Below the pieces are notes generated by a model, which was not told the DNA's origin, searched no databases, and saw only the letters and a program-made list of their open reading frames with translations. From Nitrospinaceae bacterium (GTDB lineage: Bacteria; Nitrospinota; Nitrospinia; Nitrospinales; VA-1), in contig BQJC01000007.1 in NCBI GenBank assembly GCA_021604505.1, positions 1 through 38,270 on the forward strand: DNA of 38,270 nucleotides, given 5' to 3'. Below are positions 1 to 38,270 of the stretch, piece after piece; positions within the stretch are counted from its first letter, which is position 1; each line of letters opens with the position of its first letter. Position numbers and translations under genes: made by a program.

Positions 1-45
1 ATTTTTTGCTTTGCTTATTCTTCCCTTTTTTAATATCTTTTTCAT
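1..45 (-). CDS. N-terminal fragment of an unidentified basic protein, cut by the window edge
   Basis: On the minus strand an ATG (complement of 43-45) is preceded by a good Shine-Dalgarno, GGAGG at 53-57, with a 7-base spacer. The 15 visible codons read MKKILKKGRISKAKN, a lysine/arginine-rich start. Too little is present to name a family. The start is supported by the ribosome-binding site rather than by homology. Confidence 0.45.
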   Translation of the reverse strand, partial: MKKILKKGRISKAKN

Positions 46-131
46 GATATGGCCTCCTTACGTTTGATTGTGGTTTCACGCAAAACCATTAATACGCAGG
101 TGAGGTCTGTTGCAATTTCAACTAACTTTAG

Positions 132-683
132 GACAGTTCCATAAGACAAATTTCGACTACTGATCCCATTTTCTTTTTTGGAATAAATGCAATAGTAATT
201 CTTTCGATTGGACGTGCAATTACGTGGGCATTGGATACATGGAAGCGAGTGGAAGAGATTAGAAATGTTCGTGCAGAAACGGCTAATTTAAAGGAATTTT
301 CCGAAAAGGAAATTAAATCAATTTTCGATAAAAAAATTGAAGAAACTATTGATAAAGCAATAAAGGAAAAGACCAAAAGCCTTCTGGAACAAAATAAAGA
401 TGAATCTTTACGAAAAAATGAGCAGGATATTGATATTTCATGGGCTCTAAAGTCTATTCTGGCACGAATTGAAAGAGGAATGACAGTGGAGATTCGTTTT
501 CTTCCACCTGCACAAGAGGAATCCGCTGAAGAAGGTCAAACAACTGAACCGCAGGAAGAGCCTCAAGAATTTGTAAAATTGCGCGAGATTGTTCCTAATC
601 TGGTTTTTCCATCACCCGATCCTAATCCAGTTTTACAGTTACCTAACCCCAAAAAAGAAGATGAGTCTAAAGGGAAAAAATGA
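132..683 (+). CDS. Hypothetical membrane-anchored, charged protein; initiation codon unresolved
   Basis: This open frame encodes a convincing protein architecture that I do not recognise. A hydrophobic stretch at about 168-230 (FFFGINAIVILSIGRAITWA) is followed by a long charged helical region rich in Lys and Glu. A conserved-looking segment, ALKSILARIERGMTVEIRFL, comes next, then an acidic and proline-rich tail ending in Lys. The layout suggests one N-terminal membrane helix with a cytoplasmic coiled-coil-like domain. The oddity is the 5' end. The frame opens after TAG at 129-131, and no ATG or GTG occurs before the hydrophobic segment; the first NTG codon is TTG at 231, after it. Candidate starts are ATA at 141 (AGGA 7 bases upstream) or ATT at 150. 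Alternatively a frameshift joins it to a GTG-started frame at 100-144. Codon use is AT-richer than the next gene. No function is assigned. Confidence 0.55.
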   Translation, partial: DSSIRQISTTDPIFFFGINAIVILSIGRAITWALDTWKRVEEIRNVRAETANLKEFSEKEIKSIFDKKIEETIDKAIKEKTKSLLEQNKDESLRKNEQDIDISWALKSILARIERGMTVEIRFLPPAQEESAEEGQTTEPQEEPQEFVKLREIVPNLVFPSPDPNPVLQLPNPKKEDESKGKK

Positions 684-781
684 CCAAATAAAACCTTTTT
701 CCTCCAACTATTCTTCCTTTTTAAGCCTATTGCTTCTTCCCACCAAGATCGGAGTGTTTGAAAATCTCGCCCACAAAAATA

Positions 782-1333
782 TTACTTCTTCTCGGGAGGT
801 TTGGACGCGGCGCCGATGCTGATGAGCCCGGCTTCGGCGCAGGCCTCGTCGAGATGGCCGCCTGGAGCACCGCCGACGCCGATTCCTCCCAGAACCTCAC
901 CTGCCAGTTTAATCGGCAGACCGCCGCCGAGGAGCAGAATGTCCTCGTTCATGTGCTGTAACCCCTGAACGGCGGGCATTTTCGCAATCAACGCCCCCAG
1001 TTCCGCCGTGGGCCGCTTCAAGCTGTTGGAGGTATAGGCCTTCTTGCGACTGCTGTCCACCGTATGCGGTCCGGCTCCGTCCTGCCTCAACAGGGTCCGA
1101 ACGTTTCCCCCCCGGTCGACCACCGCCGCGCTCACCTGGTAGCCGTCGGCCAGGCATTTATCGACCGCCGCCTGCGCGGCTTTGGTCGCGAGCGACAGGG
1201 GAAGGACACTTTCACGCGGCAATTTCTCCGCCGCGGCACTCGAAGCCAAAAAAACGATACCGGCTATCAGGGACAGACTGAGTTTCAGAGAAGTTGAACG
1301 GGTGGTTACCTTGCTTTCGATCATTTCGATCAT
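782..1333 (-). CDS. Exported GlcG/HbpS-family (DUF336) protein
   Basis: The 183-residue product has a basic N-terminus, a hydrophobic core (SLIAGIVFLASSAAA) and a probable cleavage site near residue 35, so it is likely periplasmic. The mature part matches the GlcG/HbpS fold. It has an N-terminal helix region (ATKAAQAAVDKCLADGYQVS), a strand AAVVDRGGNVRTLLRQDGA, a helix around SSRKKAYTSNSLKRPTAELG, and the Gly-rich end GEVLGGIGVGGAPGGHLDEA typical of this family. Members bind haem or small cofactors; the substrate here is unknown. The start has a strong GGAGG five bases upstream of ATG, favouring MIEMIES over the internal Met. The gene is markedly more GC-rich than the AT-rich ORF beside it, hinting at different origin. 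It stands alone, with 105 bp to the next minus-strand gene. Confidence 0.85.
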   Translation of the reverse strand: MIEMIESKVTTRSTSLKLSLSLIAGIVFLASSAAAEKLPRESVLPLSLATKAAQAAVDKCLADGYQVSAAVVDRGGNVRTLLRQDGAGPHTVDSSRKKAYTSNSLKRPTAELGALIAKMPAVQGLQHMNEDILLLGGGLPIKLAGEVLGGIGVGGAPGGHLDEACAEAGLISIGAASKPPEKK

Positions 1334-1438
1334 AACTTCCTCCTCATACAGTGTTAGGTTTAATTTGGATTCAATTTAGCGTCGAAGTGTATTTTAGGTG
1401 TTCTTTCAAGAAAATCTTCTCTGGTTGAATCTGCCGCT

Positions 1439-2182
1439 TTACCGGGCTCCCGCAGATTCCAGAATCTTCACAATTTCTTTAAATCCTTTCTGACGTGCAT
1501 GCTGAATCGGAGAGACGCCATCGTTATCGACGATATTCACATTCGCGCCTGCATCCGCCAGCAACTGCACGATTTCCTGGTGTCTGGGGCCGCCGTCACC
1601 GAGAATAACGGCCTCGAGCAAGGCGGTCCACCCCAGATGGTTTATGTGGTCGATGTCCACTTTGGTTTCAAGCAGGGTTTTCACCACTTCCACGTGCCCG
1701 CGTTCACAGGCCGGGATCAAAGCCGTGCCTCCGAACCGGTTGTATAAGCTGAAATCGGGATTGGCTTGCAGGATCAGTTTTAAAATTTCCAGGGTTCCTT
1801 CGGCTCCGGCCAGCAACAGCGGACTGTCCAGTTTGTCGTCCTGGGCGTTGACATCGGCGCCCGCTTCGATCAATAGTCGCGCGACCTCAATATGGTTTCC
1901 CCAGACCGCCGCCAGAAGAGCCGTGCGTCCGCGTTCATCGCGCGTATCGACATTGACTCCCAGCTTCAGAAGTTGACGGACGCTGGCAACGTCATTCCCA
2001 GTTGCGGCCTGGACCAATTGTCGATCCGTACTCTTCGCCATCCCCGGAACGGCCAGGCCCAGTAGCGCGAGAACGCCCCCCACCATAAACAGTATTTGTC
2101 TGCATCGCGGTTTGATGTGGCCCAGCCAAATGATCCGGGAATAAACGCTTAAAAAGTTTTTCTTTCGGGTCACCCGATTCAT
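1439..2182 (-). CDS. Ankyrin-repeat protein with N-terminal membrane or signal segment
   Basis: The 247-residue product carries about five ankyrin repeats from residue 50 to the end. Canonical repeat pieces are visible: [62 protein letters not shown] and [20 protein letters not shown]. Ankyrin repeats mediate protein-protein contacts. Residues 30-48 ([20 protein letters not shown]) form a signal peptide or anchor, so the repeats probably face the periplasm. Its ATG overlaps the stop of the upstream DUF255 gene as ATGA, indicating translational coupling. The internal Met33, nearer the hydrophobic core, is an alternative start; the 32 residues before it are basic and could be a long n-region. 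The partner protein cannot be read from sequence; the coupled thioredoxin-fold gene is the obvious candidate. Confidence 0.9.
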
Positions 2183-4368
2183 TGCTTTTTCCCACCCAAC
2201 CCGGAGTGCTTGAAGATCTGGCCCATGGCGTTAAAAAATTTATCCTGTTCCTTGGCTTGCATCTCACGGACGTGTTTTTCCTCATCAAAAATGTTGAGGC
2301 GGATTTCCTGGGGCCGCTCCAGAAGATTCATCAACGCCTGGCCCGAATGGACAGGCGGGTGACAGGTCTGCTTTTGACACAGATACACCGTGGCCTTGCC
2401 TTCAATAGCAGTCCTTCCCTCAGCGAGCGGCAGTTGCTTTTGAGTTTGTTCATTCTCGTTCCAAAGCAAAACTTTATGAGGCCGAAAATCTTCCTGCACC
2501 GTTTTTCGCATTTCTCGAAACGCCGGGTCGTCTTTCGGTCCGGCATAAACCACTTCCGTGGGTGACGCTGAATAAAAATCCAACGCGGAAAGCAACCCAG
2601 TGTGGGCGGCGGGACTTTTTTCCATGCGCGGTTCAAACGCCTTCAGCATCGCTTCCACTTTTTCCCGGTATTCCTTTTTTCCTGTGAGATGCGAGAGTTG
2701 CACGAACGAATACGCGGCAATGGCATTGGCCGAGGGAATAGCTTCATCCGCCGCATTTTTGAGACGCGCGACCAATGGTTCCTGCGAGTTTCCGGTCATA
2801 AAAAATCCGCCATCCGTTTCGTCCCAGAACTCTTCGACCATTTTGTCAGCCACCTGCCGGGCTTTCTCAATCCACTCAAATTCAAAGGACGCTTCATACA
2901 GCGCCAACAAGCCTTCCAGAAAATACGCGTAGTCGTCGAGACAACCTGCGATTTTGCTTTGCCCGTCCTTATAAATTCTTAACAGGCCCTGTTCGCTCCA
3001 TTGATGATCCCAGATAAACTTTGCCGAACGGCTGGCGGCTTCACAATATTTTTGCTCGCCAAACACGGACGCTCCCTTGCTGAGCGCCGTGATCATGAGA
3101 CCGTTCCAGGCGGTGATGATTTTTTCATCGGTATCAGGCGTCTCCCGTTTCTTCCTGGCCTCCCATAAAGTTTGCTTGCCCTTTTTCAAAATATGCTGGA
3201 CTTCAAAGATGGCCCTGCCCTCCCCTTCGGAAACTTTTTCCATCGACTCTTTGACGTGGAGCACATTCTTCTTCTCAAATTTTCCGGATGGCGTGATGCC
3301 GTACGCACGGGCGAATATTTTTGCGTGCTCAGGGCCGAGAAGATTGAGCACTTCTTTCAGTTCCCAGACATAATACTCGCCCTCGCCGCCCGCCGTATCC
3401 GCGTCCATACTGGCGAAAAAAGCGCCGTCCGGCGACGTCATTTCCCGTAGTATAAAATCCAGCGTTTCCATAGCGGTGTCTTTATAAATCTCCTGCTTGG
3501 TGGCCTGAAACATTTCAATGAACACCTTGACCACCAGGCCGTTGTCGTAAAGCATCTTCTCGAAATGCGGAACGATCCATTCGCGGTCGGTGGAATAGCG
3601 GTGAAACCCGCCCGCCAGATGGTCGTAGATGCCGCCTTCCGCCATGGCGGTCAGACTTTTATCCAGCATCTCCAACGCCTCCTGGGAGCCCGTTCTCTGC
3701 CACTGTCGAAGGAGAAGGGTGTATATCATCGGCTCAGGGAATTTCATGCCGTTACCGAATCCGCCATTTTCGGCATCGAACCGGCCTGCCAGCATCGCCT
3801 CCACTTCATCGATCAAACCCAGACGTGGAAGGTCTCCGCCGATTTTCCCGGAAGGGCTTGAACTCAGCCTGCCCATGATCTTTTCGACGCGCGACTGAAT
3901 CTCATCTTTTTTCCCGGTATAGCGTTCATGCACCTGCTGTAATATTTCGGAAAATCCAGGTCGATTGTATTTTTTAGAAGGCGGAAAATAAGTCCCCGCA
4001 TAAAAAGGTTCCTGATCGGGCGTCAGGAAAATACTGAGCGGCCATCCACCGTGCCCCGTCAATTCGACAAGAGCTTTCATGTAGACCGCATCGACGTCCG
4101 GGCGTTCCTCGCGGTCGACTTTGATATTGACGAACCACTGGTTCATGAGCTCGGCCGTGGCTTCATCTTCAAACGATTCGTGCGCCATCACGTGACACCA
4201 GTGGCAGGCGGAGTAACCGATGCTGAGAAAGATGGGCTTGTTTTCCCGCCTGGCTTTTTCCAGCGCTTCTGGCCCCCAGGGGTACCAGTCCACGGGGTTG
4301 TGGGCGTGCTGTAAAAGATAGGGACTGGTTTCCTCAATCAACCGGTTTTCGTGCTTTGGCGATTCCAC
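2179..4368 (-). CDS. DUF255 thioredoxin-domain protein (YyaL / SPATA20 family)
   Basis: The 729-residue product is full length for the family. The N-terminal 170 residues are a DsbH-like thioredoxin domain. The entry signature [21 protein letters not shown] sits at residues 9-28. The active-site pair is in [16 protein letters not shown], Cys55 and Cys58. The rest resembles a six-hairpin glycosidase-like barrel, with [28 protein letters not shown] and [20 protein letters not shown]. No signal peptide is visible, so it is predicted cytoplasmic. Biochemical function in bacteria is not established; the CxxC suggests redox activity and the barrel suggests carbohydrate or N-acyl sugar handling. It is the first gene of a coupled pair with the ankyrin gene (ATGA overlap at 2179-2182). 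Confidence 0.93.
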
Positions 4369-4548
4369 AGAGTGACTCCCTCAGAAATAAATTACAGGTT
4401 TGCCGATCAGGTAATCTTGGATGTTTACAGGATACAGAATATGGGCTCAGGAATGAACCCTTAAGAGAAAGCGAAGAAAAAATAAAGGAGAATAGATAGG
4501 GATTTCTTAGAACCGATACGGGCGGCCGCCCTTGGAAGGAGGAAGAGT

Positions 4549-5589
4549 TTATTTCTTCAACAGTCCTTCCCGATATTGGTGGTAAAAATCGCGGACACTC
4601 TCATATTCGTCAATGGCGCTTTCCTCAAGCGCTTTTTTGTCATCGATGATAAATGACGTGTCATTGGTGGTTTCACCAACGGTGATTCCTGCGCTGACAA
4701 GAAATCCGGGAGAGAAGAATATCGACGGACTGAGAAAAGAATCGACCACCCGGCCGGATACATTGCGGGCGGTAGACGGCCCGAGGAACGGCAGAACGAT
4801 ATAGGGTCCTGTGGGGACATCATAACTACCCAGGGCCTGATCGAAATCTTCATCGACATTTTCAATGCCGTATTCCTGTCCGGCGACATCAAGCATGCCC
4901 CCTAATCCCGCAGTGGTATTGAGCAAGGTGCGCCCCAAAACCCTTCCAGATTTACCCCATTCCCCCTGAGCCACACTGCTGACCAGTTTGACAGGCGCCA
5001 GGGCATTATCAAACGCATTCCGGATCACAATGCGAAGATCTTCCGGAACAACAAATCTCCATCCCCGCGCGACCGGTTCCATAACATATTGATAAAGGTT
5101 TTCATTCACGTTGAACATGAACCGGTTGTAACCTTCAAAGGGATCTTTTAATTCGGGGATGTCATCGTCTTTCGGAGGGCCAAATGGATCTTCAAGCTCC
5201 TCGTAGAATCCTACGGAAGGGGATGATTCCAGAGCCGAAGCTGTTTGCCCGATCTCTAGAGATTGTTTCTCTTCCGCCAATTCCGACTCTTCAGATTTTA
5301 AATCGTCATCAAGGGGAGCTTTTTCCTTCTTGGTGATTTTTGGCTTTTCTTCTTTTTTTGTATCTCCCGGAGGAACTTTCTTCTCAAGCAGTATGGTGAT
5401 TTCAGAAGTTTGGGCTAAGAGGGTTCCGTCCACCTCATAAACAAACCTCGGCATGGATTTATCAACATGACCGGGTTCTGGGGAGTCGAGCAGGGAATTG
5501 GCGTCAGCTTTATATGGAACAACCAGCAAGAAAAGCATAAGGCCGAACGTTAAACCAGAAACCTTATTTCGCCACAACCGATTGAACAC
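4549..5589 (-). CDS. mlaA: MlaA/VacJ-family outer-membrane lipid-asymmetry protein, without lipobox cysteine
   Basis: MlaA removes mislocalised phospholipids from the outer leaflet of the outer membrane. The C-terminal 230 residues match the family: DPFEGYNRFMFNVNENLYQY, NTTAGLGGMLDVA, EDFDQALGSYDVPTGPYIVL and PFLGPSTARNVSGRVVDSF. I chose the GTG at complement 5587-5589. It has GGAGG five bases upstream and gives a textbook signal peptide (VFNRLWRNK, then a hydrophobic core ending PYKADA). A longer frame begins at 5661 but lacks a comparable site. Two things are unusual. The protein contains no cysteine at all, so it cannot be lipidated like classical MlaA. A charged linker of about 100 residues, rich in Lys, Glu and Asp, precedes the domain. 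No other mla genes are nearby. Confidence 0.9.
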   Translation of the reverse strand: MFNRLWRNKVSGLTFGLMLFLLVVPYKADANSLLDSPEPGHVDKSMPRFVYEVDGTLLAQTSEITILLEKKVPPGDTKKEEKPKITKKEKAPLDDDLKSEESELAEEKQSLEIGQTASALESSPSVGFYEELEDPFGPPKDDDIPELKDPFEGYNRFMFNVNENLYQYVMEPVARGWRFVVPEDLRIVIRNAFDNALAPVKLVSSVAQGEWGKSGRVLGRTLLNTTAGLGGMLDVAGQEYGIENVDEDFDQALGSYDVPTGPYIVLPFLGPSTARNVSGRVVDSFLSPSIFFSPGFLVSAGITVGETTNDTSFIIDDKKALEESAIDEYESVRDFYHQYREGLLKK

Positions 5590-5821
5590 TATTACCTCCA
5601 GAAGCAAATGAATTAGCGTTAAATAACTCGTTAGATTTGAGTAAGATACAACCTTTCCCACCCTGGGCTGTTAAGCGAAACCAACTATACCAAAAAATTT
5701 CTTAAAATGGAAAAATAATTGAAAACTCTTCACCTAGAATAAATGATCGTCAAAGAAACGTCCAGACTCTAATAGCTTGTCAACCAATTATTACAGTTAT
5801 GATCCGTGTTTTCAGCGATTT

Positions 5822-6568
5822 TCAGGGTCTGGGAAACTCCCTGGAAAGTTCGCTTATCACCTTTTCCGAAATGGAGATATTGGCTTTCTGGGTTCGATCC
5901 ACAGTTTCCCACGCTTTCTCGTAATCCTGAGAATGACGAAGAGCTTCTATCAATATTTCCAATGCCGTTGTACTGAACGGATTGATCTCCAGAGCCTGGT
6001 TGGCGCTTTCCACCGCTTCTTTGTACCTCGCCAATTGATCGAGAGAAGCCGCCTTATAAGCAAACGCATTGCTGTTTTCCGGGCTCAGTTCAATAACGGT
6101 TTCATATTTCCTAATGGCGTCCTCAAAGCGCCCATCCATCGCCAAAGTCAATCCCCAATACAGGAAAGCTTGCGAGTTGGTCGGGTCTAACTCGGTAGAC
6201 CTTACAAACTTTTCGATGGCTGCGCTTTTCAACCCGGCTTTCACCAGAGAGATACCCCACCAGGAATAGAGGCTGGCATGGTCGGGATTCTCTCCAGAAA
6301 GCTTCTGCGCCAATTCCGCGGCTTCCTCATGCTTGCCCATCGCATTGAGTTCTTTAATGGTTTTGAGCGGGTCCGCGGGTTCAGCGCTCTTTTCCTTTTT
6401 CAGTTTACTCAGTTCCGCCCTCTGACGCTCTCTTTCCAGAGCCAGCTTTTCCTGAGCTTCTTCGTGCTTTCTAGCCTCTTCCATCTTCGCTGAGTAGGCT
6501 AAAACCACAAAACCAAGCATGATGACGATATTACAAAAAACCCACAGAATTTTAACTTTGGCGGGCAT
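5822..6568 (-). CDS. Membrane-anchored TPR protein
   Basis: The 248-residue product starts with one membrane helix (ILWVFCNIVIMLGFVVLAY, about residues 7-25). A charged coiled-coil follows at about 27-62, rich in Glu, Lys and Arg. At least four tetratricopeptide repeats fill residues 70-225, with motifs such as ASLYSWWGISLVKAGLKSAA, QAFLYWGLTLAMDGRFEDAI and YKEAVESANQALEINPFSTT. TPRs are scaffolds for protein complexes; the partner is unknown. The ATG has AGAGG six bases upstream. It lies between the MlaA-family gene and the TPR-bearing fusion gene, on the same strand, but with gaps of over 140 bp, so a single operon is not demonstrated. Confidence 0.88.
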   Translation of the reverse strand: MPAKVKILWVFCNIVIMLGFVVLAYSAKMEEARKHEEAQEKLALERERQRAELSKLKKEKSAEPADPLKTIKELNAMGKHEEAAELAQKLSGENPDHASLYSWWGISLVKAGLKSAAIEKFVRSTELDPTNSQAFLYWGLTLAMDGRFEDAIRKYETVIELSPENSNAFAYKAASLDQLARYKEAVESANQALEINPFSTTALEILIEALRHSQDYEKAWETVDRTQKANISISEKVISELSREFPRP

Positions 6569-6714
6569 GAAAAACCTCTAAAATATAAATTAAACGGATA
6601 ATAAGTGCGCCCTGATCGATCAAAAAAACACCTGCCCTGAAACTAACAAAAATGGGCGTTACCGACATTCTGATGATACAAGATCGGCGAGTATAACGTT
6701 ATAAAATTTTCGGA

Positions 6715-9700
6715 TCAAAGTTTCTTTAAAATTTTCTGAGCCGTGAGAATCATTTTCTGATTCCCCTGTTTGGCGTCCGCCTGGGATAAAAACGTCCGCA
6801 AATGCTTTTTCGATTTTCTTAAATCGATGCCTTGATACTGAATGCCCAGGTAATAATGCGCCGGCAAAAAATCCGGGTTCAACTCCAGCGCTTTTTCCAT
6901 TTCCTTGAGGGCTCGTTGAGATTGTTTTTGCAGCGAATACGCCAATCCCAAATAAAGCCGGACTTCACTGTCCCCAGCATACCATTCGAGCACCTTCTCT
7001 AAAACCTCCGCGGCGGCTTCGGCTCTGCCTGTTGATATATAAAGCTTACTGAGAGCCACCGAGCCAAAAACATAATACGGATTGAGTGCTAAAGATTTTT
7101 GATAGGCCCTTTCCGCTTCATCATAACGGTTGAGAGCGTTGAACACATTCCCCCGGTTCAAATGAGTCATCACATTGTCGGGGTCCAATCGCAGGAGATC
7201 ATCATAATAACCGATGGCCTTCATGAAATTGCCCGAATTCACTTCTTTCCTTGCCAGATCCAGAAGTTGGTCGATTCTGGCGCGGCGCTTGATCTCAGCC
7301 ACCTGGCTTTCCGAGCGATCCACGGTGGACAACTCTTTAAGAGCCTCCCTTGTTTTTCCGTCATCGGAAGAACTGAATTTAATGAACGCCGGGACCACCT
7401 TTATATAGGGTGTCAATTGCCGTACCAGAACATCCCGTTCATCCCGGTAAATGTATTTGGGAGCATTGAACTCCAGAAGAGAGTTGTCATCCGTATGAAG
7501 GGGAGCGTCGCCGCTGAATTTAATGATCTGATCGCGGTCCATGATCATCAGACTGAATAAGTCCCTCACACTTTTAATGCCGATGCGTTTGAGGTCCCGC
7601 GCGACGGCGTCCCTGGCTAGTAATTTTTCAACCTCTTCATACGGCAGGCCGTAGCTCTCAGAGGAACCGATCAAAAGATAATCGTCCCCGACAATGGATT
7701 CCCACATGGTCACGTGGGGAAAAACTTCCGTAAAGGACCTGGTGATGGATTTAAAACTTTCGGGCGACATATTCGTATGCACCCAAATGCAGGCCACCCC
7801 GTTTGGGCTCAACCGGTCCTTGAGCAAATTAAAAAAATCAAGGGTGAACAACGCGCCCACACCGGAGATCCAGGGGTTGGAAGGCTCGGATATGATAACG
7901 TCGTATTTTTTGTCGCTCAAGGCCACATGATTGCGGCCATCTTCCAGAATCACCTTCAATCGTTCATCGTTCAGAGCCTGATGATTGAACGGGCCGAAAT
8001 AACGCGACCCTTCTATCACGGCGGAAGAAATCTCGACCAGATCGATCTCCTTCACGGGAAACTGTTCGACGGCTCCCAGAGTGATCCCGCTTCCCTGCCC
8101 GATCACCAGGGCCGTTTGCGGGTTCTCCTGGAAAATCATGGGCAAATACCCCGAGAGCAGCTGAGTCCGCATGTCCAGCGCCAGCGAGGCATCGGTTTTA
8201 CCATTGACGCGCAGAAAAATATTTCCCGATACGGCGAGTTCCGTGGTCACCGTGGTGTGGGTTCCTTCCATATAAAAGAGGATCTTGTTGGCCTTCAGTT
8301 CCGCTTCCTGCAAATCCTTGATCCGGTAGGGCATGAAAGACCCGCTCGAAATAACGGCTTTATCCCAGGCGTCGACGCTGCGGCCTCCCAGCACACAAAG
8401 GATCACCATGAGCGGCACGCCATACATCTTCAGTCGCGAACTCAAGCTGGAAGAAAACAGGAGCAGGACAGCCGCCAGCGCAACATTGATAAAAACCGCC
8501 GTCAAAACGGAGTTCTGGATGCCCAGCACCGGCACCATGAGAAACCCGCCAAGAAAGGAACCGACGATGGTTCCCACCGTGTTGGACGCATAAACCCGTC
8601 CAACATCGCGTCCCAGGTTGGAAAGCCCATGGGTTAAAAGTTTCACGACAACCGGAAACTGCCCTCCCATAAAAAAAGTGGGGACAAACAGCAATGAAAA
8701 AATAATCAAAAAATTCGACCACTGCACCACCGCGAAATCAACATCCCAGTTCTGGTACACCCACCGGTTCACAAAAGGAATTTCTCCGAAAAAAGGCAGA
8801 GCCAAAAGAGCCGAAGCCGCAATTCCTATTTGCAGAAAACCAAAAACTTTAAGCAGGTCTTTGAAGCGCGTCACCCAGCGTGCAAAGAAAACCGTTCCCA
8901 ACGCCAGACCGAGAATGAATATCGTCAGAATCAGGCTGAACGCATAAACCGATGATCCCAAAAGCAGAGATAAAATCCGGTTCCAGGTGATCTGATAAAC
9001 CAAAGCACAGAAACCGGAAACCCCAAACCCAAGCAGGATGAACCGTTCTTTAAAAGAAATTTTTTCCGACCTGATTTCTCCATCCGCAGATGACGGTTTT
9101 TGCGCACGGTTTAGACCGGGTCGGAAAATAAGAAAAATAATGCCGGCGATCCCGATATTGAAGGCCGCCGCAAGCTCAATAGTCGCACTGACTCCCCAGA
9201 GCCGCATAAAAATGAACGCGCTGGTGAAAGCTCCGAAGACAGCGCCAAAAGTATTGACCGCGTACAAGGTGCCAACATCCTGGCCGATCAAATCCGGTTC
9301 CCTGGACACAAATTTGCTGAGCACCGGAAGCGTGGCTCCCATAAAGGAAGTGGGTATGATAAGAATGGCCGCGCAGACTAAAAAACGGTAAAAACTGGAT
9401 ACCGAGTAGGAGGTTTCCGAACTGAGATAGATGGATTTGAACAAAGGAAACGCCCAATCGATGAGACTGGGAATGGCCAGACAGTATAATCCGATAGCCA
9501 CTTCGAGCAGGGCGTACAAAGCGAGGGGATTGAAACGGCGATCAATGATCCGCCCGCCCACAAAACTTCCAAGCGCCAGGCCCCCCATGAAGGTGGTGAG
9601 AACCGTGGCGATTGAATAATGCGTGTTGCCCATGACCAGGGTCAACAAACGCGTCCAGACCACCTCGTAGATCAATCCGGTGGCGCCGGAGACGAAAAAA

Positions 9701-9744
9701 AAGAGAAAAACCCAGATTCTTGAAATGGGATTTAAAGAAGACAA
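6715..9744 (-). CDS. Membrane transporter-like / spermidine-synthase-like / TPR fusion protein
   Basis: The 1009-residue product has three parts. Residues 1 to about 450 hold about 13 membrane helices in two similar halves, each beginning with a G-LIYEVVWTRLL-type motif (SGATGLIYEVVWTRLLTLVM; SGFCALVYQITWNRILSLLL). This is typical of the membrane domain fused to spermidine-synthase-like proteins. Residues about 470-760 are a SpeE-like methyltransferase fold, with the nucleotide-binding ALVIGQGSGITLGAVEQF, DLVEISSAVIEGSRYFG and VIISEPSNPWISGVGALFTL. Residues about 830-1009 are TPRs. Family members are often called polyamine aminopropyltransferases, but the substrate here is unproven. The start is TTG; its Shine-Dalgarno is weak, yet the first helix begins only about 10 residues later as in relatives. 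It follows the SUMF1-fold gene by 18 bp, so the two are probably cotranscribed. Confidence 0.88.
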   Translation of the reverse strand: MSSLNPISRIWVFLFFFVSGATGLIYEVVWTRLLTLVMGNTHYSIATVLTTFMGGLALGSFVGGRIIDRRFNPLALYALLEVAIGLYCLAIPSLIDWAFPLFKSIYLSSETSYSVSSFYRFLVCAAILIIPTSFMGATLPVLSKFVSREPDLIGQDVGTLYAVNTFGAVFGAFTSAFIFMRLWGVSATIELAAAFNIGIAGIIFLIFRPGLNRAQKPSSADGEIRSEKISFKERFILLGFGVSGFCALVYQITWNRILSLLLGSSVYAFSLILTIFILGLALGTVFFARWVTRFKDLLKVFGFLQIGIAASALLALPFFGEIPFVNRWVYQNWDVDFAVVQWSNFLIIFSLLFVPTFFMGGQFPVVVKLLTHGLSNLGRDVGRVYASNTVGTIVGSFLGGFLMVPVLGIQNSVLTAVFINVALAAVLLLFSSSLSSRLKMYGVPLMVILCVLGGRSVDAWDKAVISSGSFMPYRIKDLQEAELKANKILFYMEGTHTTVTTELAVSGNIFLRVNGKTDASLALDMRTQLLSGYLPMIFQENPQTALVIGQGSGITLGAVEQFPVKEIDLVEISSAVIEGSRYFGPFNHQALNDERLKVILEDGRNHVALSDKKYDVIISEPSNPWISGVGALFTLDFFNLLKDRLSPNGVACIWVHTNMSPESFKSITRSFTEVFPHVTMWESIVGDDYLLIGSSESYGLPYEEVEKLLARDAVARDLKRIGIKSVRDLFSLMIMDRDQIIKFSGDAPLHTDDNSLLEFNAPKYIYRDERDVLVRQLTPYIKVVPAFIKFSSSDDGKTREALKELSTVDRSESQVAEIKRRARIDQLLDLARKEVNSGNFMKAIGYYDDLLRLDPDNVMTHLNRGNVFNALNRYDEAERAYQKSLALNPYYVFGSVALSKLYISTGRAEAAAEVLEKVLEWYAGDSEVRLYLGLAYSLQKQSQRALKEMEKALELNPDFLPAHYYLGIQYQGIDLRKSKKHLRTFLSQADAKQGNQKMILTAQKILKKL

Positions 9745-9762
9745 CTTAAAAGGAAAAGCTGG

Positions 9763-10659
9763 TTATTCGGAAACCGTTTTGGAGCGGCCACAGCGAAATC
9801 CAAGAACAGCGTCCTTACGGCCCGGAGTTGCGGCAAATCGTTTTGAAGTGCGGATGTCCACCGTTCGGGAATCCCAGGAACCTCCCCGGAAAACCCGGTT
9901 CTTGGTTCTTTCCGCTCCTGTGGGGTTCATCAGCGGCGCCGTCTGGTAATAAAACTGGTCATACCAGTCCTCCACCCATTCCGAAACATTTCCGGACATA
10001 TCATGGACCCCGTAAACACTGCGTCCCATGGGAAAACTGCCCACCGGCGCCATGAATTCAAAGCCATCGGCCTTACCGGCTAAATTGGCTCTTTTGTCCA
10101 ACACCTTATTTCCCCAGGGGTAAACCAGGCCGTGACTTCCACGGGCGGCTTTCTCCCATTCTGCTTCCGTCAACAACCGCTTGCCGCCCCATTTACAATA
10201 ATTGACGGCATCCAGCCAGGAAACGCCGACAACCGGAAAGTTTGGCGTTTGCAAAACCGAGTGGTCGCCCTGGAAAAATGGAACCGACTGTTCCGCATAA
10301 TTCGCGGCCCTCCTGAATTTATTATAAGATTCAACAGTCACTTCGTACTTATCTGCATAAAAGGCATCGAGGTAGATTTCCTGTTGCGGTTTTTCATCGA
10401 ATCCCCCCGCATCGGACCCGCGGGTAAACACGCCTTCAGGAATGAGAATCATTTCCCGGCCGTCATCGCCGACGAAGGTTTCAAAGATACTGAAATCCCG
10501 GTTATCGTCGACTTCGAATTTTTTAGCTTTGACCGCCATTTTTTCAACAGCGGCGTCGTGATCGATCGATTTCTTGATTTCCCATATAATGACGAGAAGA
10601 AACAACACGGTAATGGCAAAACAGGCAATAATGCCTACCATCAGATTTTTATCTTTCAT
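9763..10659 (-). CDS. Membrane-anchored SUMF1/FGE-fold protein lacking the catalytic cysteines
   Basis: The 298-residue product has an N-terminal membrane helix (residues 6-26) and a SUMF1-type domain (about 65-293). Motifs are MILIPEGVFTRGSDAG, DAFYADKYEVTVESYNKF, FPVVGVSWLDAVNYCKWGGK, RLLTEAEWEKAARG, YPWGNK, GVHDMSGNVSEWVEDWYD and RVFRGGSWDSR. True formylglycine-generating enzymes carry a pair of cysteines just after the RGGS motif; here that stretch has none. The only Cys nearby is in the final GFRCGR. The domain is therefore more likely a non-enzymatic or differently active relative (C-type-lectin-like fold). No sulfatase is nearby. It precedes the 1009-residue fusion gene by 18 bp on the same strand and is probably in its operon. 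Confidence 0.9.
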   Translation of the reverse strand: MKDKNLMVGIIACFAITVLFLLVIIWEIKKSIDHDAAVEKMAVKAKKFEVDDNRDFSIFETFVGDDGREMILIPEGVFTRGSDAGGFDEKPQQEIYLDAFYADKYEVTVESYNKFRRAANYAEQSVPFFQGDHSVLQTPNFPVVGVSWLDAVNYCKWGGKRLLTEAEWEKAARGSHGLVYPWGNKVLDKRANLAGKADGFEFMAPVGSFPMGRSVYGVHDMSGNVSEWVEDWYDQFYYQTAPLMNPTGAERTKNRVFRGGSWDSRTVDIRTSKRFAATPGRKDAVLGFRCGRSKTVSE

Positions 10660-10887
10660 AGACAGTCAATGATTGAAAATAAATATGTTTGGAAAAAGTA
10701 AAACTTTGATTATAGTTTAATCGGGTATTAAAGCAAACAAAAAGCGATGCTCCGTTCGCAAGCCAATTATTTGAAACTAGGGCCATTGTATCTCACTCGC
10801 ATTCAATTTGAAAAAATTCACACCGGCACCCGTGGGCATGGCGGTTGAGCCGGTCTCAAAGCGCCATAAACTTTTAAGGTTTGAATC

Positions 10888-11673
10888 ATGAATTTGACGA
10901 AAGCTAAAGACACCGCTTTGACCTATCTGGAATCCGCTGAAACGGAAATTTTAAAATGGTTCCGCAAAGATTTTTCAGTTGAGAAAAAAGCCGACCTGAG
11001 CCCTGTGACCATCGCCGATCGAAACGCAGAAGAAATTCTGCGCGGTAAAATCAAAAGAGATTTTCCCGGTCACGGGATCATCGGCGAAGAGTTCGGCGAA
11101 GAAAACAGTACGGCGGAATGGGTCTGGACCATCGACCCCATCGACGGAACCCGGTCATTCATAAGAGGGCTTCCCTTGTTTGCATCCATGATCGCTCTTC
11201 TTCATCACGGGGAACCCGTCATGGGCATCATTTCCCTTCCCGCTTTAGGAGAAACCTCCTGGGCCGTAAAAGGTGAAGGCGCCTATTGCGGCAAAATTCC
11301 TCTGAAGGCGTCTTCTTGCAAAAACTTATCCAAAGCCTTCGCCGCCACCGCCGACCTTTATTGCTTCCGTAAAAAAAAATGCGCCAACCTGTTTGCCAGG
11401 TTGAGCCGTGAAGTCGATATCATCCGAACCTATCCCGACGCTTTTGGGCATCTCATGGCGGCAAGAGGAGCCGTGGATGTCATGGTAGACCCCTTGGCTT
11501 ATATCTGGGATTATGCGCCGTGCAAAATTATGGTTGAAGAAGCGGGAGGAAAGTTCGCGAACTTTTCCGGAAACCGAGCCAGCATTCACGAAGAAACCGC
11601 GATTTCCGGAAACCCGCATTTAGTCCAACAGGTGCGAAAGTTATATAACGAAAGTAAAAAGAAAAAGGGGTGA
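10888..11673 (+). CDS. hisN: Inositol-monophosphatase-family phosphatase, histidinol-phosphatase (HisN)-like
   Basis: The 261-residue product is a Mg-dependent phosphatase of the IMPase superfamily. Metal-binding residues are visible: Glu67-Glu68 in GIIGEEFGEE, and Asp83 and Asp86 in WTIDPIDGTRSFIRG. The C-terminal motif WDYAPCKIMVEEAGGKF is also present. The TRSFIRG continuation and the length resemble HisN-type histidinol-phosphate phosphatases (histidine biosynthesis, cytoplasmic) more than inositol phosphatases; this is family reasoning, not proof. hisC lies in the same window, but about 16 kb away. The ATG has AAGG eight bases upstream. The gene converges on the DUF2203 gene with only three bases between stops. 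Alternative: a generic 3'(2'),5'-bisphosphate or inositol phosphatase. Confidence 0.85.
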   Translation: MNLTKAKDTALTYLESAETEILKWFRKDFSVEKKADLSPVTIADRNAEEILRGKIKRDFPGHGIIGEEFGEENSTAEWVWTIDPIDGTRSFIRGLPLFASMIALLHHGEPVMGIISLPALGETSWAVKGEGAYCGKIPLKASSCKNLSKAFAATADLYCFRKKKCANLFARLSREVDIIRTYPDAFGHLMAARGAVDVMVDPLAYIWDYAPCKIMVEEAGGKFANFSGNRASIHEETAISGNPHLVQQVRKLYNESKKKKG

Positions 11674-11676
11674 CCC

Positions 11677-12057
11677 TCAGATTTTTTGCCGCCCGGCAAA
11701 TCCGGAATCGATTTCGTGCCAGAATTGAATTTCCTTTTCCGGAGCTTTCCAGCACAGATAAACCTCTCGGCCGTCGCGTATCGAGGGAAAATCGACTAAT
11801 CCTTCTTTGATTCCTTTAATAATGCATCCTTTTGATTCCAAATCGTTCATGATTCTATTGAGACGCAGAGCCGTTCCAAGGTACATCGTTCCCTCCACAC
11901 TGCCGCCGTTGTATTTGTGTTTTTCCCAGGCATTTTTTACATCCGGATACTTTTTTCTCAAGTCCGAAGCCAGGGTCTGTATGCGAGGAACATCGTCCAG
12001 AAGCTGTGGGACCAGGGAATTGGCTTCATCGACGGTAAAAAACTTTTTTTGCGACAT
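11677..12057 (-). CDS. DUF2203 family protein
   Basis: The 126-residue protein shows the family signatures from end to end: FFTVDEANSLVPQLL at the start, then a helical middle, IKGIKEGLVDFPSIRDGREV, and YLCWKAPEKEIQFWHEIDSG with the closing GFAGRQ. Length is normal. No function is established for DUF2203; it is small, soluble and probably cytoplasmic. It is a lone minus-strand gene converging on the hisN-like gene, and a 552-bp gene-free stretch lies upstream of it. Confidence 0.9.
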   Translation of the reverse strand: MSQKKFFTVDEANSLVPQLLDDVPRIQTLASDLRKKYPDVKNAWEKHKYNGGSVEGTMYLGTALRLNRIMNDLESKGCIIKGIKEGLVDFPSIRDGREVYLCWKAPEKEIQFWHEIDSGFAGRQKI

Positions 12058-12609
12058 AAAAATGGCTCCCTGCCTTCATCGTTTATTCTTCTCAAGTTTT
12101 AACCCACTGGACTCTACAGGGAACATTATATTTTAATTAAAGCCTATTTCACAATGCCTAACTTTCCGATCAAGGAACTATTCTGTAAAAAAACACTCAA
12201 TTTTTCAAATAATTAAAAAATTTTCGAAAAAATTTGACATAAAAAGCGAAAATCTATTGTTTCGAAAGGTTTCATCACAAGCTTTTAGCCCACCGCCCCT
12301 GAGCGACTGGAATTTTTTCCAACTCCCGAAACCGGCATAAATATGTTGTTTTTTTATTGACAAATTCTCCATAAGGTTATAAGTTCTGGCGATCTGAATA
12401 GAACTATCAGTGATGATTTCATCATAAATAATATAAACTACGGAAAAATAACAAGCAGGCATTTTAAAAGCAATTGAAAACAACCCGGATGCACGAGGGG
12501 AGGTGGATAGCAGTTACTCGGCAGCTGAGTGATAAATTTTTGTCTGGATGAAGGTAAAAATTTTTAATGGAATAACTTTTCCGAACATTATACTGGGGAG
12601 GCTAATGTA
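12058..12609 (+). other. AT-rich intergenic leader region
   Basis: No supported gene here. It holds the promoter side of the DUF2203 gene and the leader of the secreted-protein gene at 12610. TTGACA occurs at 12357-12362 with a TATAAG-like element 15 bases on, a tentative sigma-70 promoter. A 15-base near-palindrome, ACTCGGCAGCTGAGT, lies at 12516-12530 and could be an operator or short hairpin. A small hairpin GGAATTTTTTCC lies near 12310. The segment 12280-12345 is locally GC-richer and could belong to an RNA leader, but I recognise no riboswitch. Confidence 0.35.
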
Positions 12610-13050
12610 ATGAAGAAATCAATTGTTTTAGCAGTAATTTGTGCAGTGGTTATCGGATTTGGTTCTGTAGCATCTGCTGATGAAATTCTGCCTGGTGCAG
12701 GAATCGGCGTCGATCAAAGCGTAATGGGCGTAGGCCAGACCATGATGCAAATGGGCGCTAGCGATCGTGCAGCCACCAACAGAGTAAACAATATGTCAAG
12801 AACCATCATGACAACTTCGCCTTCAGTTAACAGCAACTATCAGTTCGGTTCCTCTCAAACCGATCAATCCTGGAAAGCGGCCAGGACCGTCGAAGAAGCT
12901 CAGGTTCGCGGTTTGGTTCCCGGCGACTGTCAAGGTGACAACTCGGATGATGCGTACCGGAAGCAGATGGGTCAAACCCGTGATGGCTTCATGAAAGAAA
13001 ATCTGGTTTCCAACGAACAATGTCAGGAGAACCATCCGACTTTGAAATAA
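12610..13050 (+). CDS. Small secreted protein of unknown function, probably well expressed
   Basis: The 146-residue product has a clear signal peptide (MKKSIVLAVICAVVIGFGSV, cleaved after ASA near residue 23). The mature part starts DEILPGAGIG and is rich in Gln, Met, Asn, Ser and Thr, with two cysteines in the last third (GDCQGDN and NEQCQEN) that could form a disulfide. I recognise no domain. The start is the second ATG after GGGGAGG; an earlier ATG is followed at once by TAA. A long leader, a very strong ribosome-binding site and two tandem hairpins behind the stop suggest a monocistronic, abundant transcript. It is probably periplasmic or extracellular. Confidence 0.85.
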   Translation: MKKSIVLAVICAVVIGFGSVASADEILPGAGIGVDQSVMGVGQTMMQMGASDRAATNRVNNMSRTIMTTSPSVNSNYQFGSSQTDQSWKAARTVEEAQVRGLVPGDCQGDNSDDAYRKQMGQTRDGFMKENLVSNEQCQENHPTLK

Positions 13051-13068
13051 TTAACGTTATTTGTCAGA

Positions 13069-13098
13069 TTTTAAGGGCGGGTTCTCCCGCCCTTAAAA
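13069..13098 (+). terminator. Perfect 13-bp hairpin behind the secreted-protein gene
   Basis: The arms TTTTAAGGGCGGG and CCCGCCCTTAAAA are perfectly complementary with a TTCT loop. The stem begins 18 bases after the stop at 13050. The short A/T flanks make it usable as a terminator, probably in tandem with the next hairpin. Confidence 0.8.
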
Positions 13099-13104
13099 AG
13101 TCTT

Positions 13105-13145
13105 AAAAAACCGATAGAATGATTTCATTCTATCGGTTTTTTTTT
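13105..13145 (+). terminator. Strong intrinsic terminator (second of a tandem pair)
   Basis: The stem CCGATAGAATGA (13111-13122) pairs with TCATTCTATCGG (13125-13136). It is flanked by A6 on the left and T9 on the right, so it works on plus and could work on minus. It isolates the secreted-protein gene from the next one. Confidence 0.92.
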
Positions 13146-13244
13146 GCCTTTTTTAACGAGTTTTCGAAAAACCTGGGTTCCGTTATTAAAAAGGCCCGTC
13201 TAAACTATACAAAAGCCGAAATTTCGCGTTTAAGGTCATTTTTC

Positions 13245-13700
13245 ATGCCAGAAAAAAATACCCCTTCATTTCAGCAGATCAGGCTTGGGTTTTCGGTTCT
13301 TGTATTGCTGTTTTTTTGTTATCCGTCACCACTTTTTTCAAATGAGTCCGAAAAGATCTCCTTAAAAACCTATCCGCAATTAGCCATTCCGGCACCCAAT
13401 CCGATGGATCTGACAGAACTGCCAACCGGGAAATCGTTTCAGATAACTCACCCGGATTTTATCCTGCAGTTTTTCTTCAATGGCAAAGTGATCTACGGAG
13501 TCATTTTGAAAAGATCAAAAGAAATTTCAATTTATATCCACTGGTGTTTTTTTCGAACCTGCGAAGAAAGCCCTTACGATTATAAAGTTAAAATTGCCGA
13601 TGCTTTCACCCCCCCCTACGACCAAACATTTTTTACCGGCAAACTTCCCGCCCAAATAAAATACCAGTTCCAGGGACTGGAATTCTTCACGCTCAAATAA
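13245..13700 (+). CDS. Small exported protein of unknown function
   Basis: From the ATG at 13245 the product is 151 residues. A basic start (MPEKNTPSFQQIRLGF) and hydrophobic core (SVLVLLFFCYPSPLFS) form a signal peptide. The mature part is about 120 residues, beta-rich in appearance, with IHWCFFRTCEESPYDYKV and a C-terminus GLEFFTLK. The longer frame from 13119 would start inside the terminator hairpin and is unlikely. The Shine-Dalgarno is weak (AAGG 12 bases away). No domain is recognised. The two cysteines in the WCFFRTC stretch are four residues apart. Confidence 0.6.
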   Translation: MPEKNTPSFQQIRLGFSVLVLLFFCYPSPLFSNESEKISLKTYPQLAIPAPNPMDLTELPTGKSFQITHPDFILQFFFNGKVIYGVILKRSKEISIYIHWCFFRTCEESPYDYKVKIADAFTPPYDQTFFTGKLPAQIKYQFQGLEFFTLK

Positions 13701-14024
13701 ATCCAGTTTGAAAATGGCTGGAATCATGGAAACCCAATAAATTAAAGGGTCTTCATGAATCATTTTTAACGAAACCAAGCCCGGTTTGGATGTATCATAA
13801 TTAGTGACGCACAACCCAAACATATTTAATTGGCGGATTCCACTCACCAGATCGAGGTTGTCTCCTCCTCCGGTACCCGCTGGGGGGTGGTTTCCGTCAG
13901 CCAATTTTCACCTGATCTTTTGATCAAGTTTAATTCATCCCTGCCCGCATTCCTCCCCACCTTCCCGGTGAATTTATTATATAATTGTCAAATCAATATA
14001 TTTCCAATTCAAGGATGAGGTCCT
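13701..14024. other. Gene-free stretch upstream of the DUF1566 gene
   Basis: I see no convincing gene. The last bases contain GAGG four bases before the ATG at 14025. TTATTATATAATTG at 13974-13987 includes a good -10 element (TATAAT), and is a plausible promoter for the DUF1566 gene. The rest is unremarkable. Confidence 0.4.
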
Positions 14025-14447
14025 ATGTCCAGATTTATAGATAACGACAACGAAACCATCACCGACTCCGAAACCGGCCTGACCTGGTTCAAGAAAGATT
14101 CCAGGCAAATCACCGGGAAATGGATGCATCTCGAAAAATCCGAAAAATTCGCCAGGGAACAGAATACCGCAAAGTTCGGCGGCTTTGATGATTGGCGGGT
14201 TCCCAAATTAGAAGATGTAAAAACCATTTATGACAAAAGCTTCAGCCTCAAGGATTTTGGCAATAATGAAATCCACATCCCCGCTGATTTCGAAGCAGGA
14301 TGCGCAGACAGCACCTGGACGGATACCGTCAATGGGGAACGCGCCATGATGTTCAGTCTGGTGAAGGGCCGGTCAAGCTGGATCAACCGTTACGGGGAAG
14401 GCCCCTTCGCAGTGCGGCTGGTGCGTGGAACCCGGAAGGAATCTTAA
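14025..14447 (+). CDS. DUF1566 (Lcl C-terminal) domain protein
   Basis: The 140-residue product matches the DUF1566/Lcl domain along its whole length. DNETITDSETGLTWFKKDSR is the usual opening (tDs.TGLtW). FGGFDDWRVPKLEDVKTIYD carries the hallmark DWRLP-type motif. STWTDTVNGERAMMFSLVKG and the closing GPFAVRLVRGTRKES (vRcVR-type) complete it. No signal peptide is seen, unlike many exported relatives, so location is uncertain. The fold is thought to bind protein or carbohydrate ligands; no activity is known. A GAGG four bases before the ATG and a TATAAT about 40 bases upstream support independent expression. Confidence 0.85.
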   Translation: MSRFIDNDNETITDSETGLTWFKKDSRQITGKWMHLEKSEKFAREQNTAKFGGFDDWRVPKLEDVKTIYDKSFSLKDFGNNEIHIPADFEAGCADSTWTDTVNGERAMMFSLVKGRSSWINRYGEGPFAVRLVRGTRKES

Positions 14448-14475
14448 ACAGTCCGGCTCTCCCCTAAAGGATCGA

Positions 14476-14829
14476 TCAGGACCTGGTGTTGACCAGCAAC
14501 CAGATTCCGGTGGTGATGAGCAGGACGGAAAACCCTCGTTTGAAATTCTGATCGGATATGTTCTCCAGAATCTGCGGCCCCAGCTGGGCGCCCAGAATTC
14601 CCCCCAGGGCAAGCAACAGGCCGGTTTTCAGATCCACATTTCCAAGCCGGGAGTGCGCCCAAAGCGAAGAAACCGCCACCAGCGCCACAAAGAGAACAGA
14701 GGTTCCCACGGACGTTTTTGCCTCGTGGCCCAAATAGACTAAAAATGGCACGACAAGAAACCCTCCCCCCAGCCCGGAACCGGACGAAAGAATGCCAACA
14801 ATAAATCCCATCGCAATTTTGATAATCAC
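14476..14829 (-). CDS. Half-length TSUP (TauE/SafE) family membrane protein
   Basis: The 117-residue product has three to four membrane helices and the TSUP opening motif GFIVGILSSGSGLGGGFLVV, then PFLVYLGHEAKTSVGTSVLF. It corresponds to one half of a normal TauE/SafE permease of about 250 residues; such half proteins may dimerise or be remnants. TSUP proteins export sulfite, sulfoacetate or similar anions; the substrate here is unknown. The start is GTG at complement 14827-14829, overlapping the TGA of the upstream symporter gene as GTGA, which implies translational coupling. The reading frame is intact, so I do not call it a pseudogene. Confidence 0.85.
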   Translation of the reverse strand: MIIKIAMGFIVGILSSGSGLGGGFLVVPFLVYLGHEAKTSVGTSVLFVALVAVSSLWAHSRLGNVDLKTGLLLALGGILGAQLGPQILENISDQNFKRGFSVLLITTGIWLLVNTRS

Positions 14830-16061
14830 GTTTTTATCCCCCCTTGGACATATTTCTCTTCCAAGTTATCCACCACGGCAGCTCCTATGGAATCACCCCA
14901 GACATTGGTAGCAGTACGGAGCCGGTCAAGAAACCAGTCGATGGACAGCAACATCCCAATCCCTTCCAAAGGCAAGCCAACGGCGTGCAACACCATGACC
15001 ATCGTGACCAGACCGGCTTCAGGAATCCCCGCAGCCCCAACTGCCGCCAGGGTGGCGGTCAGAAAAACGATCATTTGCTCCCCGAATCCCAGATGGATTC
15101 CGAACATCTGCGCAATGAACAGGGCCGCAACCGACTCATACAAAGCCGTCCCATCCATATTCACCGTCGCCCCCAGAGGAAGAACAAATAACGACGCCTT
15201 GCGGGAAACCTTGTTCCTCTCCTCGGCGCATTCTATCGTCACCGGCAAAGTCGCGGAACTGCTCGCCGTGGAAAACGCCGTGGTCACCGCTTCGCTGGCG
15301 TTTTTTAAATAAGTCAGCGGGTTTCTCCGGGTGATGAGCACAAGAATCAGAGGCAGAACCACCGTCGCGTGCAACAACAGGCCCACGACCACCGTCAACG
15401 CATACTTTCCCACTTTCATGATCTCAGCAAGAAAAAGGTCCCCTCCCCCCGCCGCCCCCAATTTAGAAGCAACCAACGCAAACACCCCCAAAGGCGCCAC
15501 GTACATGACCAAATGGACCACCTTCATGATGGCTTCGTTCATCCCGTCGAAAAAAACGATGACCGGTTTTCCTTTGTCTCCCAGGGTGGTGAGCACCCCG
15601 CCCAGCACCAGGGAAAAAAGTATGATGGGAAGAATTTCCATCTCAGCCATCGAGCGCACCAGGTTGTCCGAAACAAAACTTTCCAGGATATCGGTGAAGC
15701 CGATCGCCTCCTTTTCGGCAATTCTTTCAGGAAGTCCTTCCGAAACCATCTCCACACCCACTCCCGGCTTGATGAGATTCACCACAATCAATCCCAGACT
15801 CACGGAGATGGCAGTGGTGCACATAAAATAGATGAGAGTGATGGCTCCGGTCTTTCCCACTTTGCGGACATCGCCCAATCCGGATATTCCAACGATCATC
15901 GAAGAAACGATCAGAGGAATCACCAGCATCTTAAGAAGGTTTAGAAAAATCTCCCCAATCCAGGCAACCGCCAGCATTTCCTGGCCAAAAGACCAGCCGC
16001 ATACTATTCCAGCGGCGATTCCGGCCAGCATCAGATACAAAAGCAAATTATTTTTTTTCAT
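14826..16061 (-). CDS. Dicarboxylate/amino acid:cation symporter (DAACS family)
   Basis: The 411-residue membrane protein belongs to the DctA/GltP family, which imports dicarboxylates or acidic amino acids with Na+ or H+. Evidence: the serine-rich reentrant loop AFSTASSSATLPVTIECA, the cation/substrate motif GATVNMDGTALYESVAALFI, and GIPEAGLVTMVMVLHAVGLP near the end. Eight hydrophobic segments run from MKKNNLLLYLMLAGIAAGIV on. I chose the ATG at complement 16059-16061, which puts the first helix right after MKKNN; a longer frame from a TTG at 16109 adds residues without a usable ribosome-binding site. Dicarboxylate versus glutamate or aspartate preference cannot be decided here. It is coupled to the half-TSUP gene. 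Confidence 0.93.
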   Translation of the reverse strand: MKKNNLLLYLMLAGIAAGIVCGWSFGQEMLAVAWIGEIFLNLLKMLVIPLIVSSMIVGISGLGDVRKVGKTGAITLIYFMCTTAISVSLGLIVVNLIKPGVGVEMVSEGLPERIAEKEAIGFTDILESFVSDNLVRSMAEMEILPIILFSLVLGGVLTTLGDKGKPVIVFFDGMNEAIMKVVHLVMYVAPLGVFALVASKLGAAGGGDLFLAEIMKVGKYALTVVVGLLLHATVVLPLILVLITRRNPLTYLKNASEAVTTAFSTASSSATLPVTIECAEERNKVSRKASLFVLPLGATVNMDGTALYESVAALFIAQMFGIHLGFGEQMIVFLTATLAAVGAAGIPEAGLVTMVMVLHAVGLPLEGIGMLLSIDWFLDRLRTATNVWGDSIGAAVVDNLEEKYVQGGIKT

Positions 16062-16117
16062 TGGAATCAAGTAATTTCGATTTAAAGAACCCGCCAGGAT
16101 CGAAGGCAAAAGCTTCG

Positions 16118-16267
16118 TTAACTATGAACGCCTCCATTAAATTTTCGGCAGGCTGAAAGAAAAGGATTAGTCTCAAGCAAACATAAAGAGGGTATCGTAA
16201 AACAAATGCCCAGGGCGAACAAGGCAAGAGTCCAGTGAGCCTGCGTTTTCCCGGAAAGAGAATTCAT
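16118..16267 (-). CDS. Possible 49-residue membrane microprotein
   Basis: A short frame reads MNSLSGKTQAHWTLALFALG, continues with a hydrophobic segment, and ends ACRKFNGGVHS. AGGA lies six bases before the ATG (complement of 16265-16267); another ATG sits immediately before it. One membrane helix at about residues 12-30 is predicted. It lies between the symporter and citrate synthase, on the symporter strand, 56 bp before that gene. Length alone does not exclude chance, so this is a weak call. Confidence 0.35.
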   Translation of the reverse strand: MNSLSGKTQAHWTLALFALGICFTIPSLCLLETNPFLSACRKFNGGVHS

Positions 16268-16370
16268 CATTAATCCTAAGTGGAATTGTCCTGGTGAAAA
16301 AGGTATCTTTATATTCAACAGGGCAGGCGTGGTAAAGTTTTTTCTAATTGTTGATAACGAGAGGAAAATC

Positions 16371-17660
16371 ATGGGAGAAACTGTCAAACTCAGCTATCAG
16401 GGAAAGACGTATGAATTTCCAGTAGTCGTGGGAACCTGCGGAGAAAAAGCCTTCGACATTTCCACCTTGCGTTCCGACACGGGTCTGATCACCTTTGATC
16501 CAGGCTTTCTCAGCACCGGGTCTTGTGAGAGCACGATCACTCATCTGGAAGGCGATAAAGGTATCTTATTGTACCGGGGTATTCCTATCGAACAACTGGC
16601 GGAAAAAAGCACTTTCGTTGAAACCGCCTACCTTCTGATTTATGGCAACCTGCCCACGCAAAAAGAGCTGGATGTTTTTCATCATCACATCACCTATCAC
16701 TCCATGCTCCACGAATCGATCAAAAACTTTTATGACGGTTTTCCCAACAATCCCCATCCCATGGCCGTGACCAGCGCGGTAGTCGGCTCCCTGGCGACGT
16801 TTTACGAAAATCAGCTGAACGTCCGCGACGAACGAGAGATTGAAATCACCATCCATCGTCTCATCGCCAAATTACCGACCATCGCCGCCTACAGTTACAA
16901 GAAATCCATCGGCCAGCCTCTGCCCTATCCGGACAACTCTTTAGGCTACGCCAGCAATTTTTTGAAAATGATGTTTGGCACTCCCTGCGAACCTTACAAA
17001 GTGGATCCTTTGGCCGCAAAAGCCCTGGACGTTTTGTTGATCGTTCATGCCGATCACGAGCAAAATTGCTCAACCAGCACCGTCCGGTTGGTTGGAAGCT
17101 CCATGTGCAACCTGTTCGCCTCCGTCTCCGCGGGGATATACGCCCTTTGGGGTCCCCTGCATGGCGGCGCCAACCAGGCAGTCATCGAAATGCTGCAGGA
17201 AATTCACGAAGGTGAAGGAGACGTTAAAAAGTATATTGAAAAAGCCAAGGACCCAGAAGATTCCTTTCGACTGATGGGGTTCGGTCACCGCGTCTACAAG
17301 AACTTCGACCCCAGAAGCCGCATCATAAAAAAGCTGGCGCATCAAATACTCGCCAAATTGGGAACCAGGGAACCGTTACTGGAAATCGCCCTGGAACTGG
17401 AAGAGTTCGCCACTAAAGACGAATATTTTCTGGAGAAGAAGCTCTACCCCAATGTGGATTTTTATTCAGGGATCATTTACAAAGCGCTCAACTTTCCCGT
17501 CAATATGTTTCCGGTGTTATTTGCCATGGGGCGTCTGCCCGGCTGGATCGCGCAATGGAAGGAATTGCAGGAAGACAAAAATTTCAAGATCGGACGGCCC
17601 CGGCAAATCTACAAAGGCGAAGCGCGTCGGGATTATGTGCCGCTGGAACAAAGAAAATAA
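16371..17660 (+). CDS. gltA: Citrate synthase (type II, hexameric type)
   Basis: It condenses oxaloacetate and acetyl-CoA to citrate, the entry step of the oxidative TCA cycle. The catalytic triad is visible at His264 (GPLHGGANQAV), His306 (GFGHRVYKNFDPR) and Asp363 (LYPNVDFYSG). These are essentially the positions of the E. coli enzyme, and the length (429) is nearly identical. The N-terminal domain ITFDPGFLSTGSCESTITHL is typical of the NADH-regulated type II group; regulation here is inferred from family only. The chosen ATG has GAGAGG six bases upstream; a longer frame from 16329 starts with a GTG lacking this. The gene stands alone, convergent with clpS and divergent from the symporter. 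Confidence 0.97.
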   Translation: MGETVKLSYQGKTYEFPVVVGTCGEKAFDISTLRSDTGLITFDPGFLSTGSCESTITHLEGDKGILLYRGIPIEQLAEKSTFVETAYLLIYGNLPTQKELDVFHHHITYHSMLHESIKNFYDGFPNNPHPMAVTSAVVGSLATFYENQLNVRDEREIEITIHRLIAKLPTIAAYSYKKSIGQPLPYPDNSLGYASNFLKMMFGTPCEPYKVDPLAAKALDVLLIVHADHEQNCSTSTVRLVGSSMCNLFASVSAGIYALWGPLHGGANQAVIEMLQEIHEGEGDVKKYIEKAKDPEDSFRLMGFGHRVYKNFDPRSRIIKKLAHQILAKLGTREPLLEIALELEEFATKDEYFLEKKLYPNVDFYSGIIYKALNFPVNMFPVLFAMGRLPGWIAQWKELQEDKNFKIGRPRQIYKGEARRDYVPLEQRK

Positions 17661-17680
17661 AAGGCGCAGGAAAAAAAACG

Positions 17681-18004
17681 CTAGGAGTCCGGTTCAATCG
17701 TGCAGGTGAAGGGGAATTGTTCCATGGATGCCGCCGTGTGAACCTGGTCGACTTTAAACTCCGCCTGTTCCAAAGGCATGGTCGCTACGTGGGAGGCTCC
17801 GTTATGATGAATTTCAAACATCAGCTTTTCCGCGGTTTCGTAGTCTTTGTGGAACAAATTGACCAGGACGCGCACGACGAATTCCATGGTCGTGACTTCG
17901 TCATTCCACATAATGACCTTGTACTGGGGAATATAGGCTCTATCGGTGGAACGGCCCGTTTCCTCGTCAACTCCTGGGGAAAAGGGTAATGTTTCCGTTG
18001 TCAT
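17681..18004 (-). CDS. clpS: ATP-dependent Clp protease adaptor ClpS
   Basis: ClpS delivers N-degron substrates to ClpAP. The 107-residue product has the family core: YKVIMWNDEVTTMEFVVRVL (residue-recognition pocket Asn-Asp and Met), a middle helix (ETAEKLMFEIHHNGASHVAT), and the ending AEFKVDQVHTAASMEQFPFT with CTIE. The unstructured N-terminal extension of about 25 residues is normal. No clpA follows on either side, as is common when clpA lies elsewhere. It converges on citrate synthase with 20 bp between stops. Confidence 0.95.
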   Translation of the reverse strand: MTTETLPFSPGVDEETGRSTDRAYIPQYKVIMWNDEVTTMEFVVRVLVNLFHKDYETAEKLMFEIHHNGASHVATMPLEQAEFKVDQVHTAASMEQFPFTCTIEPDS

Positions 18005-18131
18005 AAACGACCTGTTTAATAAGAACCGCTTTTATTATTAAATCCATTCAGAACGATATTTATACAGTAATTTATATTAGAGAATATAAAAAAGTTTTTC
18101 AAATATTTTGTTATTTTGGAAATAACTTATT

Positions 18132-19085
18132 ATGTTTCAAATATTTAGTCAAGCATCGTCCTGCCTCAATCGGAGTTCCGTAAAAAAGTTTTTTTTCATG
18201 GGGGTCGCGTTCCTCGCCGTTTTTTTCATCGCCCATATTCCCCTTGAAGTGCAATCCGACCCCAAAAGCGGTCTGCCTTTCGGGCAATACGCCTCCTTTC
18301 AACCCGAGGGAGACATCCGGCGCTTTGTTGGAGAAACCCTGTATTTCGATATCAGCTTTTTATGGTTTAAAAATGCCGCCACGGCCTATGTTGGGTTTTA
18401 TGAAAAAAATGGCGAGTATTATTCCTATCTCGATGCCCAGACCAAAGGCTTCGTCGGGTTTTTCACCGCCTACCGGCGCCACATCTACCAAACCAGTTTT
18501 GAAATCATCGATGGCGGGAAACGTGTCCGACCCAAGCGGTTCATGAGAGAAGTCATTGAAGGCGGCAGTGTGGAGCGGGCCGATCATTTTTTTGATTACC
18601 AGACGCGGGAGCACCGCTGGCGCCAGACTCAGGATGAAATCACGGAAGACTCAGGAACAGAGGATATCCCGCCGGGAACCAATTTCGACGATGTCCTGAC
18701 CGCCTTCTACAACTTTCGAAATTCAGTTTATGGTCCCATCCGCAAGAACGAAAAATACGTCATCAAAACCATCCCTGAAAAGGGTCATGATGAAATCACC
18801 ATCCACGTGCGGGAAATTGAAGAAGTAAACAAGGTCAGAAAAGAGGAAGGCAGAGAACCTGGAGAAGATCTGCTGGTCGATATCGTGGTGCCAAAAAGTA
18901 TTTTTAAAACCGAATCAGGAATCATCCGGCTGTGGGCCTCGAAGCACTATATCCCCATAGAGTCCACCATCAAGGATTATATTTTCCTGGGCGACCTGCA
19001 TGCAAAGTTCAAAGAACGAACGGAACGACATTCTAAAGTCACCGGCAACATACCCGTGCCTTCCCTCTCCCCCGCCTCGCGTTAG
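18132..19085 (+). CDS. Exported DUF3108 domain protein
   Basis: The 317-residue product has a signal peptide or anchor (VKKFFFMGVAFLAVFFIAHI, about residues 17-36). A DUF3108 domain follows, with GETLYFDISFLWFKNAATAY, DAQTKGFVGFFTAYRRHIYQ and GTNFDDVLTAFYNFRNSVYG. The C-terminal beta strands include GIIRLWASKHYIPIESTIKD. DUF3108 proteins are periplasmic or outer-membrane associated and of unknown function. The Shine-Dalgarno at the first ATG is weak (GGAAAT); Met23 is an alternative but would remove the basic n-region. It runs into the next gene tail to tail with three bases between stops. Confidence 0.82.
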   Translation: MFQIFSQASSCLNRSSVKKFFFMGVAFLAVFFIAHIPLEVQSDPKSGLPFGQYASFQPEGDIRRFVGETLYFDISFLWFKNAATAYVGFYEKNGEYYSYLDAQTKGFVGFFTAYRRHIYQTSFEIIDGGKRVRPKRFMREVIEGGSVERADHFFDYQTREHRWRQTQDEITEDSGTEDIPPGTNFDDVLTAFYNFRNSVYGPIRKNEKYVIKTIPEKGHDEITIHVREIEEVNKVRKEEGREPGEDLLVDIVVPKSIFKTESGIIRLWASKHYIPIESTIKDYIFLGDLHAKFKERTERHSKVTGNIPVPSLSPASR

Positions 19086-19088
19086 GCC

Positions 19089-19433
19089 CTATACGTCAAA
19101 CGTAGGAAGAGGCGGGTCCTGCCAAAGGTTGACCTGATTGGTTTCATCCAGCGTCACTTCACCAAAAGTCACAGAGTACGGTTCCATACTTTCACAATGG
19201 AAATCGACGTGAATTTTTTTGATGTGCCACTGACCTTTTTCGGGACCGACCAGAGTCATGCTGTGAGCAAAACTATTGACCTCGAACCCGCCCTCGAATA
19301 CTCCGCCAGGGACGGTTTCCCCGGATGTATTTTCCAGAGGCAGCGTATGGTTATTGATGCTGAACTGCACAGGACCTGAGGTTCCGGAATCCCCCGTTTC
19401 GATTTTCAATTTAAAGTTATTCAGTTTCGGCAT
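19089..19433 (-). CDS. Small conserved-looking protein of unknown function, partner of nfu
   Basis: The 114-residue product starts MPKLNNFKLKIETGDSGTSG and appears beta-rich. It contains FEGGFEVNSFAHSMTLVGPE, WHIKKIHVDFHCESMEPYSV and the closing LWQDPPLPTFDV. No signal peptide or membrane helix is seen, so it is likely cytoplasmic. I recognise no family. It begins eight bases after the stop of the Nfu scaffold gene on the same strand, so cotranscription is likely. Whether it has anything to do with iron-sulfur assembly is unknown; it has a single cysteine. Confidence 0.7.
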   Translation of the reverse strand: MPKLNNFKLKIETGDSGTSGPVQFSINNHTLPLENTSGETVPGGVFEGGFEVNSFAHSMTLVGPEKGQWHIKKIHVDFHCESMEPYSVTFGEVTLDETNQVNLWQDPPLPTFDV

Positions 19434-19441
19434 GATTTATT

Positions 19442-20257
19442 TTATGAGAAATATGGATTGACGCCCGCGGAGTGATCCGTTTCATCCAGAATCGCTCCCA
19501 CCTTCGGAACCGCATTGCGGAAAGACGTGTGAATTCCCTGCTTGAGAGTAAGGTCCGCGGCACTGCACCCCTGACAACCGCCTCCCATTTGAATGGTCAC
19601 CGTGTTTCCCGTGATGTCCATCAGAGTGATATTGCCCCCATGCCCCGCAACGCCGGGATTGACTTCCGTATCGATCACCTTTTGAATGCCCTCACGGATC
19701 GATTCCTCCGAAGGCAGTTCACTGATAATTTTATCCGAAATCAACGTCCCTCCCTGCTCAAGGGCTTGCCGGACCATCGCTCCCACTTCCGCCGCCAGCG
19801 GCCGCCAATCGACCACGGTTTTATCCTTGCGGGTGACGGTCAACGTAGAATCCAGAACAAGCACCGTCTCAATATCGTCGAGACTGAACAGGGCTTCCGC
19901 CAGAGGCGATTCCGCGGCGCTTTCAAAACTTGAAAAAAACCAGGAGTAGCCTTCCATCAGCTTGCGGTTGACCATAAAAACACACTGGTCCCCAGTGGCG
20001 GAAGGCTGAGCCTTAATGAGTATTTCATCCGACTGCGGGGATTGATTGTTCCCGGCGATGATCGGAGCCTGAATCACCTGGCGTTCCTTGGGAAGTTTCG
20101 GGAAATTCTCGGGCGTTTCCGTAGGAGCTTGAGCCACACTTTCCTCCTGAGAAGGGGGTGATACAGATTCCGTAACAACTGAACCGGAAGAACCGGCTTC
20201 TTCATCGGCAGGTTCACTGCCGTTAAAAATATTCTTTAATTTTTTAACAAGAGACAC
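19442..20257 (-). CDS. nfu: Nfu-type iron-sulfur scaffold with extended N-terminus
   Basis: The 271-residue product has an Nfu_N-like domain at about 80-165 (KAQPSATGDQCVFMVNRKLM; SLDDIETVLVLDSTLTVTRK). A NifU C-terminal domain fills about 185-255, with the cluster-binding pair Cys228 and Cys231 in MGGGCQGCSAADLTLKQGIH. Such proteins carry a [4Fe-4S] cluster to apo-enzymes. The first 75 residues are low-complexity and rich in Ser, Glu, Pro and Gln, starting MSLVKKLKNIFNGSEPADEE, an unusual addition to the family. It is cytoplasmic. The 114-residue unknown gene follows eight bases on. The fused sulfite reductase elsewhere in the window is one potential client. Confidence 0.9.
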   Translation of the reverse strand: MSLVKKLKNIFNGSEPADEEAGSSGSVVTESVSPPSQEESVAQAPTETPENFPKLPKERQVIQAPIIAGNNQSPQSDEILIKAQPSATGDQCVFMVNRKLMEGYSWFFSSFESAAESPLAEALFSLDDIETVLVLDSTLTVTRKDKTVVDWRPLAAEVGAMVRQALEQGGTLISDKIISELPSEESIREGIQKVIDTEVNPGVAGHGGNITLMDITGNTVTIQMGGGCQGCSAADLTLKQGIHTSFRNAVPKVGAILDETDHSAGVNPYFS

Positions 20258-20505
20258 GATGCCATCTCCTAATTATTTTAGTGGTCCAAATTCTAAACTC
20301 TTATAAACCCAATTTTATCGCACTTTACACAAATAAATACCGGGGACTCAATGAAAAATCCAGTTTCGTCCTGTTTGTAAGTTATTAGAGGATAAAAATA
20401 AGGGAAAGATTTATTTTGCTCACCGATCATCCCACTATCAGCATATTTAAAAACAACTGTGTAGGAAATATTTGCAATGCCGAAAATGGATACAATCCGG
20501 CTCTT

Positions 20506-20877
20506 TTAAACGCGAAAAGCGTCTGCAAGCACTTCCACCTGCAAGGAACCGGGGTCTTCCGGAGCGGGAAGCACGGAGACCACGTCAAAACGAATTTCCC
20601 GGTCTTTCACCTTATTGTTGGCAAGGAAGGACTGCGCGGTCTGGGTTATTTTTTTCTGCTTCGCTGGAGTGACAGCCATCGAAGGATGTCCGAAGGCTTC
20701 GTCCACCCGCGATTTGACCTCGATAAAAACTAAAACCCCTTTTTGTTCGGCAATAATATCGATTTCCCCAATAGCCGTGCTAAAATTTTTTTTCAAAATT
20801 CGGTAACCCTGCTTTTTTAAAAAAGAAGCCGCGGCTTTTTCACCCTTCTTGCCAAAATCCAGACGCTGTTTTGTCAT
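20506..20877 (-). CDS. YraN / UPF0102 nuclease-fold protein
   Basis: The 123-residue product matches UPF0102: LDFGKKGEKAAASFLKKQGY, then KKNFSTAIGEIDIIAEQKGV and LVFIEVKSRVDEAFGHP. The Glu/Asp and Glu-x-Lys residues of these motifs reproduce the catalytic pattern of restriction-endonuclease-like folds, which is why the family is suspected of nuclease or Holliday-junction activity; its cellular job is unproven. The ATG is preceded by GAAGG with a short spacer. It is divergent from the 135-residue membrane protein gene, with 54 bp between starts. Confidence 0.93.
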   Translation of the reverse strand: MTKQRLDFGKKGEKAAASFLKKQGYRILKKNFSTAIGEIDIIAEQKGVLVFIEVKSRVDEAFGHPSMAVTPAKQKKITQTAQSFLANNKVKDREIRFDVVSVLPAPEDPGSLQVEVLADAFRV

Positions 20878-20931
20878 TAGCCTTCAGTTCCTGTTTGCCT
20901 CTCCCCTCGCCTGCCTGCTATCCTTAAGCCT

Positions 20932-21339
20932 ATGATTCTCGGACTCGACGACATTCCCGGAGGGGTGGTTTTTGTATCCTTCTTGATCTGGCTGTGCCTT
21001 TCCGGCCTGTTTTATCTAGTGTGTTATCAAGCCGCCCTGAACGTTCTCGACGATATCACCAGAAACAGCATAGCAAAAATACCCGTCATGTGGGCGGCGG
21101 CGGTTCCGTCCGCCGGGCTGATGGCGGTTCTCAACTATAAACCTCTCATACTATTTTTCATCATGGCGGTCGCCAACTTCTTCAGGATAAAATCACTCGA
21201 CAAACCGGGAAGAAAACTGAGCGGCCTGCAATTGAACCAACCGCTTTTCTATTTCGCCAGCTACAGCTACCTTCTTCTCATGTTAGCCCTCGCCTTTTAT
21301 TTTCAGTCGGAAGAGTTTCGCGTGATGTTGAGCACCTGA
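20932..21339 (+). CDS. Small polytopic membrane protein of unknown function
   Basis: The 135-residue product has about four hydrophobic segments: GVVFVSFLIWLCLSGLFYLV, PVMWAAAVPSAGLMAVL, KPLILFFIMAVANFF and FASYSYLLLMLALAFYF. It is presumably in the inner membrane. No family motif is recognised. The Shine-Dalgarno is weak. It is divergently transcribed from yraN and faces a 49-residue membrane microprotein across a short gap. Confidence 0.65.
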   Translation: MILGLDDIPGGVVFVSFLIWLCLSGLFYLVCYQAALNVLDDITRNSIAKIPVMWAAAVPSAGLMAVLNYKPLILFFIMAVANFFRIKSLDKPGRKLSGLQLNQPLFYFASYSYLLLMLALAFYFQSEEFRVMLST

Positions 21340-21377
21340 ACAATTAACAAAGAGAAAGGCAAGACCGCTCGCAAAAA

Positions 21378-21527
21378 TTATAAAAACACGAACAGGACCA
21401 TTAAGAATACAACGAAAAGAAAAGTGATCCAAATTTTATGAAGCAGGGATTCTGGCGAAGACTCTTTTTGATCCGCTGGGTGGACGGGATATTGAATTTC
21501 ATGGTGGGCGAAAAATGGAGTACTCAT
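21378..21527 (-). CDS. 49-residue single-helix membrane microprotein
   Basis: A short minus-strand frame starts MSTPFFAHHEIQYPVHPADQ, continues with KESSPESLLHKIW, and ends in one hydrophobic helix (ITFLFVVFLMVLFVFL) right at the C-terminus. GGAGG lies five bases before the ATG, an ideal ribosome-binding site. The layout, a polar N-terminus and a terminal helix, resembles a small tail-anchored membrane protein. It may be read with the lipoprotein or methyltransferase genes upstream on the same strand (124 bp gap). Function unknown. Confidence 0.65.
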   Translation of the reverse strand: MSTPFFAHHEIQYPVHPADQKESSPESLLHKIWITFLFVVFLMVLFVFL

Positions 21528-21651
21528 GGCGGCCTCCCACATTTTGGTGGATGGATTAAACCTAACCGGCTCTCGAAGGTAAGACCGCCTCTATCAGATT
21601 TTATTCCCCGGATGGTTTTGCTGAGCGCCTGAGCCCTTTTTGTAAAACCAG

Positions 21652-22122
21652 CTATTTCAATTCAGGAAAATGCCATTCTTTTCTCAAGACATGAGGCTCT
21701 TTTGGGTCGAGATAGCCTTCAACCACAATAATATTTTTGTTGTCATCAGATATAACGACCACCTGTTTTCCTTTCTCCGGGTCCGGATGATCGGCAACGA
21801 TGGCAACGTTTTCAGGTACCAAAGGTGTGATTCTTTTAATATGCTCCAGCTCGTCGGGAGAAAACTCAATACTGGGGCCGTCCGCCACATACCATTCTGC
21901 GGTACCCATTGCGGAAAACATCCACGTTAAAAAATTAGAAGGCGTTTTTTCACCCGACAAAATCAAAAACGAGGAGGATTTTAATTGTTTTTCTGAAGAC
22001 ACATGGCGAACGACTTTTATCGCTTGTTCAAGTTCAGGATGTTCTGTTGCACACCCCCCAAACAGCAACAGGAAAACCATCCACAAAGAACCCGCCATGC
22101 GCCTGCCGAAGAAAAAATTCAT
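21652..22122 (-). CDS. Predicted lipoprotein of unknown function
   Basis: The 156-residue product has a lipoprotein signal (RRMAGSLWMVFLLLFGGC, lipobox LFGGC with Cys24), so the mature protein is anchored to a membrane. The rest is a soluble domain with WMFSAMGTAEWYVADGPSIE, LVPENVAIVADHPDPEKGKQ and VVVISDDNKNIIVVEGYLDP. No domain is recognised. The start has AAGGA eight bases upstream and lies 12 bp after the methyltransferase stop, so both are likely cotranscribed. Confidence 0.75.
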   Translation of the reverse strand: MNFFFGRRMAGSLWMVFLLLFGGCATEHPELEQAIKVVRHVSSEKQLKSSSFLILSGEKTPSNFLTWMFSAMGTAEWYVADGPSIEFSPDELEHIKRITPLVPENVAIVADHPDPEKGKQVVVISDDNKNIIVVEGYLDPKEPHVLRKEWHFPELK

Positions 22123-22134
22123 AGGGTATTTCCT

Positions 22135-22854
22135 TCACTGATTGATGGAACGCGGTAGCCACATCCCGGTTTTGGAACGGAAATTTTCGTAGTCTGCCCC
22201 GTATTGTTCGGCCAGGGCTTTTTCTTCATGGTAGATGCGAAACTGAAACCCGAACCAGGCGGATAAAACGCCCAGAATGGCCGCTGACCAGGAATGCGTG
22301 TTCACCGCATAAGCCAGGATAACGATCATCATCGCCGTGTAGGAAGGATGCCGCATCAGGCCATACAGCTGATCGGTCTTCAGAGTCTGCTTGTTCCTAA
22401 ACGCGATATCGAATTTAAACGCCAGAGCCCCCAGCTGGGAAACAGCCACCACACGCATCACCGCCCCGAACACAAACAGCGTCAGGACGACTGCCAACTC
22501 GGCCGGGGCGACGGGGATGGCCGTCATCCGCGCCACATAGGACAATCCTATCAGCGCCGCACCGATGGGTAGCGAGTGACCGAATAATTGTGCGAAAAAT
22601 GCCCGGTCGAAGGTCATATCCTCGCGTTTCACGGTGATCACAAAAATGATCAATTCGATGACTCCAAAAACCGTATTGAAAAGGGAGACGAGAAGAAAAC
22701 GGTCGGCATTTTCCGGAGTCAACCCCAGGGGAACCAGAGGAGCCAGATAAATGCACCCCACCAGAACAATATTGAAGTTGAAATTGCGGATCAGAGCCCA
22801 CCCGAACACGGCAAGATAGATTCCAAAATTGAGATTGATCCAGGATTGCGTCAT
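22135..22854 (-). CDS. Isoprenylcysteine/phospholipid methyltransferase-like membrane protein
   Basis: The product (239 residues from the ATG at complement 22852-22854) has about six membrane helices. It ends with the diagnostic cofactor region of the ICMT/PEMT group: YGLMRHPSYTAMMIVILAYA and RIYHEEKALAEQYGADYENF, closing RSKTGMWLP. In this superfamily the His-Pro and Glu-Glu residues hold S-adenosylmethionine at the membrane surface. The methyl acceptor cannot be told from sequence. A longer frame from a TTG at 22890 adds 12 residues; neither start has a good Shine-Dalgarno. The downstream lipoprotein gene begins 12 bp after its stop. Confidence 0.8.
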   Translation of the reverse strand: MTQSWINLNFGIYLAVFGWALIRNFNFNIVLVGCIYLAPLVPLGLTPENADRFLLVSLFNTVFGVIELIIFVITVKREDMTFDRAFFAQLFGHSLPIGAALIGLSYVARMTAIPVAPAELAVVLTLFVFGAVMRVVAVSQLGALAFKFDIAFRNKQTLKTDQLYGLMRHPSYTAMMIVILAYAVNTHSWSAAILGVLSAWFGFQFRIYHEEKALAEQYGADYENFRSKTGMWLPRSINQ

Positions 22855-23234
22855 GATGTCAGTAGGTGGTTCTGTGGATCCGGGAAACAACTATTTATAA
22901 CATAAATCACTATAATTCAAATAGTTAATAATATTTTCCGCGTTCCATCTTCGACGGAGCAACGAGGGGCCTGTTACTCATGAAATTCGGGTTAAAAAAT
23001 CTGCAACTGCTTCTTTTTTAAGGAAAATATTTCCTGCATGCCAGCATTAACCTGTTTTTTGAGTCATTTTTATTATAAGATAGAGATCCATTCATCCAAG
23101 CGGGAATTTTTATCTCGAAAAACCTTAATGCGCGAGATTGAGGGCAGCCCGCACATGGATCCTTGGCCTGTACCTAATCATATATAAACCACCGATTGAA
23201 CGATTCAATCATACCGATACGTAAGAGGATTGTA
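22855..23234. other. Regulatory-looking gap upstream of the sulfite/nitrite reductase gene
   Basis: No convincing gene. It contains two inverted repeats: AGGAAA-ATA-TTTCCT at 23021-23035 and GATTGAA-CGA-TTCAATC at 23194-23210. The second lies just 24 bases before the reductase start. GAGG with a six-base spacer precedes the ATG at 23235. No clear -35/-10 pair stands out. Confidence 0.4.
23194..23210. promoter_or_regulatory. Perfect 7-bp inverted repeat before the reductase gene
   Basis: GATTGAA and TTCAATC flank CGA. The site lies between any promoter and the ribosome-binding site, so it could be an operator for a repressor or a short leader hairpin. The binding factor is unknown. Confidence 0.4.
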
Positions 23235-25631
23235 ATGGACATCAAAACATTGAATATTCCCGATGAGGTCAAACGGGAGATCGAAGAATTTGCGGCGGAA
23301 GTCGAGCGGCGTAACCGTGGCGAGGTGCCTGAAGAGGAATTCAAGCGGTTCCGCCTACAGCAGGGCATCTACGGCCAACGGCAGGATGAAGAACAAATGG
23401 TGCGCACCAAACTGCCGCTCGGAAAAATCACTGCCGACCAGTTATATTGCCTGGCCGAATTCGCAGACAAATATTCGCATGGGATTTTACACGTCACCAC
23501 GAGGCAGGACATTCAGTTTCACTACGTGAAATTGAAGGACGTCCCCCAGGCCATGCAGCTTCTGGCGGACCACGGCCTGACCACCCGCGAAGCCTGCGGC
23601 AACACCGTGCGTAACGTCACCGCCTGCCACAAGGCGGGCACCTGCGCCGGCGAAGTATTCGACGTCACGCCCTACGGGAAGGCCGTCTCCAGATATCTCC
23701 TGCGCCATCAATTGACGCAAAACCTGCCGCGTAAATTTAAAATCAGCCTCGGCGGATGCGCCGGATGCGGTCTGGCCCCTATTCACGACATTGGCTTGAA
23801 AGCCCTCGTTCGCGAGGAAAACGGCAAGGAGGTCCGCGGTTTTAAAGTGTTGTTCGGCGGCGGGCTCGGTTCCTTCCCCCATGCGGCGAAATTGTTAAAG
23901 GAATTTGTTCCCAGCGAAAACCTGTTGAGGGTCTGCGAAGCTGTCGTCAGTGTGTTCGACAAATATGGGGACAAGGTGAATCGCAATAAGGCGCGGTTTA
24001 AATTCGTGCTGGACAAGTTGGGTCAGGAAAAAACCACCGAACTTTTCGAAGAAGAATATGCCGCCCTGGAAGGCAAGCATTACGATCCCATAGAGATTCA
24101 AGAGGAAAGCATTCCGGAAATCCCGGTCTACACCCCCACTTCAGAATTCGACGGTGATCCTGCATTTTTGACCTGGAAAACCCGTAACACCTCCGAACAA
24201 AGGCAGGCAGGATTTTTCAACCTGCAAATCAAACTGCTTCTCGGAGATCTGGACATTCCGCAAGCAAAGGCCATTGCCAAAATAGCGGATTCCTATGCCG
24301 GCGGCACAATTGTCAATACCGTCAATCAGAACATGATGATCCCCTGGGTCAAAGAAGACGCGTTTGGCGCAATCTACGGCGAATTAAAAAAGGTCGGTCT
24401 GCACCGCGCAGGTACGGAAGAAGTCCGGGACATCACCTGCTGTCCGGGTTCGGAAACCTGCAATCTGGGCATCACCGCTTCCAGAGGCCTGGTCGCGCAT
24501 TTGAATGAAAAAATGGACAACAACGGGCTCACCTTCTCCGAAGACCTGGAGCATCTGTCTATCAAAGCCAGCGGCTGTCCCAATTCCTGCGGACAACATC
24601 ACATCGCCTCGATCGGCTTTCACGGCGGCGCCAAAAAGGTGAACGGTGTGCTTGCGCCCCATTATGAAATTTTTCTTGGCGGGCGGGTTTCCGAGGACGA
24701 AGTGGTATTCGGAAAACCGGTCATAAAAGTTCCCGCTAAAAACGCCCCCGATGTCGTGCGAGCCACCATCGACGATTACAAGGCGCAAAAAAGCGGCGAT
24801 GAAACCTTTGGCGAATACTTCGACCGCCAGGGTAAAAAATACTTCAAGGATTTGCTATCCCCGCTGGTGAAGCTGTCGGATATTGAAAAAGCGCCTGAAA
24901 GCTATATCGATTTCGGTTCAACCGAGAAATTTTCCCTGGAAGACAGAGGTCAGGGAGAATGTGCGGGCGCCATGACGGACTTGATCCAAAACCTGATATC
25001 CGATGCGGACCGGGCCAACTTTCAAGGCAGACTCGCCTTTGAGAAGGGAAACTATCTCGAGGCGCAGGAGAAGGCCAGCAAAGCGCTGGTTGCCTGCTCA
25101 AGGGCCTTGCTGGCAACGGAAGGCATCGACTTTAATGAAGACCGCGATTGCCTGTTAAAGTTTCAATCCCTGATCGTCGATATGGAAATCGTTTCCTCCC
25201 GATACGCCGATTTGATCGATCACTATGATGACGCCTTGGAATCACCGGACAAGAAAAAGGCCGAGTGGTGGCTCAAAGAGACTCATGATCTCGTGGAAGA
25301 ATGCAAACAGGTCAATGAAAAAATGCAAACTGAGAAAACCTTGAGAATTCGAGTCGCTTCCTCCGAAAAGAAGGCGCAGAAGGCCAACGGCAAAAAAACA
25401 GCCGCCGACAAGCACGTCAGCATTGACCTTCTGGGGGTGAAGTGTCCGTTCAACTACGTCAAGACGAAACTCAAACTGGAAACCATGGAAACCGGAAACA
25501 CGCTGGAAGTTCTTCTGGATGAGGGAGAACCGGCGGAAAACGTTCCCAAAAGCATCCAGAACGACGGGCATAAAATGCTTTCGCTTGAAAAGGATAACGG
25601 CCACTTCAAGCTGCTCATAGAAAAGGTCTGA
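23235..25631 (+). CDS. Sulfite/nitrite reductase (sirohaem, 4Fe-4S) fused to a HEPN-like linker and TusA domain
   Basis: The 798-residue protein has three parts. Residues 1 to about 560 are a two-repeat sirohaem sulfite/nitrite reductase. Ferredoxin-like repeats include RTKLPLGKITADQLYCLAEF and LLGDLDIPQAKAIAKIADSY. The cluster/sirohaem ligands are Cys403 and Cys409 (CCPGSETCNLG) with Cys448 and Cys452 (ASGCPNSCGQHH). Residues about 580-700 are all-helical and HEPN-like. Residues about 727-798 are a TusA sulfur-carrier domain with its cysteine, Cys737, in GVKCPFNYVK. Extra cysteines at 121, 131, 137, 175 and 178 could hold a second cluster. The TusA cysteine suggests sulfide made at sirohaem is passed on as a persulfide, favouring sulfite over nitrite as substrate; this is inference. 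The start ATG has GAGG six bases upstream. yicC follows by six bases. Confidence 0.9.
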   Translation: MDIKTLNIPDEVKREIEEFAAEVERRNRGEVPEEEFKRFRLQQGIYGQRQDEEQMVRTKLPLGKITADQLYCLAEFADKYSHGILHVTTRQDIQFHYVKLKDVPQAMQLLADHGLTTREACGNTVRNVTACHKAGTCAGEVFDVTPYGKAVSRYLLRHQLTQNLPRKFKISLGGCAGCGLAPIHDIGLKALVREENGKEVRGFKVLFGGGLGSFPHAAKLLKEFVPSENLLRVCEAVVSVFDKYGDKVNRNKARFKFVLDKLGQEKTTELFEEEYAALEGKHYDPIEIQEESIPEIPVYTPTSEFDGDPAFLTWKTRNTSEQRQAGFFNLQIKLLLGDLDIPQAKAIAKIADSYAGGTIVNTVNQNMMIPWVKEDAFGAIYGELKKVGLHRAGTEEVRDITCCPGSETCNLGITASRGLVAHLNEKMDNNGLTFSEDLEHLSIKASGCPNSCGQHHIASIGFHGGAKKVNGVLAPHYEIFLGGRVSEDEVVFGKPVIKVPAKNAPDVVRATIDDYKAQKSGDETFGEYFDRQGKKYFKDLLSPLVKLSDIEKAPESYIDFGSTEKFSLEDRGQGECAGAMTDLIQNLISDADRANFQGRLAFEKGNYLEAQEKASKALVACSRALLATEGIDFNEDRDCLLKFQSLIVDMEIVSSRYADLIDHYDDALESPDKKKAEWWLKETHDLVEECKQVNEKMQTEKTLRIRVASSEKKAQKANGKKTAADKHVSIDLLGVKCPFNYVKTKLKLETMETGNTLEVLLDEGEPAENVPKSIQNDGHKMLSLEKDNGHFKLLIEKV

Positions 25632-25637
25632 GGAGGA

Positions 25638-26519
25638 ATGCTGAAAAGTATGACCGGGTTTGGCCGGTACGAATCGGAAAACGGCGATTTCTCCTGTAAA
25701 GCGGAGATTCGCTCCGTCAACAACCGTTACATTGAAATAAACGCCCGGGTGCCAAAATCCCTGATGACCCTGGAGGCGGCGCTCAAAAAACGCATCAAGT
25801 CGCGTTGCGCCAGGGGATCGTTTGATCTTAATATTTCATTCGACAAAAACAACGGCAACTCGGGAGATCAGATCCTGCAACCCAACCTGGCCCTAGCCAA
25901 ACAATACAGACAAGTATTTGATCAAATAAAAAAACATCTTGAGTTGCAAGATGAGATCGATATCAGTTTAATATTATCCATGAAGGATGTGGTCAAGGTC
26001 GAACCGGTGGCTCTCGACCCGTCGCGGGAGGAGTTGATCCTCAACACCGTGGATGAAGCCCTCTCTTTCCTCATCAAAATGCGGGAAGAAGAGGGAGAAA
26101 ACCTGCAAACGGATATTTTGTTCCGCCTGGATTCCATCGAAAAACACGGAGAGGCCATCAAGGCGCGTCAATCGGAAGCCGTCAACGCTTATAAAGAGCG
26201 CCTCGCGGAACGAATAAAAGTTTTAAGCGATGGAGTGGAAGCCGATCCCTTACGCCTTGCTCAGGAAACAGCCATCATGGCGGACCGTTGTGACGTCACC
26301 GAAGAAGTCATTCGCCTGGAAAGTCACATCAAACAGTTCAGGAGTCTTATAAAATCCAAAGACCCCATTGGACGAAAGCTGGAATTTCTCACCCAGGAAA
26401 TCAACCGGGAAACCAACACCGTCGGCTCCAAAACCATCGACTCCGAGGTTTCCCAAAGGGTGATAGAAATTAAAAGCGATCTGGAGAAAATCAGAGAGCA
26501 GTTGCAAAATATTGAATAA
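25638..26519 (+). CDS. yicC: YicC/YloC-family endoribonuclease-like protein
   Basis: The 293-residue product matches YicC end to end: MLKSMTGFGRYESENGDFSC at the start, RSVNNRYIEINARVPKSL, and the C-terminal DUF1732 part (CDVTEEVIRLESHIKQFRSL, FLTQEINRETNTVGSKTIDS). YicC-type proteins are reported to cleave RNA. The start is a good choice, with GAGGAGG overlapping the stop of the reductase gene, so translation is likely coupled to it. gmk follows after 45 bp, the usual yicC-gmk order in bacteria. Confidence 0.95.
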   Translation: MLKSMTGFGRYESENGDFSCKAEIRSVNNRYIEINARVPKSLMTLEAALKKRIKSRCARGSFDLNISFDKNNGNSGDQILQPNLALAKQYRQVFDQIKKHLELQDEIDISLILSMKDVVKVEPVALDPSREELILNTVDEALSFLIKMREEEGENLQTDILFRLDSIEKHGEAIKARQSEAVNAYKERLAERIKVLSDGVEADPLRLAQETAIMADRCDVTEEVIRLESHIKQFRSLIKSKDPIGRKLEFLTQEINRETNTVGSKTIDSEVSQRVIEIKSDLEKIREQLQNIE

Positions 26520-26564
26520 CCCGCGAGCAAAAGAAGAAACCGCCAACCGTCCGGTCAACCCTTA

Positions 26565-27212
26565 ATGAGTCCTTCTTCTCAAACACCGCCGTTTTCTAAA
26601 GGGGAAGGAATCGCCCTAGTGCTCTCCGCCCCTTCCGGCACGGGCAAGACCACCGTCTTAAAACGCTTGATGGAAAAACGGCCCGGCATCCGGTTCACCG
26701 TTTCCCACACCACCCGCTCACCACGCAAAGATGAAATCGAGGGTGAACATTATTTTTTTATTTCGGAAGCGGAATTCCATGAAAAAATGGAACGGGGAGA
26801 TTTTATCGAATGGGCCAAAATTTCCAGCAATTTTTATGGGACGGCTTTCGATTCGATCAACGATTATAAAAAAAAGGGGCACGATTTTATCCTGGAGTTG
26901 GACGTGCAAGGAGCCGAATCTCTACGCAAACTCAATTTCCCCGGAGTGTTCGTTTTTATTTTGCCGCCTTCCATTGAGGAATTATCGGCCCGCCTGACAA
27001 ACCGGAACACCGAGTCCCAGGAAAAAATCAACCTGCGACTTCAAACCGGGTTGAGAGAAATCAAACAGTGCCTCAGCTACGACTACATATTGATCAACCG
27101 TGAAGTGGAGGAAACCGTTGACAATCTCATCGCGATCATCAAAGCGGAAAAATGCCGGCCCGCTTGCTTCACGCCTCCATCCCAGGATATTCAAGCTTTA
27201 TTGGATAAATAA
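26565..27212 (+). CDS. gmk: Guanylate kinase
   Basis: It phosphorylates GMP to GDP. The P-loop is APSGTGKTT (about residues 22-30), in the form SAPSG rather than the common SGPSG. GMP-binding residues lie in FTVSHTTRSPRKDEIEGEHY, FHEKMERGDFIEWAKISSNF and YGT. The lid region holds LSARLTNRNTESQEKINLRL. Length (215) is normal. The ATG chosen lacks a clear ribosome-binding site; a GTG at 26618 is too close to the P-loop to be likely. It lies between yicC and hisC, and rpoZ, often next in this cluster, is absent. Confidence 0.96.
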   Translation: MSPSSQTPPFSKGEGIALVLSAPSGTGKTTVLKRLMEKRPGIRFTVSHTTRSPRKDEIEGEHYFFISEAEFHEKMERGDFIEWAKISSNFYGTAFDSINDYKKKGHDFILELDVQGAESLRKLNFPGVFVFILPPSIEELSARLTNRNTESQEKINLRLQTGLREIKQCLSYDYILINREVEETVDNLIAIIKAEKCRPACFTPPSQDIQALLDK

Positions 27213-27224
27213 GGAACAAGAATA

Positions 27225-28307
27225 ATGGCAACTGTCGATCTCACAAATTTGGTCCGCGAAAAAGTAAAGTCCCTCAAAGCCTACCAGGTGGAGAATTTCG
27301 ACTGCGAGATCAAATTGCACGCCAACGAAAACCCGTTTCCGCCACCCGCAGAATTGTTAAGGCAGTTTGATGAAAGTTTGAAGGAGATTCAACTGAACCG
27401 TTATCCCGACCCGGACTGCCTGCGATTGAAAGCGGCCATCACGGAAGTCAACGGCTTTCCCGCAGAATCTCTGGTTATCGGCAACGGGTCCGACGAACTC
27501 CTTCATCTGATTCTGCAAATTTTTTGCGACGCAGGGGAATCCTATTCTTATCCCGACCCGACCTTTGGAATGTACTCCATCATCGGCAAGGGCATGGGGC
27601 TCGTTCCCCAGCCTTTCCCTTTGAAAGAAAACTGGGACTTTAACGGCGATGATTTTTTGAAATTTCTGAACGAGAAAAAAGCCCGGGTGGTATTTTTCAG
27701 TTACCCCAACAATCCCACTGGAAACTGTTATTCCGCAAAAGAAATTGAAAAAGTCATCGAAAATTTTCAGGGAATCGTCGTTCTGGATGAAGCCTATTTT
27801 GACTTCGCCCATAAAACGTTTTGCCAATCCATCAAAGAGCACAACAATCTGATCGTTCTGAGAAGTTTGTCCAAAATCGGCCTGGCGGGGTTGCGAGTCG
27901 GTTATGGGATCGCCAACCCCCTGATCATCGACCAGATCAACAAAGTCCGCCTGCCGTACAATTCCAACACCGTCTCCCAGGAATTTGCCACCCGGCTGTT
28001 GAACAATTTTGCGCCGGTTCAGGAGCAAATCGACGTTATTTTACGGGAGCGGGACCGCCTGATTGAGGGTCTTTCGCAACTGGATTTTATAACCGTGTTT
28101 CCGACGGATTCCAATTTCATCTTGTTTCGGGTCCACGACGACGGCGATAAACTGTTTAAACAATTGATGAAAAACGGCATTCTGGTGCGTAATTTATCGG
28201 CCCATCCCCTGCTAAAAAACTGTTTGCGGATCACCGGCGGCACGGCAAAAGAAAATGACCGATTTTTGGCCCAATTGGGTAAAATAGGTGGTACGGGAAA
28301 CGGATGA
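27225..28307 (+). CDS. hisC: Histidinol-phosphate aminotransferase
   Basis: This PLP enzyme makes histidinol phosphate in histidine biosynthesis. Fold-type I motifs are visible: KLHANENPFPPP near residues 30-41, VIGNGSDELLHLI, FFSYPNNPTGN, VVLDEAYFDF with Asp188, and the Schiff-base lysine Lys217 in RSLSKIGLAGLRVGYG. The C-terminal Arg motif is KNCLRITGGT. Length (360) is standard. The gene starts 12 bp after gmk and its stop lies 16 bp before mltG, so it sits inside the plus-strand run. Other his genes are not adjacent; a hisN-like phosphatase is about 16 kb to the left. Confidence 0.93.
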   Translation: MATVDLTNLVREKVKSLKAYQVENFDCEIKLHANENPFPPPAELLRQFDESLKEIQLNRYPDPDCLRLKAAITEVNGFPAESLVIGNGSDELLHLILQIFCDAGESYSYPDPTFGMYSIIGKGMGLVPQPFPLKENWDFNGDDFLKFLNEKKARVVFFSYPNNPTGNCYSAKEIEKVIENFQGIVVLDEAYFDFAHKTFCQSIKEHNNLIVLRSLSKIGLAGLRVGYGIANPLIIDQINKVRLPYNSNTVSQEFATRLLNNFAPVQEQIDVILRERDRLIEGLSQLDFITVFPTDSNFILFRVHDDGDKLFKQLMKNGILVRNLSAHPLLKNCLRITGGTAKENDRFLAQLGKIGGTGNG

Positions 28308-28323
28308 TTGCGAGTTTGAGAAG

Positions 28324-29352
28324 ATGAGCGGATTTAAAAAATTTGCTTTCGGTTCTATTGGAGCGGTGCTTGTCATTTTCTGGATTGTGGGCGGCTTTTT
28401 TTACTATTTGGCAACCCATTCGGTCTCTGAAGAATTTCACCCTGAAATTGTCAACATTGCTCCAGGGATGACGCTGAAGAAAATCTCCACTTCTTTAGAG
28501 GACAAACATCTCATCCGCAGTTCCATTTCATTTCAGCTTCTGGCGCACTTGCAAAAAAAGCAGGGTCAAATTCAGGTGGGCGAATATGAATTGTCGCCTT
28601 CCATGACCCCCGGGGAAATATTGCTGAAAGTCACGTCGGGCAAGACCGTCCTGCACGCCGCCACCATCCCGGAAGGCTACCGGATTACAGAGATTGCCGC
28701 GCTTCTGGCGGAACGGGGGCTGGCCAACCGGGAAGAGTTCATCCGCCAGACCCAGGACAATGAATTGATTCAATCCAGCGGCATACCGGGAAATTCCCTG
28801 GAAGGCTATTTGTTCCCGGAAACCTACCACTTTAGCAGGAATACCCCGGAACAAAAGATCGTACAGAAAATGCTGAAAACATTTAAAGAGCAGGTTGCGA
28901 CCGCAGATGTTAAAAACCGGGCAAAGGCCTTAAACCTGACGTTCCACCAGATCATCACCCTTGCGTCTCTCATTGAAAAAGAAACCGGTGTCGATGAAGA
29001 GAGAAAAATCATTTCGTCCGTCTTTCACAACCGCTTGAAAAAAGACATGCGCCTGCAAACCGATCCGACGGTTATTTACGCCATCAGCAATTTTGACGGC
29101 AACATCCGCAAAAAAGATCTTTCCATCGACTCGCCTTACAACACTTATAAATATAAAGGATTGCCTCCCGGACCGATCGCCAGCCCCGGCCTCAAATCGA
29201 TCGTTGCGGCCTTGAACCCGGACGACACCAACTATCTTTATTTCGTATCGCGAAAGAATGGCAGTCACCAGTTCTCTTCGACTCTAATGGAGCACAACCG
29301 CGCCGTTCAAAAGTATCAGTTGCGGCGCATCGCCAACCGCGGCCGCCCTTGA
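28324..29352 (+). CDS. mltG: Endolytic murein transglycosylase MltG
   Basis: MltG cleaves nascent peptidoglycan in the periplasm and sets glycan-strand length. The 342-residue product has an N-terminal membrane helix (IGAVLVIFWIVGGFFYYLA, residues 12-30) and a LysM-like region (TLKKISTSLEDKHLI). The YceG domain carries catalytic Glu218 in LASLIEKETGVDEER, then FHNRLKKDMRLQTDPTVIYA and SPYNTYKYKGLPPGPIASPG. Glu218 is the same position as in E. coli MltG. I chose the ATG at 28324; the longer frame begins with GTG at 28288 inside hisC. Confidence 0.96.
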   Translation: MSGFKKFAFGSIGAVLVIFWIVGGFFYYLATHSVSEEFHPEIVNIAPGMTLKKISTSLEDKHLIRSSISFQLLAHLQKKQGQIQVGEYELSPSMTPGEILLKVTSGKTVLHAATIPEGYRITEIAALLAERGLANREEFIRQTQDNELIQSSGIPGNSLEGYLFPETYHFSRNTPEQKIVQKMLKTFKEQVATADVKNRAKALNLTFHQIITLASLIEKETGVDEERKIISSVFHNRLKKDMRLQTDPTVIYAISNFDGNIRKKDLSIDSPYNTYKYKGLPPGPIASPGLKSIVAALNPDDTNYLYFVSRKNGSHQFSSTLMEHNRAVQKYQLRRIANRGRP

Positions 29353-29388
29353 CCCGAAACACCGGCCTTATCCCACAGGTAAATCCCT

Positions 29389-29517
29389 ATGACAAAAAAA
29401 AATCGGCTGTTCAGTTACAAAGACAATTCTTTCTTCAACGCCTTCATTCACACAGGAATGCTGATCAAAGTTTTGATCGCGATCGCGATGATTGTCGGAC
29501 TCTGGTATTACCTTTAA
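29389..29517 (+). CDS. 42-residue membrane microprotein downstream of mltG
   Basis: The frame reads MTKKNRLFSYKDNSFFNAFI, then a single hydrophobic helix (GMLIKVLIAIAMIVGLWYYL) running to the last residue. AGG about nine bases before the ATG is a weak ribosome-binding site. It lies 36 bp after mltG and on the same strand, so it probably shares that transcript. The basic N-terminus predicts a cytoplasmic N-tail with the helix in the inner membrane. Function unknown; a role with cell-wall enzymes is only suggested by position. Confidence 0.55.
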   Translation: MTKKNRLFSYKDNSFFNAFIHTGMLIKVLIAIAMIVGLWYYL

Positions 29518-29628
29518 GCTTGTCAACGATCCCCCCTCCAACGATTTTTCCTGACCGAACGCTTGCAAAACCGGGGAAACAGGAATAAGTTATATGAAAC
29601 GATACCTTGCGGCGGGAGGATATTTCTT

Positions 29629-30177
29629 ATGAGTCAAGAGAAGATGCACCCACAGAATTTCGACCATTCCCAGTGGTTAAAAACAATCGCGGATTCCTGG
29701 GACAACGCGCAGGCGTTTTTTGGAGAGGTCTGGGAAACCTGTAAAGTTCTGTTCAAAAAAGCGCTGAAGCAAGGAATCAAAGAAGTAAAATTTTTTCTTT
29801 CCCGGTCCACCCCGTTCGATTTTATCTGCGGCGGTTTGAACGCTCTCTTCGGGTTTTTAGCCGCGTTGATTTTCCTTTCCGGGTTTGGCCTGCTCGGATA
29901 TCAAACCCTGCTCTGGCTCATCGACGGCGTTTGGACGGAATACCCTCTGGCCATCGTTTTTAATGCCCTGTTTGAGAACACCGCCCTGCACTCCTGGGTT
30001 TCCAATCCAGAGTCGTGGTATGGCCTGCAAAAGGTCGTTGCATGGACCCTTGAGAACATTCCGCTTTCCGCGGCTCTCATTGTTCCAGGATTCATTCTCG
30101 CCTCGATTTTATCGGGAATCATGGCAGGAGCCATCGCGATTCGCTATTATCAGTTCAAAAAAGCCGGGAAAGAATGA
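29629..30177 (+). CDS. Membrane protein of unknown function
   Basis: The 182-residue product (from ATG at 29629, with GGGAGG upstream) has a polar N-terminal half with helices (WDNAQAFFGEVWETCKVLFK). Hydrophobic segments follow: FICGGLNALFGFLAALIFLS, GFGLLGYQTLLWLI and SAALIVPGFILASILSGIMA. The C-terminus is basic (FKKAGKE). Three membrane helices are predicted. No domain is recognised. It is the last gene of the plus-strand run that begins with the reductase fusion. A longer frame from 29563 lacks a ribosome-binding site. Confidence 0.7.
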   Translation: MSQEKMHPQNFDHSQWLKTIADSWDNAQAFFGEVWETCKVLFKKALKQGIKEVKFFLSRSTPFDFICGGLNALFGFLAALIFLSGFGLLGYQTLLWLIDGVWTEYPLAIVFNALFENTALHSWVSNPESWYGLQKVVAWTLENIPLSAALIVPGFILASILSGIMAGAIAIRYYQFKKAGKE

Positions 30178-30421
30178 GAAAAGGACGACCCTTGTTCCAT
30201 GTCAGGTCAATAAAGCGAAAAATGCCTCCGGTTTCTTCAGGCGTACCGTTCAAAAGTAATTCCTTTTCTCAACGCGCAGGAAACCCCTGAAATTTCGGTG
30301 GATAGCAGTTTTTCGCTCTTTTTTCACTGTAAATCTTATAAAAACCCTTTATTATACTTAGAGTTCAGTTAACTTTCAGCTCACCCGACTCAACCACTCT
30401 CACTGAAAAGATAAGCGAATA

Positions 30422-31348
30422 ATGAATATTTTAATTACTGGCGGCGCAGGGTTTATAGGTTCCCACATTGCCGATGCCTACCTGAAACAGGGGCATCGGG
30501 TGGTCATTCTCGACAATTTGTCCTCGGGTAAAAAGGAAAACATCCCCCAAAAGGCTGTTTTCCACGAAATAGATCTATTAGACCCTGCCGTGGAAAAGCT
30601 GGTAAAGGACGAAGGCATAGAAGTGATCAACCACCATGCGGCTCAGATCTCAGTCATCAATTCCGTGAACGACCCGCTGAACGATGCAAATATTAACATT
30701 CTGGGAACTATCAAATTACTGCAATACGCCGTATCCAGTGGCGTAAAAAAGTTTATATTCGCATCCACCGGAGGCGCCATCTACGGGCTTCAGGACACCT
30801 TCCCTGCCGATGAGAGCCATGTCTGCCGCCCGGAAAGCCCCTACGCGGTTTCCAAATTTTCGGCGGAAAACTACATCAATTACCATCAAATAACCTACGG
30901 TTTGAACGCCACGGTCCTGCGTTACAGCAATGTCTACGGCCCCCGGCAGGACCCTCATGGAGAAGCGGGAGTGGTGGCTATCTTTTGCCAAAAACTCTTG
31001 AAAAAATCCCAGCCGACGATATTTGGAGGCGGGGAACAAACCCGGGATTTTGTCGCAGTGATGGACGTCACTCAGGCCAACGTCCAGGCCCTCAATCCCT
31101 CACTGACGGGAATATTCAACATTGGCACGGGAAAAGAAACTACCGTCAACGAACTGTATAAGCACCTTGCCGAAATGGCTGGAAACAACATTTCCCCCGT
31201 TCAAGGGCCGGCCCGCAAAGGCGAATTACAAAGAAGCGTTATCGCTCCTGGGAAGTTTAAGAAGTCTACGGGCTGGCAGCCGGAAGTGCCTTTAAGGCAG
31301 GGACTGGAGAAAACCTTTGAATTCTTTGCCAACCCTGTTTCAAAATAA
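30422..31348 (+). CDS. NAD-dependent sugar epimerase/dehydratase (UDP-glucose 4-epimerase-like)
   Basis: The 308-residue product is an extended short-chain dehydrogenase. The NAD-binding motif GGAGFIGSHIADAYLKQGH is at residues 7-25. DNLSSGKKENI follows, then the catalytic stretch FASTGGAIYG with Tyr and Lys in SPYAVSKFSAENY, and RYSNVYGPRQDPHGEAGVVA. The AIYG/YGPRQ pattern resembles GalE-type UDP-glucose or UDP-N-acetylglucosamine 4-epimerases used for surface polysaccharide. The exact sugar cannot be decided. No glycosyltransferase cluster surrounds it. A 244-bp gap lies upstream, so it probably has its own promoter. Confidence 0.9.
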   Translation: MNILITGGAGFIGSHIADAYLKQGHRVVILDNLSSGKKENIPQKAVFHEIDLLDPAVEKLVKDEGIEVINHHAAQISVINSVNDPLNDANINILGTIKLLQYAVSSGVKKFIFASTGGAIYGLQDTFPADESHVCRPESPYAVSKFSAENYINYHQITYGLNATVLRYSNVYGPRQDPHGEAGVVAIFCQKLLKKSQPTIFGGGEQTRDFVAVMDVTQANVQALNPSLTGIFNIGTGKETTVNELYKHLAEMAGNNISPVQGPARKGELQRSVIAPGKFKKSTGWQPEVPLRQGLEKTFEFFANPVSK

Positions 31349-31429
31349 TCCCATTTATTTCAATAGGTTACATTATAACCCGCCTTTCATTTTCCGGGAT
31401 TCCCACCGCATCCGGTCAATGTGACAAAC

Positions 31430-31460
31430 CTTTAACATTCCCTTAACTCATCCTTCATAC
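31430..31460 (+). promoter_or_regulatory. Pho-box-like direct repeats upstream of a small membrane-protein gene
   Basis: The sequence around 31430-31459 shows TTTAAC and CTTAAC half-sites about 11 bases apart, then TCCTTCAT, each beginning with a C/T-rich CCTT. The 11-base spacing resembles phosphate-regulon PhoB/PhoP boxes. A possible -10 (GATAAT at 31461-31466) follows. No phosphate gene is nearby, so this is tentative. Confidence 0.25.
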
Positions 31461-31537
31461 GATAATTTTAAACTAATATCAGATCAACGATATTAACAAC
31501 CCGGCTCAGTTAAAGTCTTTTTTTGGGGAATACAGTT

Positions 31538-31807
31538 ATGGACCTTTTTATAGCCAATTCATTCAGTGGCCTTGTTATCTTTTTCATTGGAATCACCCTT
31601 CTCAATGTTTGCAGCTTCATCGACAGGGAAAACCATCACAATATGAAAAGAAGCCGGATGCTCGTTTGGTATGGCCGGCGAAAAATTGATACTTTCGCCA
31701 CCCTGCCCTTTTCCTTCAAGAGCAGTTGCATGACCTATTTGGGGTCGGTTTTGGCTTTATACGGGTTGGTTCAGGTGCTCGGTTCTATCGTCTGGATGGA
31801 TTTTTAG
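31538..31807 (+). CDS. 89-residue two-helix membrane protein
   Basis: From ATG at 31538 (GGGGA eight bases upstream) the protein reads MDLFIANSFSGLVIFFIGIT. Helix one is at about 8-26. A basic loop follows (MKRSRMLVWYGRRKIDTFAT), then helix two (YLGSVLALYGLVQVLGSIVW). Both ends face the same side. It is presumably in the inner membrane. No family recognised. It is a single gene preceded by the Pho-box-like repeats. Confidence 0.65.
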   Translation: MDLFIANSFSGLVIFFIGITLLNVCSFIDRENHHNMKRSRMLVWYGRRKIDTFATLPFSFKSSCMTYLGSVLALYGLVQVLGSIVWMDF

Positions 31808-31829
31808 TCTATCAAGTCATTTAGAGGGT

Positions 31830-32570
31830 TTACTGGACTTTCAGCGCCATCATCGTGACGTCATCGTGTTCGAAATTTCCTCCGGAAAACTCCAACAAAG
31901 AATCAAGCACCGCGGTTTTTACTCCCTGAGCATCGCGGCCGGAATTCCTGTTCAATACCCCGATCAATCGGTCCATACCAAACAACTGGTTTTCTTTATT
32001 GCGCGTTTCCAGAACGCCATCGGTATAAATAAACAACTGATCGTTGGAATTGAGAGAGACAAATTCCCTGTCGTAGATCGTGTTTTCTATGATGCCCAGG
32101 GGAAGATTGGCTTTTTGGGAGGGTTTTTCCAGAGTCAACCGTTTCCACTGGTTTTCACCCGACCGGTTGATCAGCACCGGAGGGTGGCCTGCAGAGGAAA
32201 AATGCAGGTGGGAATCACCTTTATTGAAAGTAATGATTTGAGCCGTGGTCAGGGCCTTGGTTCCTTCCTGTTTCACCAGGTTGTTCAGGTCGGAAAGGAT
32301 CAAATTCCCCTCTAAATCGTTCATATGCGACACCATGGTGGAGTACAACCATTGACTGGTGGCGCTGACCGCATTCCCGTGGCCGGTGACATCGGCGATC
32401 GCGATCCGGGTCAACATTTCCTTACCACAAACACTGAAATAATAAATATCTCCGCCCTTTTCGCCGTCCGTTCCCTTGGAGAAAAGACTGGCCGTCATGG
32501 CCCCGGCACACACTTCCGTGTCAATTTTTTGGTTACCGCCCCAAACCTCAGAACAATTGATGGTCTGCAT
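31830..32570 (-). CDS. SpoIIE/PP2C-type serine phosphatase
   Basis: The 246-residue product is a stand-alone PPM-fold phosphatase of the SpoIIE/RsbU type, which dephosphorylates phosphoserine on anti-anti-sigma factors. Metal-binding motifs are present: GGDIYYFSVC, IADVTGHGNAVSATSQWLYS, FIYTDGVLETRNKENQLFGM and HDDVTMMALKV. There is no sensor, PAS or response-regulator domain in front of it, so the input signal must come from elsewhere; the first 30 residues hold nothing recognisable. No anti-sigma partner is adjacent. Confidence 0.9.
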   Translation of the reverse strand: MQTINCSEVWGGNQKIDTEVCAGAMTASLFSKGTDGEKGGDIYYFSVCGKEMLTRIAIADVTGHGNAVSATSQWLYSTMVSHMNDLEGNLILSDLNNLVKQEGTKALTTAQIITFNKGDSHLHFSSAGHPPVLINRSGENQWKRLTLEKPSQKANLPLGIIENTIYDREFVSLNSNDQLFIYTDGVLETRNKENQLFGMDRLIGVLNRNSGRDAQGVKTAVLDSLLEFSGGNFEHDDVTMMALKVQ

Positions 32571-32711
32571 TTTTTTTCCTGATGAACAGCCCCCGAAAAA
32601 TTTAAAAAGTAATTTCTATTTAGTCTTTCCACCGAAAGAATCATTACCTTCTTTCGGCGAAATTAAAGAAGCGAGCTCAATCAATGGGGAACAAGGCCGT
32701 TTGGAGTTTCA

Positions 32712-32894
32712 TTATTTCTTATTATTAAGCGAATCCTTGACGGTTAAATAGGTAAAAATCACCCCCCAGCCAATGGCGATATAAATCACGCTTCGGACAA
32801 AGTTCCCGTCCAACGCACCGATCAGGACCCAAAAAATGGACCCGATGACCCAGAAAATGATGAAAATAGTGCGCAGGCCGCTGTTTTCCGACAT
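32712..32894 (-). CDS. 60-residue two-helix membrane protein
   Basis: The product reads MSENSGLRTIFIIFWVIGSI and ends TYLTVKDSLNNKK. Two hydrophobic segments, at about 9-27 and 33-51, give a hairpin in the inner membrane. The ATG is preceded by GAGG with a seven-base spacer. No family is recognised. It lies 141 bp upstream of the phosphatase gene on the same strand. An overlapping frame at 32725-32907 is a shadow. Confidence 0.6.
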   Translation of the reverse strand: MSENSGLRTIFIIFWVIGSIFWVLIGALDGNFVRSVIYIAIGWGVIFTYLTVKDSLNNKK

Positions 32895-32960
32895 CCAATC
32901 CCCTCAAGTGACTCCCTAAGTATTCTTCTCCTCCGCCAAGGCGCTTCGAACCATCAATAA

Positions 32961-33359
32961 CTACGGTTTATGCCGGCCCCATACAATTTCAGAATCAGAA
33001 ACATCGGGACCCGTATCACTCACAGGCATGACTTTAGCTTTAGAAGCGGCCTTTGCAGGCGCAGGTGCGGCGGCGCTCATCGATCCCAGCAAACGGCTTT
33101 TCGTCGGACCGTCCAACTCTCCAGTCGCGGACAACCCTTCGCTTTCCTGAAATTTCATGACCGCGCTCTTGGTCCTGGGTCCCCAAATGCCATCGGCCGG
33201 ACCCGGCTCATACGCCCTTTCGGTCAAAGCCTCCTGAACCTTTCGCACCAGATCACCGGCAAACACCGTCGAAATTCCCGTTTGCAGGGCAAACACAAAA
33301 AATAAGGTTGCAACTGCAAATTTATAACCTGTTGAACTCCACATCTTAGCTGTTGTCAT
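32961..33359 (-). CDS. Exported peptidoglycan-binding-domain protein
   Basis: The 132-residue product has a signal peptide (YKFAVATLFFVFALQTGIST, cleavage after VFA near residue 34). A PG_binding_1 domain fills about 37-92, with LVRKVQEALTERAYEPGPAD, GIWGPRTKSAVMKFQESEGL and LDGPTKSRLLG. The tail is Ala/Pro/Lys-rich and ends SEIVWGRHKP. It has no catalytic domain, so it probably tethers itself to the cell wall. AAGGAGG four bases before the ATG marks a strong start. The tail resembles low-complexity linkers of cell-wall proteins. Confidence 0.88.
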   Translation of the reverse strand: MTTAKMWSSTGYKFAVATLFFVFALQTGISTVFAGDLVRKVQEALTERAYEPGPADGIWGPRTKSAVMKFQESEGLSATGELDGPTKSRLLGSMSAAAPAPAKAASKAKVMPVSDTGPDVSDSEIVWGRHKP

Positions 33360-33845
33360 TGTTCCTCCTTAAATTTGTCCCCGCCCCGTTTCCGGGACCT
33401 GTTTTTTTACTTCCACAACAAACAATGAAAATAAGCAAATAGCGGCAGGTTTTAAAACCTGCCTGCCTGGCCACAAAACTTCCAACACGAACAGGCGGTC
33501 CGTATAACCGCAGAACCATTTCATGACAATTTTAATTTGAAGATTAGATTTAATCATATCCCATTGATGAAACACAAGAGGAAAGCCAACTACCGTACTC
33601 ATTTCCATCGAACGATACCAGGAATAGATCACTGTAAAAATTCCCTCCGGTAAACCAGGGAATCGCCTCAGTCATTCTTTAATGCTCCCGGGACAACTCA
33701 ACCCTCTTATTGAAAGCTCATGGCCTGGTATTAAGTGAATGCGATTTTTCAAGTCCTTTCCCTCCTCTGGAATTTTTCCATTTGGACTCATGCGAAAAAG
33801 GCCGTAACATAAAAGGGTATCCTTTAAATTTCAGGAGGTTAACGA
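33360..33845. other. Divergent intergenic region with a perfect palindrome
   Basis: No convincing gene. It holds promoters for the PG-binding gene (left) and the His-rich protein gene (right, AGGAGG at 33834-33839). A perfect 20-base palindrome lies at 33444-33463. Short frames on either strand lack ribosome-binding sites. Confidence 0.4.
33444..33463. repeat. Perfect 20-base palindrome
   Basis: GGCAGGTTTTAAAACCTGCC reads the same on both strands. It lies about 85 bp upstream of the peptidoglycan-binding gene start, a good position for an operator of a dimeric regulator. With no loop it is not a typical terminator. Confidence 0.6.
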
Positions 33846-34268
33846 ATGCTGCAATTCAGGAAAATTGTACTCGTGATGATCCCGGTTTTTATTTTTTTCG
33901 CCCTCTTTTCATCTTCTTCATTCGCTGGTGGAAAGAAATGGAAAAAGCAAAGAATAAAGGCGCATCAAGAAAAAATAGAAACTAAACAGAACGCTCATTT
34001 GGATTGGCGCGATGAGATTAGGTATTCAGAAGGTCACACCCGCGATTGCAACTTACCCCCCGGTTTAGCCAAAAAAGGGAAGGTACCTCCTGGATGGGCG
34101 AAAAAATGCAATCACCAAGGTTCGAAACAGCACCGGAAACACCACGCGAAAAAACATGAAGACGCTCATCCCGATCACGGTCATAAAGGGTCCTCCAACG
34201 ATCACGACAAGCCTTCCGTAAAGGGAGGTGTTGATATTTGGGGAAATGTACACATCCCCCTTCCCTAG
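33846..34268 (+). CDS. Secreted His/Lys-rich small protein
   Basis: The 140-residue product has a signal peptide (MLQFRKIVLVMIPVFIFFAL, cleavage after SFA near residue 27). The mature protein is very basic, with the repeated motif LPPGLAKKGKVPPGWAKKC and a His-rich run (HRKHHAKKHEDAHPDHGHKG). The PPGLAKKGKxPPG repeat resembles RcnB-like or other short exported proteins. His-richness suggests metal binding in the periplasm; this is inference. AGGAGG six bases before ATG is an excellent start. An intrinsic terminator closes the gene. Confidence 0.82.
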   Translation: MLQFRKIVLVMIPVFIFFALFSSSSFAGGKKWKKQRIKAHQEKIETKQNAHLDWRDEIRYSEGHTRDCNLPPGLAKKGKVPPGWAKKCNHQGSKQHRKHHAKKHEDAHPDHGHKGSSNDHDKPSVKGGVDIWGNVHIPLP

Positions 34269-34280
34269 TCCTTGCTCATC

Positions 34281-34324
34281 CTTCTTTGCGGGCCCACCTG
34301 AAAGCGGGCCCCAGAAGTTTTTTT
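34281..34324 (+). terminator. Intrinsic terminator of the His-rich protein gene
   Basis: CTTCT pairs with AGAAG and GGGCCC with GGGCCC (two stacked stems around ACCTGAAAGC), followed by a run of seven T. It starts 12 bases after the stop at 34268. Confidence 0.85.
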
Positions 34325-34430
34325 AAATCTCCACCACAATTTTTTCCGATAACTCAATTGTTTGCGCCATTGGCATTTTCTATTGATTCCAGAAAATAAG
34401 ATTTAAGTTTTTCTGATTTATGTAATTCGG

Positions 34431-34448
34431 ATCACATGAGATTGTGAT
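34431..34448. repeat. Inverted repeat upstream of a small ORF
   Basis: ATCACA-TGAGAT-TGTGAT is a 6-base inverted repeat about 73 bp upstream of the ATG at 34521. It has CRP-like half-sites in the outward order (TCACA then TGTGA), so it is not a normal CRP site. Confidence 0.35.
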
Positions 34449-34520
34449 GTCCTTCTTAAGAGAGAAATCCGATGGATGATATCCTCTTTTCAATTATTAA
34501 TCCGCCATCGGAGAATTCAA

Positions 34521-34688
34521 ATGAAAAGCAAACGTATTGAAAATTGGTTCTCAGAAAAAACATGCCGCGTTAATAGAGAAAGTCCCGGACAGATGTATTT
34601 TACCAGCCAAAGAAAACTCCTGGAATTGAAACGAAATCTCAAAAAAAATTGCCAAAACCGGGAACAAGCCCTGGCCTCCGAAAGGTAA
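34521..34688 (+). CDS. 55-residue basic small protein
   Basis: The frame from ATG at 34521 (GGAGA six bases upstream) starts MKSKRIENWFSEKTCRVNRE, contains SPGQMYFTSQRKLLELKRNL and ends QALASER. It is rich in Lys and Arg with a C-terminal helix, probably cytoplasmic or nucleic-acid binding. A longer frame from 34476 is less likely. No family recognised. Confidence 0.45.
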   Translation: MKSKRIENWFSEKTCRVNRESPGQMYFTSQRKLLELKRNLKKNCQNREQALASER

Positions 34689-34789
34689 ATCCCAGCCGCC
34701 CTCGGGATTCTTTTCAATCGCCACAATCCGCCTCTACAAAATCAAGTGCGCTTTTGCCACTTTCCCGGTATCATGGCATCCTGTCCCTG

Positions 34790-35018
34790 ATGACAGACCC
34801 CGTGAAGTTTGGGCCACTGAGGGAGTTAACGAAGCTGGCGAAAAAAGCGCATGAAGAAGAAAAAGAAAAAACTAAAAACCAGAGCCGAAATCGAGGCAGA
34901 GGTCGCCGCCCAACAACTCCAATCCAAACGATTCCACGAAAAGGTCAAAGAGTCGGTCAAAGTTTATAAAAGGAAAAATGCCAAGAAGAAGGCTGAAGAA
35001 GAGATAGAGATGGAATAA
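34790..35018 (+). pseudogene. Coiled-coil ORF apparently interrupted by a frameshift in an A-run
   Basis: Two frames join naturally. The first, from ATG at 34790, reads MTDPVKFGPLRELTKLAKKA then HEEEKEK. After the run AAAAAAC near 34868-34877 the other frame continues LKTRAEIEAEVAAQQLQSKR, FHEKVKESVKVYKRKNAKKK and ends AEEEIEME at 35018. Together they would give one highly charged helical protein of about 75 residues. The join needs a +1 shift, i.e. one A fewer in the homopolymer. Alternatively a separate 55-residue ORF begins at 34851. Neither start has a good ribosome-binding site. It may be a real mutation, programmed slippage or a sequencing error. Confidence 0.5.
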
Positions 35019-35072
35019 AAGGTCATCCTGTCTTGACCACAAAATTCCAAAAAATGGTTATTCAACCATTGA

Positions 35073-35861
35073 GTGAATCCGGGTTTGAACACTTTTAAGC
35101 TCCCTATAGCAATCGCTTTCGCGATTATTCTTTTTTCAGCCGTGGCTGTGGTTTCCGATCCCTTGAAAAAACCGGATAGTATTTTCGTGTCTCCGTCCAC
35201 GGATATGGAATTCGTTTACCTTCCGGGAGCCTGCTACCAGATGGGATCGGAGAAAGGGTTTGATTTTGAGCAGCCGGTCCACGAAGTGTGCGTGGGTCCA
35301 TTTTATATAGGACGGTACGAGGTCACCCAGAAACAGTGGATGGAAATTATGGAAACCAATCCTTCCAAATTCAGAGGAGACAACCGGCCCGTCGACCGGG
35401 TGTCCTGGTTGGACGCGAGCGCCTTTGTTAAAAAGCTAAACAAACGGGAAGCGGACGTTCTGTACCGGCTTCCCACGGAAGCCGAATGGGAATATGCCGC
35501 CCGCGCAGGAACCACCACCGAATATTACTGGGGCGATGAAGTCGACAACGATTACGTTTGGTATTTTGGGACTGCGGATTACCAAACACATCCGGTGGGA
35601 ACCAAAAAACCCAATGCCTTCGGCCTTTTTGACATGATGGGCAACGTTTGGGAATGGACCAGCGACTGGTTTGGCTCCGACTACTACCAAAAAAGTCCGA
35701 GAGAGAATCCAACGGGACCCGAGAGCGGAAAGTTTCGTGTCCGGCGTGGAGGTTCGTCCGCAAACCTGACAAGCCACATCCGTTCCGCGACCCGCTACCG
35801 GAGCACGGTTAACAAAAGACACCACATTCTGGGCTTTAGAGTCGCCCGATCGGTCCCATAA
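35073..35861 (+). CDS. Exported SUMF1/FGE-fold protein lacking the catalytic cysteines
   Basis: The 262-residue product has an N-terminal signal or anchor (KLPIAIAFAIILFSAVAVV). A SUMF1-type domain fills about 42-260: MEFVYLPGACYQMGSEKGFD, VGPFYIGRYEVTQKQWMEIM, RPVDRVSWLDASAFVKKLNK, YRLPTEAEWEYAARAGTTTE, YYWGDE, GLFDMMGNVWEWTSDWFGSD, and FRVRRGGSSANL closing GFRVARSVP. As in the other SUMF1-fold gene of this window (9763-10659), the positions after RGGS have no cysteine, so formylglycine formation is unlikely. The start is GTG, with a hairpin (AATGGTT/AACCATT, 35053-35070) just upstream and no clear ribosome-binding site. The acyltransferase-like gene follows after 18 bp. Confidence 0.88.
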   Translation: MNPGLNTFKLPIAIAFAIILFSAVAVVSDPLKKPDSIFVSPSTDMEFVYLPGACYQMGSEKGFDFEQPVHEVCVGPFYIGRYEVTQKQWMEIMETNPSKFRGDNRPVDRVSWLDASAFVKKLNKREADVLYRLPTEAEWEYAARAGTTTEYYWGDEVDNDYVWYFGTADYQTHPVGTKKPNAFGLFDMMGNVWEWTSDWFGSDYYQKSPRENPTGPESGKFRVRRGGSSANLTSHIRSATRYRSTVNKRHHILGFRVARSVP

Positions 35862-35879
35862 CGCAGGGTTTAAGGACGA

Positions 35880-37157
35880 ATGACCCGTTTAATCCTGGTG
35901 CTACTCATTTGTCTCTTCATCTGGAAATGCAGTGCTTCCCTGCCTGTAAGAAAAGCCTCCACAGCTTCAATTCAAATCCTATTTGTTCCGGGATATTATG
36001 GCAGCACTCTCATCCGCGAAACCGACGGCAGGAAAGTCTGGTTCACCGGCGCCGAAGCGTTGTGGGGCAATCAGACTCTGGCGCTTGACCGTGAAGGACT
36101 TGACATTCCGGGAGCCACCCCTCTCAAAGTGGGAGACGTTCTTCGCTCGGTGAATTTTCTTTCTCCGGTGATATCCAAAGACATTTACGGCAGGATCATC
36201 GACGGTTTAAACACCCGGTTTGCCGGGCAAGCCCATGTAATCCCCTTTGCTTACGATTGGAGAGACGACATCCCCCAGTCCGCTCAGAAATTGGCGCAAC
36301 GGGTGGAGGATTTATACGCAGCGGGAGCTTCCAAGGTGGCGATATTGGCTCACAGCATGGGTGGTCTGGTGACAAGTTATTATCTCCTGTATGGAAATCA
36401 GAAATTAGAAGCCGCCCGTATGGACTTATCCGGGGCGCGAAGAATCAATGCCGTGGCAATGGCCGGTGTTCCCTTCAAAGGCACCCAGGCCGTTTTTCGC
36501 AACATGCAACATGGTATCCGTTTCGGTCTGAATTCGAAAGCGCTGGAAGGGTTGGCCGTGGCATCGTTTCCGTCCAGCTATCAGATCCTGCCAACCCATC
36601 CGCTGGCGTTAACGACCCTGCAAGGAGAGGATATTTCCGATTGGATTCATAACATGAAGCACTGGCGCGAAGGCAACTGGAGCTTACTCAAAAATACCGG
36701 AGCCCTCGACCCGGCGACCCGGCAAAAAAGAGAGGCCTACACCCACTCCATGCTTTTGCGGGCAGAAACCTTTTATAAAAGGATCCACGCCGCGTCCAAA
36801 AATGCAAAAAGCGACTTGCCGTTTCTACTGATGTATGGAGACGCGATACCGACGGTGCGGGGCTCTCTGTGGGATGAAAAAGAGAACACACTTCTCTTTT
36901 CTGGAAAAAATCTTAAAACAACCCTCAAAAATTTCGATGCAAGACAACTTCAATCGCCGGGGGACGGCACGGTGACGGTTTCATCAGCACAACCGCCCGA
37001 AATCTTTGCACCTATTTTTCCCGGCTTGAAGATAATCGCAAAAAAACAAGAGCACCTAGAAATGCTCAGAGATGAAATGAATCAAAATGAAATCACAGAA
37101 TTTATGAAAGAAGCCCTGGAACTTCCCTTGAACATTTGGGAGAAAAAAATAAATTAG
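35880..37157 (+). CDS. Lecithin:cholesterol-acyltransferase-like (LCAT/PDAT family) acyltransferase or lipase
   Basis: The 425-residue product starts with a short hydrophobic segment (LILVLLICLFIWKC), a signal or anchor. The alpha/beta-hydrolase triad is visible: Ser159 in ILAHSMGGLVTSYYLL, Asp362 in PGDGTVTVSS and His392 in KKQEHLEML. LCAT-family landmarks are FVPGYYGSTL near the oxyanion hole and IPFAYDWRDDIPQSAQ before the nucleophile. Members transfer or hydrolyse acyl groups on phospholipids or neutral lipids; the acceptor is unknown. AGGA lies close before the ATG. It follows the SUMF1-fold gene by 18 bp, likely one operon. Confidence 0.88.
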   Translation: MTRLILVLLICLFIWKCSASLPVRKASTASIQILFVPGYYGSTLIRETDGRKVWFTGAEALWGNQTLALDREGLDIPGATPLKVGDVLRSVNFLSPVISKDIYGRIIDGLNTRFAGQAHVIPFAYDWRDDIPQSAQKLAQRVEDLYAAGASKVAILAHSMGGLVTSYYLLYGNQKLEAARMDLSGARRINAVAMAGVPFKGTQAVFRNMQHGIRFGLNSKALEGLAVASFPSSYQILPTHPLALTTLQGEDISDWIHNMKHWREGNWSLLKNTGALDPATRQKREAYTHSMLLRAETFYKRIHAASKNAKSDLPFLLMYGDAIPTVRGSLWDEKENTLLFSGKNLKTTLKNFDARQLQSPGDGTVTVSSAQPPEIFAPIFPGLKIIAKKQEHLEMLRDEMNQNEITEFMKEALELPLNIWEKKIN

Positions 37158-37179
37158 GGAAGGTCCCTGCACTAACCTC

Positions 37180-37341
37180 TCACAGAATAAAAAATGAAAT
37201 AACGAAAAATACCGTCAATCCCGCAACTGAAAACACCAGCAACCAACCTGCAAAATCATGATTCTCAGCTTCAATTTTTATCCTGTCCTTGAGCTCCAGG
37301 AAGGAACTAAATCCATGATGATCCATGCGTTGTGTAGCCAT
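37180..37341 (-). CDS. 53-residue single-helix membrane microprotein
   Basis: On minus, GGGAGG is followed six bases later by ATG (complement of 37339-37341). The protein reads MATQRMDHHGFSSFLELKDR, IKIEAENHDFAG, then one hydrophobic helix (WLLVFSVAGLTVFFVISF) near the C-terminus. Like the 49-residue protein at 21378-21527 it has a polar, His-containing N-terminus and a terminal helix. It lies between the acyltransferase gene (convergent) and the tRNA. Function unknown. Confidence 0.65.
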   Translation of the reverse strand: MATQRMDHHGFSSFLELKDRIKIEAENHDFAGWLLVFSVAGLTVFFVISFFIL

Positions 37342-37480
37342 GACAACCTCCCTTTACCCATGAAGCAGTTGTCTATAACCCTGCTCAAAAAATATAAGCC
37401 GTCAATCCCGGAATCGCAATACCCGGTTGAGCAAACCCGAAGATTTCCCCAAAAAACATGGCTATAAACATGACCAACAC

Positions 37481-37514
37481 AAAAAAGGGTTACCCCTGAA
37501 ACACGTAAACCCTT
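37481..37514 (-). terminator. Terminator behind the tRNA gene
   Basis: On minus, AAGGGTT (37514-37508) pairs with AACCCTT (37491-37485), with the T-run at 37486-37481 following. It lies 8 bases past the tRNA CCA end. Confidence 0.75.
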
Positions 37515-37522
37515 AATTTATA

Positions 37523-37599
<77 letters not shown>

Positions 37600-38047
37600 C
37601 CTTTATTTATCAAGTAGTTAGGTAAATTCTCCAGAAACTCTCATTTATCGGCGCTTTGATGGCAACAACCCACAATAATAAACCTCCCCCACCCTACTCA
37701 AAACATCTTTAAACTTGGGAGGGGGAACTTGAAAATTTACCGAATTATATCTCATATAGCAAATATTGAAAAACGTTTTGCAAGGAGTGGCTCAATCGTT
37801 TGAGTCAAAAGAAGGGAATCACCGTTCCCGCAGGAATGGGTTCAACACAAAGGTGGGGTGATGCAAAGGAATCAATCCAAGTGTTTCAAATGATGGAAAG
37901 AAAAAAAATACAATCCAGCCAAGTTAATTTGCCAACGTCGAGACTAACTTTTAAGGAGCCTGCAATTTGAAGAAAAAAACCCTCTTGCATTTAAACGATT
38001 ATGCGTTCAATGGCAAAATTGAGTCATGCGATTAATGTCCTCAACTG
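37600..38047. other. Gene-free stretch between the tRNA and the right-edge gene
   Basis: I find no supported gene. The segment holds the upstream side of the tRNA. Short inverted repeats occur (CCTCCC/GGGAGG between about 37683 and 37726; CTCAATCGTTTGAG near 37790). Short frames have no ribosome-binding site or family signal. Confidence 0.4.
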
Positions 38048-38096
38048 AAAAAAATAAACCCTGAGAGAAAATAACCAACTCTTTCTCCCAGGGTTT
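38048..38096 (-). terminator. Intrinsic terminator of the right-edge gene
   Basis: On minus, AAACCCTGGGAGAAA (38096-38082) pairs with TTTCTCTCAGGGTTT (38070-38056), with one mismatch, and a run of T at 38054-38048 follows. It begins 32 bases after the stop of the edge gene. Confidence 0.85.
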
Positions 38097-38127
38097 ATAT
38101 TAACCTAATTGTGATTTTAAAAAACCG

Positions 38128-38270
38128 TCAGTACATCAGTTCATTCCACTGAGTGACAGCTTTCTGTCCGTTTCTTTCTTTGTTTTGACCATTCCAGATC
38201 GCGATTGCCATCGGGGTTTTACCCGTTTTGAATTGCGTGTCGTTCTGGTCGCTGTTGCTCAGGGAACGTT
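38128..38270 (-). CDS. C-terminus of an ethylbenzene-dehydrogenase / nitrite-oxidoreductase gamma-subunit-like haem domain protein (partial)
   Basis: Only the last 47 residues are present. They read RSLSNSDQNDTQFKTGKTPM then AIAIWNGQNKERNGQKAVTQ, ending WNELMY. The pattern A-x-W-(N/D)-G-x-x-x-E-R-(N/D)-G-x-K-(A/S)-V-x-x-W is the closing signature of the haem-b binding gamma-type domain of DMSO-reductase-family enzymes (EbdC, DdhC, NxrC group). In these enzymes the subunit passes electrons to or from the molybdenum subunit complex in the periplasm. Which enzyme it belongs to cannot be decided; the nitrite oxidoreductase option is appealing but unproven. A terminator follows. The gene continues to the right of the window. 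Confidence 0.65.
   Translation of the reverse strand, partial: RSLSNSDQNDTQFKTGKTPMAIAIWNGQNKERNGQKAVTQWNELMY

Follow-up and report, generated by a model that had tools for sequence, protein, structure and literature searches.

Nitrite oxidation with a duplicated nxr operon is established biology in Nitrospinota. N. gracilis 3/211 carries two nxr operons whose NxrB proteins are 100% identical; this part of the genome could not be assembled and was closed by PCR, and the gamma subunits NxrC1 and NxrC2 are described as having a haem-b-binding domain and a Sec-type signal peptide (Lucker et al., 2013; PMC3578206). Two nxrA copies each are likewise reported for N. gracilis and two further Nitrospinae in PMC8026999. 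For the haem b of EBDH, PMC8840923 gives Met and Lys as the ligands, stated as residue types.

The locus analysed here comes from a different species of the same phylum as N. gracilis and appears to share with it, as far as that genome is described in PMC3578206, the duplicated operon, the haem-b-binding domain and Sec-type signal peptide of NxrC, and the assembly gap at nxrB. The window, i.e., the whole stretch of DNA analysed, is the complete contig C7 (38,270 bases) of a 3.64-Mb genome in 14 contigs. At its right edge, a minus-strand frame of 46 residues plus stop (38128-38268) remains open to the end of the contig. We are confident that this frame holds the C-terminal 46 codons of nxrC, the gene for the haem-b (gamma) subunit, located in the periplasm, of a Nitrospina-type NXR; of two nxr operons in the genome, the second is its most likely origin. 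The features concerned are as follows.

38131-38268, minus strand: 3' end of nxrC, equivalent to residues 290-335 of the 335-aa copy on contig C9; the gene runs off the contig
38128-38130, minus strand: stop codon (TGA) of the nxrC fragment
38054-38098, minus strand: terminator-like hairpin just after nxrC, with 18 pairs and a loop of 9, followed by a U-rich tract
37523-37599: tRNA-Arg (anticodon CCT), between an LCAT-like gene and the nxrC tail
L017:9894-10901, minus strand, contig C9 of the same genome: complete nxrC, 335 aa

The earlier note had described an edge gene ending in the closing motif of haem-b gamma subunits of the DMSO reductase family, and this description is borne out by the profile and structure matches, which place the fragment in the type II group; its count of 47 residues included the stop codon. 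The fragment matches TIGR03477 (E 2.6e-9, positions 159-203 of 206) and PF09459 (E 2.3e-4, positions 199-236 of 236), in both cases under the curated whole-protein cut-off, because it is only 46 aa long. It also matches residues 269-314 of PDB 7b04_C, "Nitrite oxidoreductase subunit C" (E 2.3e-5). Designed ankyrin repeats outranked 7b04_C in the fragment search and were rejected, as their scores summed weak repeats with no single significant stretch. The conserved closing motif of the gamma-subunit family is present in the tail (MAIAIWNGQNKERNGQKAVTQW), and a five-protein alignment has 22 invariant positions among the 46 of the tail, including the Lys residues (e.g., K325 of the C9 copy), with a Met also conserved. 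The tail is not a chance resemblance, because the complete NxrC on C9 and the NxrC genes of relatives end in the same way.

The complete C9 copy allowed the family to be assigned over the full length of the protein. Its end is 85% identical to the C7 tail at the amino acid level; of the 46 codons, 31 are the same in both copies, 8 have only silent differences, and 7 encode another residue. The C9 protein scores 105.5 bits against PF09459 (cut-off 33.3) and 135.2 bits against TIGR03477, so that even at full length it stays below the whole-family cut-off of the latter model (169.85). Its top match among solved structures is 7b04_C (E 1.2e-34, 123 bits over 335 aa), which we take to be NxrC of the anammox enzyme of "Ca. 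Kuenenia stuttgartiensis". This match spans both halves of the protein, yet 7b04_C is a distant homolog of the Nitrospinota subunit. EbdC (2ivf_C) belongs to the same family and has the same closing motif, but it matches much more weakly (E 2.8e-17) and lacks a middle stretch of roughly 100 residues of NxrC (query 150-255 unmatched). The N-terminus of the C9 protein, read by eye, is hydrophobic and ends in AGA. Across the genome, a profile search found PF09459 matches at seven places, five of them above the cut-off, reminiscent of N. gracilis, for which PMC3578206 describes several NxrC genes and alternative NxrC genes.

To look for the partner subunits, we used as queries NxrA (P0003) and NxrB from L059, a Nitrospinaceae MAG locus where nxrA (1153 aa), nxrB (425 aa), and nxrC follow one another. 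Among solved structures, both queries match the 7b04 subunits best (E 0 for NxrA and E 3.1e-187 for NxrB), and they are far closer to these than to nitrate reductase, EBDH or 4ydd, the last carrying no more specific name than DMSO reductase family type II enzyme. In our genome, residues 1-116 of nxrA lie at the start of contig C5 (C5:3-350) and residues 1-79 at the start of C3 (C3:1-237), each 97% identical to P0003, so that catalytic NxrA is encoded in the form of two 5' ends; the C5 piece has a twin-arginine start, NRRKFLQ, as read by eye. The end of C9 holds residues 400-425 of nxrB, then a torD-like chaperone gene and nxrC. Close NXR alpha and beta pieces were found only at contig ends, at 97-100% identity to Nitrospinota NXR, and profile searches together with searches by the L059 queries found no whole nxrA or nxrB anywhere in the assembly. 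Three PF00384 places (one on C4, two on C1) were considered as whole nxrA and rejected, as none was returned by the search with P0003; a weak TIGR03478 match on C3, considered as nxrB, is only 35% identical to NxrB over 54 residues. The guess that the edge gene is NxrC-like is thus supported by the C9 copy with its nearest relative 7b04_C, by the nxrA and nxrB pieces of the genome, and by the whole operon of a congener. By its gene content, the organism is a probable nitrite oxidizer of Nitrospinota.

In that congener (G002), a single contig (C17) carries a 391-aa gene, nxrA, nxrB, torD, nxrC, a 567-aa gene, and a 572-aa gene. On C3 of our genome, nxrA adjoins the 391-aa gene, and on C9 nxrC adjoins the 567- and 572-aa genes; C3 and C9 are therefore taken as the two ends of operon 1, as their flanking genes match those of the whole operon in G002. 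By elimination, C5 and C7 are likely the two ends of operon 2. The earlier note proposed reading on to the right of the window, but the contig stops at position 38,270. Since C7 ends inside the gene, the nxrA-nxrB pair would precede its nxrC copy beyond the contig edge. Operon 1 has torD between nxrB and nxrC at its C9 end, whereas for N. gracilis PMC3578206 describes nxrABC and places a TorD-like gene next to NxrC3. An intervening torD is seen in some Nitrospinota (L017:9894-11983, L051, L039, L040, and L107); in others, torD-nxrC lies apart from nxrABC, one MAG having both L047 and L053 and another both L050 and L054.

The C7 copy might instead be a stand-alone nxrC, with no nxrA-nxrB before it, like the TorD-linked NxrC3 or the other extra gamma subunit genes that N. 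gracilis has outside its two operons (PMC3578206). We compared 44 related loci, all from named genomes. Both nxrA and nxrB, whole or cut, lie upstream of nxrC in 11 of them, and NxrB, whole or as its 3' part, in 15; most of the remaining loci break before reaching nxrB. In eight loci (L032, L044, L053, L054, L055, L058, L060, and L062), the sequence upstream of nxrC is longer than 4 kb and shows no NxrB match, which speaks against a universal nxrB-nxrC link and would favor a stand-alone gene. By contrast, the second nxrA start, on C5, must have a partner downstream, and no nxrC end at a contig edge other than that of C7 is left to serve as one; moreover, C7 breaks inside nxrC, as a repeat would predict. 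A stand-alone gene is therefore unlikely in our judgment, and membership in a second operon is the reading that we follow below.

The break itself is probably due to the duplicated operon. In 19 of the 44 related loci, the contig ends no more than 500 bp from the nxrC match on its upstream side; such an end lies downstream in only 2. At the contig ends of our genome, the starts of C3 and C5 have 240 bases in common at 97%, and C7 and C9 have 132 bases in common at 90%. In each of G003 and G004, two contigs end in the same nxrC codon, with 97-100% identity between the paired ends over 141-196 bases. These terminal overlaps fit a two-copy repeat: the two operons would be near-identical over nxrA-nxrB, and probably over much of nxrC, at which the assembly would have broken, leaving the middle pieces out of the genome bin. 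Two operons alone do not fully explain the positions of the breaks, as C7 breaks at nxrC residue 290 and C9 earlier, at nxrB 400; a third copy, strain variation, or the loss of short contigs might possibly account for the later break of C7. A further pair of nxrC tails was seen in G001, L109 (8245-8483) and L110 (63-301), with 239 bases in common at 97.5%. L110 continues for more than 5 kb towards the expected gene start with unrelated ORFs (coaD-like and aminotransferase-like by eye), and its nxrC tail is a truncated copy or part of a chimeric contig.

That nxrA and nxrB are often missing from assemblies of such genomes, with contig breaks at the duplicated operon as the probable cause, has a practical consequence. 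Among the five genomes of this genus, whole NxrA is present in one and whole NxrB in one, and screens for nxrA or nxrB only would therefore miss nitrite oxidizers.

It could also be argued that the C7 fragment is a pseudogene or a partial duplicate at the contig edge, given that only 46 codons are visible and that the residue differs from the C9 copy at 7 of them. We regard this as very improbable, as the frame is open to the edge, nearly half of its positions are invariant as noted above, a hairpin follows the stop codon, and the contigs of other genomes end in the same gene, suggesting that the gene was cut by the assembly and is not truly truncated. The gamma subunits of the ethylbenzene, dimethylsulfide, selenate, and chlorate enzymes also belong to PF09459/TIGR03477. 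The fragment matches both of these shared models, but that it derives from one of these other type II enzymes is the least credible reading of all, because the match to the EBDH gamma equivalog model falls far below its cut-off, no other solved structure comes close to 7b04_C in matching the C9 copy, and the alpha and beta pieces of the genome are those of a Nitrospinota NXR. The C7 fragment, read as nxrC, is thus an ordinary ortholog of a known subunit, already described in relatives, and not a new system.

Drawn by homology from PMC3578206 and PMC8840923, the mechanism would begin with the oxidation of nitrite to nitrate by NxrA, a predicted Tat-exported Mo-bis-MGD protein. The electrons would pass from NxrA to the Fe-S clusters of NxrB, and the putative haem b of NxrC would hand them on to a downstream cytochrome c. 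The conserved Lys and Met of the tail are candidate haem ligands in the C7 and C9 copies.

The location of the probable second operon differs from that in three congeners. The C7 nxrC tail is flanked by the tRNA-Arg and the LCAT-like gene, whereas the second nxrC tail of G001, G003, and G004 lies beside flagellar genes (flgF/G and flgI). In our genome, the corresponding flagellar block is contiguous on contig C2, and nxrC is absent from it. The flagellar neighborhood of the congeners was considered as a means to extend C7 and was of no help, given this contiguous block without nxrC. The difference in site may be new, though it is a small point of only mild novelty. It is possible, although we lean somewhat against it, that the second nxr operon has changed its chromosomal position within a single genus, with recurrent copying between the operons keeping the copies alike. 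The LCAT-like gene is present in two of the four congeners searched (G001 and G004), on contigs without nxrC; therefore, no congener reveals the sequence beyond the edge of C7.

The hairpin downstream of the nxrC tail is unusually stable: the 71-nt stretch containing it has a minimum free energy of -23.8 kcal/mol (z -4.75), and none of 200 shuffles was as stable. A consensus terminator scan did not list the hairpin at 38054-38098, because the loop limit of the scan is 8. Seven further sites in the genome, perhaps other tRNA genes, match parts of the tRNA-Arg stretch at 78-86%. Elsewhere in the window, the 811-aa product of positions 23196-25631 has a C-terminal TusA domain in addition to two nitrite/sulfite reductase stretches, and positions 6715-9744 encode a 1009-aa protein that combines an MFS-like part, a spermidine-synthase domain, and TPR repeats.
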